In this document: positions 1 through 64,000 of the stretch, one piece after another
Layout of the letters: each line of letters opens with the position of its first letter
Position numbering within the stretch: position 1 is the stretch's first letter
Origin: Roseburia hominis
Lineage (GTDB): Bacteria > Bacillota > Clostridia > Lachnospirales > Lachnospiraceae
Assembly: GCA_021771815.1 (NCBI GenBank)
Contig: JAETOE010000020.1
Span: 1-64,000, forward strand
Length of the DNA: 64,000 nt
Direction of reading: 5' to 3'
The notes under the pieces: model-generated
The model's input: only the letters and a program-made list of their open reading frames with translations
The model's database searches: none
Told to the model about the DNA's origin: nothing
Position numbers and translations under genes: made by a program

Positions 1-242
1 ATATAATTTGACAGCATCGTTTCCATGATTGTCAAGCGCTCTTCCATTTCATCTATGTACCCTATAATACCCTTTTCCCACTCCTCTGACAAGGTCTGAT
101 ACGATACGCTGTCCTGCTTCTGCAAAACGATAAGAAAATTCTGACATGCTGTTTTCAAGTCTTCTATCCTGTCAAAATAATTCTGTATTGAATCTGCCGT
201 GTCGGACAGATGCGCCATGTTAAGTCTTAAGTCTCTCTTCAT
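1..242 (-). CDS. Hypothetical protein, 3' part outside window
   Basis: This is an open frame of at least 80 codons running off the left edge. The start at 242 is chosen because GAGGA lies about ten bases upstream; a second Met follows at residue 9. The product is helical and acidic (for example SDTADSIQNYF, SEEWEKGIIGYIDEMEERL) with no signal peptide or membrane segment in the visible part. The helical look and small size recall proteins encoded near WXG100/type VII loci, but I see no WXG motif and do not assign it. The AT-rich 300-370 stretch upstream could hold its promoter. Confidence 0.55.
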   Translation of the reverse strand, partial: MKRDLRLNMAHLSDTADSIQNYFDRIEDLKTACQNFLIVLQKQDSVSYQTLSEEWEKGIIGYIDEMEERLTIMETMLSNY

Positions 243-507
243 TCCTGGTTTTTCCTCTGCATCAGACAAAAACACATTTTCCGAATACACACTTCGTTTC
301 TTTCCATGTTTCCTGCCCTTATCGTAATTTTATATATGTAGTATCTATTAAATATATCATATTTTTCAAGCGGTTCCAACTACGTTTGATTATTTGTAAC
401 AAATACATATTTAATTTCCTGGAACCAAATACACTTCGCACACTCTCACGCTTCAAACTTCCTGCCCGTCAGGACTTTTATTATTTCTATCCTTCCTCAA
501 TCTACAG

Positions 508-939
508 TCAGAAATTTCTTTCTCCATTCGAAAACAATTCTATATCGATCAATTCTTCCAGCGGCACGACCGTTCCGTCCTCCAACAAAATCCGCCGCTC
601 ATACCCATCCATCTTTTTCACCCTTCCCGTAACCGTAAGATAGGCTCCGCCGCTCTTCCTCTCGTCGGGCTGAAAATAAGTGAAGGTGACCTCGGGCTTT
701 TCGGAAAGATTCTCACGGATCATCTGCAGGCGTTCATCGAGTATTTCCTTTCTGCTCTCATCCAGTTCGACCCGCTCCTTTGTAAGTCTCGCCGTCTCCC
801 TTATGGCTGCCTCATGCCCGGTCAGCGCCGCAAACGGTGAGAACTGCGCCGCCCGGTCAGCAAGCGGCATCTGCGGATGTCTTGCAGATACCGGGTGCGG
901 CAGATACAGTATATCGTCATATTTGTTTTCGTCACTCAT
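508..939 (-). CDS. YolD-like protein
   Basis: This 143-residue protein belongs to the YolD-like family, which is regularly encoded beside UvrX/UmuC-type DNA polymerases in Firmicutes. The N-terminal half shows the family signature: RHPQMPLADRAAQFSPFAAL, then a helix with TARLTKERVELDE. The C-terminal half is a small beta domain (YLTVTGRVKKMDGYERRILL). Its start overlaps the stop of the polymerase gene by four bases (ATGA), so the two are translationally coupled. Family function is not firmly established; a role as polymerase partner in SOS mutagenesis is inferred from this constant linkage and from the LexA-like box upstream of the pair. Confidence 0.85.
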   Translation of the reverse strand: MSDENKYDDILYLPHPVSARHPQMPLADRAAQFSPFAALTGHEAAIRETARLTKERVELDESRKEILDERLQMIRENLSEKPEVTFTYFQPDERKSGGAYLTVTGRVKKMDGYERRILLEDGTVVPLEELIDIELFSNGERNF

Positions 940-2468
940 GCCTTATGCCCTCCGATCTGGTGATTCCGCTCTCTCGTCGTCGCTCCTTCCTGCAGATTCA
1001 TGCCCTTTAGCATGGCGTTCTTTCCATACTTCTTCTTCACGGCGAGCATGGCTTCCTGCAGTTTGCGTTCCTTCGCAAGAAACGCATTCTCTTCCTCCTT
1101 CTCCTTCGCCGCAGCCTCATAATCCGTAAATAAGTCCAACTGCTCAAAGTCCTGCGTATCTGCCACGGCGCTCTCCTCCACCAAATGATTTGCCGTCACG
1201 GTAACTCTGCGCACCAGAAGCTTCGGATTTACAATTCTGTCATACAGTTCCGTTACCGCCTCCACGATCTGCTTTGTGGAAGAACTCCGATGCGCAAGAT
1301 TGACCGTTCCCTGCGCATGCTTCGGGACTTTCCTTCCATAATGATCGGTCACAACTTCCCCTTTATAGCTTTTCCGGATATCGGAATCCATGAGACTTTC
1401 GATATCGTAGCCAATGGTAAGCACCATCTGGTCCGTCACCAGCTCTTTTTCCACCAGGTCGAGCACAAGCAGATCCGTCATTTCCCGGACGATCAATTTT
1501 CCCTTATCGAAATCGTAGGGGCACTGCAGCACCTGACCGGAGCTTATACTGTTGGTCTGTGGCTTATATGCCTTGATCTGCTCCATCGTGACCGGCTCAT
1601 AACCCCACGCGTGGTCGATCAACAGTTCCGCGTTGACGCCGAACAGCTTATACAATAAATCTTCGTTATGATAATCCCTGTCGCCGCCTATGGAGCACCT
1701 TGCAATGTCTCCCATCGTATAAAGTCCTGCTTCCTCAAGCTTTCTCCGATAGCCGTTTCCCACCCGCCAGAAATCCGTCAGCGGTCTGTGATTCCACAGA
1801 AGCTTCCGGTAGCTCAGTTCACCCAGTTCGGCAATGCACAAGCCGTTCTCATCCGGCGCTACGTGCTTTGCCACAATGTCCATTGCCACCTTGCAAAGAT
1901 ACAGGTTCGTTCCGATTCCTGCCGTGGCAGTAATGCCCGTTTCTTCCATGACATCCTTTATGATTCTGGATGCAAGCTCTCTTGCGCTCATCTGATATGT
2001 TCCCAGATAGTGCGTCACATCCATAAAGACCTCGTCGATCGAGTAGACATGAATGTCCTCCGGCGCAATATATTTGAGGTAGACATTGTAGATTCGGGTA
2101 CTGTATTCCATGTAAAACGCCATGCGCGGCGGCGCTACGATGTAGGCCGCTTCCAGTTCCGGGTGTGCGTTTAACTCCCCCGCGAAATGAGAAGCGCCCG
2201 AAAATCTTCCGCCCGGCGCCCTGCCCTTTCGATCGGCGTTGACCTCCTTCACGCGCTGCACCACCTCGAACAGTCTTGCCCTGCCCGGTATGCCATAGGC
2301 TTTCAGGGATGGAGACACCGCCAGACAGATCGTCTTTTCCGTCCTGCTTTCATCTGCGACTACAAGATTCGTATCGAGCGGGTCCAGCTGCCGCTCCACA
2401 CACTCCACAGAAGCATAGAAAGATTTCAGATCGATTGCAATATATATGTGCTGTTTGCCATCCTCCAT
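936..2468 (-). CDS. Y-family DNA polymerase (UmuC/UvrX-like)
   Basis: A 510-residue translesion polymerase of the ImpB/MucB/UmuC type. Catalytic carboxylates are visible in IAIDLKSFYASVEC near the N-terminus and in the palm motif VYSIDEVFMDVT. A helix-hairpin-helix region and little-finger domain follow, and the C-terminal tail is rich in Lys and Glu. I place the start at 2468 (MEDGKQHIYIAIDL) because GGGAGGAGG lies just upstream. An upstream ATG at 2504 falls inside the -10 box and has no ribosome site. It is co-transcribed with the YolD-like gene. It probably copies past damaged bases after SOS induction. Symbols uvrX or dinB would be guesses. Confidence 0.9.
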   Translation of the reverse strand: MEDGKQHIYIAIDLKSFYASVECVERQLDPLDTNLVVADESRTEKTICLAVSPSLKAYGIPGRARLFEVVQRVKEVNADRKGRAPGGRFSGASHFAGELNAHPELEAAYIVAPPRMAFYMEYSTRIYNVYLKYIAPEDIHVYSIDEVFMDVTHYLGTYQMSARELASRIIKDVMEETGITATAGIGTNLYLCKVAMDIVAKHVAPDENGLCIAELGELSYRKLLWNHRPLTDFWRVGNGYRRKLEEAGLYTMGDIARCSIGGDRDYHNEDLLYKLFGVNAELLIDHAWGYEPVTMEQIKAYKPQTNSISSGQVLQCPYDFDKGKLIVREMTDLLVLDLVEKELVTDQMVLTIGYDIESLMDSDIRKSYKGEVVTDHYGRKVPKHAQGTVNLAHRSSSTKQIVEAVTELYDRIVNPKLLVRRVTVTANHLVEESAVADTQDFEQLDLFTDYEAAAKEKEEENAFLAKERKLQEAMLAVKKKYGKNAMLKGMNLQEGATTRERNHQIGGHKA

Positions 2469-2502
2469 GCGGTGTGCCTCCTCCCGTGAATCTCTAACAT
2501 AC

Positions 2503-2524
2503 ATTATACCAGAAAATTTGTTCG
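2503..2524 (-). promoter_or_regulatory. SOS promoter: -10 box with LexA-like site
   Basis: On the minus strand an extended -10 (TGG-TATAAT, 2503-2508) sits about 35 bases before the polymerase start. Directly upstream, 2510-2524 reads CGAACAAATTTTCTG. The first half is a perfect match to the Gram-positive LexA/DinR box (CGAAC-N4-GTTCG) and the second half keeps TTC. No good -35 hexamer is visible. The position just upstream of -10 would allow repression by LexA. The site is inferred from sequence only. Confidence 0.6.
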
Positions 2525-2567
2525 ATTACTCCCCGAAATACATTTTTTCTTAATTTTCGTTCTTAAC

Positions 2568-2595
2568 AAAAAAAATAGAAGTATCTCTACTTCTA
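2568..2595 (-). terminator. Rho-independent terminator
   Basis: A perfect 8-bp stem (TAGAAGTA / TACTTCTA, arms 2588-2595 and 2576-2583, 4-base loop) is followed on the minus strand by eight Ts. It lies after the remnant at 2619-2853 and before the polymerase promoter, and so insulates the SOS operon from upstream transcription. Confidence 0.75.
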
Positions 2596-2618
2596 CTTTT
2601 CTTGCCGTTTGAATTTAT

Positions 2619-2853
2619 CTAATGCAGAATCTCCAAAAGCTGTTGTTTCATTTCATTAAACTCTTGTTCCTTAGCCGCCACCTGATTCCATTTAATCTGC
2701 AAAAAATTTCACGTGTCCCAAAGATCTTTGCCAGTACCCGGCATCACATGACGTACCATGGCAAGGCTGGTTCCGGCTCTGATTCGGGTGTTTGTCGTTG
2801 TGTAATAAAGTTGTCCAAAATGTATTGGAATATCAAAAATTAATTCTTTTCCT
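2619..2853 (-). pseudogene. Unrecognised gene remnant
   Basis: One minus-strand frame reads like protein on both sides of a single TGA. It is GKELIFDIPIHFGQLYYTT... up to GTGKDLWDT, then stop, then a helical tail (QVAAKEQEFNEMKQQLLEIL) ending in TAG at 2619. No start codon with a ribosome site is seen. The terminator just downstream fits a former gene end. I do not recognise the family. Chance coding is possible, hence low confidence. Confidence 0.3.
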
Positions 2854-2872
2854 CAAGCCAAACGTTGCCATA

Positions 2873-2901
2873 TTTACTATATTCTGCATTTGTGGTATAA
2901 T
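2873..2901 (+). promoter_or_regulatory. Sigma-A promoter of the DUF4062 gene
   Basis: TTTACT (2873-2878), a 17-base spacer and TATAAT (2896-2901) with an extended TG two bases upstream of the -10. The start codon at 2932 follows, with AAGGAG at 2917-2922. Confidence 0.65.
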
Positions 2902-2931
2902 TTCTCTATCATGTTTAAGGAGATGATACTA

Positions 2932-3753
2932 ATGAATAAAAAGCTACAAGTTTTTATCTCATCTACATACACAGATCTTATTGAAGAACGCCAGGCTGCC
3001 GTTGAAGCTATTCTTGATGCAGGTCATATTCCTGCTGGTATGGAATTGTTTAAAGCGGGAAATGATTCACAGCTCAAAACAATATACAAGTGGATTGATG
3101 AATCTGATGTATATATGATTATTTTAGGTGGGCGTTATGGGTCTGTTGAGTCAAAATCAGGGAAAAGTTATACGCAGCTTGAATATGAATACGCCTTGAG
3201 TAAAGATATTCCTGTTTTTGCTGTTGTAATTAGCCAAGACTTTTTAACTTCCAAAATAAACTCTTTAGGATTAGAAAAAATAATGGAATCAGATAATCCT
3301 GATAAATACAAATCATTTAAAGCCTTAGTCATGTCAAAAACTATCAGAGAGGTCGATGATTGTAAAGATATAAAAATTGCTATACATTCAACGCTTAATG
3401 AATTTCTAAATAAATATGACTTAAAAGGATGGACAAAAAACAACCTAAATAACGCCAATATAGAAGAGTTTATTTCATTGTACACCTTTTTTAGTAACTA
3501 TATAATTTATCAACAAGAAAATATGAACGCAAATGTTTTTTTAATAAAATATATAAATCAATTTGTTCATGGTGTTAGTAAACAATACTTCCCACAAACA
3601 TATGAGTATTATACAGATATCTATTTGGCTAAAAATATATTAAAACGAGTACAGCGCGATGGTAACGAAACAAGACTTATCACTGATTATGGACTTGCAT
3701 ATTTCAAATTTATTACATTTATTTTATCAAAATCAGATTATACTAACACTTAA
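2932..3753 (+). CDS. DUF4062 (TIR-like) domain protein
   Basis: A 273-residue cytoplasmic protein. Residues 3-105 match the DUF4062 family: KLQVFISSTYTDLIEERQ at the first strand, GMELFKAGNDSQL, then DVYMIILGGRYGS and YTQLEYEYALSKDIPVFAVV. The fold is TIR-like and DUF4062 domains are common in NTPase/effector proteins of bacterial defence loci. Here the domain stands almost alone, with an all-helical C-terminal region (roughly 165-273) and no NTPase or protease partner. The start at 2932 is set by AAGGAG nine bases upstream; the Met 14 codons earlier overlaps the promoter. The gene is far richer in A+T than its neighbours and lies among gene remnants, which suggests recent transfer. A role in anti-phage or stress response is inference only. 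Confidence 0.85.
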   Translation: MNKKLQVFISSTYTDLIEERQAAVEAILDAGHIPAGMELFKAGNDSQLKTIYKWIDESDVYMIILGGRYGSVESKSGKSYTQLEYEYALSKDIPVFAVVISQDFLTSKINSLGLEKIMESDNPDKYKSFKALVMSKTIREVDDCKDIKIAIHSTLNEFLNKYDLKGWTKNNLNNANIEEFISLYTFFSNYIIYQQENMNANVFLIKYINQFVHGVSKQYFPQTYEYYTDIYLAKNILKRVQRDGNETRLITDYGLAYFKFITFILSKSDYTNT

Positions 3754-3758
3754 AAGTC

Positions 3759-3917
3759 CTAATCTATTACCCCTGCCACCATATATAAAAAGTTGCAAAG
3801 TGGTGAATAACAATAATTCTTCGTTCCTTCCCTCCACACCTTCAAAACTCCCTCATCCTTCAAAATCTGAAGGTAGTACGATACTGCCGGCGTTTCAATA
3901 TCTGTTTTTGTATGCAT
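3759..3917 (-). pseudogene. Truncated ArsR-family regulator
   Basis: A 52-codon frame starting ATG at 3917 encodes the recognition half of an ArsR winged helix: TPAVSYYLQILKDEGVLKVW then REGTKNYCYS, as in the dimeric HTH_20/ArsR regulators. The first two helices and the dimer helix are missing. The frame begins directly after the stop codon of the next remnant (TAGATG). It is the 3' end of a deleted regulator gene and is unlikely to bind DNA alone. Confidence 0.65.
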
Positions 3918-4055
3918 CTATTCCGCCCTGCATCCCGACGCAGCCTCAAAATGATATTTTTCAATACCAAGACCCATCTTTGCATAAAATCCACTTCCCG
4001 CCTCAGCGGTTACCTTCTCATTTTCAAGTGTAAAATAGAATTTCTGCTGATTCAT
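3918..4055 (-). pseudogene. Short orphan frame, probable remnant
   Basis: A 45-codon frame (MNQQKFYFTLENEKVTAEAG, then GFYAKMGLGIEKYHFEAASG) whose first codon lies exactly at the edge of a 38-bp direct repeat. No ribosome-binding site precedes it; the sequence upstream is the repeat itself. The peptide looks like the C-terminus of a larger protein cut by the repeat. I do not recognise the family. Confidence 0.35.
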
Positions 4056-4172
4056 CGCCGTGGGCGACCGATGCGCACTCCGGCGCGTATAATGTCTGAC
4101 GACATTATGCCATGGACGCTTGCGTCCATGGCATTCGCCGTGGGCGACCGATGCGCACTCCGGCGCGTATAA
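4055..4172. repeat. Palindromic element between 38-bp direct repeats
   Basis: Identical 38-base copies at 4055-4092 and 4135-4172 flank 42 bases that fold into two perfect hairpins: AATGTC/GACATT (4091-4106, overlapping the end of the first copy) and ATGCCATGGACG/CGTCCATGGCAT (4107-4118 and 4123-4134). No open frame is present. The arrangement resembles a REP/MITE-like dispersed element, and the neighbouring genes are truncated at its edge. Confidence 0.7.
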
Positions 4173-4198
4173 AGAAAATCGAGACGAATCACCTCCGC

Positions 4199-5197
4199 CT
4201 AAAACCGCATCAGACCAAGCACCCCCGCAAGCAGCAGCATTCCCGCCGGAACAAGATACTTCCTCGGATGATGCCAGAGATCGCTCTCGATTACAATCCC
4301 ACGGAGCGGACAGAACCACTCCAACAGCGCAGAGCAGGCGGCGCTAAGAAGCGCAAAGCAGACGGCCGTAAGGACATAAAAAATCCCGATCCCGCCAATC
4401 TGCCGCTGCCAGCTCATCAGAAAAATAACGTCCGCGGTCAGATTGCATCCGAAAATAAAAAGCCCGTACGGAACCAGAAAACATTTCACCCCTCCGGGCA
4501 GGAAATGCACTGCGCGCTCCGTCGCCGGGTCGCAGGAAAGCAATATGCAGATCGGCGTATTTAGCGTAAGCAGGGCAAACCCGATCGGAAGCACAGCCAC
4601 GGTGTCAAACCTCCCAAAAAATGCAGGGAGGATGCAGGCAAGCCCCCACATCACAAAGGTATTTACCATATAATTCTTATGGGAAATCAGATAGCGCATC
4701 AGATACCGGACAACAAGAAACCGCTTTCCGCTCCTGTGTGAATGCGCAGTAGATACCTTCCGTGAAAACGGCAGCAGCAGATAAGCGCACGCCGCCGCGG
4801 TCACTGCGCCGATCCCGCAGCATACGCCCGCCGCAAGCTCCGCCATACTCCACTCTGCGACAGTAAACACGACCGCCCACAGCACCGCGGTCTTCGTGCA
4901 CAGCGTATAACTTCCGAGCGCCGCAGCATAGGCAAGCTTCACCTCCCGCTCCCCGCACGGGAGCATAGCAAGGTGCTTTAAGTCTTCCCTGTTTTCCTTT
5001 GCGGACAGTGCCTGCCACATCGCTCCCGCGGAAAAGACGGTCGTCATCAGATACAAAATCCCCGATGCGATTTCCACCTTGTAATCCGCAATCGAAAGTC
5101 CCCAAAATACGACCAGGCAAATGAACAGATTTCTCCCCAGACGCTCGCCGCGCAGCCCGAATAATTTTCTCCCAAATATCCAAAAGATTTCTCTCAT
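4199..5197 (-). CDS. ABC transporter membrane protein
   Basis: A 332-residue integral membrane protein with about eight or nine hydrophobic segments spread over its length (for example LFICLVVFWGLSI, ILYLMTTVFSAGAMW, CILPAFFG, YLVPAGMLLLAGVLGLM). It has no conserved soluble domain. It is the permease of the ATPase encoded just upstream: their ORFs overlap by four bases (ATGA). ABC-2-type exporters of this size linked to LytTR two-component systems usually handle peptides or antimicrobials. The substrate here is unknown. Confidence 0.8.
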   Translation of the reverse strand: MREIFWIFGRKLFGLRGERLGRNLFICLVVFWGLSIADYKVEIASGILYLMTTVFSAGAMWQALSAKENREDLKHLAMLPCGEREVKLAYAAALGSYTLCTKTAVLWAVVFTVAEWSMAELAAGVCCGIGAVTAAACAYLLLPFSRKVSTAHSHRSGKRFLVVRYLMRYLISHKNYMVNTFVMWGLACILPAFFGRFDTVAVLPIGFALLTLNTPICILLSCDPATERAVHFLPGGVKCFLVPYGLFIFGCNLTADVIFLMSWQRQIGGIGIFYVLTAVCFALLSAACSALLEWFCPLRGIVIESDLWHHPRKYLVPAGMLLLAGVLGLMRF

Positions 5198-5892
5198 ACC
5201 ACAAGTGCCTCCCGGATGCCTGCCGCATCGATTTCTCCCTGCGAAAAACTTTCCCGGATCCGTCCCTCCTCGAGCACGAGTACCCGATCGCAGGTCAGCG
5301 TAATGCTCTCCAGGATATGCGAGGAAAAAAGCAACGTACCATGCTCCCTGTACCCCGCCATAAGCTGATACAGATACTCCGTGCTCGTGAAATCGAGTCC
5401 GTTGACCGGTTCATCCAAAAGCAGCAGCCGCGGCTTTAGGGCAAACGCCGTGATCAAAAAGACCTTCTTGCGGTTTCCCATCGACAGATCCTTCATCAGA
5501 ACATCCGTGTATTCCCCAAAATGGAAGCCGGCGACCAGTTCTGAGATATCCGGCTGCGCCACGCCATATACTTTACATACATAGGTCAGATATTCCCGGA
5601 ACGTAAAATAAGAAAACGATGCGTCCTCCGCGAACACGGTGTAACGCTGTCTCTGAAACGCCCGGTCAGAAAAATCTACCGCGTGTGTGTCCATGACGAG
5701 CTGCTCTGCGCAAAATCCCTCGTGCACACCGGACAACACCTTTAGAAATGTGGTCTTTCCCGCCCCGTTTAACCCGATCAGACCGACTACCTCATGCTCC
5801 GCCAGTTCCAGCGAGAAATCGGAAAGCACAGGTTTCTTGCAGTCATACCACGCGCACAGCTTTTGTATCGAAAGAAGCTTCTTCTCCATCAT
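5194..5892 (-). CDS. ABC transporter ATP-binding protein
   Basis: A 232-residue ATPase with Walker A GLNGAGKTT (about residues 40-48), signature LSMGNRKKV, Walker B RLLLLDEPVNGLD and a switch histidine in LLFSSHILES. It energises the permease downstream. The start ATG overlaps the stop of the preceding 56-residue membrane protein by one base (TGATG), so three genes are translationally coupled. The substrate is not evident; exporters with this architecture often give resistance to peptides or export them. Confidence 0.9.
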   Translation of the reverse strand: MMEKKLLSIQKLCAWYDCKKPVLSDFSLELAEHEVVGLIGLNGAGKTTFLKVLSGVHEGFCAEQLVMDTHAVDFSDRAFQRQRYTVFAEDASFSYFTFREYLTYVCKVYGVAQPDISELVAGFHFGEYTDVLMKDLSMGNRKKVFLITAFALKPRLLLLDEPVNGLDFTSTEYLYQLMAGYREHGTLLFSSHILESITLTCDRVLVLEEGRIRESFSQGEIDAAGIREALVV

Positions 5893-6062
5893 CAGTGATC
5901 TCCTTTTTCATTCTTCTTCCACATGGAGTACGCCGAATAGAAAAATACCGCGCCTATAAGCGCATACAGCCCCGTCATTGCAAAATTTCCCGCGACCGCG
6001 CATACCACTGCTGCCGCCACCCATATAACTGCCAGAATCCCACGAATATAACAATGTCTCAT
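5892..6062 (-). CDS. Small two-helix membrane protein
   Basis: A 56-codon gene with AAGGAGG about ten bases upstream of ATG 6062. The product has two membrane helices (GILAVIWVAAAVVCAVAG and LYALIGAVFFYSAYSMW) and a charged tail KKNEKGDH. It is the first gene of the ABC operon and its stop overlaps the ATPase start. It may be an accessory or immunity-like subunit of the exporter; this is inferred from position only. No family recognised. Confidence 0.7.
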   Translation of the reverse strand: MRHCYIRGILAVIWVAAAVVCAVAGNFAMTGLYALIGAVFFYSAYSMWKKNEKGDH

Positions 6063-6181
6063 AAATTACAATCCTCCTTGTTTTCCTCCTATTTAATTTC
6101 ATTTCGTTTTCTGATAACTATAGTATAGCCAAAAAGAATCACGAAAAAGGAAATGTCCGCGATCTGCTGTTTTTTGACTGC

Positions 6182-6204
6182 AAAAAAGAGCTGCCGTGCA
6201 GCTC
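6182..6204 (-). terminator. Terminator after the histidine kinase gene
   Basis: GAGCTGC/GCAGCTC stem (6188-6194, 6198-6204, 3-base loop) followed on the minus strand by six Ts. It separates the two-component operon from the ABC operon, so the latter needs its own promoter near 6105-6130. Confidence 0.75.
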
Positions 6205-6257
6205 CTTTTATGGCTTGTATGCCTTTTATACCTTGTATGCCTTTTATACCTTATATG
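6204..6257. repeat. Three 18-bp tandem repeats over a stop codon
   Basis: Units at 6204-6221, 6222-6239 and 6240-6257 differ at two positions or fewer between neighbours (plus-strand core CCTTTTATACCTTGTATG). The third copy contains the last codons and TAA of the histidine kinase gene; the others lie in its 3' untranslated region. Confidence 0.85.
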
Positions 6258-7542
6258 CAGTTCCTGGCTGCGCAACTCCCTGATAGGACAGCGTTACGAC
6301 CGCACGAAAGCAGCCGTTCTCACATGACGTCTGCACCATGCCGTCGTATTTTTCCGCCGCGGTCTGCGCGCTCCTTAGTCCCCAGCCGTGCAGCCCGCCG
6401 TCCGTCTTTGTCGTCTTAAGTGTACCGTCCTGCACGACCGTTCTGCCCGAACAGGAATTTTCCACCTTGATGATCAACATCTGATTGATACGCCGGATGG
6501 TAAGCGAGATCTTCCTTCGCTCCTGCTCTGCGACCTGACCTGCCGCCTCGATCGCATTGTCCAGCAGATTTCCGAGAATCGCGCACATATCCGCGCTCGC
6601 TATATTCGTGCCGCGCGGGAACTCGACCTGCACACCGAATGCGATTCCCGCTTCCAACGCCGCCCGCATTTTGCTGTTGATCAGATAATCCACCGTCTCG
6701 TCTTTGGTCCAGACCTTGACTACCATTTCCCGAATCGGCGCCTGCAGCTCATTCAGATAGCTTAACGCCTCACTGTATTTCTGATGCTCAATCAGCTGCC
6801 GCAGCACACCGATATGATTATGGAAATCGTGGAACAGCTTTGCATTCGCCGCATAAACGCGGTTGAGCTCGGTGTAATCCCGCGTAAGAAGCTCTGTCTG
6901 CTCGGATTTCAGCCGGACAAGTTCACGCTCCACCTCATACTGCCGTCTCAAACGAAAGACGAGCGCCGCCATCAAAAGTATCACCGATAAAATCAGCCAC
7001 GTATCGAGCGTATCGGAAGGGATCGCAAGCCCCGTCTGCTGCGAGAGCGCCATGAGAGCCAAAAATCCCATAAGAGCCGCCGCCTGCAGCCCGACAAACG
7101 CGTCCCGCCGCAGGGAATATGCCATCAGAGCGATAAAAATAAGATGCGCCAGCCAGAACGCCGTCTGTGCAATTACGCCTGTCTGTTCCGGCATCACCGT
7201 TTCTCCCGCAAGGATTCCGGCTGCCGCCTGCAGTAGAAAACACCACAAAAACAGGACCGTTTCATAGAATGCAGCGATAAACAGGCTCATCCTAAGCTCC
7301 GCCTTAAGAAAACGCACCGCACAGATAACCGCCCACGCAATCTCAAGCACCACGTGATACAGCAGGGGCATTTCCGAAAGCACCACGACGATCTCCACGA
7401 TGACCGCTCCAAACACGCCTACGAAACAAACCTCTCTCTCTATCCTTCTGGCAGGAAGCAGCGCACCGATCAGATACAGACACAGCACAATGCGCACGCA
7501 TCCTGCCGCGCCATCCGAAATAACCTGCATCCATTCCATCAT
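6244..7542 (-). CDS. Sensor histidine kinase, GHKL type
   Basis: A 432-residue membrane kinase. Residues 1-195 form about six transmembrane helices, a coiled coil follows (RRQYEVERELVRLKSEQ), then the phospho-acceptor box FHDFHNHIGVLRQ and a GHKL ATPase domain with N box NLLDNAIEAA and G box GGLHGWGLRSA. This is the architecture of AgrC/ComD-like kinases, which sense peptides through the membrane domain. It overlaps the regulator gene upstream by four bases (ATGA). No agrB/agrD-like genes are nearby, so the ligand is unknown. The adjacent ABC exporter is a plausible regulatory target. Confidence 0.9.
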   Translation of the reverse strand: MMEWMQVISDGAAGCVRIVLCLYLIGALLPARRIEREVCFVGVFGAVIVEIVVVLSEMPLLYHVVLEIAWAVICAVRFLKAELRMSLFIAAFYETVLFLWCFLLQAAAGILAGETVMPEQTGVIAQTAFWLAHLIFIALMAYSLRRDAFVGLQAAALMGFLALMALSQQTGLAIPSDTLDTWLILSVILLMAALVFRLRRQYEVERELVRLKSEQTELLTRDYTELNRVYAANAKLFHDFHNHIGVLRQLIEHQKYSEALSYLNELQAPIREMVVKVWTKDETVDYLINSKMRAALEAGIAFGVQVEFPRGTNIASADMCAILGNLLDNAIEAAGQVAEQERRKISLTIRRINQMLIIKVENSCSGRTVVQDGTLKTTKTDGGLHGWGLRSAQTAAEKYDGMVQTSCENGCFRAVVTLSYQGVAQPGTAYKV

Positions 7543-8258
7543 ATATGCTCCCCCCAGTATGTATTGATGCGTTCTTTGACTTCTTTTAAATGAGAACGGC
7601 TGATCGGAAGCGCCGTCTCTTCTTTCAGCACCGCCATGCCGTCCTTCACCTGCAGCACATGAATCAGATTGACGATACAGCCCCGGTCGATATAGAGAAA
7701 TTCCTCCGACGCAAGCTCGTCATAGACCTGCTGCAAGCTCTTCCTCACCTTTGACGTACCGCCTGCCGTGACAATCGCGGCATTTTTCCCGTCGCGCTCA
7801 ATATAGAGAATCTCCCTGTACGGAATTTTCTCTATCCGGCTGTTCGTCTGAATCGTGTAGATCCTGCCGTCCTCGATCGCAAGCAGCTTCACTGCGTCCT
7901 CGATCGCGGCGTAAAGCCGTCTTCCGCGTTCCTGTTTTGGCACGTAGCGGAAAATGGACAATTCAAACGCATCGATGGCATATTCAATATGCGACGTAAT
8001 AAAGATAATCTTCACATCCGGCAGCGCAGGTTCTAGCTTTGCCGCAAGCTCCATGCCCGTACTCCCCGGCATCTCAATGTCCAAGAGAATCAGGTCAAAG
8101 TGAAATCCGTCCTCCGTGATATCATAAAGCAGATTTCTGCTGTCCGTATAGGTGACGACCCTGCCGGGCAGACCGCATTTCCCGAGAACCTCCTCTGCAG
8201 CCGCGGCATTCGCCGCCGCCACAGCTTCCTCATCATCACAGACCGCTATGTACAGCAT
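7539..8258 (-). CDS. LytTR-family response regulator
   Basis: A 239-residue regulator with an N-terminal receiver domain (acidic pocket VCDDEE, phospho-acceptor Asp in FDLILLDIEMPG, then FITSH and VPKQERG) and a C-terminal LytTR DNA-binding domain (from about residue 140: IEKIPYREILYIERDGKNA, then FLYIDRGCIVNL). The start at 8258 (MLYIAVCDD) is preferred over the Met seven codons upstream because GGAGGA lies eight bases before it. It is the first gene of the pair with the GHKL kinase. LytTR regulators typically bind paired direct repeats upstream of transporter or peptide genes. Confidence 0.9.
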   Translation of the reverse strand: MLYIAVCDDEEAVAAANAAAAEEVLGKCGLPGRVVTYTDSRNLLYDITEDGFHFDLILLDIEMPGSTGMELAAKLEPALPDVKIIFITSHIEYAIDAFELSIFRYVPKQERGRRLYAAIEDAVKLLAIEDGRIYTIQTNSRIEKIPYREILYIERDGKNAAIVTAGGTSKVRKSLQQVYDELASEEFLYIDRGCIVNLIHVLQVKDGMAVLKEETALPISRSHLKEVKERINTYWGEHI

Positions 8259-8317
8259 AACGCGCTTCCTCCATTCCAAAGCAATTTGGCGCAGACGATT
8301 ATCCGCGCCTTACTTTC

Positions 8318-8767
8318 TCACAGGTTCAAAAAACGATCCCAGCTCTCCACATCATGCGCCGCAGTTACGCGCAGCGCATAGGTCGCTTCGTCCGGGGCGT
8401 CGATGATGAACTCATACTGGTTCTTCTCTTTCTTTAAGGAATAAATCATTCCTCCCACAAACGACTTTATCATATCCGGCCATTTTGCAGCCGGAAGCTC
8501 TGTATCGTCACAGGTCTTCATCAGCCTGCCGTCCGCATCATAGACTTTAAATCCTTCCTTTATCACAGCCGCAATTTCCGCCTGCTCAAGCTTAAACAGC
8601 AGTTCGTTCGTCCGCATCGTGCGGATATCCCGGTTGCAGGAATTCTCCGGCAGAATCGTCACATTGTCAAGCACCAGATGAAAAAAATCTCCCGCCGCCT
8701 GCACATCCCCGATATACGCCTCTCCAAAGTCAAAATATTCCAGTTCATCTGTTGTCGTGTATTTCAT
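8318..8767 (-). CDS. Conserved-looking hypothetical protein
   Basis: A 149-residue soluble protein of mixed alpha/beta composition (MKYTTTDELEYFDFGEAYIG at the start, EFIIDAPDEATYALRVTA near the end). There is no signal peptide, membrane helix or recognised motif. The start has GGAAAGAA upstream. It lies 60 bases upstream of the response-regulator gene in the same direction and could be co-transcribed with it. Function unknown. Confidence 0.7.
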   Translation of the reverse strand: MKYTTTDELEYFDFGEAYIGDVQAAGDFFHLVLDNVTILPENSCNRDIRTMRTNELLFKLEQAEIAAVIKEGFKVYDADGRLMKTCDDTELPAAKWPDMIKSFVGGMIYSLKKEKNQYEFIIDAPDEATYALRVTAAHDVESWDRFLNL

Positions 8768-8896
8768 CGGTTCTTTCCTCCCGCTTCGTTCTTTCTTGCA
8801 TCGCTTTCACCAACTAACAGACATTGTATCTGATTTTACGTGTCTTGGCAAATGAAAACGTGCGCCGTCAGGAGTTGCCGCCAGGCGCACATGTAA

Positions 8897-8918
8897 AAGC
8901 CGGGCAAAAGCCCGGCTT
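8897..8918 (-). terminator. GC-rich terminator
   Basis: A perfect 9-bp stem AAGCCGGGC/GCCCGGCTT with a 4-base loop lies 12 bases after the stop of the 156-residue gene. The minus strand continues TTTTACA. A second, looser inverted repeat (GTGCGCC/GGCGCAC) follows at 8860-8890. Confidence 0.65.
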
Positions 8919-8929
8919 ACATAAAGGTC

Positions 8930-9400
8930 TTACTCCGCTTCCTCCGGCTTCGTCCCGACCTTGGTTTCAAGTTCTTCGATTTCATTTTGCTTGCGCGCGC
9001 ACTGTGCATCCTGCGCGATCGCTGTCATGATCCGCCTGACGTCCTCCCCTGAGAACATCGTGATCGCCCTTGACAAATCCCCGATATTCTCCCTGTTGAA
9101 GACAAGGCTCCCGCCCGCTTCGAGCGGGACCGTAATCGTATTTGCCGGATTGCTCACATCGCCAAGTGTAAGTTGATTATTATCTTTATCACAACGGAAG
9201 ATTACGCCGTGGTATGTAATGAAGCCGTTTTCATCCGCCATATCGTCATACGGCGCGTGCTTTTCCGACGCTATTTTCGCCGCGTACGCCTCGCCGTCAA
9301 TATATTTCCTGTCACTTCCTGTGCCTCTGCTCTTAAACATTTCCGCTTCGCCGGTCAGATAGCCTGCGCCATAGCTTCGTTCCATTCCCATGATTGCCAT
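8930..9400 (-). CDS. Hypothetical acidic protein
   Basis: A 156-residue soluble protein with AGAGGAGAAG just before its ATG. The N-terminus is Gly/Met-rich (MAIMGMERSYGAGYLTGEAE), the middle forms a small beta domain (GFITYHGVIFRCDKDNNQLT) and the C-terminus is a helical Glu/Lys tail. No known domain is recognised. A terminator follows and the next upstream gene is 300 bases away, so it is probably monocistronic. Function unknown. Confidence 0.7.
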   Translation of the reverse strand: MAIMGMERSYGAGYLTGEAEMFKSRGTGSDRKYIDGEAYAAKIASEKHAPYDDMADENGFITYHGVIFRCDKDNNQLTLGDVSNPANTITVPLEAGGSLVFNRENIGDLSRAITMFSGEDVRRIMTAIAQDAQCARKQNEIEELETKVGTKPEEAE

Positions 9401-9610
9401 AATCTCTTCTCCTCTCTGCCTGCCGATGCCTGATACTCTTTTCCGATGTCAATCCTTCGATTCGTCCGGCATCAGCCTTGACATATATTTATTATTATTT
9501 CGACAAATTGCACTTGGAGCTTTACGGAAAACACGGTCTTTTCATTACACACATTGCACCGTTGGTGACATTGTGCACGCAGCACAGTGCGTGATCCTTT
9601 TGCGCGGGGC

Positions 9611-9710
9611 ACACTTCCCTATTCCGGCAGGGTGCTCCCTACTCCGGCAGGGTGCTCCCTATTCCGGTAGGGTACTTCCTATTCTGACAGGGTAGTTCTT
9701 ATTCCGGCAG
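9611..9710. repeat. Five 20-bp tandem repeats derived from the hydF 3' end
   Basis: Five contiguous 20-base units (core GGTGCTCCCTATTCCGGCAG on the plus strand) fill 9611-9710 with one to four differences each. The last unit contains the final codons of hydF (ACCCTGCCGGAATAA on the minus strand, encoding TLPE-stop). The four others repeat that coding end downstream of the gene. There are no spacers, so it is not a CRISPR. Confidence 0.9.
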
Positions 9711-10973
9711 GGTGATTTTATCTAAGATTCCGGTCAGGTGCGCAATCGTCACGCCGTAATTTGTCATCGGAATCTGCTGCGCTTTCGCCCGGTCAATGCG
9801 CGAGAGGACATATTTCCGGTTGAACATGCACGCGCCGCACTGGATAATCAGGTCGTAGCCCGAGAGATCCTGGGGGAAATCCGTTCCGCTCACAAGCTCC
9901 ACCGAAAGCGTTTCGCCAAAGCGTTTCCGCAGCATCCGCGGAATCTTCTCCCTGCCGATATCCTCCGCAAGCGGCGCATGTGTGCAGCACTCGGCAATCA
10001 GCACCCGGGAATCCGGCGTTAGTGCGTCGATCTGCTTTGCGCCTTCCACATAGTAGGGAAGGTCGCCCTTATACGCCGCGAACAGCACGGAAAAAGAGGT
10101 GAGCATACTCTCCGCGGGCTTGTGCTCATAGACATACCCGAACACCTGTGAATCCGTCACGATCAGCTTCGGCGGCTCTTTTGTCATGGCGAGCGCAGAA
10201 ACAAGCTTATCGGTCGTCACGCTCATGACGAGACATTTCTTATCCAGAAGTTCACGTATCGTCTGCATCTGCGGCAGAATCAGCCTTCCTTTCGGCGCCT
10301 GAATATCCTGCGGCATCACGAGCAGCACAAGATCGCCCTCCGATACCAATTCTCCGGTAATCATTCGATTTCCATAGTTCTCCGGTAATTTCCGGGTCAG
10401 CGCTTCTTTAAAGGCTTCGATTCCCTCCCCGGTCTTCGCGCTCACAAGCAGCGCGTCCTCCCCCGTCTCTTTCTTAATCTGCGCGAGAAGCTCATCCGCA
10501 TTCTCCCTGATATCCGCCTTATTTAAGACGAGCAGTACAGGCGTATTTTTTTCTTTGAAAAAACGATACCAGCGCAGTTCTTCTTCGTCGATGAACTGTC
10601 CGCAAGATGCGCCCGAACGGTCATGCTTTTCCGCCCTGACGTCTGACGCACCGCCTGCCGATTCTTCCCCGGAAATCAGAATCACTGCAATCTCCGTTTT
10701 CTCCGCCGCAAGGCGCGTCTTTTCCACTCGTCTCGCCCCAAGCTCGCTCTCATCGTCAAAGCCGGCCGTATCTATGATGATGCACGGCCCGAGCGGGTGC
10801 ACCTCCATCGCCTTGTAGACAGGGTCCGTCGTCGTTCCCGCCACGTCTGCGACGATCGACACCTCCTGCTTTGTGAATGCGTTGATAAATGCCGACTTAC
10901 CGTTGTTCGTCCTCCCAAAAATCCCGATGTGCAGGCGGTTTCCTCCCGGCGTCTCATTCAATGTCACTGCCAT
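9699..10973 (-). CDS. hydF: [FeFe]-hydrogenase maturation GTPase HydF
   Basis: A 424-residue maturase that carries the assembled 2Fe subcluster to apo-HydA. The GTPase domain shows P-loop GRTNNGKSAF, switch TTTDP, DTAGFDD, NKAD and SAKTGEG. The C-terminal cluster-binding domain has the ligands in CTHAPL and QCGACMF. A 25-residue insertion (about 105-130: SGEESAGGASDVRAEKHDRSG) lies between the G3 and G4 motifs and is unusual in length. hydG and hydE lie upstream on the same strand, with about 120 bases between hydG and hydF. No hydrogenase structural gene is in the window. Confidence 0.96.
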   Translation of the reverse strand: MAVTLNETPGGNRLHIGIFGRTNNGKSAFINAFTKQEVSIVADVAGTTTDPVYKAMEVHPLGPCIIIDTAGFDDESELGARRVEKTRLAAEKTEIAVILISGEESAGGASDVRAEKHDRSGASCGQFIDEEELRWYRFFKEKNTPVLLVLNKADIRENADELLAQIKKETGEDALLVSAKTGEGIEAFKEALTRKLPENYGNRMITGELVSEGDLVLLVMPQDIQAPKGRLILPQMQTIRELLDKKCLVMSVTTDKLVSALAMTKEPPKLIVTDSQVFGYVYEHKPAESMLTSFSVLFAAYKGDLPYYVEGAKQIDALTPDSRVLIAECCTHAPLAEDIGREKIPRMLRKRFGETLSVELVSGTDFPQDLSGYDLIIQCGACMFNRKYVLSRIDRAKAQQIPMTNYGVTIAHLTGILDKITLPE

Positions 10974-11092
10974 ATCTGCCCTTCCTTCCCAAAATACGAT
11001 TTTCCCTTACGTGTCTATATCCCATGCAATCTATACCGAAGCATTTATGCTGCATCCATCGTCGCAAACAGCGTTATCGGTCTGCGGCAGCA

Positions 11093-12511
11093 TTAAAAAC
11101 GGAAATCCCGTTTTCCTTCCGCGATATCGTGGATATGCTCGTAAGCCGTCTGCTTTACTTTCGGATTCGGAATATTCTCCAACTCTCTGTCGATTAACTC
11201 CATACCAATTCTTCTCGTCTCCTCGCTCGCATAATCTTCAAGGTATTCTTTTAAGGTCATAAGCGCATTCGGGTGGCAGCAATTTAGAATCTGCATGTTC
11301 TTGCACAGCGCCATAAAGCGGTCGCCCGTCCTGCCCTCGCGGTAGCACGCCGTACAAAAGCTCGGAATATAGCCGAGCTTCATCAGCCAGTTCACGACCT
11401 CGTCCAGGGTCCTCTGATCGCTGACGTCGAACTGCTCGGAGTTCTCCTCCTCCGGTTCCGGCTCGGCATAACCGCCGACGCTCGTTCTCGACGCGCCGCT
11501 GATCTGGGAAACGCCGAGCGGCAGCACCTTTTCGCGTACCTCTTTACTCTCCCTCGTCGAAATGATCATTCCGGTATACGGCACGGAAATGCGGATAAGC
11601 GCACAGATTTTCGCAAAAATATCGTCGCTGATGCCGTTGTCGAACGCGGACGGATCGATATCGTCGGCATGCTTCACGCGCGGCACGCTGATCGTGTGCG
11701 GCCCGATGCCGTGCACTGCCTCCAGATGTTCCGCGTGCATGAGAAGTCCCGCAAATTCATAACGGTACATTTCCAGCCCGAAGAGTACGCCAAGCCCCAC
11801 ATCGTCAATGCCGCCCTCCATCGCACGGTCCATCGCCTCGGTATGGTAGGCATAGTCGTGCTTCGGTCCGGTCGGATGCAGTTCTTCGTAGCTCTTCTTA
11901 TGATAAGTCTCCTGGAACAGAATGTAGGTTCCGATCCCTGCTTCCTTCAGCTTGCGGTAATTCTCTACGGTTGTCGCAGCTATATTGACATTGACGCGGC
12001 GGATTGCGCCGTTCTTATGCTTAATACTGTAAATTGTGTTGATGCACTCCAAAATATACTCGATTGGATTATTGACCGGGTCCTCGCCTGCCTCGATGGC
12101 AAGACGCTTATGTCCCATATCCTGTAATGCAGTAACTTCCTTTACGATTTCCTCCTGCGTCAGCTTTTTGCGCGCAATGTGCTTATTTTTCAGATGATAC
12201 GGGCAGTAGACGCAGCCGTTCACACAATAGTTGGACAGATACAGCGGCGCGAAAAGCACGATACGGTTTCCGTAGAAATCCTTCTTGATCTGCTGCGCCA
12301 GCTCGTAGACTTCCTCAATTTTCTCAGGAATCTGACAGGCTAAGAGCACGGACGCCTCCCTGTGGTCTAAGCCTTTTCGCTCTCTCGCTTTTGCAATGAT
12401 CGCGTCGATCAACTCCACCTTGTCCTTATTCTCGTCCGCGTAGGCTAAGGTTGCCTGAATTTCCTCGTCGGAGATGAACTCCTCTGCTTTTAATGATTTT
12501 GCGTTATACAT
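11093..12511 (-). CDS. hydG: HydG, tyrosine lyase for H-cluster CO/CN
   Basis: A 472-residue radical SAM enzyme that cleaves tyrosine to p-cresol and dehydroglycine, giving the CO and CN ligands of the hydrogenase H-cluster. The radical SAM motif CVNGCVYC (about residue 90) and a C-terminal auxiliary cluster motif (CTACYREGRTGDRF, then Cys-Cys in LNCCHP) are present. The length is typical of HydG and distinguishes it from ThiH, which lacks the C-terminal cluster motif. It lies 25 bases after hydE and is probably co-transcribed. Confidence 0.96.
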   Translation of the reverse strand: MYNAKSLKAEEFISDEEIQATLAYADENKDKVELIDAIIAKARERKGLDHREASVLLACQIPEKIEEVYELAQQIKKDFYGNRIVLFAPLYLSNYCVNGCVYCPYHLKNKHIARKKLTQEEIVKEVTALQDMGHKRLAIEAGEDPVNNPIEYILECINTIYSIKHKNGAIRRVNVNIAATTVENYRKLKEAGIGTYILFQETYHKKSYEELHPTGPKHDYAYHTEAMDRAMEGGIDDVGLGVLFGLEMYRYEFAGLLMHAEHLEAVHGIGPHTISVPRVKHADDIDPSAFDNGISDDIFAKICALIRISVPYTGMIISTRESKEVREKVLPLGVSQISGASRTSVGGYAEPEPEEENSEQFDVSDQRTLDEVVNWLMKLGYIPSFCTACYREGRTGDRFMALCKNMQILNCCHPNALMTLKEYLEDYASEETRRIGMELIDRELENIPNPKVKQTAYEHIHDIAEGKRDFRF

Positions 12512-12536
12512 AAATAATTTTCCCCTTTCTTCCCGG

Positions 12537-13586
12537 TCAGTCTTCTTTATAATCTCCCCGGTCGGTCACCACCCGATAACCGATGCTCTCCATGCGCCGC
12601 TGCATACAAAAACGGCACTCCGCCGCTTCGTCGCCCGTGCAGATCTTATTGTCGTAGAGCTTGTATTTCTCCCGGACATTCACCGGGGAGAGGTTCGGCA
12701 TCACGACATTTGCCCCGGCAAGAATCCCCATCTCCCTGCCCTTCGGATGAATCGTGCCGAGCGCCGTCGTCGCCGGAAGCAGCACATGCGGGTGAAGCAG
12801 CCGGATAATGCTTAAGAGCCGAAGCGTCATCCGCAAGGTTCCCGCCGCCCGGTCGCCAAACGGCGTGTCCTGCTGCGGGATGAACGGACCGATTCCCACC
12901 ATTTCCGGCTGAAACTCCCGGATGAACTTTAAGTCCGCGTAAAGCGTCTCCACCGTCTGGTGTGGCGAACCTACCATAAATCCGCATCCTGTCTGATAGC
13001 CGATTTCTTTTAAATCCTTAAGACAGCGCACCCGGTTCGCAAACGACATCTCCGCCGGGTGCAGCTTCCCGTAATGCGCCTCGTCCGCCGTCTCATGGCG
13101 GAGCAGATAGCGGTCCGCCCCCGCGTCAAAATACGCCTGATAACTCTCACGCGTTTTCTCCCCGACGGAGAGCGTTACCGCGCAGTCCGGGTACTGCTCC
13201 TTGATCGCCGCGACAAGCTCACAGATACGCGCATCCGTAAAATACAAATCTTCGCCGCCCTGCAGGACGAAGGTACGGAAGCCGAGTCCATAGCCCTCCT
13301 TACAGCACGCCAAAATCTGTTCTTTTGTCAGCCGGTACCGCTGCGCCCTCGCATTGCTCCGCCGGATGCCGCAATAATAACAATCGTTCTTACAGTAATT
13401 CGTAAATTCAATCAGCCCGCGGATATAAATTTCATTTCCGTATATACGCTGCGCCGTCTCCGCAGCAAGGCTTCTTAAGCGTTCTTCCGCCGTCTTGTCA
13501 TCTGTCGTCAGAAGTATCGAAAGCTCCTCTGCGGCAAGCGTCTGCTCTGCGGCGAGCCGCTCTATGATTTCTGATTCCCTTGTCAT
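12537..13586 (-). CDS. hydE: [FeFe]-hydrogenase maturation radical SAM protein HydE
   Basis: A 349-residue radical SAM enzyme acting on the HydG iron-cysteine-CO-CN product during H-cluster assembly. Motif CKNDCYYCGIRRSN lies near residue 68. Family regions LQGGED and VGIGPFIPQQDTPF are intact, and three C-terminal cysteines (CTGDEAAECRFCMQRR) fit the optional second cluster. The start overlaps the stop of the upstream regulator gene by four bases (ATGA), so regulator and hydE are translationally coupled. Confidence 0.96.
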   Translation of the reverse strand: MTRESEIIERLAAEQTLAAEELSILLTTDDKTAEERLRSLAAETAQRIYGNEIYIRGLIEFTNYCKNDCYYCGIRRSNARAQRYRLTKEQILACCKEGYGLGFRTFVLQGGEDLYFTDARICELVAAIKEQYPDCAVTLSVGEKTRESYQAYFDAGADRYLLRHETADEAHYGKLHPAEMSFANRVRCLKDLKEIGYQTGCGFMVGSPHQTVETLYADLKFIREFQPEMVGIGPFIPQQDTPFGDRAAGTLRMTLRLLSIIRLLHPHVLLPATTALGTIHPKGREMGILAGANVVMPNLSPVNVREKYKLYDNKICTGDEAAECRFCMQRRMESIGYRVVTDRGDYKED

Positions 13587-13858
13587 CCTTCCTCCCTGTC
13601 ATATTTCTTCTCCCCGACATTTGAGTAGACGGTCTTCGCCGAAATCCCGGACAGCCGCCCGATCTTGCCGGAAAGCGCGTTGATAATGTCCTGCGGCGCG
13701 TCGATTGCAACACTTATGATGTTGACCCCTTTCTCGCGGTAGGGAATCCCCATCCTGCCGATGATATAGCCGCCATACTCGTGCAGCAGATGATTGAGCT
13801 GTTCGACGGACTCTGTGTTTTCCACGATAACTCCGATCAATGCGATTCTTGTCTCCAT
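13583..13858 (-). CDS. TM1266-type hydrogenase-system regulator
   Basis: A 91-residue ACT-like protein of the family annotated as iron-only hydrogenase system putative regulator. It starts METRIALIGVIVEN and contains YGGYIIGRMGIPYREKGVNI and GKIGRLSGISAKTVYS. The start at 13858 is chosen for GGAGGAATT directly upstream; the longer frame has no ribosome site. It leads the hydE-hydG-hydF run and overlaps hydE by four bases. The NikR-like ACT fold suggests ligand sensing, but the ligand is not known to me. Confidence 0.9.
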   Translation of the reverse strand: METRIALIGVIVENTESVEQLNHLLHEYGGYIIGRMGIPYREKGVNIISVAIDAPQDIINALSGKIGRLSGISAKTVYSNVGEKKYDREEG

Positions 13859-14215
13859 AATTCCTCCGTTTACAAAAAACGCCGTATACAAGAAAATCTC
13901 TCCCTGCATACAGCGCACAAAATCCTGCGGATGGGCGCACCTTCTCCGCAGGTAATTCTTATTATGACTGCCATAGCTTTCACCGCAAGCGCTGCTTTTG
14001 GTGTCAGAGACTTTTGTTTCGTCTTGGGCTTTGGATAAGAGCTTATCTTAATCCTCAGCCCTTTTATCCTAACACGGATTCCTGGGGTGTGCAACCGCTT
14101 TTCAAATATTCGCGAAGCGCTTCCACATTCATCTGTTTTCCGACTGCCACCGCTTCGTCAAATTTCTATACATTTGCGTTATCCGTAATCTGCGCGCCGA
14201 CTTTCCTTTTCCTGC
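13859..14215. other. Intergenic region without a clear gene
   Basis: No frame here has a start and ribosome site. One minus-strand stretch (about 14065-14165) reads as a protein-like tail (FDEAVAVGKQMNVEALREYL, then KSGCTPQESVLG and stop). It may be the end of a lost gene. The promoter of the hyd operon must lie close to 13860-13950 but I could not place it. Confidence 0.4.
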
Positions 14216-14265
14216 TTGACACTGACTGCATAGGTGTTATAATGTACTTGTACATTAAGTACATT
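14216..14265 (+). promoter_or_regulatory. Promoter and operator of the GntR-ABC operon
   Basis: TTGACA (14216-14221), a 16-base spacer and TATAAT (14238-14243). Immediately over the -10 and start point lies the perfect palindrome AATGTACTTGTACATT (14241-14256), followed by another half site AAGTACATT (14257-14265). GTAC-centred palindromes fit the YtrA subgroup of GntR regulators, so autoregulation is likely. Confidence 0.8.
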
Positions 14266-14297
14266 AAATGCATTTTAGCAAATAAAGGCGGTGAGTT

Positions 14298-14675
14298 ATG
14301 GAAATCATTATCAGCAACAATGCCAACAAGCCTATCTATGAGCAAATTACATCACAGATCAAGGCAATGATAATGAGCGGAGAATTACAGGCCGGAGACG
14401 CGATTCCTTCCATGCGGGCATTGGCAAAGTCGATTCATGTAAGCGTCATTACCGTTCAAAAAGCCTATGAAGACTTAACGCGGGACGGCTTTATCGAAAC
14501 AACAGTCGGCAGGGGAAGCTTTGTGTCGGCTCAGAACAAGGAATTTTATCAAGAGGAACAGCAGCGCATAGCTGAGGAGCATTTGCAGGCTGCCGCAGAA
14601 ATCGGACGGACAAGCAATATTCCCCTTGAAAAATTAACAGAGCTATTGACCTTATTTTATCAGGAGGACGAATGA
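14298..14675 (+). CDS. GntR-family regulator, YtrA type
   Basis: A 125-residue repressor with an N-terminal winged helix (PIYEQITSQIKAMIMSGELQ, then GDAIPSMRALAKSIHVSVIT) and a short helical C-terminus without an effector domain, as in the YtrA subgroup. It is the first gene of an operon with an ATPase and a permease, the standard YtrA context. The palindrome over the promoter is the probable operator. Related systems respond to cell-wall-active antibiotics or bacteriocins; the inducer here is unknown. Confidence 0.93.
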   Translation: MEIIISNNANKPIYEQITSQIKAMIMSGELQAGDAIPSMRALAKSIHVSVITVQKAYEDLTRDGFIETTVGRGSFVSAQNKEFYQEEQQRIAEEHLQAAAEIGRTSNIPLEKLTELLTLFYQEDE

Positions 14676-14676
14676 T

Positions 14677-15543
14677 ATGGAGCATATCTTAGAATTACAG
14701 CAGGTTTCCAAAACATTTCCGAAGTCGGATTTTATGCTGGATCATGTGACATTTTCACTTCCATACGGCTCTATTATGGGCTTTGTCGGTGAAAATGGCG
14801 CCGGAAAAACTACGACTATAGATTGCATTCTAAATACCGTTGCGCCGAATAGCGGAACCATAAAATTGTTCGGAAAAGAAATGTCGGATTCAGACGGAGA
14901 ACTCAGGGAGAAAATCGGCGTTGTCTACGACGGTAACAATTTCCCAGCTTATCTGACGGCAAATCAGTTAGCGAAAGTGATGGAAGGGCTTTTTGCCACA
15001 TGGGACAATTCCTTATTTCGAAAATATTTGGAAGATTTTCATCTGCCGCCAAAACAGAAAATTAAGAACTATTCCAAAGGAATGACTATGAAGCTGGCAA
15101 TCGCCGCCGCTTTATCGCACCACCCGGAGCTATTGATCTTAGATGAGGCAACCAGCGGCTTAGACCCCATTATGCGCGATGAAATGCTGGACATTTTTCT
15201 TGATTTTGTGCAGGAAGAAAACCACTCGATTCTACTGTCCTCCCACATCACTAGCGACTTGGAAAAAGTTGCGGACTACATAACGTTTATTCATGGCGGA
15301 AAGCTCCTTATGACCGCATCCAAAAACGATCTCGCGTATCATTATGCCGTTATGCGCTGTAAGGAGAACCAATTTTATGCATTGGATCCGGCTGACATTT
15401 TATGCTTCCGCAAACGCGATCTCTGGATTGATGTGTTGGTTCCAAATGCAAAGGATGCGCAGCGAAAATACAAGGACGCAGTGATCGACCATGTTTCCAT
15501 CGATGAAATTATGCTGCTCTTAATAAAGGGGGAAAAAGTATGA
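14677..15543 (+). CDS. ABC transporter ATP-binding protein (YtrB/BcrA-like)
   Basis: A 288-residue ATPase: Walker A GENGAGKTT, signature NYSKGMTMKL, Walker B LLILDEATSGLDP, switch LLSSHIT. The C-terminal 70 residues form the extra domain typical of BcrA/YtrB exporters. The start lies one base after the regulator stop, with AGGAGG at 14662-14667. It pairs with the permease whose ORF overlaps its end by four bases. Confidence 0.92.
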   Translation: MEHILELQQVSKTFPKSDFMLDHVTFSLPYGSIMGFVGENGAGKTTTIDCILNTVAPNSGTIKLFGKEMSDSDGELREKIGVVYDGNNFPAYLTANQLAKVMEGLFATWDNSLFRKYLEDFHLPPKQKIKNYSKGMTMKLAIAAALSHHPELLILDEATSGLDPIMRDEMLDIFLDFVQEENHSILLSSHITSDLEKVADYITFIHGGKLLMTASKNDLAYHYAVMRCKENQFYALDPADILCFRKRDLWIDVLVPNAKDAQRKYKDAVIDHVSIDEIMLLLIKGEKV

Positions 15544-16196
15544 AAGGACTTTTAAGAAATAATTTTTACGCAACGCTCTCAAATGTAAAGGCATTTTCAT
15601 TTGTCATGCTCTTGCTGGGTGTTTTTGTTGTTGCCATGGACAATAAAATTCCATCACTGATCATTGGTTATATGCTGCTTGGAATGATCGGTTTTTCTCT
15701 CAATTCAACAGCAAGCCTGCGGAAAGAAAGCTCAACCAAGTGGAACAAATACAAACTAACGACGCCTGCAAAGAGAACTTCTATCGTACAGAGTTACTTT
15801 CTCAGTCTGCTTTTATGGCTGGCTATCGGTATTCTTTTTGCGGCAGGCGGTGTAACGCTGTCAATTCTGCTGCACGGATTTCCGTTTGACAGAAACACCG
15901 ATGTCTTTATGCTATTTGTTGTAGGAGTCGCAATAAGCCTGTTCATGGGCGCCATCTTCTTTCCGCTGTTCTATCTGGGAGGGGAGGAGCGAAACGAAGT
16001 GTTTTTGGTGGTCAGCCTGCTTGGCGGCATTGGCATCGTTATGGGACTCAGCACTTTCATCAATACACTGTTTCCATCCCCGATGAACACAAGGCAGATC
16101 GTTATAAGTGGTATTCTGATCCTTGTGTGCGCCTTGCTCGTATTCGCTCTGTCCTGCCCACTGACTGCTTTTGTTTATCTTAAGAAGGAATATTAA
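15540..16196 (+). CDS. ABC-2-type permease
   Basis: A 218-residue membrane protein with six hydrophobic segments (AFSFVMLLLGVFVVAM, LIIGYMLLGMIGFSL, YFLSLLLWLAIGILFAAGG, VFMLFVVGVAISLFMGAIF, VFLVVSLLGGIGIVMGLS, VISGILILVCALLVFALS). It matches the ABC-2 family membrane proteins found in GntR-ABC operons. ATGA overlap with the ATPase gene indicates a stoichiometric complex. Substrate unknown. Confidence 0.88.
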   Translation: MKGLLRNNFYATLSNVKAFSFVMLLLGVFVVAMDNKIPSLIIGYMLLGMIGFSLNSTASLRKESSTKWNKYKLTTPAKRTSIVQSYFLSLLLWLAIGILFAAGGVTLSILLHGFPFDRNTDVFMLFVVGVAISLFMGAIFFPLFYLGGEERNEVFLVVSLLGGIGIVMGLSTFINTLFPSPMNTRQIVISGILILVCALLVFALSCPLTAFVYLKKEY

Positions 16197-16216
16197 ATGA
16201 ACGGGGTAAAATATGA

Positions 16217-16245
16217 TTGAAATTTTTACCCATTTGTGCTATGTT
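16217..16245 (+). promoter_or_regulatory. Promoter of the putative antitoxin RNA
   Basis: TTGAAA (16217-16222), a 17-base spacer and TATGTT (16240-16245) with TG one base upstream of the -10. Transcription would start near 16252. No open frame follows before the terminator at 16317. Confidence 0.6.
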
Positions 16246-16251
16246 AAGTAT

Positions 16252-16350
16252 AGGAAGAGCATCCACTCCAAAGCTGGATGCCTCTCGAGAAAAGCAAAAA
16301 TGTCTTTACAGACACCGCCTATCCTGTTGGCAGACAGGATAGGCATTTTT
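16252..16350 (+). ncRNA. Putative antitoxin RNA of a type I system
   Basis: A transcript of about 100 nt is predicted between the promoter at 16217-16245 and the terminator at 16317-16344. It has a 5' hairpin (GCATCCA/TGGATGC, 16259-16265 and 16275-16281). The second arm plus CTCTC is complementary, with one bulge, to TGGATGCTCTC at 16597-16607, read in the opposite direction as the leader of the toxin mRNA. It converges on the toxin gene, whose stop codon lies in the T-tract of this terminator. The layout matches par/Fst- and TxpA/RatA-type systems. RNA existence is not proven. Confidence 0.55.
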
Positions 16351-16356
16351 ATTTCT
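16317..16356 (+). terminator. Terminator of the antitoxin RNA
   Basis: A perfect 11-bp stem GCCTATCCTGT/ACAGGATAGGC (16317-16327, 16334-16344) with a 6-base loop, then ATTTTTATTTCTT on the plus strand. The T-tract overlaps the toxin stop codon. Confidence 0.85.
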
Positions 16357-16483
16357 TCTTACGCCTATCCCGATAAGAATTTCTCTTATCGAGAAAGGTG
16401 AGAAACGCAACAATCAAGCTTCCAAAGGTCACTAACAAAGTTAGTATTCCAATGAAAACTGAGATAATCTCAAACGCTGTCAT
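16349..16483 (-). CDS. Holin-like small toxin, type I
   Basis: A 44-residue peptide with GGGAGG about nine bases before ATG 16483. It has one long membrane helix (FEIISVFIGILTLLVTFGSL, continuing IVAFLTF) and a basic tail (DKRNSYRDRRKKK). The MTAFEIIS start and single helix with a charged C-terminus fit the putative holin-like toxin family (related to BsrG/TxpA/Fst peptides), which depolarises or perturbs the membrane when overproduced. The mRNA has a leader of about 140 nt. A convergent small RNA on the other strand is the likely antitoxin. A single-family small membrane protein with another role cannot be excluded. Confidence 0.75.
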   Translation of the reverse strand: MTAFEIISVFIGILTLLVTFGSLIVAFLTFLDKRNSYRDRRKKK

Positions 16484-16596
16484 ATTACGCACCTCCCTTC
16501 CTATGTATTCCCGGCAAACCGGGTAAAGGCTCGGGAGGCTACCTCTCGCTCCAGTCAACGCTAACCAAGCGTTCCCATAAGCTTAACGTCCTGTCA

Positions 16597-16660
16597 TGGA
16601 TGCTCTCTTAGTGGATTTAACCACACCTATAAGCATAACATCAATCTACTTTGTACGCAA
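16597..16660 (-). promoter_or_regulatory. Toxin promoter and antisense target site
   Basis: On the minus strand TTGCGT (16655-16660), a 17-base spacer and TATGCT (16632-16637, with TGT upstream) form a promoter. Transcription would start near 16625. Within the leader, 16597-16607 repeats in direct orientation the TGGATGC-(C)TCTC sequence of the antitoxin gene, giving complementary RNAs. Confidence 0.55.
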
Positions 16661-16686
16661 TCATTTTCAAAAATTTTTGGTAATTA

Positions 16687-18231
16687 TCACCAATTCACAT
16701 TCTCTTTCTTAACCAGCCCCTCCGCCGTCAGCTCATACACCGTCTCCGCCACCTCGCTTATATATTTCCGGTCATGCGAAACGCTGATGATCGCGCCGCC
16801 GAAATCCCTTAACATTGAGCGGATCACCGGATTCGAGAGCGGGGAGAAATTGCGCGTGGGCTCATCCAGAAGCAGCACGTCGCAGCCCTCCATACTTATC
16901 TTAAGCAGCAGAAGCTTCGCCTTCTGACCTCCCGACAGCTCGCGGATCGCATGCCCCATCTCATCCGCCGTGTATTTCATGCTTCCAAGATAGGTACGGA
17001 TGCGGCTGCACTCCTCCTTATCGCCTCTCTCTGCAAGATAATCGACAGGCGTCTGTTTCATAGGAAGCGCATCCTCATAATTTTGTGGCATGTAAAACAC
17101 ATGCACGTCCCTCCGCTCCTGCATCGTCTCCGCGATCTGACGCAGCAGCGTAGTCTTTCCCATACCATTTTTGCCGACGATACAGATATGTTCCGGTCCG
17201 ATCACAGAAAGATGAATCTGCTCTGCCAGCACACGTTCCCCCGCGCGAAGCACTGGTAGCGAGAAATCGAGCACGCGCTTGCCGTTCGGTATCGTATGTT
17301 CCTCTCCGAACCGGATATAGATGGCATCCTCCGTCTCGGGAAGCTCCGTCATCGTCTCATATTCCTTATCAAAACGGCGCTCCAGCGATTTGACCGCGTG
17401 CATCTTTTTCTTCAGCAGCCGCCCGCCGTGCGGGTCCTGTCTGGAAATCGCATTCTGCTGATGCTCGACCTTCTGCTGAATCTGCCGGAAACGCTCCTGC
17501 TGCTTCTCATAATCACTGCGCTCCTTCCTCGCGACCTGTTCCTGATGTTCGAGACTGCTTGCACGTCGGTTTACATAATCTTTATATCCCATTGCCGCGA
17601 CCGTATATCGGCTCTTCGTCTTGCGCCTGATCTGCTCGATATGGATGATCTTATTCGCCGTCCGTTCCAGAAGCGTCTCGTCGTGTGAAATAAAGAGCAC
17701 AGGCACGCGCGCCTCCCGTATAAATTTTTCCAGCCATGCCAGCGTTTCCAGATCGATATCGTTGGACGGTTCATCCAAAAACAACATATCCGGCTGCTCC
17801 ATCAGAATCCGCCCGAGCTGCAGCTTGACCTTCTCACCGCCGGAAAGCCGCTCCACCGCGCCTTCTCCGTAGAAAAAATCCGACGACAGCCTAAGCCGCG
17901 CCGCAATCGCCGCCAGCTCCTTTGGCGTTACATCATAAAACGCCGGGCTCTTCGCACAGAATTCATAGATACCAAGCGCGCGTTCTTCCTTCGTAAGCTC
18001 CTGCGCCAGATAACCGATCCGCGCCCCGTTTCTTATAATTTCTCCTGTGTACTCCACATAGTCATCTACAAGTGTCTCATCATATAAAAGCTTAAGCAGC
18101 GTGGATTTTCCGTTTCCCTCTTCCCCGATCAGCGCTGCTTTGTCCCCGCCACCCAACACCATGGAAAAATCACTCAAAAGCTCCCTGTCATCGCCTCTAT
18201 GCGTAATTGTAAGATTCTTTACCTGTAACAT
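16687..18231 (-). CDS. ABC-F family ATPase
   Basis: A 514-residue soluble twin-ATPase without membrane segments. P-loops are GEEGNGKSTLL (about 36) and GKNGMGKTTLL (about 352). Signatures are RLSGGEKVKLQLGR and ELSGGQKAKLLLLK; Walker B motifs are MLFLDEPSNDID and VLLLDEPTRNFS. The linker between the domains (KERSDYEKQQERFRQIQQKV) is the charged helical hairpin of ABC-F translation factors that enters the ribosomal E site. The second Walker B region has RNFSP in place of the common N-H-LD, a departure seen in several resistance-type ABC-Fs. Antibiotic target protection is possible but not shown. Confidence 0.9.
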   Translation of the reverse strand: MLQVKNLTITHRGDDRELLSDFSMVLGGGDKAALIGEEGNGKSTLLKLLYDETLVDDYVEYTGEIIRNGARIGYLAQELTKEERALGIYEFCAKSPAFYDVTPKELAAIAARLRLSSDFFYGEGAVERLSGGEKVKLQLGRILMEQPDMLFLDEPSNDIDLETLAWLEKFIREARVPVLFISHDETLLERTANKIIHIEQIRRKTKSRYTVAAMGYKDYVNRRASSLEHQEQVARKERSDYEKQQERFRQIQQKVEHQQNAISRQDPHGGRLLKKKMHAVKSLERRFDKEYETMTELPETEDAIYIRFGEEHTIPNGKRVLDFSLPVLRAGERVLAEQIHLSVIGPEHICIVGKNGMGKTTLLRQIAETMQERRDVHVFYMPQNYEDALPMKQTPVDYLAERGDKEECSRIRTYLGSMKYTADEMGHAIRELSGGQKAKLLLLKISMEGCDVLLLDEPTRNFSPLSNPVIRSMLRDFGGAIISVSHDRKYISEVAETVYELTAEGLVKKENVNW

Positions 18232-18331
18232 AAAACCACGTCCTTTCCGTCACCGCCGCCGCCCCGTCTTCGGGCAAAACGACGCCGGAAAAGTGCGCTC
18301 ACTCCTATACAGCAACACGACATTTTCTATA

Positions 18332-18362
18332 GAAAAAGAGATGCGAGCATCCTCACATCTCT
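18332..18362 (-). terminator. Terminator
   Basis: Arms AGAGATGCGAG (18337-18347) and CTCACATCTCT (18352-18362) pair with one mismatch around a 4-base loop. The minus strand continues CTTTTTCT. It would stop transcripts coming from the flavodoxin/PadR genes upstream before they reach the ABC-F gene. Confidence 0.65.
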
Positions 18363-18662
18363 TCTGATCCGAATAGGCAGATTTCAGACTCCGCCCATAT
18401 ATTCACGCAAAAAGATATCGAATTCCCTGTGTAAAGAGCATATCAAAAAGACCGGCAGCACCGGCATCCTTCACGCACTTCTCCCTGATATGCATATTCT
18501 CTTCTCTACTTACAGGAAATTCCGCACATCTTTTCACCTTCCCTTCACTCTGCAAAGCCCCCGTACACCGGGGCATCGCCCGGGCACCGCTCTTCTTTCT
18601 GCTGTCTCCCATCTTATAGGACTTTTCGTAAAATGTCAAGCACATCACCTGCTATAATGTTT
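18363..18662. other. Intergenic stretch, no gene seen
   Basis: About 300 bases with no supported gene. An 81-codon minus-strand frame exists but has no ribosome site and an unlikely composition. No clear promoter or repeat found. Confidence 0.5.
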
Positions 18663-20306
18663 TTACTTTCCCCCAGCCACTTTTGCCGGATACCATTTCT
18701 GGAACCATGCTGTAAAAATCCCCATAAGAACAGGCAGTACAGAATTGATAAGCCCGACAAAGCTGCTGACGGGGGTTCGCATCAAAAGCCAGGTAAAAGC
18801 AGATGTAAGCAGGTAAAGGACGCCCCAAAGTATTGTCAGAATACGGTTAGTCTTTAGAAAGAGCACATTTTGTAAAGCGTCCTCACCACCATAGCTGTTC
18901 ATAGAATAATGAGCCGTAAGAGGTACTTTCCCAAGACAGGACACAAGCCACATAACACCAAAGGAAAGGTACGACAGCGGCAACATCCATTTTTCTGAAC
19001 ATCCTGCCAGCATCATAACGGAAAAACCTGTTACCAAAGCATTTGTCACAATATCATACACTGTTTTTTTGTTTCGATAGAAGATAAGGGGGACAAGCGC
19101 ACATACACCGATGCTGATAAGGCATCCCCACTGTTTGTGAATTGCGGGGGCTACCCATAAAACGATCCACGGAATGAGCATAATATTCATGTTGGTGTTT
19201 TTCTGCGGCAGGGCCGCTTCTACCCGTTTCACCTGTGGTTGTGAACCGCCAAAATAGTTGTCCCATTTCAGCATCAGGTTAAAATCTCCTTTTACCTTAT
19301 AAAGCCCCTGCATCATGGCTTCGTCTCCCCGAATCTCTCCGGCCGCAATCTGGCGCCATACAGTGACCGGCGTTTCGATCCTTGTAGTAGCCGTCAAAGA
19401 CCCGTCCGTATAAACACGGCTGCCGTCCTTTCCCAACAGAATCTGGTAGCTTTCATCCACGTCCGTGTAGTTCATTTCCAGTACAATGTCTTTGCCGGGA
19501 TAATTCTCCCTGCGGTAAAGTGCCGCCATCTGCCTGGTGAAAATCAGCGTGTCAGACTCTTTTACGGCAGTGCTGTTTTCTCCTGTTTTTGCGCCGCCCT
19601 TATCAATCCCCCAGCTTGCGTCAGCGCAGGCTTCAAAAGTCTCTCTCGGCAGCAGAAGCTGTTCAAGCTGTTCCTGCGTTTCTCCGGAAATCCCGCCCTT
19701 TATATACTCCTGTCCCGCCTGTTTTACATACGAAAGATATTCGTTGGTGCGCACGGACAGTTCCGGCACCCGAAATAACTCGCCCTGACCGCAAAAAACG
19801 GTCGTATAATTTCCCCGCCCGCAGAGATGGTCAAAAAGGCTGCATACGCCGTCATAATTTCCCTCTGCCGTATAAAAGCCGCAGGTGGAGATCACCACCG
19901 TTCTTTTTCCACTCATATCATAACGGGAAGGGTGGTTTCCGTTTCCGACCTGTCCCTCCTTTTCTTCCATGAACGGAAGGAGCATGGGTAGCTGACGGTC
20001 AATCAGATTTTTCAAAGGACCGGGAACCGAAAAATAATACAGAGGAAAACTCCATATTGTAACGTCCGACCAAAGCAGGTCGCAAATGACCTGCTGCATA
20101 TCATCCTGTATGCAGCATTGTCCGGGGGTACGGTTCCAGCACGAAAAACAGCCGAGGCAGGGTTTGATATTCATACGACTGACGGAAAGCTCTTTTATCT
20201 GAATATCCCGAACTTCCTGCTTCATTCCATCCAGAAACGCGGACGTCAACCGGTAGGTATTGCTTCCGGTTCCTTTGGGACTTCCGTTTATTACCAAAAT
20301 ATTCAT
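18663..20306 (-). CDS. Flavodoxin-like reductase / SCP2-like / membrane fusion
   Basis: A 547-residue protein with three parts. Residues 1-205 are an NADPH-dependent FMN reductase/flavodoxin fold (MNILVINGSPKGTGSNT, CLGCFSCW, then SFPLYYFSVPG). Residues 250-365 resemble a sterol-carrier (SCP2) domain (TRQMAALYRRENYPGKDIVL, DGSRVYTDGSLTATTRIETP, GLYKVKGDFNLML). Residues 385-545 are a membrane region of about five helices. The start at 20306 is set by GGAAGGAGAG; it overlaps the PadR gene by four bases. The fusion suggests a membrane-tethered flavoprotein acting on a hydrophobic substrate. Substrate and electron donor are unknown. Confidence 0.8.
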   Translation of the reverse strand: MNILVINGSPKGTGSNTYRLTSAFLDGMKQEVRDIQIKELSVSRMNIKPCLGCFSCWNRTPGQCCIQDDMQQVICDLLWSDVTIWSFPLYYFSVPGPLKNLIDRQLPMLLPFMEEKEGQVGNGNHPSRYDMSGKRTVVISTCGFYTAEGNYDGVCSLFDHLCGRGNYTTVFCGQGELFRVPELSVRTNEYLSYVKQAGQEYIKGGISGETQEQLEQLLLPRETFEACADASWGIDKGGAKTGENSTAVKESDTLIFTRQMAALYRRENYPGKDIVLEMNYTDVDESYQILLGKDGSRVYTDGSLTATTRIETPVTVWRQIAAGEIRGDEAMMQGLYKVKGDFNLMLKWDNYFGGSQPQVKRVEAALPQKNTNMNIMLIPWIVLWVAPAIHKQWGCLISIGVCALVPLIFYRNKKTVYDIVTNALVTGFSVMMLAGCSEKWMLPLSYLSFGVMWLVSCLGKVPLTAHYSMNSYGGEDALQNVLFLKTNRILTILWGVLYLLTSAFTWLLMRTPVSSFVGLINSVLPVLMGIFTAWFQKWYPAKVAGGK

Positions 20307-20851
20307 GACTTTATCTCTCCTTCCAACCGCCGGATGCAGTCCTTGGCCCAATCAATTTGCATTTGTAAGCTTCGCCGTCCATATTCTACCGTCATCTGCC
20401 AATAAAGCGTTTTCTCTTTCTGCCCGATCATATCGCCATAGGTGCGTACGTGCTGTGGAACGGACTCTAAACTATTCAGGAAAAACTCGCAGCTTTTCTT
20501 AACGCTTTCAAAATAACAAATATTTTCTTCCACACTTCTTTCCCCAAGGAAAAAGACTTTCATCAAAATCGGTGTCTTGACTCTCAGCCCCAGGTCACCA
20601 TCCGCAAGCCACCGCAGCAGTTCCTCCCGTCCCGCCGCCGTGATGGAATAGACATTTTTGTCGGGCTTTCCGGTTTGCGGAACAACGGTTTTGCTGACCC
20701 ATTGCTTTTGTTCCAACCCTTGCAGTTCTCTGTAGATCTGGCTGGTTTTCGCATCCCAGAAATAATTCAGGGAATCCCGAAAAGTCTCCATAATCTCATA
20801 CCCGGTCATTTCCGTATAATTGAGCAGTCCCAGAATTCCGTGCTTTAACAT
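20303..20851 (-). CDS. PadR-family transcriptional regulator
   Basis: A 182-residue regulator with the PadR winged helix (GILGLLNYTEMTGYEIMETF, then SQIYRELQGLEQKQWVSKTV and KNVYSITAAGREELLRWL) and a C-terminal dimerisation helix domain of the vir_act_alpha_C type. It is the first gene of a two-gene operon with the flavodoxin fusion, which it probably represses together with itself through the palindrome in its promoter. PadR regulators usually respond to phenolics, drugs or envelope stress. Confidence 0.92.
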   Translation of the reverse strand: MLKHGILGLLNYTEMTGYEIMETFRDSLNYFWDAKTSQIYRELQGLEQKQWVSKTVVPQTGKPDKNVYSITAAGREELLRWLADGDLGLRVKTPILMKVFFLGERSVEENICYFESVKKSCEFFLNSLESVPQHVRTYGDMIGQKEKTLYWQMTVEYGRRSLQMQIDWAKDCIRRLEGEIKS

Positions 20852-20884
20852 ACAATGCGCCTCCTCCGTTCATCCTATACGCTC

Positions 20885-20913
20885 ATTATATTCCATAAGT
20901 GGAATACTGTCAA
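20885..20913 (-). promoter_or_regulatory. padR promoter with palindromic operator
   Basis: Minus strand TTGACA (20908-20913), a 17-base spacer, TATAAT (20885-20890). Most of the spacer is the perfect inverted repeat TATTCCA-N4-TGGAATA (20889-20906). This is the probable PadR operator and would block RNA polymerase directly. Confidence 0.8.
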
Positions 20914-20966
20914 TGACAAGGCGATTAGAATTTCCCAATTTTTTCCATCTGTTTTGATTTATCCAT

Positions 20967-20996
20967 AAAAAAAGAGCAATGGTTCATCCACTGCTC
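20967..20996 (-). terminator. Terminator of the 50-residue gene
   Basis: Arms GAGCAATGG (20974-20982) and CCACTGCTC (20988-20996) pair with one mismatch, followed on the minus strand by seven Ts. It overlaps the stop codon of the small gene. Confidence 0.8.
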
Positions 20997-21136
20997 ATTC
21001 CTCGCCCCAATTCTTTTTCAATTTCATCTGCATCGATCCAGCCCTCTTTGTCTGCACGCTCTTCCGTTCTTCCTAACTCTAACATAAGCATGACAATTAC
21101 CTGTTCTCTGAGCGCCCCTTTCCTGTTTTGCGTCAT
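20984..21136 (-). CDS. Small 50-residue protein
   Basis: A complete small gene too short for ordinary gene calling. ATG 21136 is preceded by AAAGGAG about 11 bases away, has its own promoter and ends in a terminator. The product is charged and helical (MTQNRKGALREQVIVMLMLE, then LGRTEERADKEGWIDADEIE and KELGRG). It has no membrane segment. No family is recognised; the WIDADEIEKEL stretch could be a short protein-binding helix. Confidence 0.65.
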   Translation of the reverse strand: MTQNRKGALREQVIVMLMLELGRTEERADKEGWIDADEIEKELGRGMSSG

Positions 21137-21159
21137 CAAAAACAATTCTCCTTTTCTTT

Positions 21160-21187
21160 GCTATAACATTCCAACCTTTATTGTCAA
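21160..21187 (-). promoter_or_regulatory. Promoter of the 50-residue gene
   Basis: Minus strand TTGACA (21182-21187), 16-base spacer, TATAGC (21160-21165). It lies about 25 bases upstream of the small ORF. Confidence 0.6.
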
Positions 21188-21215
21188 TACATTGTCATTA
21201 CAACTATTCCCCGCG

Positions 21216-22796
21216 CTATAGCGTCGCAAACGAATACCCGCCGCTCCGCGCCGCATCGATAAAATCTCCGAGCACCGCCGCGTTCGTCTCAGACTCCGCG
21301 TGCAGCAGATAGACCGCGCCCGGATGCAGCTTGTCCGTCATTTTCTGAAGGCTCTCTGCCTCGTCCGGCTGATTGTTCACATCATAATCCATATATGCAA
21401 AACTCCAGAGCACGCTCTTATAGCCGCAGTTATTTACGATCGCAAGCGTCTGTTCGCTGAACTTCCCGGCGGGATAGCGGAACAGATACATATCGTAGCC
21501 GAAATTCTCTTCTATGTACCGATGATTTCCCATGACCTCTTCCTGCTGCTGCGTGGCGCTCTGCGACGGAAGCCCTGCCGCCGGATGCGTCACACTGTGA
21601 TTTCCGACGACATGTCCCTCGTCGATCATGCGCTGTACCAGTTCCGGCTCCGCCTTTGCGTACGGCTCTGTCACGAAAAATACCGCGGAAACCCCCTTTT
21701 CCTTTAACGTATCAAGAATGGATTCCGTGCAGCCGTACTCATAGCCCTCATCAAAGGTCAGATAAATACTCTTTTCATCCTCTCCCAGAAACACAGCGTT
21801 GTACGCGCCGTATTTCTCCTGTGCGCTGACCGCGTCGACCGGGCGGTTCTGCTCGTCCACATTCTTGCCAAGCCCCCAATTTACAACAGTCGTATCCAAT
21901 CCGTCAAGTGCGATCGTCTGCGTCACTTGCCCGGATGAAGCGCTTACGTCCGCTCCGGTGTTCTGTCCCGGCGCGCTTTGATCCGTTCCGTTATTCTGCC
22001 CTGTCGTACTTCCGTCTGCACCGTCTGTATTCTGCTCCGGCGCGCCGGACGTACCGTTATATATTTCATATGTAGAAAGAATCGCGTCTCCGATCGCCGC
22101 CGCATAGTCGTTAAGCTTCTCCTCCAAAAGCTGATTATCCGTCGCATTCCCGACAAAGCCCATTTCCACGATACAGGAAGGCATGTCCGAATGAATATTC
22201 ACGTAGTAGTTGCCCGACTCGCTCTTCTGCGTTCCCTTCTTAACGCCGCGGTTACGCTGAATCCCCACTTCGTCTAATTTATCCATGATCTGCTCCGCCA
22301 GCATCACCGTCTCGTCCGTCGCTCCGCTGTCCACCCATGTCTCCACGCCGTATCCCTCGCCGTCGTTGCGGTGCAGCGACACGAAATAGTCCGCATTGTT
22401 CTGGTTTGCAATATTACAGCGCTCTTCCAGACTTAAGAAAGTGTCGTCCTCCCTCGTCATGACCACACGGACATTTTTCTCTTCCAGATATACCGCGACC
22501 GCCTGCGCCAGTCTCAAATTGTCGTCCTTCTCCACATGCGAACCGGACTCCGAACCGTTATCCTTCCCACCGTGCCCGGCGTCGATACAGATGACAGGTC
22601 CCGTCAGTTCCACATTTTCATCCCCGGACACGACGACCTCTCCCTGAATCGGCAGCATCGTCTCTGTCACATCCAGCTTCTTTAATATACCGCCAAGCAC
22701 CTTAAAACCTGCGATTACAATTGAAAGCTGAATGATGCTGTACAGAACACAGACCATATTTCGGATTCGTCTCTTTCTTCTCTTTTCTGCATTCAC
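21216..22796 (-). CDS. N-acetylmuramoyl amidase / PdaA-type deacetylase fusion
   Basis: A 526-residue membrane-anchored, outward-facing enzyme. After one N-terminal helix (about 14-38) comes an Amidase_3 domain (67-245). Its zinc ligands His75 (DAGHGG), Glu89 and His142 (SLHRN) and catalytic Glu211 (VEMGF) are visible. A Gly/Thr/Gln-rich linker (248-292) leads to a NodB polysaccharide deacetylase (343-526) with TFDEGYE, NHSVTHP (His400, His404), RYPAGKFS and HPGAVYLLH. The DEGYE motif and WSFAYMDYDVNNQ are PdaA-like. CwlD (an Amidase_3 enzyme) and PdaA make muramic-delta-lactam in spore cortex as separate proteins; this gene joins both activities. The start is GTG 22796 with GGGGAG upstream. 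A vegetative wall role is possible. Confidence 0.9.
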   Translation of the reverse strand: MNAEKRRKRRIRNMVCVLYSIIQLSIVIAGFKVLGGILKKLDVTETMLPIQGEVVVSGDENVELTGPVICIDAGHGGKDNGSESGSHVEKDDNLRLAQAVAVYLEEKNVRVVMTREDDTFLSLEERCNIANQNNADYFVSLHRNDGEGYGVETWVDSGATDETVMLAEQIMDKLDEVGIQRNRGVKKGTQKSESGNYYVNIHSDMPSCIVEMGFVGNATDNQLLEEKLNDYAAAIGDAILSTYEIYNGTSGAPEQNTDGADGSTTGQNNGTDQSAPGQNTGADVSASSGQVTQTIALDGLDTTVVNWGLGKNVDEQNRPVDAVSAQEKYGAYNAVFLGEDEKSIYLTFDEGYEYGCTESILDTLKEKGVSAVFFVTEPYAKAEPELVQRMIDEGHVVGNHSVTHPAAGLPSQSATQQQEEVMGNHRYIEENFGYDMYLFRYPAGKFSEQTLAIVNNCGYKSVLWSFAYMDYDVNNQPDEAESLQKMTDKLHPGAVYLLHAESETNAAVLGDFIDAARSGGYSFATL

Positions 22797-22890
22797 ATCA
22801 CTTCACTCCCCAAATACTCTCTTTTTATTCTAGTCCAAATCCGACCAAAACGCGAATGAATATTCATGAAGATTTTCTTAAGATTGCAGG

Positions 22891-24138
22891 CTACAGCAAA
22901 AACTGTGCCAGCGCGTAGTTGCTGACGTCCTGTCCCTGCTCCGTCAGATAAATACGTCCGGCGCGTTTTAAAAGCAATCCCTCCGCCTGCAAATGCGAAA
23001 GAACCTCCTGATAGACCGCCTCAATCGGAATACCGAAGCACTTCTCAAAACGTTCTCTCGAAACGCCGCCCGTCATGCGCAGCCCGAGAAACATAAACTC
23101 TTCAATCTGTCCCTTCCTGCCTATTCTTTCCGCGGAGGCGTGAAGGTTGGTTGCCGGAAGCTCCTCTGTATACGAATACACACCGTCCGCCCGCTCCTCG
23201 GACACTTCGTTCTCCCACAGACCCTCACGGATATTGGCACTCTGTTCCAGATATTCATACAGGTCGCTGATGTTGCTGTAACGGATATTTTCCATCAGAG
23301 AAGACGCACCAAGCCCCAGCCCCAGATAATTTTCCCGCTCCCAGTAACCGATATTGTGCCTGCATGCATAGCCTGGCTTTGCAAAATTGGAGACTTCATA
23401 ATGTTCATAGCCCGCCTCTTTCAATCCCTGCTCCGTCAGCTTTGTCATCCGATAGACCTCGTCCTCCGTCGGAAGCACAAAAGTCGGCATGCCCGCCTTC
23501 TGCTTGACCGCGTCAAATTTGTACAGGTCATAAAACGGCGTACCCTTCTCGATGATCAGGGAATATGCCGAAATGTGCTCCGGCTTTAAGCGAAGCACCT
23601 GCTGTAAGGTCTGTCCGAAACTCTCCGACGTCTGCCCCGGCAGGGAGCTCATAATATCGACGTTGATATTGTCAAAGCCGTTCCTGCGCGCCAGCTCATA
23701 GGTCTTTAGAAACTGATCGAAGGTGTGGATGCGCCCCAGAAGCTTTAATTCCTCATCCGACGCCGACTGCAGCCCGATGCTGATGCGGTTGATACCCGAT
23801 CTGCGGTATACGGCGAACTTGTGATCCGTCACGGTTCCCGGGTTGCACTCAATCGAAACCTCCGCATCCGACGCCAGCGCAAAAGAATGCTTCACCGCCG
23901 TCATGATTTCCTCCATCGACTCCTCACGAAGCCAGGAAGGCGTACCGCCGCCGATGTACACCGTCGTCACAAGATAATCCATACAACGCGACCCATAGTA
24001 GGCAATCTCACGAAGCAGCGCCTGCACATAATCGTTCTGCGTGCTCTCGTCCGCCGCAAAGGACAGGAAATCGCAGTACTGGCATTTCTTAATACAAAAC
24101 GGAATGTGTATATATAATTCCATTGTTTTCTTACTCAT
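22891..24138 (-). CDS. hemW: Radical SAM protein HemW
   Basis: A 415-residue radical SAM enzyme of the HemW family (often misnamed coproporphyrinogen III dehydrogenase), a haem-binding chaperone in other bacteria. Motif CIKKCQYCDFLSF is preceded by ELYIHIPF at the N-terminus, followed by YIGGGTPSWL and NIDIMSSLPGQT-like NVDIMSSLPGQT. The N-terminal extension and extra arginine of HemN are absent. The start is supported by CGGAGACGATA. The usual neighbour lepA lies about 2.7 kb downstream of it on the same strand, separated here by the DJ-1 and FNT region. Confidence 0.92.
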   Translation of the reverse strand: MSKKTMELYIHIPFCIKKCQYCDFLSFAADESTQNDYVQALLREIAYYGSRCMDYLVTTVYIGGGTPSWLREESMEEIMTAVKHSFALASDAEVSIECNPGTVTDHKFAVYRRSGINRISIGLQSASDEELKLLGRIHTFDQFLKTYELARRNGFDNINVDIMSSLPGQTSESFGQTLQQVLRLKPEHISAYSLIIEKGTPFYDLYKFDAVKQKAGMPTFVLPTEDEVYRMTKLTEQGLKEAGYEHYEVSNFAKPGYACRHNIGYWERENYLGLGLGASSLMENIRYSNISDLYEYLEQSANIREGLWENEVSEERADGVYSYTEELPATNLHASAERIGRKGQIEEFMFLGLRMTGGVSRERFEKCFGIPIEAVYQEVLSHLQAEGLLLKRAGRIYLTEQGQDVSNYALAQFLL

Positions 24139-24156
24139 TATCGTCTCCGTTTTCTT

Positions 24157-24672
24157 CTACTCCATACTCTTATGATATTTCCAGAAATCGATCGTTTCCT
24201 GCAAATCCGCCTCATCCTCAAATAAGTCTAATGCTTTTGCGACCTCGATTGCAAAGTCAACATATCCGTTCGCCCTTGCCGTGATGATATTCCCATCCTT
24301 CACTGCGATTTCCTCCGTAGAATGCGTAGAACGTATACCGCAGAGTATTCCCGCATCGTCAAGCAGATCAACACCCGCACATATTCCCGCAATCAGCCTT
24401 CCACTTTGACTCAATTCCTGCAATATGCGTCTTACCTCAGGCAGATCGGCATTTTTTATATTGCCTCCGGGAACGACAAAGCTCCTCACCTCTGACAAGT
24501 CCATCTGACTTAACGCAACGTCAACGTTCACGGAATAGCCTTCCATCGTGCGTATGGGCTTTCCGTCCAGTGAACAAAGCACAACATCACATTTCGTAAA
24601 GCTCATAAAATAGTTTAAAATGACAATCTCGTAAAAGCAGCATGTGTCATAAACCAAAAATACGTCTTTCAA
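24157..24672 (-). CDS. DJ-1/PfpI family protein
   Basis: A 171-residue DJ-1/ThiJ-type protein. The nucleophile elbow is LIAGICAGVDLL with the conserved Cys. Upstream is SFVVPGGN and downstream ARANGYVDFAIEVAKAL. I place the start at TTG 24672, seven bases after AAGGGAG; the longer frame with an ATG at 24714 lacks a site. Members act as glyoxalases, deglycases, chaperones or amidotransferase-like enzymes; substrate not predictable. A good promoter lies 140 bases upstream. Confidence 0.88.
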   Translation of the reverse strand: MKDVFLVYDTCCFYEIVILNYFMSFTKCDVVLCSLDGKPIRTMEGYSVNVDVALSQMDLSEVRSFVVPGGNIKNADLPEVRRILQELSQSGRLIAGICAGVDLLDDAGILCGIRSTHSTEEIAVKDGNIITARANGYVDFAIEVAKALDLFEDEADLQETIDFWKYHKSME

Positions 24673-24817
24673 GCTATGACTCCCTTCCTGATCACATTGT
24701 CCTCTCGATTTCACTTACTCTGATTCTATTGCGTCCGCAGCCTCTTTCCATACCTGATCTCATCGGCAATATGGAAAATATCATAAAACACGTTCCTTAC
24801 CCGCTTGCAATGAAACC

Positions 24818-24846
24818 ATTATATTCGATTCGTATTCACCCGTCAA
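24818..24846 (-). promoter_or_regulatory. Promoter of the DJ-1 gene
   Basis: Minus strand TTGACG (24841-24846), 17-base spacer, TATAAT (24818-24823). The leader to the TTG start would be about 140 nt. It contains short frames but no recognised riboswitch. Confidence 0.75.
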
Positions 24847-24922
24847 TGCATCTGGGATATGCCACACCCTGTCTATGCAGCGTTCTCCTGTTAATTTGAG
24901 AAGTAAAATCCGTCCCAAATAT

Positions 24923-24996
24923 TGATTTCCATTCGCGAGAGTGTTAACATAAAAATGGCTTCATTACAAGAACCTGTATCCATTGTATATGGATAC
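24923..24996 (+). promoter_or_regulatory. Promoter and leader hairpin of the FNT gene
   Basis: TTGATT (24923-24928), 16-base spacer and TAACAT (24945-24950) with an extended TG. In the leader, GTATCCAT/ATGGATAC (24976-24983, 24989-24996) form a perfect hairpin with a 5-base loop. AAGGGAGATGAT precedes ATG 25021. Confidence 0.6.
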
Positions 24997-25020
24997 TGAA
25001 AAGATAAGGGAGATGATAAA

Positions 25021-26163
25021 ATGGAACAGAATTATAACACTCCAAAAGAAGTCATAGAATCAAATATCAACACTGCCGTCGGCAAGGCGGCATTGCCGTT
25101 CGGAAAAATGATTCTGCTCGGCATACTGGCAGGCATCTTTATCGCCCTTGGCGGCGCCGGAAGCAATGTTGCAGTGCATGATATCGCCAATGTGGGCTTA
25201 CAGCGGACGCTTGCCGGAGTGATTTTCCCGGCGGGACTGATAATGATCGTCCTTGTCGGCGGCGAACTGTTCACCGGAAACTGCCTGATGACAATGGCGG
25301 CATGGGACAAGAAAATCAAGTGGAGCGGGATGCTCCGCAATCTGGTCGTCGTATTCTTTTCGAACCTTATCGGCGCGCTCGTTATCGTCCTGCTCGTTTC
25401 TTTCAGCGGTCAGCTTGACTATACCGGGGGAAAACTCGGCGCATATACGATCAGCGTCGCCGCAAAAAAAATCGCGCTCTCCCCTCTTCGCATGGTGCTT
25501 TCCGGCATTCTCTGCAACGTGCTTGTATGCGTGGCAATTCTGATGGCTGCCGCGGCAAAAGATGTCGCAGGAAAGATCCTTGCCATTTTTTTCCCGATCT
25601 GGCTGTTCGTCGCATCGGGCTTTGAACATGTGGTCGCAAATATGTACTACATTCCCGCCGGAATTCTCGCAGCGATGAATCCCGCTTACGTGGAAACGGC
25701 AAAGGAGTTGTATTCTCTGACCGACGCGCAGCTTGCCTCGCTAAACGCCCTTGATTCACTCCCGGGTTTCTTCTTCGTGATGCTCGGCAACTTTATCGGC
25801 GGCGGTCTTGTAATCGGCGGACTTTGTTATCTGACACAGAAGAAAGTTTATGATAAGGAATTCAAAATTCAGGCAGTACAACTGGAAAGAGAAATTGGCT
25901 TTAGTAAAGCCGCAAAAGAATTAGGAGTCAACATTGATACGCTGTACGGATGGAATAAGCGTACAAAAGACGACAGATTCGATTTAGAACTGGGAATGCA
26001 GACTCTGGATGCGGCTATGAGCCTTACAGAAGAGGTGCAAAATCTCAGACAGCAAAGCAGTGAACAGTCAAAAGAGATCGCTCGTTTAAAAGAGGAAAAT
26101 GAGTTTCTGGCGGAAGCAAGCGCTTTTTTCGCAGCGAACCGCCAGAAGTCAGCCAAAAATTGA
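25021..26163 (+). CDS. Formate/nitrite channel fused to IS3 OrfA
   Basis: Residues 1-273 are a nearly full FNT channel with six membrane segments: GGAGSNVA, the pore motif FTGNCLMTMAAW and the central histidine in GFEHVVANMYYIPAG. FNT proteins normally end about here (270-285 residues). In frame, from about residue 276 (nt 25846), it continues as an IS3-family OrfA: YDKEFKIQAVQLEREIGFSK, the HTH AAKELGVNIDTLYGW, and the leucine-zipper tail IARLKEENEFLAEASAFFAA to SAKN-stop. The OrfA start codon and IS left end are missing, and no OrfB follows. The result is a 380-residue protein with a cytoplasmic DNA-binding tail. The channel part may still work. It likely arose by insertion or deletion at the FNT stop codon. 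Confidence 0.9.
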   Translation: MEQNYNTPKEVIESNINTAVGKAALPFGKMILLGILAGIFIALGGAGSNVAVHDIANVGLQRTLAGVIFPAGLIMIVLVGGELFTGNCLMTMAAWDKKIKWSGMLRNLVVVFFSNLIGALVIVLLVSFSGQLDYTGGKLGAYTISVAAKKIALSPLRMVLSGILCNVLVCVAILMAAAAKDVAGKILAIFFPIWLFVASGFEHVVANMYYIPAGILAAMNPAYVETAKELYSLTDAQLASLNALDSLPGFFFVMLGNFIGGGLVIGGLCYLTQKKVYDKEFKIQAVQLEREIGFSKAAKELGVNIDTLYGWNKRTKDDRFDLELGMQTLDAAMSLTEEVQNLRQQSSEQSKEIARLKEENEFLAEASAFFAANRQKSAKN

Positions 26164-26249
26164 GAATGAGCTTTATTGATAGAAAACCCAAGGCGGCACG
26201 ATCAAAGGGAAACCGAAACACCAGAAAATCAGAGGGCATTTTAAAACAA

Positions 26250-26299
26250 GATTTCAGTAATATCCGTTGAAGAAATGCGTAACGGATATTACTGAAATC
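26250..26299. repeat. Perfect 19-bp inverted repeat
   Basis: GATTTCAGTAATATCCGTT (26250-26268) and its exact complement (26281-26299) around a 12-base loop. There is no T-tract on either side. It lies between the OrfA fusion and the nuclease remnant, and may be an IS end or MITE-type hairpin or an mRNA-stabilising structure. Confidence 0.85.
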
Positions 26300-26788
26300 C
26301 CCGCCCGTCCTCAGAGCTTTCGCTCTCCTCTGGCTGAGAATTGTCGTGTTTATTTTCTACGCTTTCTCCTGTCTTCTCCTCATTCGACAATGATTTCGTC
26401 ATTTCGATACCTTCCCCCTGACCGCGGCAAGCTCTGCTTCGAGCTGTGCTAACCGTTCCTGCGCCACGTGTAATTCCGCATCCTTCTGGTCCAGTCTGCA
26501 ATTCCACTCTTCATTCTTTTGATCCAGTCTCCGATTCCACTCTTCGTCCTTCTGTTGTAACTGTTCCTTATACGAATCGATCTCCTTCTGCTGCTCTTCG
26601 ATCATATACTTCACCGTATTGCGGTCCAATATCCGCAGTTCTTCTGAAAACATCCTCATCACCCTCTCCGTATTCCGGCACATCTCATACAGCGTCGCGT
26701 ACATTCCCTGAAACTCCGGGTAAGCCGTAATCAGTTCGATTACCTTCTCCAGGCTGTCCTCACCGAGAAATGTCAGCCACGCCTCCAA
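26289..26788 (-). pseudogene. C-terminal remnant of Rpn/PD-(D/E)XK transposase-like protein
   Basis: A 129-codon frame (26399-26788) matches the C-terminal third of the Rpn-type PD-(D/E)XK nuclease family transposases common in Lachnospiraceae: WLTFLGEDSLEKVIELITAY, then MFSEELRILDRNTVKYMIEE and a coiled coil. The nuclease core is absent. The frame starts at TTG with AGGGAG eight bases upstream, so a short protein may still be made. The coiled coil carries an 11-residue repeat (EEWNRRLDQKN, EEWNCRLDQKD), encoded by 33-bp units at about 26481-26546. A further 37-codon acidic frame (MTKSLSNEEKTGESVENKHD...) starts at an ATGA overlap and ends at 26289. Confidence 0.65.
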
Positions 26789-26814
26789 GTGTGCACTCTC
26801 CCTTCACAGGTCAC

Positions 26815-28626
26815 TTAATCCTCATCCAGCTTTAACACGCTCATGAATGCCTCCTGTGGAATCTCTACATTGCCGACCTGACGCATGCGCTTCTTTCCTT
26901 CCTTCTGCTTCTCTAAAAGCTTTCTCTTTCTGGAAATATCGCCGCCATAGCACTTTGCAAGTACATCCTTACGCATCGCTTTCACCGTCTCGCGCGCAAT
27001 GACCTTGCCGCCGACTGCCGCCTGGATCGGAATCTCAAACAGGTGCCTGGGAATCTCCTCCTTAAGCTTCTCGCACATCTTTCTGCCGCGCTCGTAGGCG
27101 CTGTCCTTGAACACAATAAAGGAGAGCGCGTCGACCTGCTCACGGTTAATCAAAATGTCGAGCTTCACAAGCTCGGAGCGCTCATAGCCCTTCAATTCAT
27201 AATCGAACGACGCGTAACCTCTCGAGCGCGATTTCAGCGCGTCAAAGAAATCGTAGATGATCTCGTTGAGCGGCAGGTCGTACTTGATGAGCGCGCGCGT
27301 CTCCTCGAGATATTCCATGCTTATATAGACGCCGCGGCGCTCCTGACAGAGCGTCATAATGGCGCCCACATAGTCGCTCGTCACCATGATTTCCGCCGAT
27401 ACGACCGGTTCCTCCATATATTCGATCTCGGACGGATCGGGCAGATTGGACGGATTCGTCAGTTCAATTACTTCGCCATTTGTCTTATACACCTTGTAGA
27501 TAACGCCAGGCGCCGTCGTCACGAGATCGAGGTTAAATTCACGCTCTAAGCGCTCCTGTATGATTTCCAGATGCAAAAGCCCTAAGAATCCGCAGCGGAA
27601 ACCAAAGCCCAGCGCAAGAGACGTCTCCGGCTCATACTGCAGGGAAGCATCGTTGATCTGAAGCTTTTCCAGGGCGTCGCGGAGATCGGGGTATTTCGCA
27701 CTGTCCGCAGGGTACATGCCGCAGTAGACCATCGGATTGACCTTCTTGTAACCTGGAAGCGGTTCGTCACACGGGCGCGCCGCATTCGTCACAGTATCGC
27801 CCACACGAGTGTCCCTGACATTCTTGATACTCGCGCAGATATAGCCTACCATGCCCGCCGAAAGCTCGTCGCACGGAATAAACTGCCCCGCACCGAAATA
27901 GCCGATTTCCGTGACCTCGGACTGCGCGCCTGTCGCCATCATCCGAATCGGATCACCGACCTTCACCGTGCCCTCTTTCACACGGCAAAATACAATAACT
28001 CCCTTATAGGAATCGTAGAGCGCATCAAAAATAAGCGCTTTAAACGGCGCCGCAGGATCACCGGACGGCGCAGGAATCTTCTCCACGATCTGCTCTAATA
28101 CCTGATCGATGTTCAGTCCGGTCTTCGCCGAAATGCGCGGCGCATCCGCCGCCTCGATGCCGATGACGTCCTCGATTTCCTTTACGACCTCATCCGGCTG
28201 CGCGCTCGGCAGATCAATCTTATTGATGACCGGCATCACGTCAAGGTCATGATCGAGCGCTAAATACACGTTCGCCAGCGTCTGCGCCTCCACGCCCTGC
28301 GCCGCATCCACGACGAGAATCGCGCCGTCACAGGCGGCAAGACTTCTCGACACCTCGTAATTAAAATCAACATGTCCCGGCGTGTCGATGAGGTTAAAAA
28401 TATACTCTTCCCCATCCTTCGCTTTATATATAATACGGACCGCCTGCGACTTGATCGTGATGCCGCGCTCCCGTTCAAGATCCATATTGTCGAGAACCTG
28501 CGCCTGCATCTCCCGGCTGGTCAATGTTCCCGTACTCTCTATGATACGATCGGCAAGCGTTGATTTGCCGTGGTCGATATGTGCAATAATACAAAAATTT
28601 CTGATTTTACTCTGATCGATTGACAT
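26815..28626 (-). CDS. lepA: Elongation factor 4 (LepA)
   Basis: A 603-residue translational GTPase that acts on the ribosome, back-translocating or aiding initiation complexes. G motifs: [10 protein letters not shown], switch [24 protein letters not shown] and SAKTGLN. The LepA-specific C-terminal domain ends [19 protein letters not shown], then [17 protein letters not shown]. The start at 28626 ([11 protein letters not shown]) has GGGAGG upstream; the Met seven codons earlier lacks one. Full length. Confidence 0.97.
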
Positions 28627-28655
28627 TGCGTTTTCCTCCCTATCCACATTTATCC

Positions 28656-28685
28656 ATTATAAATGACGATGGCAATAACAGTCAA
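28656..28685 (-). promoter_or_regulatory. lepA promoter
   Basis: Minus strand TTGACT (28680-28685), 18-base spacer, TATAAT (28656-28661), about 30 bases before the lepA start. Confidence 0.7.
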
Positions 28686-28834
28686 GATAATCACTATTTC
28701 CATACAGTTCCCAAAGATAGACAAAAACATGCCAATATAATACTGGACATTTTACGAAAATATGATATGATAATTTCGTCGATGAGAATCGGCGTTGGGT
28801 TGATCAATAAACCGAGAAAACCCCCTTCTTAATG

Positions 28835-28882
28835 GAAGAACCCCCGCTATGGTGGCTGCAAACGCCATAGCAGGGGTTCTTC
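28835..28882. terminator. Strong hairpin after cysK
   Basis: Arms 28835-28852 and 28865-28882 pair over 17 of 18 bases (GAAGAACCCC-GCTATGG and complement) with a 12-base loop. The hairpin begins 12 bases after the cysK stop. The T-rich side (CATTTTATTTTCTT) is on the plus strand; on the minus strand only a weak T-tract follows. Probable end of the cysK transcript. Confidence 0.65.
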
Positions 28883-28893
28883 ATTTTATTTTC

Positions 28894-29826
28894 TTAATCT
28901 GTAAACAAAGCTGTGGAATAGTAGCGGTCGCCGCCATCCGGCAGAAGTGCAACGATCGTCTTCCCCGCGTGCTCCTTCTGCTTCGCCCAGTCCAGCGCCG
29001 CCTTTAACGCTGCTCCCGACGAAATCCCCACAAGAAGCCCTTCCTCCCGCGCGATTGCCTTGGCGTACGCATACGCCTCGTCATCCCCCACTGTCACGAT
29101 TTCATCGTAAATTCCGGTATCAAGCGCCGCCGGAACAAAACCTGCGCCGATTCCCTGAATCGCATGCGCGCCGGATTTTCCCTGCGATAAGAACGGCGAT
29201 CCGGCCGGCTCCATCGCAATGATATAGACATCCGGATTCTTCTCCTTTAAGTATCTGCCGACGCCCGTAATCGTGCCGCCTGTACCGACTCCGGCAACAA
29301 AAGCGTCGATTTTTCCGTCCGCATCCTCCCAGATCTCGGGACCGGTCGTCTTATAGTGCGCCGCCGGATTCGCAGGATTCTCAAACTGTCCGGCGATAAA
29401 GCTGCCCGGGGTCTCCCCCGCAAGCCGTTTTGCCTCCGCAATCGCACCGGCCATGCCAAGCTCGCCCGGCGTCAGGACAATTTCCGCTCCGTATGCCTTT
29501 ATGATATTTCTACGCTCCACGCTCATCGTCTCCGGGAGAACAATTATCACACGGTAGCCCATAGGTACGGCAATCGCCGCAAGACCGATCCCCGTATTTC
29601 CCGAAGTCGGCTCTATGATCGTCGCGCCTTCCTTTAACACGCCCCTTCTCTTGGCGTCCCGAATCATCTCAAGCGCCACGCGGTCTTTCGCGCTCCCCGC
29701 CGGATTTAAGTATTCCGGCTTTACCAGAAGCCTTGCCGAAAGTCCGTATTTCTCTTCCAGATGCGTAAGCTCCACGAGCGGCGTACGTCCGACCAATTCC
29801 TGTACTCCCTGATAAATATTTGCCAT
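28894..29826 (-). CDS. cysK: Cysteine synthase (O-acetylserine sulfhydrylase)
   Basis: A 310-residue PLP enzyme converting O-acetylserine and sulfide to cysteine. The PLP lysine is in NPAGSAKDRVAL (about residue 46), the substrate loop is EPTSGNTGIGLA, the phosphate-binding loop GVGTGGTITGVGRYL, and the pyridine-N contact lies in GISSGAALKAAL. Full length. It follows an Rrf2-type regulator 15 bases downstream in the same direction, the arrangement of CymR-type control of cysteine synthesis. Confidence 0.95.
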   Translation of the reverse strand: MANIYQGVQELVGRTPLVELTHLEEKYGLSARLLVKPEYLNPAGSAKDRVALEMIRDAKRRGVLKEGATIIEPTSGNTGIGLAAIAVPMGYRVIIVLPETMSVERRNIIKAYGAEIVLTPGELGMAGAIAEAKRLAGETPGSFIAGQFENPANPAAHYKTTGPEIWEDADGKIDAFVAGVGTGGTITGVGRYLKEKNPDVYIIAMEPAGSPFLSQGKSGAHAIQGIGAGFVPAALDTGIYDEIVTVGDDEAYAYAKAIAREEGLLVGISSGAALKAALDWAKQKEHAGKTIVALLPDGGDRYYSTALFTD

Positions 29827-29841
29827 GATAACCCTCTTTTC

Positions 29842-30270
29842 CTACTGCTTCGATTGCTTTTCTTTCTGTATTTCAACAAGATCTGCAAGCGTCATGTCAT
29901 CGACCACTCCACTGATTGCCTGATTCAGCCTCTTCCAGACCTCCATCGTCGCGCATGCTGCCTCCCTCTCACAGACAACCGCGTCTTCCTCCACGCAAGC
30001 CACCGGTGCAAGACTTCCTTCTGTCAGCCGAAGAATCATGCCGACCGTATAATCCTTTGGCTCCTTTTTCAGCGTATAACCGCCCTGCGGTCCTCTCGTG
30101 CTGCGCACGTAGCCCGCCTTATTCAATATGGAAATGATCTGTTCCAGATATTTATCCGAAATGTCCTGTCTGGCGGCGATATCTTTGATTCTGACCACAT
30201 TGCCATCTTCATTCATCGCAAGATCCAGCATCAGACGCAGCGCATACCTTCCTTTTGTAGAAATCTTCAT
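29842..30270 (-). CDS. Rrf2-family regulator upstream of cysK
   Basis: A 142-residue Rrf2 regulator with winged helix MKISTKGRYALRLMLDLAMN, IAARQDISDKYLEQIISILN, then AGYVRSTRGPQGGYTLKK. Three cysteines spaced C-X7-C-X5-C (ACVEEDAVVCEREAACA) sit where IscR/NsrR-type proteins bind an iron-sulfur cluster; CymR-type members lack them. The start at 30270 is preferred because of AAGGG upstream and family alignment. It is encoded directly before cysK and probably links cysteine synthesis to sulfur or Fe-S status. Confidence 0.9.
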   Translation of the reverse strand: MKISTKGRYALRLMLDLAMNEDGNVVRIKDIAARQDISDKYLEQIISILNKAGYVRSTRGPQGGYTLKKEPKDYTVGMILRLTEGSLAPVACVEEDAVVCEREAACATMEVWKRLNQAISGVVDDMTLADLVEIQKEKQSKQ

Positions 30271-30365
30271 GTTATGACACCCTTCCCGCTTTTTGAAAAA
30301 GTATAGCATATTATTCATATCTTTACAATCGGGTATTCCCGGGCGGCATCTGGATTATCTGAAAC

Positions 30366-30480
30366 ATGCTGCAGTCAATCATGCAGAAAATAACAGAATC
30401 AAGCGACGGGCGGGTCAGACTTGCAGCAGGGACAATGTATGGAGCGATTAAAAATCTTTTAAGAAAGAAGTCTGGAGTAA
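30366..30480 (+). pseudogene. PadR-family fragment
   Basis: In the gap between two Rrf2 genes the plus strand encodes a PadR recognition segment: IMQKITESSDGRVRLAAGTM, then YGAIKNLLRKK. The first helix and the wing are missing and the following codons diverge. There is no ribosome site. It is a decayed insert on the opposite strand to its neighbours. Confidence 0.6.
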
Positions 30481-30551
30481 GGCGTGTATTTGGTGCATTC
30501 CCATCCAACGTCAAATTGATAATAGAGGATGATGTCAGTGAAATATCATAT

Positions 30552-30989
30552 TTATCTGGCAGCAATTTCCCCCGCTTCCCGCGTCTGCCAGTCCAGCAGA
30601 TCCCGGAGCGTCACATGGTCCACCACGCTCCGGATTGCCTCGTCCACCTTTTCCCACAGGAGAATCGTCTCGCACCGATGCTGCTTCGGACACAGGTTTT
30701 CTTCTGCGCTTAAGCATTCGACCGGGGCGAGACTCCCCTCGGTCAGCCTTAGGATGTCGCCGATCACATATTCTTCAAGAGGCTTCGTCAACCGGTAACC
30801 GCCCTGAAACCCCCGGCTGCTCTTCACGTAGCCAGATTTATTTAATATAGATATAATTTGCTCCGTATATTTGACCGAAATCTCCTGTCTCTCCGCAATC
30901 TCCTTGACAGGCACTGGCTGTCCCGTTTTGTTCTGCGCCAGATCATACAGGATGTGAATCGCATATCTTCCTTTTGTCGTTATCTTCAA
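30552..30989 (-). CDS. iscR: Rrf2-family regulator (IscR-like)
   Basis: A 145-residue Rrf2 protein, similar throughout to the one upstream of cysK. Visible are MKITTKGRYAIHILYDLAQN, IAERQEISVKYTEQIISILN and SSRGFQGGYRLTKP, then the C-X7-C-X5-C triad (ECLSAEENLCPKQHRCE). It is the third gene after nifS and nifU, the classical IscR position, and probably represses that operon when Fe-S-loaded. The symbol is by context and motif. Confidence 0.9.
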   Translation of the reverse strand: MKITTKGRYAIHILYDLAQNKTGQPVPVKEIAERQEISVKYTEQIISILNKSGYVKSSRGFQGGYRLTKPLEEYVIGDILRLTEGSLAPVECLSAEENLCPKQHRCETILLWEKVDEAIRSVVDHVTLRDLLDWQTREAGEIAAR

Positions 30990-31009
30990 CCAGATATCAT
31001 CTCCTTCTG

Positions 31010-31456
31010 CTAATACTCTTCCTCTTCTTCCTCCTCGCTGATGTCATTTTTGGGCTTTTTCAATCCTTTAATCGTGATTTTATTTTTCTCCGCATAGTCC
31101 CATAGTGCCGCATGAATTGCCTCCTCCGCCAAAAGCGAACAGTGCACCTTCACGGGCGGTAATCCGTCGAGCGCCTCCATGACTGCCTTGTTCGTAATCG
31201 TAAGCGCTTCCTCTACTGTCTTACCCTTCACAAGCTCCGTCGCCATGCTGCTCGTCGCGACCGCGGCTCCGCAGCCGAAGGTCTTGAATTTGCAGTCCCG
31301 GATGACCTGATTTTCGTCAATGTCTAAATACATCCGCATGATATCGCCGCACTTCGCGTTTCCGACCGTTCCGACGCCACTCGCGTCCTCTATTTCCCCG
31401 ACATTCCGCGGGTTCTGAAAATGATCCATTACTTTTTCGCTGTACATATCCGTCAT
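31010..31456 (-). CDS. Fe-S cluster scaffold, NifU/IscU family
   Basis: A 148-residue scaffold on which Fe-S clusters are built. The three ligand cysteines lie in GNAKCGDIM, TFGCGAAVA and VHCSLLAEEAI, and YSEKVMDHFQNPRNVG is the family N-terminus. The Asp in KCGD is present. The C-terminus is a Glu-rich run of no known role. It has only the N-terminal NifU domain. Encoded directly downstream of the cysteine desulfurase. Confidence 0.95.
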   Translation of the reverse strand: MTDMYSEKVMDHFQNPRNVGEIEDASGVGTVGNAKCGDIMRMYLDIDENQVIRDCKFKTFGCGAAVATSSMATELVKGKTVEEALTITNKAVMEALDGLPPVKVHCSLLAEEAIHAALWDYAEKNKITIKGLKKPKNDISEEEEEEEY

Positions 31457-31535
31457 TCCTTTCTGATTGCCGAAGTTTTGTGCCGCAGGCCAAAATATTG
31501 CGCAGCTTCAGCAATCCTAAACGATAAATCCTTTT

Positions 31536-32720
31536 TCATGCTTCTTTTTTTATAAAATCCTCATAGAGCGGTGACATTCCACGCAGATGTTCCACAATCT
31601 CCTTCAGGCTGTCCACTACGAAATCCGCCTCCTCCATCGTCGTCTCATCACTGATCGTAAGACGGAGCGAACCGTGCGCAATCTCATGCGGCAGACCGAT
31701 CGCGAGAAGTACATGCGACGGATCGAGCGAGCCGGATGTGCAGGCGGAACCGCTCGATGCGCAGATGCCCTTTCCGTCGAGAAGAATCAGAAGCGATTCC
31801 CCCTCGATAAAATGAAAACTAAAATTAATATTGTTCGGCAGGCGCTTTGTACGATCACCATTTAATTTCACATAAGGAATCTCGTTCTCAATGCGCGAGA
31901 TCAGATGATCGCGCACCTTTCTCTCTGCTCCTGTACGCTCCTTCATATTCGCCACGGCAAGTTCCGCCGCTTTTGCGAGTCCGACGATTCCTGGTACGTT
32001 TTCCGTTCCCGCCCTTCTGTGCCGCTCCTGTGCGCCGCCGTGTACGAACGAACGGATTTTCACACCTTTTCGGATATACAGAAAACCGATTCCCTTCGGG
32101 CCGTTGATTTTGTGGCCGCTGGCACTTAGCATATCAATATTCATTTCCTCCACATCGATCGGAATCTGTGTGTACGCCTGTACCGCATCCGTGTGGAACA
32201 ATATGCCGTGCTCGTGCGCGAGCTTTCCGATTTCTGCAATCGGCTGGATGGTTCCGATCTCATTATTTGCAAACATGACGGAAATCAGTATCGTGTCCGG
32301 GCGGATCGCCGCGCGAAGCTCCTCCATTTTCACCATTCCGTTCTCGTCCACATTAAGATACGTCACCTCAAAGCCTCTCTTCTCCAGATATTCGCAGGTG
32401 TGCAGGATCGCATGATGCTCAATCCCGGTCGTAATGATGTGTTTTCCCTTGGACTCGTAGGCGTCTGCCGTCGCCTTTAGCGCCCAGTTGTCCGACTCCG
32501 AGCCGCCCGCTGTGAAATAGATATTCTCAGGAGCGGTGTTCAGCGTTTTTGCAATGACCTCCCGCGCATTTGTGATCGCCTTCTTATTCTCCGAAGAAAT
32601 GCTGTAGATGCTGGAGGGATTACCGAATTTCTCCGTAAAATACGGAAGCATCGCCTTAAGTACCGCCGGCTTCACCGGAGTGGTTGCCGCATTGTCCATG
32701 TATATAAGCTTTTTTTCCAT
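31536..32720 (-). CDS. Cysteine desulfurase, NifS/IscS family
   Basis: A 394-residue PLP enzyme that removes sulfur from cysteine for Fe-S assembly. N-terminus IYMDNAATTPVKP, PLP lysine in SASGHKINGPKGIGFLYI, active-site Cys loop CASSGSACTSGSLDPSHVL. The loop with SSGSACTSG is the class I (NifS/IscS) form. Two ATGs are possible: 32732 has AAGGAC only two bases away, so I prefer 32720. First gene of the nifS-nifU-iscR operon. Confidence 0.95.
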   Translation of the reverse strand: MEKKLIYMDNAATTPVKPAVLKAMLPYFTEKFGNPSSIYSISSENKKAITNAREVIAKTLNTAPENIYFTAGGSESDNWALKATADAYESKGKHIITTGIEHHAILHTCEYLEKRGFEVTYLNVDENGMVKMEELRAAIRPDTILISVMFANNEIGTIQPIAEIGKLAHEHGILFHTDAVQAYTQIPIDVEEMNIDMLSASGHKINGPKGIGFLYIRKGVKIRSFVHGGAQERHRRAGTENVPGIVGLAKAAELAVANMKERTGAERKVRDHLISRIENEIPYVKLNGDRTKRLPNNINFSFHFIEGESLLILLDGKGICASSGSACTSGSLDPSHVLLAIGLPHEIAHGSLRLTISDETTMEEADFVVDSLKEIVEHLRGMSPLYEDFIKKEA

Positions 32721-32746
32721 TTTTTGTACCATGTCCTTTTTTATTT

Positions 32747-32801
32747 CATATCATAGTAATATGATATGATTTATAGTAATAGTATACTTTCGATTTGTCA
32801 A
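32747..32801 (-). promoter_or_regulatory. nifS promoter with operator palindrome
   Basis: Minus strand TTGACA (32796-32801), 17-base spacer, TACTAT (32773-32778). Directly downstream the palindrome CATATCAT/ATGATATG (32747-32754, 32761-32768, 6-base centre) covers the start region. It is a good candidate for the Rrf2/IscR operator. Confidence 0.7.
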
Positions 32802-32823
32802 CAGAAAATGCAATTTTTCGGTC

Positions 32824-32988
32824 ATGTTTTTTATTTTATGCAAAATTGCTTTCAAATATAATGGGTATTCTGTTGACGAGTGGATTATTGATTTCTATAC
32901 CGTGGACAACATTGCTATGCTGATGAAAGAAATTGATGTAACTGATATTCCAGACGGTTTAGAATCAGAATATGACTGGAACAACTAA
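32824..32988 (+). pseudogene. Short orphan frame, probable gene fragment
   Basis: A 54-codon plus-strand frame with protein-like sequence: YNGYSVDEWIIDFYTVDNIA, then MLMKEIDVTDIPDGLESEYD and WNN-stop. It has no ribosome site before ATG 32824 and is likely the 3' end of a larger gene lost upstream. Family not recognised. Confidence 0.4.
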
Positions 32989-33189
32989 ATTCCAGAGACC
33001 GTTTCAAGTTTTGCGTAAACGCCAAAGCTAATATAAGATTTGTGAATAGTTACGAATGGGCAGAGCCGATTTTCCGGTTTCTGCCCGTATCTGCATTATA
33101 CATAAGTTTTAGGTTATGTCAATAAGACCTGCAAATTCCTCCGTCAAATTTAGAATCGTGTTTCTTCACAAGTAAAGCGGTTTTGAAAT

Positions 33190-34536
33190 CTAGTGAAACT
33201 TTAACTCATCAAAGATAGTGATAAGCCATTGGGTCATGCGCTTATTTGTCTCAAAAAGTTCCGTATATTTGTCCTGCTCTGAAAACCACGCTGTGCTAAC
33301 TAGCTGATCTGCCATGACCACATAAGGAAGTGCAACACATTCCTCATTGGTAAGTTTTACTACACTGTCATAACCCCAAAGAATATTTCGGTAAATTTCC
33401 AGCCACTTTGATAACTTAGCTTGATCTTTTTCATCAAAGCTCTCACTCAAAATTGCCACAGCCGCATAACAGGGATCATAAATACGCAGATTTTTCTCCG
33501 ACAGTTCAAAATCAATAAAGCCCCATTCGTCCTGCGACACGATAATGTTTGACGGATTCGGATCACGATGGATGATTTGTTTGGGCAGCTTGTCATACAG
33601 TTTTCCAAATTCATTCAAATAGCCTCGACAAAACGACTCCGAAAGCGACAAAATATCTTTTGATTTCGGCAGTGCCCAATTCTTTACGGATTCATACAGA
33701 TTTACGTCATTCACAGATGTTTTAGCCTGACACAGAATGAGATGCAGTTGCCCGATAATTTCACCGACAAATCTTGCCTTTGCGGCATAGTCTCCTTCAT
33801 AAAAATCATGGGCAATCATTTGCGTACCGGAGATTCGCCGGGTTACATAGAAAAACAGTTCGCCGTCCTGTACGCATGCCCGCCCATCCGTTGTTTCGAT
33901 TGGGGAAGATATACATACACCGGTGCCTTTTATTGCATTACAAAGCGCGATAGTGTTTTTGACTTCATCATAATTTTTAGAGAACTTCAGGACAAAATTT
34001 TTGCCGACATAAAAGGCTCTGTTACTTTTTTCTCCATTGCTCTCGTGGTAGACGTCAGAGATTGATTCATTTTCTAATTTCCAGTGCTTCAGAACATCCA
34101 AAGCTTTCTTATGAGATATCATATAGTCCTCCTTGTACAAATTCAATTTGTAAGGTCGTTTAGCCCGTCCCTTTTTTATATAGGCGGAGGGAGTGCAATC
34201 GAATTCGCGCCGAAAAGCTTTGTAGAATCCAGCATAGGTATCAAAACCGTATTCCAGTATCACATCAATTCTTTTGCAGCCGCAACGAATTTCATAAATC
34301 GCATGAATAAGTCTGCGTCGAAGAATATATTGCATCACCGACATTCCAACGGCTGATTGGAACAGCCTGTAATAATGGAACAGCGAATAGCCTGCCTGCT
34401 TGCAAAGCTCCGTGGCAGTGATAGGAGTCTTCAAATTATCCTCTATATAATCGAGGCTTTCCTGTATGCTTTTTCGGTAATCTATTAATTTCACCCCCTT
34501 TTTTATTGTTTTGCAGCTACGTATATAGAATAACAT
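33190..34536 (-). CDS. AraC-type regulator fused to aminoglycoside-type phosphotransferase
   Basis: A 448-residue fusion. The first 120 residues are an AraC/XylS double helix-turn-helix (IEDNLKTPITATELCKQAGY, then GFDTYAGFYKAFRREFDCTP). From about 140 a phosphotransferase of the APH family follows: AFYVGKNFVLKFSKN holds the ATP lysine, IIHRDPNPSNII the catalytic loop (HxDxxPxN) and GFIDFELSEKN the metal Asp. The start is uncertain: ATG 34536 has only a distant AAGG, whereas GTG/TTA codons follow a GGGGG run near 34497. The combination suggests a ligand-sensing regulator using a kinase fold, or a self-regulated drug-modifying enzyme. Confidence 0.85.
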   Translation of the reverse strand: MLFYIRSCKTIKKGVKLIDYRKSIQESLDYIEDNLKTPITATELCKQAGYSLFHYYRLFQSAVGMSVMQYILRRRLIHAIYEIRCGCKRIDVILEYGFDTYAGFYKAFRREFDCTPSAYIKKGRAKRPYKLNLYKEDYMISHKKALDVLKHWKLENESISDVYHESNGEKSNRAFYVGKNFVLKFSKNYDEVKNTIALCNAIKGTGVCISSPIETTDGRACVQDGELFFYVTRRISGTQMIAHDFYEGDYAAKARFVGEIIGQLHLILCQAKTSVNDVNLYESVKNWALPKSKDILSLSESFCRGYLNEFGKLYDKLPKQIIHRDPNPSNIIVSQDEWGFIDFELSEKNLRIYDPCYAAVAILSESFDEKDQAKLSKWLEIYRNILWGYDSVVKLTNEECVALPYVVMADQLVSTAWFSEQDKYTELFETNKRMTQWLITIFDELKFH

Positions 34537-34823
34537 CTAAATCGAGAAATACCTTTCCTGTTTTGCTGAATTTTAAATCTTTGTTTCGACTTCTGCGCCA
34601 TTTCATATAGTGAGTATTAGTCTGCCATTGATATACATAGTCGTACAACAAGCGGTATAACATTATGTTTTGATCGATTCCGATTTATCAATCAAGGGCA
34701 TTTAAGGCACATTCTGAACTGGGAGTAGTCATCAGGGAGACAGCACAAATCGCTGTCTCCCTTTTTATCAGCATTTGCCGCTCCTGGTCACGCAGGCACG
34801 ATGACCCGCCTGCGCCCATTTTC
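34537..34823. other. Intergenic region with plus-strand terminator
   Basis: No supported gene. A short plus-strand frame (RFRFINQGHLRHILNWE-stop, ending near 34727) directly before the terminator may be the tail of a lost gene. Confidence 0.4.
34734..34767 (+). terminator. Rho-independent terminator
   Basis: A perfect 11-bp stem AGGGAGACAGC/GCTGTCTCCCT (34734-34744, 34752-34762) with a 7-base loop and TTTTT on the plus strand. The hemL transcript from the other side would also meet this hairpin, but without a T-tract. Confidence 0.8.
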
Positions 34824-36101
34824 TCACAGATTCGCACAATACCCGCGTATCACCTCACAGGTGCGCGCGATATCTTCCGCCGTGTGCGCCGCCGACACGA
34901 ACATTGCTTCAAACTGCGACGGTGCGAGATAAATCCCGTGCTCCAGCATATAGCCAAAATATGCCGCATACTTTTCCACATCGGAGGAAGTCGCCGACGC
35001 ATAATCCGTGACCGCATCTCCCGTGAAAAAGACGCTCATCAGTGAGCCGATCTGATTGACGCAGACCGCATCCCCCATCGTCTCTTTGATGCAGTCCGCA
35101 ATCGTCTTCGCATTCTCAGCAATCTGCGTATAAATCTCCGGCGATTCCCTTAAGATCGTAAGCGTCTCGATGCCCGCCGTCGTCGCGATCGGGTTGCCGG
35201 AGAGCGTTCCCGCCTGATAGACCGGACCGACCGGAGCAACCATGTCCATGATCTCTTTTCTGCCGCCGTACGCGCCGACCGGCATTCCGCCGCCGATGAT
35301 CTTGCCGAGCGTCGTAAGATCCGGCGTCACATCAAAATACGCCTGCGCACCGCCGACGCCGAGCCGAAATCCCGTAATGACCTCGTCAAAAATCAGAAGC
35401 GCACCGTAGTCCTCCGTAATTTGTCGCAAAAATGCAAGAAATCCTTCATCCGGCAGAACAACTCCCATATTTGCCGCCACAGGTTCCACGATGACTGCCG
35501 CAATCTCCTTTCCGTTCGCTTCAAACAGCCTCTCTACGGAATCTGGCTGATTGTATTCCGCGACCAGCGTATTTCTTGTGTAGTCGGCGGGAACTCCCTT
35601 GCTGTCCGGTACGGACTGCGTGAGCGCGCCCGACCCCGCCTTCACTAAAAGCCCGTCGGAATGTCCATGATAGCAGCCGCGAAACTTTATGATCTTATCT
35701 CTTCCTGTAAAACCGCGCGCGACGCGGATCGCGCTCATCGTCGCCTCCGTGCCGGAGCTTACCAGCCTTGAAATTTCCATCGACGGAATGCATGACCGGA
35801 TCAGCTCGGCCAGTTTTAGTTCCTTTCCGGTCGGCGCACCGTAGGTAAGCCCGTTCTCACACGCCGCCTGCACCGCCTTTATGACGCGCGGGTAAGCATG
35901 TCCCAAAATGCAGGGTCCCCAGGAACACACATAGTCGATGTACGCGTTGCCGTCCACATCGTAAATATGAGATCCGCTCGCACGGTCTATAAATACGGGG
36001 GGACGGCGCACCGCCTGATATGCACGCACCGGGCTGTTGACGCCGCCCGGTATGCACTGCTTTGACGCTTCAAATAATTTCTCTGATTCTGCAAACTGCA
36101 T
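34824..36101 (-). CDS. hemL: Glutamate-1-semialdehyde 2,1-aminomutase
   Basis: A 425-residue PLP enzyme that makes 5-aminolevulinate in the C5 pathway. Motifs: GGVNSPVRAYQAVRRPPVFI near the start, LIFDEVITGFRLG, and the PLP lysine in TTLGKIIGGGMPVGAYGG. AGAGGAAATCCT precedes ATG 36101. It is the last gene of the tetrapyrrole operon. Full length. Confidence 0.96.
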   Translation of the reverse strand: MQFAESEKLFEASKQCIPGGVNSPVRAYQAVRRPPVFIDRASGSHIYDVDGNAYIDYVCSWGPCILGHAYPRVIKAVQAACENGLTYGAPTGKELKLAELIRSCIPSMEISRLVSSGTEATMSAIRVARGFTGRDKIIKFRGCYHGHSDGLLVKAGSGALTQSVPDSKGVPADYTRNTLVAEYNQPDSVERLFEANGKEIAAVIVEPVAANMGVVLPDEGFLAFLRQITEDYGALLIFDEVITGFRLGVGGAQAYFDVTPDLTTLGKIIGGGMPVGAYGGRKEIMDMVAPVGPVYQAGTLSGNPIATTAGIETLTILRESPEIYTQIAENAKTIADCIKETMGDAVCVNQIGSLMSVFFTGDAVTDYASATSSDVEKYAAYFGYMLEHGIYLAPSQFEAMFVSAAHTAEDIARTCEVIRGYCANL

Positions 36102-36134
36102 AGGATTTCCTCTTTCTTCGCTACTTTTTATTTT

Positions 36135-37109
36135 CTAAAGCATCTGCTCTTCCTTAAGCCAATTCGCCACATCCAGCGCGTGATAGGTAATAATGATCTT
36201 CGCCCCGGCGCGCTTGATGCCCGTCATGATTTCCATAACGATCTTCTTCTCGTCGATCCACCCGTTTGCGGCAGCCGCCTTCACCATCGAATACTCCCCG
36301 CTGACGTTGTACGCCGCAAGCGGGTAATCGGTGCGGTCTGCGACCTCGCGCAATACATCAAGGTAGGCAAGCGCAGGCTTTACCATGATAACGTCCGCAC
36401 CCTCCTCGATATCCGACAGACATTCGCGGATCGCCTCTTTGCGGTTCGCCGGGTCCATCTGGTAAGTCTTACGGTCGCCGAAACTCGGCGCAGAATGCGC
36501 CGCCTCGCGGAACGGCCCGTAAAATCCGGACGCGAACTTCGCACTGTACGCCATGATCATCGTGTTTAAGAATCCGTTCTGATCGAGCGCTTCCCGGATT
36601 GCCGCCACCCTTCCGTCCATCATATCCGACGGCGCGATCACGTCAGCGCCTGCCTTTGCAAGGCTGACAGCCATCTTTGCGAGCAGCGGAAGCGTCTCGT
36701 CATTTAAGATTTCGCCCCCGCACACAAGCCCGCAGTGTCCGTGTGAAGTGTACTCGCACAGACAGACGTCCGCAATAACAAGCAGCTCTGGCATCCGTTT
36801 CTTCATATGGCGGATGGCGCGCTGCGTCACGCCCTCGTCGTTGTACGCCTCGCTCCCGACCTCATCCTTGTGCGCCGGAATGCCGAAAATCAGAACCGCA
36901 TGTACGCCCGACGCCTGCACTCTGTCAAGCTCCTCATCCAGCCTGTCGATCGAATACTGATAAATCCCCGGCATGGAATCGATCGGGTTTTTGATATTTT
37001 CTCCCTCTATTACAAATATAGGGTACACGAGATCGCTTCTGTCAATCCGCGTCTCCCTCACCATATCCCGCATCGTCTCGCTGACGCGCAGCCTCCTTAA
37101 TCTATGCAT
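36135..37109 (-). CDS. hemB: Delta-aminolevulinate dehydratase (porphobilinogen synthase)
   Basis: A 324-residue enzyme joining two ALA molecules. The start at 37109 (MHRLRRLRVSETMRDM) is given by GGGAGG upstream; the longer frame adds a spurious leader. Active-site lysines lie in AYSAKFASGFYGPFREA and MVKPALAYLDVL. The metal loop has CLCEYTSHGHCGLVCGG, that is, the cysteine-rich zinc-binding form. Confidence 0.96.
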   Translation of the reverse strand: MHRLRRLRVSETMRDMVRETRIDRSDLVYPIFVIEGENIKNPIDSMPGIYQYSIDRLDEELDRVQASGVHAVLIFGIPAHKDEVGSEAYNDEGVTQRAIRHMKKRMPELLVIADVCLCEYTSHGHCGLVCGGEILNDETLPLLAKMAVSLAKAGADVIAPSDMMDGRVAAIREALDQNGFLNTMIMAYSAKFASGFYGPFREAAHSAPSFGDRKTYQMDPANRKEAIRECLSDIEEGADVIMVKPALAYLDVLREVADRTDYPLAAYNVSGEYSMVKAAAANGWIDEKKIVMEIMTGIKRAGAKIIITYHALDVANWLKEEQML

Positions 37110-37157
37110 AACAATCCTCCCTGTTTTCCTACTGCTAAAGAGTATAGCACATTCTAA

Positions 37158-37201
37158 TAAAAAAGCCACCGGAAATAATGATCGCATCATTTCCAGCAGC
37201 T
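37158..37201 (-). terminator. Terminator between the unknown gene and hemB
   Basis: GGAAATAATG/CATCATTTCC (37171-37180, 37185-37194) pair with one mismatch, extended by AGC/GCT, then GGCTTTTTTATT on the minus strand. It would reduce read-through from the upstream haem genes into hemB, suggesting a separate hemB promoter or partial read-through. Confidence 0.65.
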
Positions 37202-37212
37202 TCTTTATTTTC

Positions 37213-37581
37213 TTAAAGCGGCCTTAGCATATTATCAAAAAATTCTGTCAAAAACTCTGTCCTAAGCGTATCTTCCTTTGATACGGAATAAGGAACCCCC
37301 TTACCATTGTCGAGGAAAAACGTAACCGTATATTCCACATTGCGGCTTGCAGTATCCTGCGGCATTTCCTGTAGAATCTCCCAACATTCACAGATTGCTT
37401 CCCCGTCTCTTTCCGCACGAAGTTTTCTTTCTCTTCCTGTTTCATTCTCTATGATCAGGACGTCTCTTACAAGTACCTCATTTTCCACATTCTCTTCATG
37501 TTTTACTTCATGAAACGATATTGTGATAAGGCACACGCTAAAAAGCAATATTACCAAAGCCTGATAAATCTTTTTTTTCAT
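37213..37581 (-). CDS. Membrane-anchored protein of unknown function in the haem locus
   Basis: A 122-residue protein starting at 37581, seven bases after AAGGAGG. It has a basic N-terminus and one membrane helix (KKKIYQALVILLFSVCLITI), then an extracytoplasmic domain (RKLRAERDGEAICECWEILQ, VEYTVTFFLDNGKGVPYSVS, FLTEFFDNML). No lipobox. It lies between cobA-hemD and hemB. I recognise no family and cannot tell whether it serves tetrapyrrole synthesis. Confidence 0.75.
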   Translation of the reverse strand: MKKKIYQALVILLFSVCLITISFHEVKHEENVENEVLVRDVLIIENETGRERKLRAERDGEAICECWEILQEMPQDTASRNVEYTVTFFLDNGKGVPYSVSKEDTLRTEFLTEFFDNMLRPL

Positions 37582-37700
37582 AAACGCCTCCTTAATATTT
37601 GCAATTTCATTCTTGCCATTTCCTATATGGACACTTACCACTCTCCCGCTTTTCTATCATCTCCCTGTCTGCCTCCGCCATCTCCCGAAGCGGGCATTTC

Positions 37701-39380
37701 TTACAGATTCCCTCCATCTTCCGCCTCTTCCCGCAAAATCAGGTCTGCCAATCCGTCCACAGACGCTTCCTTTGCCACATGAATCTGATAACTGTCCGAT
37801 GTACTTTCCCCAAGGCACGAAAGTTCACACAAAAGCGCCTCCTTCGTCGGATTTCCGATGCACCAGAACTGCGCCCCCTTCGGCAGTGCATACCCGCGCG
37901 CACGCAATTCCTTAAAAAAGGCGCGCACTCCCGATGCACTGAAAAACGCAAAATCCGTAAGTTCTGCAATACGCAAAAGACCGCTGCATCCATTTCCCGT
38001 CACATCATAGACCGAAAGCTCCGTCACATCCGCCCCCGCCTCGCGCAGCCGCGCAGCCGTTACCGGATTTGCCTGCCTTGCATGTGGGAAGAGAATGCGC
38101 ATATGTCCTCCCGCAGCCGCACACACGCAAGCCTCCTGCCGCTCCTTCTCTGCTGTTTCTCCCAAAATCGCTTCCGCAAATTCTTCGGCAAGCGTTTCCG
38201 TGTCCGCGTGGGTCGGCACAAAATCCGCGTAAATACCATGCTCCTTTAGTGCATCTTTCGTTCCCTGCCCAATGACTGCAAATCTACAGTGCGAAAACGC
38301 ACGTATATCCTGTTCCTGCTCACGCATCGCCGCAAAGAACAGTTCCACAGCCTGTTTGCTCGTAAAAAGAACCCAGTCGTAATTTCCCGGTTCCGCAAGC
38401 CGTTTCTTTAGCTCGTCGTATGCGGCAAGCCGCTCTGTCTGCATCGTCACAAGAGGAACCATCCGTTTTCCGGCTTCTTCCATTCTGCTACGGAATGCCG
38501 CGAGTGTGCGCATCGTTGCCGTAACGCCAAAGCGCTGCTTTTTTTCTGTGGCTGCTGTACCAGTTTCTGCTGCGTCATTTTCTGCTGCCACACCTGTCAC
38601 ACCCTCGCCTGTTGCGCCTCTCTCCGCCGTCCCACTGCCATCTTCCCGTCTATCGTGCTCCCAACGCAGGGACAACTTTGCAACTTCTCCGATTACAATA
38701 ACGACCGGGGAGGATAGTTCCGCCGCCCTCACGCGCTCCGCGATATCGGAAAGCGTACCGCGCACGATCCGCTCATGCGACGTCGCGCCCTCCGCAATGA
38801 CCGCCGCAGGCGTGTCCGGTGATTTCCCGTGGATAAGAAGCCCTTCCGCGATTTTCTCCAGATTCGACAGGCCCATCAGAAAGACCAGCGTGCCGGAAAG
38901 CTTTGACAGTGCGGCATAGTCCTCCGGCGCGCCGTCGTCCGCTGTATGTCCGGTAATGACATGAAAGCTCCTTGCAATTCCCCGGTGCGTCACCGGGATT
39001 CCCGCAAGCCCTGGAACCGCGATCGCGGAGGTCACGCCGGGAACGACCTCATAGGGAATGCCCGCCTGCGCAAGCGCCATAATCTCCTCGCCGCCCCTGC
39101 CGAACACGAACGGATCGCCGCCCTTTAACCGCACGACGTTCTCATATTTTCTGCCGTATTCCACCAGAACACGATTGATTTCCTCCTGCCGCATCGAATG
39201 TGCGCCGGGCTTCTTGCCGACATACACGAAAATGCAACCCTCCCGTGCGGCGGCAAGCAGTTCTTCCGACGCAAGTCTGTCATAGATTACAACGTCACAA
39301 TGCTTTAGTTTTTCCAGTCCTCTGACGGTAATGAGAGATGCGTCTCCCGGCCCCGCTCCGATCAGTGTCACTTTGCCCAT
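37701..39380 (-). CDS. cobA-hemD: Uroporphyrinogen-III methyltransferase / uroporphyrinogen-III synthase fusion
   Basis: A 559-residue bifunctional protein. Residues 1-245 are the SAM-dependent methylase (MGKVTLIGAGPGDASLITVR, YVGKKPGAH, RLKGGDPFVFGRGGEE, VVPGVTSA). Residues 290-550 are HemD (DWVLFTSKQAVELFF, AVIGQGTKDALKEHGIYADF, FFSASGVRAFF). The linker (about 250-275) is Ala/Glu/Thr-rich. HemD closes hydroxymethylbilane to uro'gen III and CobA methylates it to precorrin-2, as in other clostridial fusions. The start at 39380 lies one base after the hemC stop. Confidence 0.95.
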   Translation of the reverse strand: MGKVTLIGAGPGDASLITVRGLEKLKHCDVVIYDRLASEELLAAAREGCIFVYVGKKPGAHSMRQEEINRVLVEYGRKYENVVRLKGGDPFVFGRGGEEIMALAQAGIPYEVVPGVTSAIAVPGLAGIPVTHRGIARSFHVITGHTADDGAPEDYAALSKLSGTLVFLMGLSNLEKIAEGLLIHGKSPDTPAAVIAEGATSHERIVRGTLSDIAERVRAAELSSPVVIVIGEVAKLSLRWEHDRREDGSGTAERGATGEGVTGVAAENDAAETGTAATEKKQRFGVTATMRTLAAFRSRMEEAGKRMVPLVTMQTERLAAYDELKKRLAEPGNYDWVLFTSKQAVELFFAAMREQEQDIRAFSHCRFAVIGQGTKDALKEHGIYADFVPTHADTETLAEEFAEAILGETAEKERQEACVCAAAGGHMRILFPHARQANPVTAARLREAGADVTELSVYDVTGNGCSGLLRIAELTDFAFFSASGVRAFFKELRARGYALPKGAQFWCIGNPTKEALLCELSCLGESTSDSYQIHVAKEASVDGLADLILREEAEDGGNL

Positions 39381-39381
39381 G

Positions 39382-40350
39382 TCACATGCTTCCTTTATTA
39401 CAGATGTCTTGTGCCAGTTCCGCGGCAAGCGTCTGCCACTGCGCGGCGCAGACTGTTCCTTCCCTGCGGCAGAGAACGCCGTCCTGTTCCTTAAAAATGC
39501 GGATACATAATTCCGTATCCGGCGTCAGTATTGCACCCTCGTTCACGCCTGATGCCGCTGTCATTCCGTCCGCCCGCCCCTTCACCTTGGCATACACACC
39601 GACCGCCTCGTGGCACCCGGCGTCCAGACGCTTTAGGATATCGCGCTCCACACAAAGCGCAAGTGCAGATCGCTCATCCGTCACTGCCCGCAGATATTCC
39701 TGCCCTTCCGCTCTTCCCTCGACCGCGATAATTCCCTGTCCGCCCGCGGGAAGCATTTTCTCCACGTCCAGATATTGATAGGAAAGCTCCGCGTCATGCC
39801 CGAGCCCCAGCCGCCGCAATCCTGCCGCCGCGAGAAGAATGCCGTCATAACCGCCGTCCTTTAATTTCTGGATGCGTGTCGTTACATTTCCGCGCAGCGA
39901 TTCGCAATGGACGTTTCCATACAGCGCCGTAATCTGGCTCTGCCGCCTTAAGCTTCCTGTTCCGATTACCGCCCGGGGAAGCTCCTCGATCTTCGTTCCG
40001 CGGCGCGTAAGCAGGACGTCGCGCACATCTTCCCTCGGCAGCACACAGGCTATGGCAAGACCTTCGGCAAGCTCCATCGGCATATCCTTCGCCGAGTGCA
40101 CCGCATAATCAATCGTACCGTTTAAAATCGCATCCTCGAACTCCGAGACGAAAACCGCCTTACCGCCAAATGCCATCAACGGCTTATCCAGAATCTTATC
40201 CCCCGCTGTCTTGATGATTACCTTCTCACAGGCAATCATCGGGTATACTTTCCGCAAACGCTCAATGAACATGTCCGTCTGCACCAGCGCCAGCGCGCTC
40301 CCCCGGGTACCGATACGGATATGCGCAGGCACGGCACACTGCTGCGTCAT
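39382..40350 (-). CDS. hemC: Porphobilinogen deaminase (hydroxymethylbilane synthase)
   Basis: A deaminase of about 322 residues that polymerises four porphobilinogens. Motifs: IRIGTRGSALALVQTD, AVHSAKDMP, GTGSLRRQSQI, and the dipyrromethane-binding Cys in LDAGCHEAVGVYAK. I prefer ATG 40350, nine residues before IRIGTRGS and seven bases after GGAG. An in-frame GTG at 40437 would overlap the upstream gene by 14 bases but has no site. Confidence 0.95.
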   Translation of the reverse strand: MTQQCAVPAHIRIGTRGSALALVQTDMFIERLRKVYPMIACEKVIIKTAGDKILDKPLMAFGGKAVFVSEFEDAILNGTIDYAVHSAKDMPMELAEGLAIACVLPREDVRDVLLTRRGTKIEELPRAVIGTGSLRRQSQITALYGNVHCESLRGNVTTRIQKLKDGGYDGILLAAAGLRRLGLGHDAELSYQYLDVEKMLPAGGQGIIAVEGRAEGQEYLRAVTDERSALALCVERDILKRLDAGCHEAVGVYAKVKGRADGMTAASGVNEGAILTPDTELCIRIFKEQDGVLCRREGTVCAAQWQTLAAELAQDICNKGSM

Positions 40351-40423
40351 TTCCGCTCCATTTCCCTGTCCGGTCACTTTGCATCCCTCCATATCGCTTT
40401 CTGTTCTGCCGTCCCGCTCCGCT

Positions 40424-41047
40424 TCATTCCGGCTCACTCTTTCTCATTTCGCCTAAAGCATTTTCCCCGTCAGCCAAATATGACAACAGTAGTTCAAATA
40501 ATTTCTTCCGCTCGTTTCCATCCGGCACGCGCCTTAAGATTTCCTCCCGGCAAGCGCCCAGGATATCCGCCGCCGTTCCGTAGCTATCCGGCAGCGCAGT
40601 CTCAAGTTCCCGCCGGATTCTCGCGGCAAGCGCAGGGCTTTTTCCTCCGGTGGAAATACCCACGACAACATCCCCGCGCTTCACAATCGCCGGGAAATAA
40701 AAGGTACATAGTTCCTTCACGTCAGCCACATTCACCGGAATCCCCTGCGCACGGCACAATTCTGATACCCTCACGTTGACCTCCTGCTGATTGGTCGCTG
40801 CCACAACAAGCGCGCAGTCTGCAATGAGCCCGCTGCCACTCTCATCCTGCGGAAACGTCATCTGCTTCCATATGATCTGCCCGCTCGGGACAAACTGCCT
40901 TAACTCCGGTGTAAGTTCCGGCGAGATGACCCATACCTTAGCGCCAAACGCCAATAGCTGCCTGACCTTTCCTGCCGCGACCTTTCCGCCGCCTACGACA
41001 ATGCATTTTTTTCCCTCAAGCTCTATATATATGGGAAAATACGCCAT
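40424..41047 (-). CDS. Precorrin-2 dehydrogenase (siroheme synthase N-terminal type)
   Basis: A 207-residue NAD-dependent enzyme of the Met8/SirC/CysG-N family. N-terminus YFPIYIELEGKKCIVVGGGK is the Rossmann motif; GISTGGKSPALAARIRRELE is the family C-terminal signature. It oxidises precorrin-2 to sirohydrochlorin. A ferrochelatase is not in the window. Lies between hemA and hemC. Confidence 0.93.
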   Translation of the reverse strand: MAYFPIYIELEGKKCIVVGGGKVAAGKVRQLLAFGAKVWVISPELTPELRQFVPSGQIIWKQMTFPQDESGSGLIADCALVVAATNQQEVNVRVSELCRAQGIPVNVADVKELCTFYFPAIVKRGDVVVGISTGGKSPALAARIRRELETALPDSYGTAADILGACREEILRRVPDGNERKKLFELLLSYLADGENALGEMRKSEPE

Positions 41048-41083
41048 TTCTATTCCTCCGGGCGCAGCTTCCCTGCGCTTTCT

Positions 41084-42235
41084 TTACTCTTCCAGCCCCG
41101 CGATCGCATCCATCAGCGCCATTAACTGCTCCGCCGTCATCCGGTCCTTGAGCCGATAGAACACGCTCCCAAAATCTCTATCCTTCCACTTCGCGAAGAC
41201 CTCGCCGCTTTGCTCCATGAAATCGGACATATAGATGCTCTTCTTCGTCTCCTCGAGCTTTTCCGCTAAAATCAGTTCCGCCTTATCCTTCTCATGCAGC
41301 TTGATTTCATTGTTTCGCGCCGCCGCGCGTGTAAAATCGTCCACATCCACAAGCTCACACTGCGCAAGCTCCGCAACCGCTCGGTCGATATCTCTCGGCA
41401 CCGCCAGATCGACAAAAAGGCGGGGCTTCGCTGTCTTTATATGCTCTGCCAGTTTCTGCGCTACGAATGTATAATGCGGACCCGTCGTCGCACTCACAAT
41501 CACATCCGCCTCATCCACATAGGCATAACGGTCGGCAAACGGTACGATCCGATCCGAACCGCCGTAATTTCCTCCGATGCCCTCCGAAATCATACCGTGC
41601 CGCCTGCTGGTCCCCGTAATCTCCGTGATGCCCTTATCATAAAGATTCTTCGCCAGAATGCCGCCGATCTGCCCGGTAATTCCAATGAGCAGCACCTTCC
41701 CTGTGCCCTGCTCCTTCAAAAAGCTCTCAATGCGGTTCGCCGCGAGCGTTCCCACCGACACCGGAGTCTTGGAAAGCAGCGTATTTGTCTTGATGCTCTT
41801 GGCACTGCTCATCGCTCCCTGAAACGCAATGTTGATTTCGTTACAGACCGTGCCCTCTCCCTGCGCGAGCAGATACCCGTCCTTGACCTGGCGCAGAATT
41901 TCATCCTCGCCGAGCACCATCGAATCCAACCCGCATGTAACATGAAAAAGGTGGCGCAGCGCGGCGTCCCCGCTGTAGACATATATCTGCCCCAGCATTT
42001 CCTGCCCGTCCAACTCCTTATACGCCGCAAGCTCCCGTTCCACGTCCGCTATAAGCTCCGCTTTCCCGCAGAAATAGATTTCGCTGCGGTTGCAGGTCGA
42101 TACGATGACCGATCCGGCACAGTGCGCAGATATTTTCAGCCGCTTATGAAACTCCCTCTGCTCCTCCGCCGAAAACGCATAGCGCTCTCTTATTTCCAGA
42201 GGAACTTTTTTATAATTTACCCCGATGCAGTTCAT
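41084..42235 (-). CDS. hemA: Glutamyl-tRNA reductase
   Basis: A 383-residue enzyme that reduces glutamyl-tRNA to glutamate-1-semialdehyde, the first committed step. Catalytic Cys in VSTCNRSEIYF (about residue 47), GLDSMVLGEDEIL, and the NADPH domain LIGITGQIGGILAKNL with VDLAVPRDID. The Rossmann GxGxxG is GITGQIG here, slightly off the usual form. Shorter than most (about 415-430) by loss in the C-terminal dimerisation helix. Confidence 0.94.
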   Translation of the reverse strand: MNCIGVNYKKVPLEIRERYAFSAEEQREFHKRLKISAHCAGSVIVSTCNRSEIYFCGKAELIADVERELAAYKELDGQEMLGQIYVYSGDAALRHLFHVTCGLDSMVLGEDEILRQVKDGYLLAQGEGTVCNEINIAFQGAMSSAKSIKTNTLLSKTPVSVGTLAANRIESFLKEQGTGKVLLIGITGQIGGILAKNLYDKGITEITGTSRRHGMISEGIGGNYGGSDRIVPFADRYAYVDEADVIVSATTGPHYTFVAQKLAEHIKTAKPRLFVDLAVPRDIDRAVAELAQCELVDVDDFTRAAARNNEIKLHEKDKAELILAEKLEETKKSIYMSDFMEQSGEVFAKWKDRDFGSVFYRLKDRMTAEQLMALMDAIAGLEE

Positions 42236-42287
42236 TGCCCGTTCTCTTTTCTTTGCTCCCTTTTCCTGTTATTTCTCACACTTCTGT

Positions 42288-43136
42288 TTATTTTGGCGTT
42301 TGCTCACTGTTTTCCTGCACCTCTTTTGCCAAAACGCTGTCGTTCATACTTCCCATCCGGTAGCCGCCGAGATCCAGCGTGACATAGGAAAAACCAATCT
42401 CTTTCAACCTCGCGTTGGTCTTTTCCGCACGTTTTTCCGCCATCATATGCGCAAATTCCTCCGCCCCGATCTCAATCCGGGAAATCGTTCCCTTATCGCT
42501 GCCGTGGATGCGCACCCGCACCTGATGAAAGCCCTCGTCCAGAAGATACTGCTCCGCAAGGTCTACCATGTGAAGCTTCTCCCGCGTAATCTTCTCCCCG
42601 TAGACAAACCTTGAGGCAAGGCAGGCAAAGGACTGCTTGCTCCATGTCGGAAGCCCAAGCTCCCTTGAAAGCTCCCGAATCGTCCGTTTATCCATCCCGA
42701 CCGCGCGCAGCGGACTTAACACCTTAAGCTCTTCGACCGCGCGCAGTCCCGGACGGTAATCGCCGTTGTCATCCAGATTGGACGCCTCCGCAACATAGGG
42801 AATCTTCTCCTCTTCTGCCATTCGAAGAATTTTGGTAAACAGATCTTTTTTACAGATGTAGCATCGGTCGGGCGGATTCTTCGAGAAACCCTCGATTGCA
42901 AGCTCATCGGACTCCACAATCACGTGGCGGATATCCTCTTTCTCACAAAATGCCTCCGCCTCGCAAATCTCCCGCTCTGGAAACAAGCAGGACTTCACCG
43001 TCACCGCGATCACATTGTCTCCCAGCACATCGTGCGCCGCCTTTAACAAAAATGTGGAATCCACACCGCCGGAGAACGCGACGACAAGCTTTTCTTTTTC
43101 CTTTAAATATGCTTTTAATGCATCGAGCTGACTCAT
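42288..43136 (-). CDS. larE: LarE-like ATP-dependent sulfur transferase
   Basis: A 282-residue PP-loop protein. The motif is VVAFSGGVDSTFLLKAA; SFACLASRFVYGEKIT contains the cysteine that in LarE is sacrificed to give sulfur to the nickel-pincer cofactor. A further CYICKKDLF is present. The start at 43136 is set by GGAGGAGAG. larB and larC are not in the window, so the cofactor pathway, if present, is completed elsewhere. The position directly before hemA may reflect operon fusion and need not be functional. Confidence 0.88.
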   Translation of the reverse strand: MSQLDALKAYLKEKEKLVVAFSGGVDSTFLLKAAHDVLGDNVIAVTVKSCLFPEREICEAEAFCEKEDIRHVIVESDELAIEGFSKNPPDRCYICKKDLFTKILRMAEEEKIPYVAEASNLDDNGDYRPGLRAVEELKVLSPLRAVGMDKRTIRELSRELGLPTWSKQSFACLASRFVYGEKITREKLHMVDLAEQYLLDEGFHQVRVRIHGSDKGTISRIEIGAEEFAHMMAEKRAEKTNARLKEIGFSYVTLDLGGYRMGSMNDSVLAKEVQENSEQTPK

Positions 43137-43198
43137 TTGCGCAGACTCTCCTCCATCATCCCAAAAATACAATGCTTATTACCGCCAGCCGACACGGG

Positions 43199-44377
43199 CT
43201 ACCAGAGCTTCAACACCTTAATCGCGGTTTTCATCGCCTTATACTTAAAATCCTCAAGCTCCCCCGCCGCAGTTTTAAGCTCTCTGCGGATTTCAATATG
43301 CTGCGGGCAGTGCGCCTCGCATTTACCGCAGCCGACGCACTGGGACGCACTGCCCGTATCCTTGCGGAACGCCGTGCACTGTAAATAATCGCGCCTGCCC
43401 GACTTCTTCCCCTCGGAATACATCGCATTGTAGCAGCGGAATGTTCCCGGAATGTCCACGCCGCGCGGACACGGCATACAGTAGCCGCAGCCCGTACAGC
43501 CGACCTTGACGTGACGCTCGATTTCTTCCTTCACCCGCGCGACGAGCGCACGGTCGGAATCTGTCATGCAGCCGACGCCGTTCTCGCAAGCCGTCTTTAT
43601 GTTCTGCTCCACCATTTCCATCGAATTCATCCCCGAGAGCACACAGGTCACCTCCGGCTGGTCGTAGAGCCACTTCAATGCCAGCTTGGCAGGCGTACGC
43701 CCCTCCCCGTCGTTTCGAAAAAGCTCCTTCGCAGACTCCGGGAGCAGATTCACAAGCCTGCCGCCGCGCAGCGGCTCCATGATAATGACCGGAAGTCCCT
43801 TCGCGTGCGCATGACGAAGCCCGTCTACGCCTGCCTGCGAATGTTCGTCCATATAATTGTACTGAATCTGGCAGAAATCCCAGTCATAAGCGTCCACAAG
43901 CCGTTTGAACATATCCGATCTGCCGTGATAGGAAAATCCGATGTTCCTAATCTGCCCGGACGCTTTCTTTTCTCTGATCCAATCCTCCATCCCGAGTACC
44001 TTAAGCTTCTCCCAGGTCGGGATATCGGTCAGCATATGCATCAGATAGTAGTCTATGTAGTCCGTCTTAAGGCGGCGCAGCTCTTCCTGGAACATTTTCT
44101 CTACGCCGTCCATGGACTTTATGAGGTAATGCGGAAGCTTGGTCGCGAGATAGATCTTCTCCCGGCAGTGATTGCGCGCCAGAATTTCTCCGACCGCAGC
44201 CTCATTTCCCGCATAGACATACGCGGTATCCAGATAATTGACCCCCGCGTCTATCGCAGCCATGACTTCCCGCTCCGCCTTGTCGAGATCGACATGGCCG
44301 CTCTCCTTCGTAAAGCGCATACAGCCGTAGCCGAGCACTGATATATCGTTTCCGTTCTTATCCTTGCGATACTGCAT
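43199..44377 (-). CDS. Aldo/keto reductase with ferredoxin-like clusters
   Basis: A 392-residue fusion of an aldo/keto reductase barrel (MQYRKDKNGNDISVLGYGCM, the tetrad residues in YLDTAYVYAGNE and HYLIKSMDGV) and a C-terminal 4Fe-4S region (CTGCGYCMPCPRGVDIP, CVGCGKCEAHCPQHIEIR). The family is widespread in anaerobes; substrates are mostly unknown. The ATG at 44377 overlaps the nadE stop (TAATG) and GGAGGAATT precedes it. Confidence 0.92.
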   Translation of the reverse strand: MQYRKDKNGNDISVLGYGCMRFTKESGHVDLDKAEREVMAAIDAGVNYLDTAYVYAGNEAAVGEILARNHCREKIYLATKLPHYLIKSMDGVEKMFQEELRRLKTDYIDYYLMHMLTDIPTWEKLKVLGMEDWIREKKASGQIRNIGFSYHGRSDMFKRLVDAYDWDFCQIQYNYMDEHSQAGVDGLRHAHAKGLPVIIMEPLRGGRLVNLLPESAKELFRNDGEGRTPAKLALKWLYDQPEVTCVLSGMNSMEMVEQNIKTACENGVGCMTDSDRALVARVKEEIERHVKVGCTGCGYCMPCPRGVDIPGTFRCYNAMYSEGKKSGRRDYLQCTAFRKDTGSASQCVGCGKCEAHCPQHIEIRRELKTAAGELEDFKYKAMKTAIKVLKLW

Positions 44378-46284
44378 TATAATTCCTCCAACTCCGCGAG
44401 CCACAGCGTGGCGCAGGCATCCGACGGCATCCGAAGATCGCCCCTCGGAGATACCGCGACGCTTCCGACCTTCGGTCCGTCCGGCAGGCAGGAGCGCTTG
44501 AACTGCTGTGCAAAAAATCTGCGGCAAAATATTTTCAGCCATTTTAAAATTGTAGCGTCATCGTAAGTCCCCGCAAAGGCAAGCTTCGCAATGCGGAAGA
44601 TCTTCCTGGGCGAAAAGCCCTGGCGCAGCATATGATACAGGAAAAAGTCGTGCAGCTCGTAAGGTCCCACGATGTCCTCCGTCTTCTGGGAAATCTTACC
44701 GTCCTCCGGCGGCAGCAGCTCCGGCGACACCGGAGTGTCCAGCACGTCGAGCAGCACCTCCTTAAGCCCCTCATCGTTGCAGGTGTCCGCGTAGAAGCGT
44801 ACCAGATGGCGCACCAGCGTCTTCGGCACGGAAGCGTTGACCGCGTACATCGACATGTGGTCGCCGTTGTAGGTCGCCCAGCCGAGCGCAAGCTCCGAGA
44901 GATCGCCCGTTCCGATGACCATGCCGTTCTCTTTGTTCGCAATATCCATTAAAATCTGCGTGCGCTCCCTCGCCTGTCCGTTCTCATAGGTCACATCATG
45001 CACCGACGCGTCCTGCCCGATATCGCGGAAATGAACATTCACCGCATCCCGGATATCGACCTCGATAAAATCTGCCCCCAGGGACCAGATCAGCTTTACG
45101 GCGTTGTCATAGGTGCGGTCAGTCGTCCCGAACCCCGGCATCGTGACCGCCTTAATCTGCCTGTGATCCATTCCAAGCAGGTCAAAGGCATATACGGTCA
45201 CAAGCAGCGCCAGCGTGGAATCCAACCCGCCGGATATTCCAACTACCGCCGTCTTGCAATTCGTGTGCTCCAGCCGCTTCTTAAGTCCCATTGCCTGAAT
45301 CGCCAAAATCTCGTCACAGCGTTTCTCGCGGTCCGCACGGTCGTGCGGCACAAACGGCGTCGGATCGAACTTTCTTGTGAGCGCCGTCTCTTCTGCTTTC
45401 AGGGAAAACGGAAGTTCCCGATAACCGTCCCCGCACATCTCGAAGGTCGTCATCCGCCTGCGCTCGGTCACGATCCGCCTGACGTCGATTTCCGCCGACG
45501 TAACACCCACGGTAAAACGCTTAGACTCCGCGAGCATACGCCCGTTCTCGGCGATTAGATTGTGCCCGGAATAGACGACGTCCTGCGTGGACTCGCCGTC
45601 CCCCGCGCTCGCATAGAGATAGCCGCACAGCAGTCTTGCCGACTGTCCGTTTACGAGATTCCTGCGGTAGACGTCCTTTCCGGTCGTCTCATTGGAAGCT
45701 GAGAGATTGACGATAACGGTCGCTCCGTTTCTCGCGTGACGGATGCTCGGCGGCTCCGGTGTCCAGAGATCTTCGCAGATTTCGGCTCCAATCTTTAATT
45801 CCGGCATATCCGCGCAGGAAAACAGAAGCTTTGTCCCAATCGGAAGCTTCTTCCCGGCAAAATCGACCTCCGTCGGCTCTTCCATTCCCCTTGCGAAATG
45901 GCGCGCCTCGTAAAATTCATTGTAGGTCGGAAGATATGTCTTCGGAACAAAACCAAGTATCTCCCCGCGGTTTATGGCGGCTGCCGTATTATATAACTTC
46001 CCGTTGCAGGAAAGAGGCAATCCTACGAATATCAGTGCATCCACATCCGACGAATACCCCGCGATTTTAAGAAGCGCATCCCTCGCCCCCTCAAGCAATA
46101 CCTCCTGTAAAAACAGATCACCGCAGGTATAGCCTGTGATGGCAAGCTCGGGGAACACAATGACCTTTGCCCCCGCGTCTGCCGCCTCCGTGATATAATC
46201 GCAGATAATATTGGCATTATACTCTGTATCCGCGACCCTGATTTTGGGTGTGACCGCCGCCACCTTTACATATCCATCTCTCAT
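44377..46284 (-). CDS. nadE: Glutamine-dependent NAD+ synthetase
   Basis: A 635-residue enzyme. Residues 1-290 form a nitrilase-type glutaminase (catalytic Glu in VFPELAITGYTCGD, Lys in GFVPKTYLPTYNEFYE, Cys in IGAEICEDLW). Residues 325-635 form the synthetase with P-loop VVGISGGLDSTLAL and GTGDLSELALGWATYNGDHM. It converts deamido-NAD to NAD. Start overlaps the hslO stop by four bases. Confidence 0.96.
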   Translation of the reverse strand: MRDGYVKVAAVTPKIRVADTEYNANIICDYITEAADAGAKVIVFPELAITGYTCGDLFLQEVLLEGARDALLKIAGYSSDVDALIFVGLPLSCNGKLYNTAAAINRGEILGFVPKTYLPTYNEFYEARHFARGMEEPTEVDFAGKKLPIGTKLLFSCADMPELKIGAEICEDLWTPEPPSIRHARNGATVIVNLSASNETTGKDVYRRNLVNGQSARLLCGYLYASAGDGESTQDVVYSGHNLIAENGRMLAESKRFTVGVTSAEIDVRRIVTERRRMTTFEMCGDGYRELPFSLKAEETALTRKFDPTPFVPHDRADREKRCDEILAIQAMGLKKRLEHTNCKTAVVGISGGLDSTLALLVTVYAFDLLGMDHRQIKAVTMPGFGTTDRTYDNAVKLIWSLGADFIEVDIRDAVNVHFRDIGQDASVHDVTYENGQARERTQILMDIANKENGMVIGTGDLSELALGWATYNGDHMSMYAVNASVPKTLVRHLVRFYADTCNDEGLKEVLLDVLDTPVSPELLPPEDGKISQKTEDIVGPYELHDFFLYHMLRQGFSPRKIFRIAKLAFAGTYDDATILKWLKIFCRRFFAQQFKRSCLPDGPKVGSVAVSPRGDLRMPSDACATLWLAELEEL

Positions 46285-47150
46285 TTTCTCATTTCCTTTA
46301 ACTCATCAATATCAAAATGATACGCCTTATTACAGAACTGACACTTTACCTCAATCCCTTCTCCGTCGTTGATAATATCGTTTAAGTCCTTGCGGCTTAA
46401 TGTCGCAATTGCCCTTGAAACACGCTCCTTTGAACAGTCGCAGCAAAAGCCCGCCTCCATCGTATCGTTGATTTCCAGACCGAACCCGTCTAGTATCTCC
46501 TCCAAAATCCGCTCCGGCGTCTTTCCCGCTTCAAGCATCTCCGTCACCGAGGCGATCTCCGTGATCTTCTTCTCAAGCGCGTCAACGACCTCATCCGGCG
46601 TAAACGGCATAAGCTGGATGATAAATCCGCCCGCCTGCCGCACGGAACCGTCAGGATTTACAAGCACGCCGAGCCCTACCGCGGACGGCACCTGTTCGGA
46701 CGTCGCAAAATAGTAGGTCAGATCTTCGGCAATTTCCCCTGTCTGCAGTGCGATCTGTCCCACATACGGCTCTTTCAGCCCCATATCCTTGATAACGCTA
46801 AGTACCCCAAGACCGAGCGCTCCGCCGACGTCAAGCTTTCCCTGCTCATTCAGCGGCAGATCCACGACCGGAACGCGCGGAAAACCCTTCACATGCCCGT
46901 TCGCATCCGCCGTGACCGTAAGTCCCTGCGCCGGACCGCTGCACTGAACCTGCACCGTCAGAAGATCCTTTTCTCCTTTCATCATCGCGCCCATCATCGC
47001 CGCGCCGGAGAGCAGCCTGCCAAGCGCCGCCGTAATCACAGGGCTTGTGCCGTGATCCTGTCTCGCCTCCTCCACCGTATCGCGCGAAGTGATGGCAAAT
47101 GCACGGATATGCCCGTCCGCCGCCGTTGCTCTTACAATATAATCGTTCAT
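46281..47150 (-). CDS. hslO: Redox-regulated chaperone Hsp33
   Basis: A 289-residue cytosolic holdase. The C-terminal zinc switch has FCCDCSKERV and VKCQFCNKAYHF, the CxC and CxxC pairs that form disulfides upon oxidation. The N-terminal domain (AAMMGAMMKGEKDLLTVQVQ) is typical. It lies between a methyltransferase gene and nadE, coupled to the latter by an ATGA overlap. Confidence 0.96.
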   Translation of the reverse strand: MNDYIVRATAADGHIRAFAITSRDTVEEARQDHGTSPVITAALGRLLSGAAMMGAMMKGEKDLLTVQVQCSGPAQGLTVTADANGHVKGFPRVPVVDLPLNEQGKLDVGGALGLGVLSVIKDMGLKEPYVGQIALQTGEIAEDLTYYFATSEQVPSAVGLGVLVNPDGSVRQAGGFIIQLMPFTPDEVVDALEKKITEIASVTEMLEAGKTPERILEEILDGFGLEINDTMEAGFCCDCSKERVSRAIATLSRKDLNDIINDGEGIEVKCQFCNKAYHFDIDELKEMRK

Positions 47151-47168
47151 TTCTTCTTCCTCACTTTA

Positions 47169-48038
47169 TCACTGCATTTGCAGCATATTTTTCCCATGTT
47201 CCCTGGCAATCACATAGATACGTTCGCTGTCCGCTCTCACAGGCTCCCTCGTAAACGCGTCGTATGCCGTAAGAAACTCCATCCCCGCTTCAGCGAGAAG
47301 CCTCTTTACCGTATCAAGCGGATAAGCGCGCTGGTAATGTATCTCCTCATATCTGCGGTATCTGTCGTCGTCTTCCCGAATGTAAAGCGTCAGGTCATAT
47401 TCGTTGACGCCGCTCTCCTCATCATAGTAGTTATCCCAGATGAAGCTGCCCTCCTTACGGTTCTCCGCAATCGTCGTCTCCCCGAGTTCTTCCCTGTATT
47501 TATATACCGTATTCAGGTCAAAGATAAATACGCCCCCGGGGTCAAGATAATTGTTCACGAGCCGAAATACCGTAAGAAGTTCGTTCTCCTCTAAAATGTA
47601 ATTCAGGGAATCACAGATGCAAACGACCGCCCGGACAGTTCCGTACAACTCGAACTCCCGCATATCCTGATGCAGATATAGAATCGGGCGCTCCGCACTC
47701 CCACCGGAATCCGGCTGCTCATGCACTCCGTCCGCCGCGGCAGCGTCCGAATCCGATGCAGGCTTCTCATCCTCCCCTTCTGTTTCCGGGTCAGCCTCAT
47801 CCTCCGCTTCACGCGCGATCTCAAGCATTTCCTCCGAACTGTCCACTCCGATCATGTCGTAGCCTGCCGCCTGCAGAAGCCTTGTCATCTTCCCTGTGCC
47901 GCAGCCAAGTTCCAACACCAGTCCATCCCAAATTCCATACCCGCGCAGCAGTTCCCTGATATAACGGAACCACTCTTCATAAGGCACATTGTCCATAAAC
48001 AGATCGTACACCCTCGCAAAGCTTTCGTACGCTCCCAC
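47169..48038 (-). CDS. SAM-dependent methyltransferase
   Basis: A 289-residue class I methyltransferase. Motif I is VLELGCGTGKMTRLL (about residue 44), the acidic turn MIGVDSSEEMLEIA, and the post-motif region YLHQDMREFELYG. Between them is an unusual low-complexity acidic insert (about 75-110, DEADPETEGEDEKPASDSDA). The C-terminal half (YDLTLYIREDDDRYRRYEEI) matches the DUF4942-like small-molecule methylases. Substrate unknown. First gene of the long leftward run. Confidence 0.88.
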   Translation of the reverse strand: MGAYESFARVYDLFMDNVPYEEWFRYIRELLRGYGIWDGLVLELGCGTGKMTRLLQAAGYDMIGVDSSEEMLEIAREAEDEADPETEGEDEKPASDSDAAAADGVHEQPDSGGSAERPILYLHQDMREFELYGTVRAVVCICDSLNYILEENELLTVFRLVNNYLDPGGVFIFDLNTVYKYREELGETTIAENRKEGSFIWDNYYDEESGVNEYDLTLYIREDDDRYRRYEEIHYQRAYPLDTVKRLLAEAGMEFLTAYDAFTREPVRADSERIYVIAREHGKNMLQMQ

Positions 48039-48250
48039 ATTCTCACCGCTTTCTCCCGGTTACGGGAAACCATTTCAAATCCGCTTTTGCCCTTCCGCAG
48101 ATTTGATGCAAAATCTCTATGTTATACTATCAATTTTTGCAGACGAAATCAAGATTCAGGGAAAAGGCTTCTTGATTATTTTTCCTGCAACCCGTATACT
48201 TATGTCATGTAACTGTCATATTGATGTCGGAAGCATTTCGCTCCACGCAA

Positions 48251-48317
48251 GTCAAATACCCCGCCGCAAGCAGCGGGACATCATAATTGAAACGCCCCAA
48301 GGGGCGGGGTATTTGAC
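48251..48317. repeat. Inverted-repeat element, MITE-like
   Basis: A perfect 15-bp inverted repeat, GTCAAATACCCCGCC at 48251-48265 and its complement at 48303-48317, encloses 37 bases that contain a nested CGCCCC/GGGGCG hairpin. The next 60 bases (to about 48378) hold further weak inverted repeats (GCCAAATGCC, TCACTTGGC). No gene. It separates the methyltransferase promoter region from the divergent membrane-protein gene. Confidence 0.75.
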
Positions 48318-48404
48318 CCTCGCGGCAGTCGCCAAATGCCTGCAAGCAGTCACTTGGCTCGTTGCTCGCGGGAATAGATCACGTTAGAAGGATTTCATAT
48401 ATTT

Positions 48405-49448
48405 ATGCCCGAAAACTACGAACATTATATCACAAAAAATATAAAGGCGTTCTACAAACGCAGGCTGAAAGCGCCGATTTTGTACCTGTTTTTCCTTGTT
48501 TTTCTCTGGGTGCTTTTCTCCCTGTCCGCACCGCTGTTTCCCGATTCGCTGGGGGATACGGAAACATTGGAAAGCGCCTACCGGGAGCACATCGAATATG
48601 TTTCCGTCGAATTGTCCGATTTGAATTTTACCGGCTACACCCAGAGTCTTTTCGGGCATGTGACCGGCTATTATTACTACACCATGCGCCAAGACGAATG
48701 CATCATTGTCCTGCTTTCGCCCAACACCTGCGAGCAGGGGCTTCCCTCGATCGACCACGCATCGGTATTCGCCAAAATCGTACATGGCACCGAAAATTAC
48801 GAGGTTTTGCTGAATCATCTCGCGCAGGATCTGAACTGGACGGAAAACGGTATCCACAACAAGGTCTCGCAGTATTTCCTGAGTCAGCCGGACTATAATC
48901 TGATCGGAAATACCGTCCTTTACGCCTTGTTTTTCGCGACAGCCTGCTATGCGCTTGTCTGTCTGATCCTTTTCATTGCATATATCAATTTTCCGCTGCT
49001 TTCTCCGACCTGTCAGGACCTGGCGCTCTTTGGCAATCCGAAAAAGCTTTTGGAGCAGGCGGAGGAGGAGCTTGCAACACTGCCGCAACTCGCGACGGAG
49101 GACATGTTCATCACAGAGCATTATTTTATCGAAACCTCCGTCTACGGAAATGCCATCGTACCGATCGACGAAATCATCTGGATCTACAAATACTCGACGC
49201 TGCACAAGTTCTTCTGGTATCATTTCAGCATCTCCTACACGCTGCACATCAGCGCGAATCGGCACTTGTACATTCAGTGTCCGAAAAATATTAAATCAGA
49301 TATCGACGGCATTATCGATTATCTCTCCGAGGCAAATCACAACATCCTCGTCGGTTTCTCCGAGGAGAACCGCCTCAAAGTACAAGAAACGCAGGGAACG
49401 CCGATGCATTTTGAAAAGTTTATTGCATTTTTAAACAAAAGAGTGTAG
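48405..49448 (+). CDS. Membrane protein of unknown function
   Basis: A 347-residue protein with two membrane helices: LYLFFLVFLWVLFSLSAPLF (about 27-46) and LYALFFATACYALVCLILFI (about 172-192). The 125-residue loop between them is probably outside the cell. The C-terminal 150 residues are cytoplasmic with IDEIIWIYKYSTLHKFFWYH. AGAAGGAT precedes ATG 48405. I recognise no characterised family; conserved hypothetical proteins with this outline occur in related Clostridia. Confidence 0.8.
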   Translation: MPENYEHYITKNIKAFYKRRLKAPILYLFFLVFLWVLFSLSAPLFPDSLGDTETLESAYREHIEYVSVELSDLNFTGYTQSLFGHVTGYYYYTMRQDECIIVLLSPNTCEQGLPSIDHASVFAKIVHGTENYEVLLNHLAQDLNWTENGIHNKVSQYFLSQPDYNLIGNTVLYALFFATACYALVCLILFIAYINFPLLSPTCQDLALFGNPKKLLEQAEEELATLPQLATEDMFITEHYFIETSVYGNAIVPIDEIIWIYKYSTLHKFFWYHFSISYTLHISANRHLYIQCPKNIKSDIDGIIDYLSEANHNILVGFSEENRLKVQETQGTPMHFEKFIAFLNKRV

Positions 49449-49520
49449 CTTCCGTTTCGCATGGCGTTTTCTATCGCAGAACAAAAGTACTCTTTACACT
49501 TTCGTGCATTTTCCTATTGC

Positions 49521-49577
49521 ATCAAAAGAAGAGTTTCGGAAACCCAAAACAAGGATTTCCGAAACTCTTCTTTTGAT
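49521..49577. terminator. Perfect 22-bp bidirectional terminator
   Basis: Arms 49521-49542 and 49556-49577 are exact complements over 22 bases around a 13-base loop. AAAAGAAG/CTTCTTTT at the base gives T-rich tracts on both strands. It serves the convergent membrane-protein and ilvN genes. Confidence 0.9.
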
Positions 49578-49590
49578 CGGCACGCCGTTT

Positions 49591-50088
49591 TTAACGGCAT
49601 GAAGTACTGATCGACTCGATTGCGACCGCTCCGCCCCTCACAACTTCGATTCTGCGGAACTTGGATTTCAACAGTGCGATCAGCTCGTTATTGCGGCGCT
49701 CCGTCAGCTTGCATTCTAAAAGCACGCTGTCGTTTCCGACATCCGATACCTCCACATTAAATACCTGTGCGATCTGGAATACCTCAAGCTTTTCTGCCGC
49801 GTTAATTCCAAGAACCTTCGCAAACAAAATCTCCTTCATGTGAATCGGCACATCCGTTAAGTCGATGACCTTGATGACCTCGACCATGCGGTTCAACTGC
49901 TTTTTAATCTGCTCGAACGTGATATCGTCGCTCGTCACACAGATCGTCATACGGGAAACCGTCTCGTCCTCCGTCGTTCCGACCGTAAGACTTTGGAGAT
50001 TATAGGACTTTCCCGAAAACAGACCGGACACTTTTGCCAGAACACCGACCTGGTTCTCTACATATAATGCAATCCATCTATTTTTCAT
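49591..50088 (-). CDS. ilvN: Acetolactate synthase small subunit
   Basis: A 165-residue regulatory subunit. An N-terminal ACT domain (RWIALYVENQVGVLAKVSGL, then FSGKSYNLQSLTVGTTEDET) would bind valine for feedback inhibition. The C-terminal domain (FQIAQVFNVEVSDVGNDSVL) contacts IlvB. The start at 50088 is set by AAAGGAG; the ORF extends 50 codons further upstream without support. Downstream of ilvB. Confidence 0.94.
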   Translation of the reverse strand: MKNRWIALYVENQVGVLAKVSGLFSGKSYNLQSLTVGTTEDETVSRMTICVTSDDITFEQIKKQLNRMVEVIKVIDLTDVPIHMKEILFAKVLGINAAEKLEVFQIAQVFNVEVSDVGNDSVLLECKLTERRNNELIALLKSKFRRIEVVRGGAVAIESISTSCR

Positions 50089-50190
50089 GGATGACTCCTT
50101 TCTTTTTTCGCCACACTGGCACGGCTCCATTTCGTTTCGGCTCTTCCTCCGCCGTGCTGCAGCTCGATTTCGCTTCGCTTCATCTCGCTT

Positions 50191-50264
50191 GGGGCGGTCG
50201 CCCCATCCGAAGTAGCATCCGATGAATTTTCCAAACAAGCTTGAAATTCATCTGCTGCTACTTC
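50191..50264 (-). other. Hairpins in the ilvB-ilvN gap
   Basis: Two structures lie between the genes. GGGGCG/CGCCCC is at 50191-50204. A longer interrupted stem pairs GAAGTAGC (50209-50216) with GCTACTTC (50257-50264) and GATGAATTT (50221-50229) with AAATTCATC (50244-50252). No T-tract follows, so RNA processing or stability control is more likely than termination. Confidence 0.5.
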
Positions 50265-50277
50265 GCGCACGGCTCTC

Positions 50278-51999
50278 TTATTTCAAAATCATCTCGCTCA
50301 TCGGATTTCCACCCTTTACCATTGGAAGCACGATCTCATCCGTAGAAATCATGAACTCAATGATCGTCGGCGCATCCTTATAAGTACGCGCCTTATCAAG
50401 CGCCGCCTGAATCTCCTCTTCCTTCTCGACACGTATGCCGTGCGCGCCGTAACTTCCGGCAAGCGCAATGAAATCCGGGGTGTACGGCGGACAGGCTTCA
50501 TTCGGTCCCTTACAGTTCGCAGGGCAGTTCTTTCTTCTGCGCAGACAAGTCGCCTCGTAGCGCTTTCCGTAAAACAACTGCTGCATCTGCCGCACCATTC
50601 CGAGATAATAATTATTGAACAGGCAGATGATGATAGGCGCGCCCTGTGTGACCGCCGTCGCCATCTCCTGAATATTCATCTGCAGGCCGCCGTCGCCGGA
50701 GAAACAGACGACCTCCTTCTCCGGGCTGCCGATCTTCGCGCCGATCGCAGCCGGAAGTCCGAAGCCCATCGTTCCGAGCCCGCCGGAAGTGATAAGCTGG
50801 TGCCACGGGTCTAATTCCAGATACTGCGTCGCCCACATCTGATGCTGCCCGACATCCGTCACATAAATCGCCTCCCGGAAGGTACGGTTCACATGCTCGA
50901 AAATCATCTGGGGCGTCATACCGTGATCCCTGCGCATCTCAAGCGGATTCTTCTTATCCCACTCCGCAATCTGTGCCTGCCACTCCGCCGTGTCCTTCGA
51001 CTCCGCCCACTCGAGCAGCTTTTCCAATGCGAGATTGGCGTCCGATACGACCGGAACATCCACCACGACATTTCTGGAAATCGACGCCGTGTCCACGTCG
51101 ATATGTACGATCTTCGCCTTCGGCGCAAATTCATTCAAATCCCCGGTAATCCGGTCGTTAAAGCGCGTACCGATGGAAAAAAGCACGTCGCACTTGCTAA
51201 CCGCCATATTCGCCGCATATTTTCCGTGCATACCGCTGTTGCCGATATACAAAGAATTGCCGGTCGGAATCGCCCCTTTTCCCATGATTGTAGTAACAAC
51301 CGGAACCTGCATCTTCTCCGCAAGCTGTAGAAGCTTGTCGTTCGCCCTTGCAATATTGATGCCGCCGCCCGCTAAGATCAGCGGTCTTTTTGCCGAGCGG
51401 AGCAGCTTATACGCCTTTTTCAACTGTCCTACATGTACCGTCTCATTTGGTTTATACCCGCGTATCTGCACGCCTGACGGATATTCCGCCGGACCGCTCG
51501 CCGTCTGGATATCCTTCGGAATATCGATAAGCACCGGACCCGGCTTTCCGGTCGTCGCAATGTAGAACGCCATCTTAATAATGCGTCCCAGATCTTCTCT
51601 CCGTCTGACCGTCACGCCGTATTTCGTGATACTGCGGGTCATCCCCACAATATCGACCTCCTGAAACGCGTCGTTTCCGATCAAAGCAAGAGGCACCTGT
51701 CCGGTAAAACACACCAACGGAATATTGTCATAATGCGCGTCTGCAAGTCCCGTCATGATATTCGTCGCACCCGGACCGCTCGTCACCAGACATACGCCCA
51801 CTTTTCCGGTGGATCTGGCATAGCCCTCCGCCTCGTGAATCAGTCCCTGCTCATGCCGCGGTAAGACGACTTCGATACCATCCTGCTTATATAGTTCATC
51901 AAAAAGATCCGTCACCGTCCCGCCCGGATAACCGAAAATGGTGGTCACGCCCTCTTCCTGTAAAGCCTTCACAAATAACTTTCTGCCTGTAATATCCAT
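50278..51999 (-). CDS. ilvB: Acetolactate synthase large subunit
   Basis: A 573-residue TPP enzyme for valine, leucine and isoleucine synthesis. FGYPGGTVTDLFDELYKQ, the catalytic Glu in RHEQGLIHEAEGYAR, and the TPP motif FSGDGGLQMNIQEMATAVTQ are intact. An uncommon cysteine-rich insert (about residues 485-506: CLRRRKNCPANC, then EACPPY) lies just after the TPP domain loop. The start at 51999 is fixed by GAGGAGG; the longer frame begins at the transcription start. Confidence 0.96.
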   Translation of the reverse strand: MDITGRKLFVKALQEEGVTTIFGYPGGTVTDLFDELYKQDGIEVVLPRHEQGLIHEAEGYARSTGKVGVCLVTSGPGATNIMTGLADAHYDNIPLVCFTGQVPLALIGNDAFQEVDIVGMTRSITKYGVTVRRREDLGRIIKMAFYIATTGKPGPVLIDIPKDIQTASGPAEYPSGVQIRGYKPNETVHVGQLKKAYKLLRSAKRPLILAGGGINIARANDKLLQLAEKMQVPVVTTIMGKGAIPTGNSLYIGNSGMHGKYAANMAVSKCDVLFSIGTRFNDRITGDLNEFAPKAKIVHIDVDTASISRNVVVDVPVVSDANLALEKLLEWAESKDTAEWQAQIAEWDKKNPLEMRRDHGMTPQMIFEHVNRTFREAIYVTDVGQHQMWATQYLELDPWHQLITSGGLGTMGFGLPAAIGAKIGSPEKEVVCFSGDGGLQMNIQEMATAVTQGAPIIICLFNNYYLGMVRQMQQLFYGKRYEATCLRRRKNCPANCKGPNEACPPYTPDFIALAGSYGAHGIRVEKEEEIQAALDKARTYKDAPTIIEFMISTDEIVLPMVKGGNPMSEMILK

Positions 52000-52066
52000 G
52001 TCGTCCTCCTCGCCTTTCCTCCTGCATGCTGTCTTCTTCCGCACGCAGAAATGATTATTGTACAAA

Positions 52067-52095
52067 ACTATAACTTATCTTCGACTCAAATGCAA
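52067..52095 (-). promoter_or_regulatory. ilvB promoter
   Basis: Minus strand TTGCAT (52090-52095), 17-base spacer, TATAGT (52067-52072). The leader to the ATG at 51999 is only about 60 nt, too short for a T-box, so no tRNA-dependent control is expected here. Confidence 0.65.
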
Positions 52096-52137
52096 TCCTA
52101 TCCAAAGAAAAATCAAGAACATTAAAATACATCAACT

Positions 52138-53091
52138 TTATCCTATAAATCCTAACGTCTTCAACACAAATATCCACCCCGTCAGCGTGAACGCCGCCAT
52201 CAGCGTCGTCATCACGACCACGCTCGCCGTCAGCACGCCGTCGTTGTTCATATTCTTCGCCATGATATAGCAGCTCGGCGTTGTCGGGGACGCGAGCATG
52301 ATCAGAATCGCGATCATCTTCTCCCCGGTAAAGCCCATCTGCGCCGCAACCGGAAGGAACACGAGCGGCTGAAGCACCAGCTTGATAAAAGACGCCGCAA
52401 TCGTCGGCCGCATCTTCGCAAGCGCCCCCCGCCCCTCAAAGCCCGCGCCGATCGTAATGAGCGCAAGCGGCGTCGCCATCTGCGCCACACTGTTAACCGT
52501 CTTATCAAAAGCGATCGGGAAATCCCAGCCGAAAAGTCCCACGACAAGCCCCGCCAGGATTCCAAGAATAATCGGATTCTTTGCAATATTGATGCAGGCG
52601 GCTTTAATTTTCTGTGTCTGGTTCTCCTCCGCCGCATGCTCTCCCTCAAACGTCAGCACGATCACGGAAAAAATATTATAGAGCGGCACTGCGCTAACGA
52701 TCATCAGCGGTCCCATCGCAGAGGTTCCGTAAATATTTTCTATAAATGCCAGACCCATGACCGCCGCGCTGCTGCGGAAAGACGCCTGCACGAACGCGCC
52801 CCGCATACTCTTATCCTTCAAAAACAGCTTCACGCCGCCCCAGATCGCCCAAAAACAGACAGTGCTGGCAATCGCACAGAACAGCACGTATTTCAAATCA
52901 AATACCGCTTTGATATCCACACCGGAAATATCCCGAAACAGCATAAACGGCAGCGTCACCTTAAAATTGAACCGGTTCGCCACCGTGACAAAATTGTCGT
53001 TTAACATGCCAATCTGTCTTAATATGTAGCCAATGACCATCACCAGAAAAATCGGCAGGGTCACATTGACACTGTAGATAAAATTCTCCAT
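52138..53091 (-). CDS. AEC-family transporter
   Basis: A 317-residue carrier with about ten membrane helices (IFLVMVIGYILRQIGML at the start, VVVMTTLMAAFTLTGWIFVL at the end) of the auxin-efflux carrier superfamily, which exports organic acids or malate in bacteria. Family positions NPIILGILAGLV and SPTTPSCYIMAKNM are clear. Seven bases separate it from folA. Substrate unknown. Confidence 0.92.
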   Translation of the reverse strand: MENFIYSVNVTLPIFLVMVIGYILRQIGMLNDNFVTVANRFNFKVTLPFMLFRDISGVDIKAVFDLKYVLFCAIASTVCFWAIWGGVKLFLKDKSMRGAFVQASFRSSAAVMGLAFIENIYGTSAMGPLMIVSAVPLYNIFSVIVLTFEGEHAAEENQTQKIKAACINIAKNPIILGILAGLVVGLFGWDFPIAFDKTVNSVAQMATPLALITIGAGFEGRGALAKMRPTIAASFIKLVLQPLVFLPVAAQMGFTGEKMIAILIMLASPTTPSCYIMAKNMNNDGVLTASVVVMTTLMAAFTLTGWIFVLKTLGFIG

Positions 53092-53098
53092 TGCACTC

Positions 53099-53590
53099 CT
53101 ATCTTACGCGCTCATATTTGTAGAAATAATACTCGAGATCGAAATACGTCTGCTCCTCGCTGTCCGCCGTCACCTTCCAATCGTCTCTCTCGTCCAGATT
53201 CGGGAAATACGCATCCGCGTCGTAAGCAAAATCAATCTTCGTGATATGCGCCACATCGCACTCGTCCAGAAGCTGACGGTAGATCGTCTCACCACCGATG
53301 ACATAGATATCTCCGCTGTCATATTTTTCCAGCTCCGCGTGAAGTTCGTCCATGGAATGCACCACGATCGCTCCGCCTACCCGATAGTCCGCATCGTGCG
53401 TCAGCACGATATTCGTCCGGTTCTTAAGTGGGAGCCCGTTCGGAAAGCTCTCTAACGTCTTTCTTCCCATCACGACCACCTTCCCGGTCGTCGTCTCCCG
53501 GAAAAACTTCTGGTCCGCCGGAATGCGCACAAGAAGCTGGTTCTTATTGCCGATTGCCCAATTCTTATCTACCGCTGCGATTAAATTCAT
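53099..53590 (-). CDS. folA: Dihydrofolate reductase
   Basis: A 163-residue NADPH-dependent reductase. MNLIAAVDKNWAIGNKNQLL is the N-terminal strand with the Met20 loop, followed by DQKFFRETTTGKVVVMGRKT and YVIGGETIYRQLL. The acidic catalytic residue is the Asp in IPADQKFF. It sits in a folate/thymidylate group with thyA, with a GNAT gene between, the natural pair that regenerates tetrahydrofolate. Confidence 0.96.
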   Translation of the reverse strand: MNLIAAVDKNWAIGNKNQLLVRIPADQKFFRETTTGKVVVMGRKTLESFPNGLPLKNRTNIVLTHDADYRVGGAIVVHSMDELHAELEKYDSGDIYVIGGETIYRQLLDECDVAHITKIDFAYDADAYFPNLDERDDWKVTADSEEQTYFDLEYYFYKYERVR

Positions 53591-53648
53591 GATTTTCTCC
53601 TTCCTCTGTCCACTGTCATCCGGGCCGTCCCCGTCATATACGGCATTG

Positions 53649-54149
53649 TCATATATATTTTTCCATCAGATAAAATCTGCCCTTCCGCCAGTGTACCTCC
53701 CCCGTCCGCCAGAAACCGGATTTTTCGTACAACCCCAGTGCGAACGGGTTTTTTTCAAACACATCCAACCGGATCTCGCGAATCCCCATCGCCTTTAAAA
53801 TTCCTTCGATATGACGCAGTGCGCTCCCCGCAATTCCCATCCGCTGAAACGCCGGATTCACGCACAATCTGTGAACGACAAAAAACGGCTCGTCCCGATA
53901 CTTCCAGTCTCCGTCCGCGTACTCTGCGTCACACTCCCGATTCAGCACATAGACGACCGCGAGGCGTCCGTCCACAAATCCCGCCGTAAGCTGCCCCTTC
54001 GCGATATCCGCCGCAAAATCCTCCCGCGTCGGATAAAGTTCGTCCCACTGCAAAATATTCTGTTCTATCATATGCGCAACCGCAGCCTGCACCATACCGC
54101 ATATTTCATCCAGATCCTCAGGATTCGCTCTCCGAAACTCAATCTGCAT
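53649..54149 (-). CDS. GNAT-family N-acetyltransferase
   Basis: A 166-residue acetyltransferase. Conserved parts: IEFRRANPEDLDEICGMVQA, FFVVHRLCVNPAFQRMGIAG (acetyl-CoA loop QRMGIAGSAL), then LDVFEKNPFALGLYEKSGFW. The start at 54149 has AGAGGAAAA. It lies between thyA and folA. Substrate not predictable. Confidence 0.9.
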   Translation of the reverse strand: MQIEFRRANPEDLDEICGMVQAAVAHMIEQNILQWDELYPTREDFAADIAKGQLTAGFVDGRLAVVYVLNRECDAEYADGDWKYRDEPFFVVHRLCVNPAFQRMGIAGSALRHIEGILKAMGIREIRLDVFEKNPFALGLYEKSGFWRTGEVHWRKGRFYLMEKYI

Positions 54150-54215
54150 AACTTTTCCTCTCAACATGGAAGCCTGACGAAAAAAGGCTGTTCCGCCATC
54201 CTCGCCGCTCATCGC

Positions 54216-55064
54216 TTAGACCGCAACAGGGATATTCTTAACCTGCTCGCCCGTCACATAATCCTCAATCGTAATGTCCTTCGTCGTAAACTGATAGAAA
54301 TCCTTAATCTCCGGGTTCAGCGTGAACTTCGGCGCCGGATGCTGCTCTCTTGTAATCAGCTCCTTAACGATCGGCACATGCCTGTCGTAGATATGCGCGT
54401 CCGCGATCACATGCACCAGCTCGCCGACCTTCATACCGCACACCTGCGCCAACATATGCATCAGCACCGCATACTGACAGACATTCCAGTTATTTGCCGT
54501 AAGCACATCCTGCGAGCGCTGATTTAAGATCGCATTCAATGTCAGCTTATCATCCCCTTTATGGCACGTCACATTAAAGGTCATACTGTATGCGCACGGA
54601 TAAAGATTCATTTCATGCAGATCCTGATGCACATAGATGTTCGTCATGATACGGCGGCTGAACGGATTATTCTTCAGATCATAGATCACACGGTCTACCT
54701 GATCCATCATCCCTTCCTTATACTGATGCTTTACGCCAAGCTGATAGCCGTACGCCTTTCCGATCGAACCTGTCTCATCCGCCCATTCATCCCATATCGT
54801 ACTGTTAAGTTCATGGATGTTGTTCGATTTCCGCTGCCAGATCCAGAGCATTTCCTCCGTACAGGTCTTGATCGCGGTCTTTCTGAGCGTAATTGCCGGA
54901 AATTCCTTCGAGAGATCGTAGCGGTTCACCACGCCGAACTTCTTGACCGTATAGGCGCTCGTCCCATCCTCCCAGTGCGGGCGCACCTTCTCACCCTCGG
55001 TGCTTGTCCCGTTCTCCAGTATATCCGTACACATATCCACAAAAATCTTATCTGCCAGACTCAT
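54216..55064 (-). CDS. thyA: Thymidylate synthase
   Basis: A 282-residue enzyme making dTMP from dUMP with methylene-tetrahydrofolate. The nucleophilic Cys is in MNLYPCAYSMTF; QRSQDVLTANNWNVCQYAVL holds the phosphate Arg and base-binding Asn; IADAHIYDRHV is the folate-side motif. Ala replaces the usual His after the Cys, as in the Bacillus subtilis ThyA/phage-type branch (PCVYETQW), and WIWQRKSNNIHELN also fits this branch. Groups with folA. Confidence 0.95.
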   Translation of the reverse strand: MSLADKIFVDMCTDILENGTSTEGEKVRPHWEDGTSAYTVKKFGVVNRYDLSKEFPAITLRKTAIKTCTEEMLWIWQRKSNNIHELNSTIWDEWADETGSIGKAYGYQLGVKHQYKEGMMDQVDRVIYDLKNNPFSRRIMTNIYVHQDLHEMNLYPCAYSMTFNVTCHKGDDKLTLNAILNQRSQDVLTANNWNVCQYAVLMHMLAQVCGMKVGELVHVIADAHIYDRHVPIVKELITREQHPAPKFTLNPEIKDFYQFTTKDITIEDYVTGEQVKNIPVAV

Positions 55065-55171
55065 TCTCCAAAACCTCCGTCTTATTCAAAAGGCAACGTG
55101 CGCCCCGTATTTTCTTTCAAACTCTGCTAATTCCTAATTGTACCGAATTTCAGAAAAAATGACAAGGTGGA

Positions 55172-55200
55172 TTGCTTTTTTTATTCAGATGCGTTATATT
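55172..55200 (+). promoter_or_regulatory. Promoter of the 80-residue membrane protein
   Basis: TTGCTT (55172-55177), 17-base spacer, TATATT (55195-55200), about 35 bases before ATG 55236. Confidence 0.65.
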
Positions 55201-55235
55201 ATTTTCGTACTTTTTTAGTTAAAAGGAGAAAATTT

Positions 55236-55478
55236 ATGAGCCAGGCAAAAGTTGACCGTTATAAACAGGAAAAAGCAAACCGCAAAAAGACCATGGCGCG
55301 CGAAAGGCGCCTTCATGCACTTGCCGTCGTGTGCGGCTGGCTTGTTGCAATCGCTATCGCCGGCTGGGCAGGAGTTTCCGCTTACCATATTTATGAGAAC
55401 AATAAGCCTGTTGAGACCATCTATGCAGATCTGGGCGCCATCAACGACTACATGGATTCGCTTAACGGCGAAGAGTAA
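55236..55478 (+). CDS. Small single-helix membrane protein
   Basis: An 80-residue protein starting at 55236 after AAAAGGAG. A basic N-terminus (KVDRYKQEKANRKKTMARER) precedes one membrane helix (LAVVCGWLVAIAIAGWAGVS) and a short acidic tail with INDYMDSLNGEE. Own promoter and terminator. Similar short proteins are common in Lachnospiraceae genomes; function unknown. Confidence 0.8.
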   Translation: MSQAKVDRYKQEKANRKKTMARERRLHALAVVCGWLVAIAIAGWAGVSAYHIYENNKPVETIYADLGAINDYMDSLNGEE

Positions 55479-55514
55479 TTTATCATCCGGTCATAAGCCG
55501 GATAGACCAAACGA

Positions 55515-55551
55515 ACCCGGAGTCTCGTCTCTGCGATGCTCCGGGTATTTT
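55515..55551. terminator. Terminator between convergent genes
   Basis: ACCCGGAG/CTCCGGGT (55515-55522, 55539-55546) followed by ATTTTC. A weaker CATCCGG/CCGGAT stem precedes it at about 55484-55503. It separates the convergent small-membrane-protein and FMN-binding-like genes. Confidence 0.65.
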
Positions 55552-55571
55552 CATGCCGCATGGTGTCCGTT

Positions 55572-56024
55572 CTACTCCCCCGCTTCCCCGTCTGCCACCG
55601 CAGCTTTGGAAAGCGCATTTTCAATTGCGTTCAATAATACGATTGAGGTATACTGATTATCCTTATTATATGTAATCCCCTCTGTGGACTGTTTATCGAT
55701 GACCTGCCGTGCAATATCATCCAGCGCCGGCTCCATGAGCGGGTACATCGTCGCCACTGTCTCATTCAGATTGATCATGGAGATAGACTGTATCCGGTCC
55801 TCATCCACGATCACCTGCACATCCACCGTATTGTCCCCGAACTGTACGGAAGATGTATAGACCCCCGCCACATAATTCATTGTCTCGACGGATTCCCCAT
55901 TTTTATCTCTCGGTAAAAACATGAACAGCAGCAGAATAATAAGTAATATTCCGAGTCCCGCAAAAATCAGTGTATAAATGAGTTCCTTCATATGAAGAAC
56001 CACTATCTTTGTCTTTGCACTCAC
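55572..56024 (-). CDS. Membrane-anchored protein, possibly FMN-binding-like
   Basis: A 150-residue protein. The start is GTG 56024, six bases after GGAGG; later ATG 55991 lacks a site. One membrane helix (LIYTLIFAGLGILLIILLLF) is followed by an outer domain: VAGVYTSSVQFGDNTVDVQV, IQSISMINLNETVATMYPLM and a C-terminal SIVLLNAIENAL. The pattern of strand-helix resembles FMN-binding domains, but the flavin-attachment SGAT-type motif is not present, so the assignment is weak. Confidence 0.75.
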   Translation of the reverse strand: MSAKTKIVVLHMKELIYTLIFAGLGILLIILLLFMFLPRDKNGESVETMNYVAGVYTSSVQFGDNTVDVQVIVDEDRIQSISMINLNETVATMYPLMEPALDDIARQVIDKQSTEGITYNKDNQYTSIVLLNAIENALSKAAVADGEAGE

Positions 56025-56147
56025 CTTAAGCCTCCAAATACTGATTACTATATTATATGAAGCAGCAGACCCGGCATGACTGTTTTTCATAAATTCCATC
56101 CACAAAAAGAATTGTCATAATTTTTTGAAAAAGTCAAAAAAAAACAG

Positions 56148-56176
56148 TTGACAAACACGCCGCGGCGTTGTATTAT
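56148..56176 (+). promoter_or_regulatory. tRNA-Gly promoter
   Basis: TTGACA (56148-56153), 17-base GC-rich spacer, TATTAT (56171-56176), 40 bases upstream of the tRNA. A near-consensus promoter, as expected for a stable RNA. Confidence 0.85.
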
Positions 56177-56215
56177 GCTATATGTGTCTGACAGAGATCA
56201 ACGACACACAGATAT

Positions 56216-56288
56216 GCGCGAGTGGCTCAGTTGGTGGAGCACGACCTTGCCAAGGTCGGGGTCGCGGGTTCGAGTCCCGTCTCGCGCT
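56216..56288 (+). tRNA. tRNA-Gly (anticodon GCC)
   Basis: A complete 73-base cloverleaf: acceptor GCGCGAG/CTCGCGC, D-arm GCTC...GAGC, anticodon stem CGACC/GGTCG with loop TTGCCAA (anticodon GCC), T-arm GCGGG-TTCGAGT-CCCGT. The CCA end is not encoded. Discriminator base U. A T-run follows. Confidence 0.97.
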
Positions 56289-56397
56289 TTTTTATGGGAA
56301 GGCTTGATTTTCAGACCTTCCTGTTTTGCTTTGCAATAAACTGCTTTGTCAGAAAGACCTGTCACAGTGCCGCCCAGATAGCCAAAAACGATATTAT

Positions 56398-57249
56398 TTA
56401 ATACAATTTATCCACGACGGCTTTTGATGTTTTCTTATTATTTTCCATAGATATCTGTTTATTGCGTGAAAAATACTCCTGAAACAGCACATCGATAATA
56501 TACAGCTGACTCATCTTCTTTCCCGTCGCGCCGCCATCCAAAGGACCTTCGTTGGAACCGCACAGCAACAACACGTCTGTATAGCTTGTCAAAGGCGATT
56601 TGATATAGCGCGTAATACCGACGACTTTCGCTCCCGCCTTTTTGGCAATTTTTGCCACGTATACACTATCCTTCGTGGCTCCCGAATAGGAGATAATAAA
56701 AATTAAATCCTTCGGACCTGCCATGGAAACAGTCATTGCCTGCATATGCGGGTCATCGATACAGTTTACTTTATTGCAAATTCTCAGGAATTTATTTCTG
56801 GCTTCTTTTGCCGTGAGCAGCGAATCGCCGATTCCAAAAAAATATATGTTTTTCGCTTCTTCCACCAACTGCACGGTTTTTTCAATTGCGTCATTGTTAA
56901 TCAGCATCCGGGTTTCTTTCAACACGCTAACATAGTTTTGCAAAATCTTATCCAATGTAAATTCCAGCGAATCAATTTCCATGCACTCCTTTTTCGCAAT
57001 CCCTTCTTCGTCCGGTGTTGCACCGAGAGATAATTTCATCTTAAAATCCTGATATCCCTTCGCCCCTACGCTTCTGCAAAAACGGTACACACTGGCATCC
57101 GCCACTCCGCAGGCCTCCGCCAAATCAGTAATCGACATAAACAAAACCCCATCTGCATTTCTGATTAAAAAATCGGCTATTTTTTTCTCTGTTTTGGTGA
57201 ACTGATTATAATTTAACTGGATTTTTCTAAATAAATTAGAATTATTCAT
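56398..57249 (-). CDS. RpiR/MurR-family regulator of the sialic-acid genes
   Basis: A 283-residue regulator with an HTH_6 domain (KTEKKIADFLIRNADGVLFM, ACGVADASVYRFCRSVGAKG) and a SIS sugar-phosphate domain (NIYFFGIGDSLLTAKEARNK, LIFIISYSGATKDSVYVAKI). Members sense amino-sugar phosphates; here GlcNAc-6-P or ManNAc-6-P is likely because the gene follows nanA. A terminator lies between nanA and this gene, so its expression may be only partly coupled. Confidence 0.93.
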   Translation of the reverse strand: MNNSNLFRKIQLNYNQFTKTEKKIADFLIRNADGVLFMSITDLAEACGVADASVYRFCRSVGAKGYQDFKMKLSLGATPDEEGIAKKECMEIDSLEFTLDKILQNYVSVLKETRMLINNDAIEKTVQLVEEAKNIYFFGIGDSLLTAKEARNKFLRICNKVNCIDDPHMQAMTVSMAGPKDLIFIISYSGATKDSVYVAKIAKKAGAKVVGITRYIKSPLTSYTDVLLLCGSNEGPLDGGATGKKMSQLYIIDVLFQEYFSRNKQISMENNKKTSKAVVDKLY

Positions 57250-57278
57250 ACGCTGTCTTTCTTCCTTATTTTTGACAA

Positions 57279-57320
57279 AAGAGGGGGAATCGCAGTTTTT
57301 TATTTGCGACAGCCCCTCTT
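57279..57320 (-). terminator. Terminator after nanA
   Basis: Arms AAGAGGGG (57279-57286) and CCCCTCTT (57313-57320), with an inner TCGCA/TGCGA stem (57290-57294, 57305-57309). The minus strand continues TTTTG. The outer stem is separated from the inner by mismatched three-base bulges. Confidence 0.75.
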
Positions 57321-57332
57321 AATTGTATCAAA

Positions 57333-58238
57333 TTAGCAATATTTTTTTATCGCTTCTGCAATCATATCTGCAATTTCTTTGCAGACAGCCTTGTCGCCTT
57401 CTGCCAGCTCCGTCAAAGGTGCTTTTACACCGCCGACATCCGGACCGCCCTGAAGGCGGATAATCTCTTTAATCGCTGCATACATGTTGCCATGGGTCGA
57501 GCACATTTTATAAATGATTCTGCACGCTGCATTCTGAACTTCTTTCGCCTCTTTCATTTTACCCTGTGAAAAAAGTTCAAAAATCTTCAGATACAATTCC
57601 GGCATTGCTCCGTATGTTCCGCCAATAGCGCCGTCGGCGCCCATAGCCAGACCAGAAATCAGTTGTTCATCCGGACCATTGAATACAATCACGCCTTCAT
57701 CCTTGAAAAGCTGGATATCCTGCACCGGCATGGAAGAATTTTTCACACCGATGACTCTCGGATTCTTTTTCATTTCACGCAGCAAATTGACAGTTAAGGA
57801 AGTACCCGCCAACTGAGGTATATTATAAATGATAAAATCCGTATTCGGCGCTGCCGCGGAAATATCATTCCAGTATTTTGCAATGGAGTACTCCGGAAGG
57901 TGGAAATAAATAGGCGGAATGGACGCAATAGCGTCTACACCCAGCTGTTCTGCATGAGCCGCCAGTTCCTGACTGTCTTCCGTGTTATTGCAGGCAACGT
58001 GGGCAATGATGACCAGTTTGCCTTTTGCCACTTCCATCACGGCTTCCAATGATTTTTTTCTATCTTCCTTGCTCTGATAAATACATTCGCCTGAAGAACC
58101 GCCAACATAAAGACCCTGAACGCCTTTATCCATTAAATACCGGGTCAGAGCCTTTACTCTGTCCGTAGAGACCTTTCCGTTTTCGTCATAACAAGCATAT
58201 AATGCCGGGAAAATTCCCTGATATTTTTTGGTACTCAT
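57333..58238 (-). CDS. nanA: N-acetylneuraminate lyase
   Basis: A 301-residue class I aldolase of the DapA/NanA fold that cleaves Neu5Ac to ManNAc and pyruvate. GGSSGECIYQS is the carboxylate-binding motif (GSSGE/T), Tyr in FIIYNIPQLAG, and the Schiff-base Lys in RVIGVKNSS. The neighbours (sugar importer, nanE, nanK) support NanA over dihydrodipicolinate synthase. Confidence 0.94.
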   Translation of the reverse strand: MSTKKYQGIFPALYACYDENGKVSTDRVKALTRYLMDKGVQGLYVGGSSGECIYQSKEDRKKSLEAVMEVAKGKLVIIAHVACNNTEDSQELAAHAEQLGVDAIASIPPIYFHLPEYSIAKYWNDISAAAPNTDFIIYNIPQLAGTSLTVNLLREMKKNPRVIGVKNSSMPVQDIQLFKDEGVIVFNGPDEQLISGLAMGADGAIGGTYGAMPELYLKIFELFSQGKMKEAKEVQNAACRIIYKMCSTHGNMYAAIKEIIRLQGGPDVGGVKAPLTELAEGDKAVCKEIADMIAEAIKKYC

Positions 58239-58259
58239 TTCTTATCATCCTTTCTATAT

Positions 58260-58298
58260 ACAAAATCTACAGATTCCGAAGCGATCCACAGATTTTGT
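58260..58298. repeat. Inverted repeat before nanA
   Basis: ACAAAATCT (58260-58268) and AGATTTTGT (58290-58298) form a 9-bp inverted repeat in the 77-base gap between the permease and nanA. It could be a regulator site or an mRNA hairpin. No promoter is evident. Confidence 0.5.
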
Positions 58299-58315
58299 GA
58301 ATTTACAGAATAGCA

Positions 58316-59245
58316 TCAACCCTTGACCGCTCCCATGGTAATACCTTGTGTAAAGTATTTCTGAAAAATCAGGAATACGATAATGATAGGAAGCGACGCC
58401 AATGCCGCACCTGCCATCAGCATACCCATATCGACAGAGGTTTCTGCCTGTAAGGTGGCAATTCCCAAAGGAATCGTATAATTTACATTGCTGCTTACCA
58501 TTACCAACTGCATAAAGTAATCATTCCATGAATTGATAAAGGTAAAAATCGCCAATGCTCCTACACCAGGTTTTACCATCGGAAAAACGATGTGCGCAAA
58601 GGTATACCACTCGCTTGCTCCATCGATGCGCGCCGCCTCTAAAATCTCTCCCGGTACACTTTCTGAAAACTGCTTCATCAGGAATACACCGAAAGGCCAT
58701 CCTACCGTCGGGAAAATAATCGCCCAGATGGTATTGTACAGACCAATCGCAGACATTTCTTTTAACAGTGGAATCAATACTACCTGCTTCGGCAGAGCCA
58801 TAGCGCAGATAATCAGACCGAATAAAATGCTGCGTCCGCGGAAACGTTTTTTAGCAAGCGCATAACCTGCCATCGTAGCTGTAAAACAAGTCAGAAGCAT
58901 TGCAGATACCGCCATGAAAACCGTATTCAAAAGCCATCTGAACACTGCCGGGGCCACCACTCCCTCGGAAAGAATAATTTTTTCACCGCTTTCTGTAAAA
59001 TATTTGCTGAAAGGCAGCGAAATTTCCCACAAAGGCGCCGTACGTTTATTCATCAGGTTGCTAAAATTATTCATTGTCCATTCACTTGGCCACCAGACGG
59101 GCTTCTGCGCATAGATATCCGTAGCGGGCTTAAAAGCTCCAGTAATAATCCAATAGAGGGGGAATAAGAATAAGATTGCCAAAATCACCAGCACAACCAG
59201 TGAGACAATTTTATAAGCCTTATTGTTTCCTGTTTTGTTTTCCAT
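58316..59245 (-). CDS. Sugar ABC transporter permease (MalG type)
   Basis: A 309-residue inner-membrane permease with six helices. The EAA loop is EILEAARIDGASEWYTFAHI, then VFPMVKPG. The long N-terminal outer loop (KPVWWPSEWTMNNFSNLMNK) is characteristic of the MalG/CUT1 group. The start at 59245 has GGGGAGG. It pairs with the permease upstream, 13 bases away, and the binding protein for uptake of sialic acid or a sialoside, as inferred from context. Confidence 0.92.
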   Translation of the reverse strand: MENKTGNNKAYKIVSLVVLVILAILFLFPLYWIITGAFKPATDIYAQKPVWWPSEWTMNNFSNLMNKRTAPLWEISLPFSKYFTESGEKIILSEGVVAPAVFRWLLNTVFMAVSAMLLTCFTATMAGYALAKKRFRGRSILFGLIICAMALPKQVVLIPLLKEMSAIGLYNTIWAIIFPTVGWPFGVFLMKQFSESVPGEILEAARIDGASEWYTFAHIVFPMVKPGVGALAIFTFINSWNDYFMQLVMVSSNVNYTIPLGIATLQAETSVDMGMLMAGAALASLPIIIVFLIFQKYFTQGITMGAVKG

Positions 59246-59258
59246 TGTTTTACCTCCC

Positions 59259-60173
59259 CTACTTCTCTTTTGCCAGCCGCATCTGAAGCGCAGACAACAC
59301 ACCAATGAAAATAGCCAGTACTACACCCATTGCATTGGCATAACCAAAATGTCCCGGCTGCTCGGTGAGCTTAAATGCCGTGTAATAAATATAATACATT
59401 ACCGTCTGTGTTCCCGAACCACCTTGCGTCAACAACTGAATCAGCGCGAAACACTGGAAAGAGTTAATCGTGGTAATTACCAGTATATATAAGGTCGTCG
59501 GCATAATCTGCGGCCATTTAATTTTCCAAAAGATCTGAAAATCCGTAGCGCCGTCCACCTGAGCTGCTTCCACCAAAGAAGCATCCACGTTTCCAAGAGC
59601 AGACACATACAAAACGATTGGCTGTCCTACTGATGTGGTAAACAGAATCAGTATAATACATCCAAGAGCATACTTCTCATCGCCGAGCCAGTTAATGTTG
59701 CCTTCGATAACTCTGGTTGTTTTTAACACGGAGTTCAAAATACCCGTATAGTTATCAAAAATCCATTTCCAAACTACAGTTACCGCTACCGAACCGGTAA
59801 CTACCGGCAGGTAGAATATGCATCTAAACGCAGAAAGAACCGGCATTTTTAACTTATAAATAACAGAAGATACCCATAAAGAAAACACCGTTACCGTTGG
59901 CACACTTACAAATACAATTACAAATGTATTCCATAAAGCTTCTAAAAACACTTTATCTTTTGCCAAATCAAAAAAGTTTTTAAGACCCACAAAATTGCCG
60001 CCGCCCTGCATGTGCATATTGGAGTCCGTCATACTGAGATAAATACAGATGACCATCGGAATCAACACAAAACCCACAAAGAAAACTAAACTGGGCAGCA
60101 TAAAACTATATCCGGCTATATCTTCTCTGCGCTGTAAAGCGCGGCTTCTTTTTTGCATAGCATGATTATTCAC
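59259..60173 (-). CDS. Sugar ABC transporter permease (MalF type)
   Basis: A 304-residue permease with six helices (MLPSLVFFVGFVLIPMVICI at the start) and EAA loop SLVEAAQVDGATDFQIFWKI. The start is GTG 60173, 12 bases after AAGGGGG; an ATG at 60158 is the alternative. CUT1 family. No ATPase gene is nearby; such importers often share a common MsmK-type ATPase encoded elsewhere. Confidence 0.92.
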   Translation of the reverse strand: MNNHAMQKRSRALQRREDIAGYSFMLPSLVFFVGFVLIPMVICIYLSMTDSNMHMQGGGNFVGLKNFFDLAKDKVFLEALWNTFVIVFVSVPTVTVFSLWVSSVIYKLKMPVLSAFRCIFYLPVVTGSVAVTVVWKWIFDNYTGILNSVLKTTRVIEGNINWLGDEKYALGCIILILFTTSVGQPIVLYVSALGNVDASLVEAAQVDGATDFQIFWKIKWPQIMPTTLYILVITTINSFQCFALIQLLTQGGSGTQTVMYYIYYTAFKLTEQPGHFGYANAMGVVLAIFIGVLSALQMRLAKEK

Positions 60174-60245
60174 GAGGATTGCAACCCCCTTCCCCTATTA
60201 TTTATAGTCGTTTTATTGTTTTCATAGTCCTTCATTCAATTTAAA

Positions 60246-60276
60246 TGCCCCTCCCCACTCTCGGTGAGAAGGGGCA
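60246..60276 (-). other. Hairpin between binding-protein and permease genes
   Basis: TGCCCCT (60246-60252) and AGGGGCA (60270-60276) with inner pairing CTC/GAG. It lies in the 138-base gap after the binding-protein gene and has no T-tract. Such hairpins commonly raise the binding-protein mRNA over the permease mRNA by blocking 3' decay. Confidence 0.6.
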
Positions 60277-60311
60277 CAAGCCCTGACTAAATCAATCCTT
60301 CCGAGGATTAT

Positions 60312-61691
60312 TTATTGTTCTGCTGCTTTGTTAGCCATTTCTTCATGCTGTGCAAGCGCTTCCGTTACGTCTGCTCCAGAACCGATCTCCTGAAGCATTG
60401 TCCACCATTCTGTACGCTGTCCAGCCCAGCCAGATGTAACCTGATAGTAGTCGCCTAACTGAGGCATCAGAACCTGATATTCGTTCATGATTTCGTTGTC
60501 AGCCCAGATAGCAGACAAATCTGTTCCCTCTGCTGTTGTACGAACTGCAAAGTAGTTCGCTGCTTTTACTGCGTCAACTGTAGCTGCGGAATCAGCCATG
60601 TATTTGATAAACTGTTTTGCTGCATCAATACGAGCTGCGTCACCGTTATCAAAGATACCGAATCCCCAGATACCGCCCTGAAGTTTGGCTTCGCCTGTTT
60701 CAGACGGAAAACTCATAAATACAATTTCTTCGCCTGTTACGGTAAGTCCTGAACCTGTTCCTGCTGCGTTAGGGTCTAACTGCTGAGCGATATTCCAGCA
60801 GAATGCCATTTTCAAAACACCCTGATAGAATTTTGCGATTTCGTCGCCGCCTGCCAGGGAAGCGTCAAATGCGATACCGTCCATTCCTTTTAACAGTTCT
60901 AATGCTTTTACGTTTTCAGGTGTGTTCCATGTGTAAGCAGTATGTTCCGGATTTGTGTAAGAACCGCCGTAAAGGTTGTTAACCAGTGCACGTGTACCCT
61001 GGTCTCCGCCCTGTCCTGCACAGTATACTGCGCCTACTGTATCCTGGTAGTGAGCGTAAAGAGCTTCTACTGCTTTTACAAAATCGTCTGTTGTCCATGT
61101 ATGCGTCTCTAAATCCAGATACTGGTCAGCGCCTGCTTCTTTGAAAGCGTCCAGATTAACTGCCATACAATGAGCTGTCATAACCAGCGGATACTCATAT
61201 ATTGCGCCGTCTGGTGCTGTACAAGCTGCCAGAGGAGCCGGAAGAATCTCTGCTTTGTCTGTGTCATCCAGCATATCGGATAAGTCAACCATGTGTCCGT
61301 TAGCGCCCCAGTTTGCAACCAGACGCTCCGGTCCCTCCATGATAAGGTCAGGAGCCTGACCTGCTGCGATCGCAGTGTTTACCTTGTCATCGCCATCAGC
61401 GTATGCCAGGAATTCTACCTTCACACTAATTCCTGTCTCTGCTTTGAAAGCGTCTGTCAAAGCTGTTACTGTAGCTTCATCTCCCCATTTTCCAATAGGA
61501 TACGTCCAAAGAGTAATTTCAGACGCAGCGCCTGAATCGTTTGAAGCACTTGAATCGTTTGAAGCAGTTTCTTCTGTTGATTTAGGAGCCTCCTCCTTTG
61601 CTTCCGGTTCTGAGGCCTGCGGCTCGCTGCCGCACCCAACTGCTGAAAGAGCCATTCCCCCCACCAAAAGTAATGCCAATAACTTTTTCAT
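60312..61691 (-). CDS. Extracellular solute-binding lipoprotein
   Basis: A 459-residue lipoprotein. Signal MKKLLALLLVGGMALSAVGC has the lipobox AVGC (lipidated Cys20). A Ser/Glu/Thr-rich linker (about 21-57) precedes the family 1 binding fold (ITLWTYPIGKWGDEATVTAL, AGQAPDLIMEGPERL, GGIWGFGIFDNGDAARIDAA). It would hand sialic acid or a related sugar to the two permeases. Own strong promoter at 61740-61768. Confidence 0.93.
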   Translation of the reverse strand: MKKLLALLLVGGMALSAVGCGSEPQASEPEAKEEAPKSTEETASNDSSASNDSGAASEITLWTYPIGKWGDEATVTALTDAFKAETGISVKVEFLAYADGDDKVNTAIAAGQAPDLIMEGPERLVANWGANGHMVDLSDMLDDTDKAEILPAPLAACTAPDGAIYEYPLVMTAHCMAVNLDAFKEAGADQYLDLETHTWTTDDFVKAVEALYAHYQDTVGAVYCAGQGGDQGTRALVNNLYGGSYTNPEHTAYTWNTPENVKALELLKGMDGIAFDASLAGGDEIAKFYQGVLKMAFCWNIAQQLDPNAAGTGSGLTVTGEEIVFMSFPSETGEAKLQGGIWGFGIFDNGDAARIDAAKQFIKYMADSAATVDAVKAANYFAVRTTAEGTDLSAIWADNEIMNEYQVLMPQLGDYYQVTSGWAGQRTEWWTMLQEIGSGADVTEALAQHEEMANKAAEQ

Positions 61692-61739
61692 GTCTTTTTC
61701 TCCTTTCGACTATGTAATCGTTACTACTATGTACTTAAA

Positions 61740-61855
61740 ATTCTACCCTCTCATTTCACGTTTGTCAATATAAGAATAAAATTTTTTTCACTTTTTGCAT
61801 TTGCATGAATATTTTTTTCATTTTTATTGATTCGAAAAAAAACACATGATATAAT
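61740..61855. promoter_or_regulatory. Divergent nan promoter region
   Basis: Minus strand TTGACA (61763-61768), 17-base spacer, TAGAAT (61740-61745) serves the binding-protein operon. Plus strand TTGATT (61827-61832), 17-base spacer, TATAAT (61850-61855) serves nanE. Between them the decamer ATTTTTTTCA occurs twice (61781-61790, 61811-61820), exactly 30 bp apart, or about three helical turns. These are candidate RpiR sites. Confidence 0.75.
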
Positions 61856-61908
61856 GTAGACAACTGTTATGTTTTCAAATTATAAGTCAAAAGAAAGGAT
61901 TGGAAATT

Positions 61909-62607
61909 ATGAGAGCAACTTTAACAGAAATACTGGCTGCAACCAAAGATTCCATTATCGTATCCTGTCAGGCTCTGCCCAATGAACCCATGTATTGTGA
62001 AGAAATGTCCATCATGCCGTTTTTCGCCAACGCGGCTAAGCAGGCAGGCAGCAAATGCATCCGTACCAGCAGCATCCGGGACGTGGTAGAGATTAAAAGG
62101 GTTACCGGGCTTCCCGTCATCGGTTTGGTAAAACGCGTTGTAGAGGGCTACGCTTCCTATATTACCCCCACCATGAAGGAAGTAGACGATTTGTTCAATG
62201 CTGATTCAGACATCATCGCTTTGGACTGTACCATGAGGGAACGCGGGGACGGCAGCACCATCAACGAATTTATCTCGCAAATCAAAGCAAAATATCCGGA
62301 TGTTCCGTTAATGGCAGACATTTCCACCTTTGAAGAAGGCGTCAATGCAGCCAAATGCGGCGTGAATATCGTTGGAACCACTTTAAGCGGATATACGGAC
62401 TATTCTCCCAAAACAGACGGACCAGACTTTGAATTGGTGCAGAAATTAGTTGACGCACTGGATATTCCCGTTATTGCAGAGGGCAAAATCCACACTCCCG
62501 AAGACGCCAGGAAGATGCTTTCTCTCGGTGCGCATGCTGTCGTCGTAGGCGGCGCCATTACCAGACCATTAGAGATTGCACAGCGCTTTTACAAAGGAAT
62601 CCAATAA
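61909..62607 (+). CDS. nanE: N-acetylmannosamine-6-phosphate 2-epimerase
   Basis: A 232-residue TIM-barrel epimerase converting ManNAc-6-P to GlcNAc-6-P. Visible motifs: IVSCQALPNEPMY, the catalytic Lys in VIGLVKRVVEG, ALDCTMRERGDG, MADISTFEEG, GTTLSGYT, and GKIHTPEDA. ATG 61909 follows AAAGGATTGG; an upstream in-frame TTG at 61900 is less likely. First gene of the rightward nan operon. Confidence 0.95.
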   Translation: MRATLTEILAATKDSIIVSCQALPNEPMYCEEMSIMPFFANAAKQAGSKCIRTSSIRDVVEIKRVTGLPVIGLVKRVVEGYASYITPTMKEVDDLFNADSDIIALDCTMRERGDGSTINEFISQIKAKYPDVPLMADISTFEEGVNAAKCGVNIVGTTLSGYTDYSPKTDGPDFELVQKLVDALDIPVIAEGKIHTPEDARKMLSLGAHAVVVGGAITRPLEIAQRFYKGIQ

Positions 62608-62671
62608 AATATAGCCGAACTTTCAAAAGTATAGAACAACTATGACAATATGATGAAGCAGGAGGTCTTTT

Positions 62672-63121
62672 ATGATTTATGATAAGATATCCAATATGAA
62701 GTTATACAAAGGCATGAACAGGAATTTGGATACCGCCATTGATTTTATTACTTCCCACGACTTAAACGAACTGCCCCTCGGCAAAACCGTTATCGATGGG
62801 GACAATGTATTTATCAATGTAATGGAAACTTCCGCTTTTCCTATCGAAGAAAGACAATATGAGTTCCACAAAAACTATATGGACATTCAGATGGATATTG
62901 AAGGTATAGAAAGAGTGGATACCGGCGACTGTGCGGATGCGCAGCAGCTCAGTTATAACGAAGAACGGGACGTCGGCAATGCGGCTGCATCTGATCTGGG
63001 TTCCTGTCTGATCGGAAAAGACAATTTCATTATCTGTATGGTGGGAGAGCCGCACAAGCCTAACATCGCCGTAAGCGATGAGCGATCTTTAAAGAAAGCC
63101 GTCTGCAAAGTGCATATTTAG
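62672..63121 (+). CDS. YhcH/YjgK/YiaL-family protein, probable sialic acid anomerase
   Basis: A 149-residue cupin-fold protein (DUF386). FHKNYMDIQMDIEGIERVDT carries the family metal-site residues (His and Glu), and MVGEPHKPNIAVS the second histidine. In Escherichia coli the relative NanQ (YhcH) opens the Neu5Ac anomer for NanA. Location between nanE and the kinase supports that role. AGGAGGTC precedes the ATG. Confidence 0.9.
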   Translation: MIYDKISNMKLYKGMNRNLDTAIDFITSHDLNELPLGKTVIDGDNVFINVMETSAFPIEERQYEFHKNYMDIQMDIEGIERVDTGDCADAQQLSYNEERDVGNAAASDLGSCLIGKDNFIICMVGEPHKPNIAVSDERSLKKAVCKVHI

Positions 63122-63158
63122 CGCCGCGCGGTCTATATTTTAACAGGAGAAATAAAAG

Positions 63159-64000
63159 ATGAACAATCTTGTATTCGATATCGGAGGCACTTCGATTAAA
63201 TATGGTGTCTGTGAAGACAGCAGGCTGACCGGCATAAATGAGATTCCCACCAATGCCTCAAAAGGCGGCGCTCATATACTGGAAACGGTTATTTCTCTCA
63301 TCCGTTCCCAATCGGATTATGACGCTATCGGCATCAGTACCGCCGGGCAGGTGCATGCCAAAGAGGGATATATCATTTATGCAAATCAGAATATCCCTAA
63401 TTATACGGGAATCCGCTTCAAAGATACATTAGAGGAATTATTTCATGTTCCCGTCGCCGTGGAAAACGATGTAAATGCAGCCGCCTTAGGCGAAGCCATT
63501 TACGGCTCGGGCCGAGACTATGAGCAGTTTCTGATGCTGACCTATGGAACCGGTGTAGGCGGAGCCGTCATAACCAATAAGGAAGTGTTCCATGGCTCCA
63601 GTTATTCTGCCAGCGAATTTGGCGCCATCATCACGCACAGTGACGCGCGCCTTGCAGGCAGTGATTTTTTTGACGGATGCTATGAAAAATACGCTTCCAC
63701 CACCGGTCTTGTGCAGATGGTAACACAATACCGCCCCAAGCTGGACACGGGCAGGAAAATATTCGACAATCTGAGTGATGATACCGTTATGGAGATTCTC
63801 GACAAATGGGTCGACGAGATTATGCTTGGGCTTTCCACGCTGACCCATATCTATAATCCTTCCTGTATCATTCTCGGCGGAGGCATTATGACGCAACCTC
63901 TGATTCTACAGAAAATAGAGAAAAAAAAGAGCCACTTTATTATGCCCAATTTTGCTCATGTACATATTATTGCCGCCGCCCTCGGCAATTCCGCCGGTAT
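63159..64000 (+). CDS. nanK: ROK-family kinase, probable N-acetylmannosamine kinase (partial)
   Basis: The first 280 residues of a ROK sugar kinase, cut by the window edge. ATP motif VFDIGGTSIKYGV at the N-terminus, catalytic Asp in VAVENDVNAAALGE, GTGVGGAVI and IILGGGI. The usual ROK zinc motif (CxCGxxGCxE) is absent: the segment reads SDARLAGSDFFDGCYEKYAS, so this kinase is probably zinc-free, as in some ManNAc kinases. ACAGGAGAAATAAAAG precedes ATG 63159. The position after nanE and the anomerase indicates ManNAc phosphorylation. Confidence 0.92.
   Translation, partial: MNNLVFDIGGTSIKYGVCEDSRLTGINEIPTNASKGGAHILETVISLIRSQSDYDAIGISTAGQVHAKEGYIIYANQNIPNYTGIRFKDTLEELFHVPVAVENDVNAAALGEAIYGSGRDYEQFLMLTYGTGVGGAVITNKEVFHGSSYSASEFGAIITHSDARLAGSDFFDGCYEKYASTTGLVQMVTQYRPKLDTGRKIFDNLSDDTVMEILDKWVDEIMLGLSTLTHIYNPSCIILGGGIMTQPLILQKIEKKKSHFIMPNFAHVHIIAAALGNSAG

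Follow-up and report, generated by a model that had tools for sequence, protein, structure and literature searches.

The window, a stretch of 64,000 nucleotides from an assembly of Roseburia hominis, contains a single minus-strand open reading frame (ORF) at positions 21216–22796 that encodes a 526-residue protein with an amidase domain followed by a deacetylase domain. The features of this locus are as follows, with positions counted along the window and residues along the fusion protein.

21216..22796, minus strand: fusion gene, with a GTG start at 22796-22794, a TAG stop at 21216-21218 and 526 aa (ORF and translation)
22677..22757, minus strand: predicted membrane helix, residues 14-40, a putative N-terminal anchor (helix at 2-40 in the predicted structure; hydrophobic by eye)
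22077..22592, minus strand: Amidase_3 domain, residues 69-240, with predicted zinc and catalytic residues His75, Glu89, His142 and Glu211
21897..22064, minus strand: flexible linker, residues 245-300 (pLDDT below 50 at 248-290 in the predicted structure; dN/dS 0.358)
21219..21896, minus strand: PdaA-like deacetylase domain, residues ~301-526, with Asp349, Glu350, His400, His404, Arg440 and His499
22806..22811, minus strand: ribosome-binding-site-like GGGGAG, read from the sequence
22827..22832, minus strand: possible -10 element TAGAAT, read from the sequence
22867..22882, minus strand: CTTAAGAAAATCTTCA box upstream of the gene, a sequence pattern
22891..24138, minus strand: hemW-like gene just upstream, a conserved neighbor in some relatives

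Pfam assigned Amidase_3 (PF01520) to residues 69–240 (E = 8.2e-43; 146.9 bits against a cut-off of 27) and Polysacc_deac_1 (PF01522) to residues 340–461 (E = 2.5e-33; 115.1 bits against a cut-off of 23.1), and these were the only two families reported for the protein at 0.001. In addition to exceeding both gathering cut-offs, the protein has the His-Glu-His-Glu set of Amidase_3 enzymes and the catalytic Asp, two metal-binding His, Arg and His of NodB/CE4 (PF01522) enzymes. An earlier, sequence-only reading had placed an Amidase_3 and a NodB-type deacetylase domain in one gene here without stating its strand, and the ORF and Pfam results show this to be correct. The reading also gave His75, Glu89, His142, Glu211, His400 and His404 at their proper positions, along with the TFDEGYE motif, and the membrane anchor and linker it described correspond to a predicted N-terminal helix and a low-confidence stretch of the predicted structure. 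Comparison of the gene with that of locus L040 (Roseburia sp. RGIG9039) gave a dN/dS of 0.358 in the linker and lower values in the amidase (0.059) and the deacetylase (0.112). Purifying selection acts on both halves, and this constraint rules out a frameshift artefact or a chance ORF. The fusion of an amidase and a deacetylase in one ORF is real, and its architecture is a new arrangement of known families; the open-licence PMC literature, at the level of abstract openings, yielded no publication on such a fusion.

The same pairing was found in many relatives. A homologue search that scored 7999 candidates produced 3595 homologues, and both Pfam domains were present in all 120 of those listed. 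On genome contigs, both halves lay within a single ORF in at least 27 of 79 kept loci, and the names of the carriers include Roseburia, Kineothrix, Anaerosacchariphilus, Eubacterium and other Lachnospiraceae. At least 11 of 397 genomes of the family encode a fusion, a lower bound because at most three candidates were scored per genome and paralogues may be undercounted; two of the 11 (G158 and G181) were recognized only on reading their ORFs. Nine columns are invariant in an alignment of 35 fusions: His75, Glu89, His142, Glu211, Asp349, His400, His404, Arg440 and His499. In a wider set of 34 fusion loci, representing 33 distinct genes, the amidase His-Glu-His-Glu residues are intact throughout, and the deacetylase Asp, two His, Arg and His are all intact in 31. 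Residue by residue, all 34 loci retain the deacetylase Thr, catalytic Asp and Arg, 33 the first metal-binding His, 31 the second and 32 the general-acid His. Three loci (L184, L207 and L216) retain the amidase residues and have a deacetylase half without metal-binding or general-acid His; judging by these residues, such halves could be binding-only or decaying modules. The linker ranges from 28 to 157 residues across the 34 loci (median 47.5), is modeled with low confidence and evolves quickly, so that the direct transfer of product suggested earlier for this protein is unsupported.

The label 'CwlD-like' given earlier to the amidase half is loose. Against the CwlD model (TIGR02883) this half scores 99.3 bits, below the equivalog cut-off of 221.55, although this cut-off is strict, as a separate CwlD-type gene in the same genome (C43) scores 210 and itself falls just under it. 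In an amidase tree built by a quick search, with a long-branch warning, the 34 fusion rows and one further gene (L116) formed one clade on a long stem (support 98), and 30 CwlD rows formed another (98). After the second zinc-binding His, the fusion amidases have SLHRN followed by a short turn or loop, compared with SIHQNS in the two CwlD rows shown. By its sub-cut-off score and separate clade, both sequence-based measures, the amidase half is not CwlD. From the two intact residue sets of 31/34 loci and the single clade of the fusion amidases, we conclude that the pairing of amidase and deacetylase has been kept. L116 was recovered as an 'amidase-only' gene and carries a single ambiguous base (N) several codons ahead of its stop, so we draw nothing from it in that capacity. 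A GerS-dependent CwlD was also considered for the fusion and rejected, given that GerS is described as unique to Peptostreptococcaceae in the accessible part of PMC8496864, which makes a GerS partner unexpected.

For the deacetylase half, the earlier description 'PdaA-type' is right at the level of the family. The PdaA model (TIGR02884) gives it 223.8 bits, compared with 121.3 for PdaB, 97.7 for NodB and 83 or less for peptidoglycan GlcNAc deacetylases, and a plain GlcNAc deacetylase was rejected as its best reading on these scores. The description does not extend to canonical PdaA: the score is below the equivalog cut-off of 298, which the separate PdaA-type gene of the genome (C59, 292.9 bits) also just misses, and in a 53-row tree from a careful search on rows that we chose, 41 paralogue rows (fusions and unfused relatives) split from 12 PdaA rows, including Bacillus references, at 100/99. 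The deacetylase half is thus placed by its sequence in a PdaA paralogue clade outside canonical PdaA, a clade that may have arisen inside the PdaA family, since the root of the tree is unresolved. The window gene reads LTFDEGYEYG at motif 1. The second motif-1 position is Glu in 30/34 fusions and 50/52 unfused relatives, and Glu or Gln in all 32 members of an Oscillospiraceae set, whereas it is Cys or Ala in 30/30 canonical PdaA and Asn in the two Bacillus references. The catalytic Asp, kept in every fusion, together with the residue logic in the available part of PMC12444981, indicates a deacetylase, and a cyclase-only, SwsB-like half was rejected on this basis.

The same deacetylase module also occurs behind SH3 domains (L204 and L211), behind an Ig-like domain (L198) or behind no recognized domain. 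Forcing the fusion rows to be monophyletic on the deacetylase tree was mildly rejected (p-AU = 0.04; a 151-row tree was also built, by a quick search). That the fusions are not one clade by their deacetylase yet are one by their amidase fits one old fusion followed by several losses or swaps.

The sequence-only reading had proposed that this gene is a two-step enzyme for the muramic-delta-lactam of spore cortex, and held that complete separate cwlD and pdaA genes, together with purely vegetative expression, would speak against it. Both separate genes are present in the genome, as a CwlD-type ORF of 238 aa (C43) and a PdaA-type ORF of 280 aa (C59). With both spore-type genes present in this genome, the fusion probably edits the wall in addition to them and is probably not the spore's own enzyme. 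Among 28 carriers (this genome and those of L040–L066), 25 have CwlD and 20 have canonical PdaA. Canonical PdaA was sought in those 28 and in G147, G158 and G181, of which only G147 has it; G360 and G411 lay outside this search.

We used SpoIVA as a sporulation marker across the 397 family genomes, 257 of which were positive, and supplemented it with SpoIIE, taken at 1e-20, with 0/51 genomes passing the curated cut-off; both are gene matches and not proof of sporulation. Associations were assessed by Fisher tests that ignore phylogeny, on genome lists compiled by hand. Canonical PdaA, sought in 250 genomes, tracks SpoIVA closely, with 92 of 95 carriers positive (p=7e-20), indicating that the association test works; one of the three negative carriers is really a paralogue, and without it the count is 92/94. 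Canonical PdaA in this search means a best E of ~1e-74 or lower, a definition that includes the paralogue of G197 and omits borderline or truncated matches, G029 and G001 among them. The paralogue clade did not track SpoIVA (33/49, p=0.75), and all 14 genomes that lack SpoIVA and whose paralogues are all unfused lack SpoIIE as well. Taken in its entirety, the paralogue family is therefore not a spore family. The two genomes with the module behind SH3 (L204 and L211) have neither SpoIVA nor SpoIIE.

For the fusions themselves, SpoIVA was present in 7/9 genomes as first counted (p=0.50) and in 9/11 after two more fusions were recognized (p=0.34). With either SpoIVA or SpoIIE accepted the count is 10/11, compared with 248/386 other genomes by SpoIVA alone (p=0.11). 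Of 33 distinct fusion genomes, SpoIIE is matched in 31 and SpoIVA in 29, and fusions therefore sit mostly in genomes with sporulation genes. By SpoIVA alone, G240 (the same genome as G268) and G254 had seemed to be fusion genomes without sporulation genes, a view overturned by their SpoIIE matches. G360 is one of two fusion genomes with neither marker, and its fusion (L184) has lost both metal-binding His of the deacetylase half, as if that half were not needed there, a pattern in the residues that points towards a link to spores. The joint absence of the fusion, SpoIVA and SpoIIE from G339, the only same-genus genome shown, also points towards spores. Seven fusion genomes (G251, G252, G254, G260, G263, G268 and G269) have SpoIIE and no canonical PdaA. 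In two of these, G260 (Kineothrix sp. MSJ-39) and G269 (Anaerosacchariphilus polymeriproducens), whose records are not labeled MAG, no PdaA-model match other than the fusion reached 1e-45 among those listed; both have sporulation genes, so the fusion may have a cortex role in these two. Among 161 SpoIVA genomes, the paralogue clade was commoner where canonical PdaA is missing (14/69 vs 7/92, p=0.03), which suggests that the paralogue replaces canonical PdaA in some lineages and likewise leans towards a spore link. Canonical PdaA was missing, at ~E 1e-74, from 69 of these 161 SpoIVA-positive Lachnospiraceae genomes.

Upstream of the coding region, CTTAAGAA occurs within 140 bases in 10/30 fusions, many of them close relatives, and in 1/18 unfused paralogues and 0/60 canonical pdaA or cwlD genes. 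The CTTAAGAAAATCTTCA box of the window gene has one other exact copy in the genome, inside a serpin gene, and was rejected as a regulon marker, as allowing at most one mismatch gave 4 genome matches and 5 for a reversed control. A consensus scan detected no sigma-70 site upstream of the window gene. We scored promoters with consensus strings and start sites set by a simple rule, leaving out four of the 34 fusion loci (L044 and L057, with short upstream sequence; L066, with a misplaced start; and L178, which duplicates L046) and one of 19 unfused loci. Across the 30 remaining fusion loci the mean upstream z was 0.90 for sigma-A, 0.05 for sigma-E and 0.35 for sigma-F, with z >2 for sigma-A in only 7/30; sigma-A-like examples are TTGACC-17-TACAAT in L048 and TGGACA-17-TATGAT in L049. 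Canonical pdaA genes averaged 0.07 for sigma-A, 0.63 for sigma-E and 0.25 for sigma-G, and cwlD genes 0.21, 0.40 and -0.04, respectively, a weak control in that spore genes score low for their expected sigma factors. On average, then, the fusion upstream regions look sigma-A-like and the canonical genes weakly sigma-E-like by these motif scores.

The neighbors of the fusions vary, and include CobW/DUF1980, VCA0040-like, response regulator, MatE, RNase Y, cellulase and other genes, with 2/20 ORFs giving no match. The ORF at 22891..24138, which we take to be hemW, has a counterpart directly upstream of the fusion in 6/27 loci (L040–L043, L045 and L065), the 27 including some whose sequence stops too close to the fusion to show this neighbor. 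L053, L055, L060 and L062 are related loci around the fusion, with ORFs alike in length and order; the upstream gene in L055 encodes CobW with a C-terminal DUF1980 and is perhaps tied to zinc supply for both metalloenzyme halves. Elsewhere in the window, a plus-strand ORF at 25021–26163 has a formate/nitrite transporter domain (residues 10–270) that runs in frame into HTH_Tnp_1 (274–345; 26.8 bits, cut-off 24.1) and a coiled stretch; its counterpart in L040 is 834 bases long. A minus-strand ORF at 18663–20351 combines a flavodoxin/FMN-reductase domain, an SCP2 match and a hydrophobic C-terminal part.

We favor, at even chances, the reading that the fusion is a wall-editing enzyme chiefly of growing cells, which would strip the peptide and then deacetylate MurNAc, beside the cortex pair. 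The protein is predicted to be tethered to the membrane on its outer face, where the amidase half would likely cut the stem peptide from N-acetylmuramic acid of a glycan strand and the PdaA-paralogue half would likely follow by removing the acetyl group of the MurNAc thus exposed on that strand. This order is taken from the known pathway, in which loss of the peptide must precede the action of PdaA on MurNAc: in reconstitution CwlD acts first and PdaA second, PdaA being inactive on peptide-bearing strands (PMC10116595, in the part accessible), and in E. coli a different deacetylase acts on strands bared by septal amidases (PMC12440217, likewise in part). Through its flexibility, the linker would hold the second active site close to newly made product with no fixed channel. 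Expression would be mainly in growing cells, from a sigma-A-type promoter, leaving the separate CwlD and PdaA genes as the probable better candidates for spore cortex. A bolder proposal, which we consider improbable, is that the fusion is a one-protein muramic-delta-lactam synthase of growing cells that marks or armors bared septal or polar glycan, its second domain reaching the product via the tether. To our knowledge, muramic-delta-lactam has so far been described as unique to spores and as made by two separate proteins.

The competing reading that survives best, although we judge it unlikely, is the cortex enzyme originally proposed, which would carry out both muramic-delta-lactam steps, either duplicating the work of CwlD and PdaA or serving certain lineages as their principal enzyme. 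What stands of that proposal is that the domains follow pathway order with intact residues for both chemistries, and the SpoIIE matches in nearly all fusion genomes are in its favor, as are the seven of these genomes without canonical PdaA, in particular G260 and G269. The cortex-lactam role itself is not supported: separate cwlD and pdaA genes occur in this genome and in most of the 28 carriers, the two halves group apart from the canonical clades, the paralogue clade shows no association with SpoIVA, and the upstream regions are on average sigma-A-like and neither sigma-E- nor sigma-G-like. At the E cut applied, moreover, many SpoIVA genomes lack canonical PdaA in any case. These results weaken the spore interpretation without refuting it.

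More doubtful is that the deacetylase half acts, as SddA does, on GlcNAc of denuded strands, producing no lactam or MurN and tuning septum splitting or resistance to lysozyme and lytic enzymes. Ordinary CE4 enzymes have a third metal ligand at the second motif-1 position, and the Glu found there in most fusions, in place of the Asn, Ala or Cys of PdaA, could be such a ligand. SddA is specific for denuded strands and GlcNAc, but it belongs to PF04748 (both from the available part of PMC12440217) and the fusion domain to PF01522, with the PdaA model outscoring the GlcNAc deacetylase and NodB models. Least probable is that the two halves work separately in what is a plain membrane autolysin carrying a deacetylase module, the tether providing a common location only: the other partners of the module, the deacetylase tree (AU p=0.04), the three loci with a degraded deacetylase and the variable linker fit this, but the intact residues of 31/34 loci and the single amidase clade indicate that the pairing was kept.

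The conservation of the fusion in genomes that mostly keep the separate pair raises the question of whether peptide stripping and MurNAc deacetylation also edit the walls of growing Lachnospiraceae, which could alter lysozyme resistance and muropeptide signals. The fusion provides a ready-made single polypeptide for the published in vitro lactam assay, and the carriers in which it is the only strong PdaA-type match (Kineothrix sp. MSJ-39 and Anaerosacchariphilus polymeriproducens) make a clean genetic test possible.

Among known systems, PdaA (TIGR02884; B. subtilis PdaA, PDB 1w17/1ny1) is the delta-lactam-biosynthetic de-N-acetylase from which the fusion half is separated at 100/99. The fusion has TFDEGYE where PdaA has TFD[N/C/A]G[Y/F]EN, falls below the curated cut-off, is joined to an amidase and belongs to a clade not tied to SpoIVA. 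Its amidase half differs from CwlD (TIGR02883; PDB 7rag) in score (99.3 vs 221.55 bits), in forming its own clade and in having SLHRN and a short loop in place of SIHQNS. The muramic-delta-lactam cyclase SwsB likewise has a PdaA-related CE4 fold with an extra N-terminal domain; as described in the accessible part of PMC12444981, its catalytic Asp is replaced by Asn and it does not deacetylate, whereas the fusions keep this Asp (34/34). SddA and AmiA/B/C of E. coli are separate proteins, and SddA is a GlcNAc-specific enzyme of PF04748, a family that the fusion does not contain; what the two systems would share, going by the part of PMC12440217 available, is a logic that operates in growing E. 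coli cells, in which the product of the amidase is the substrate of the deacetylase.
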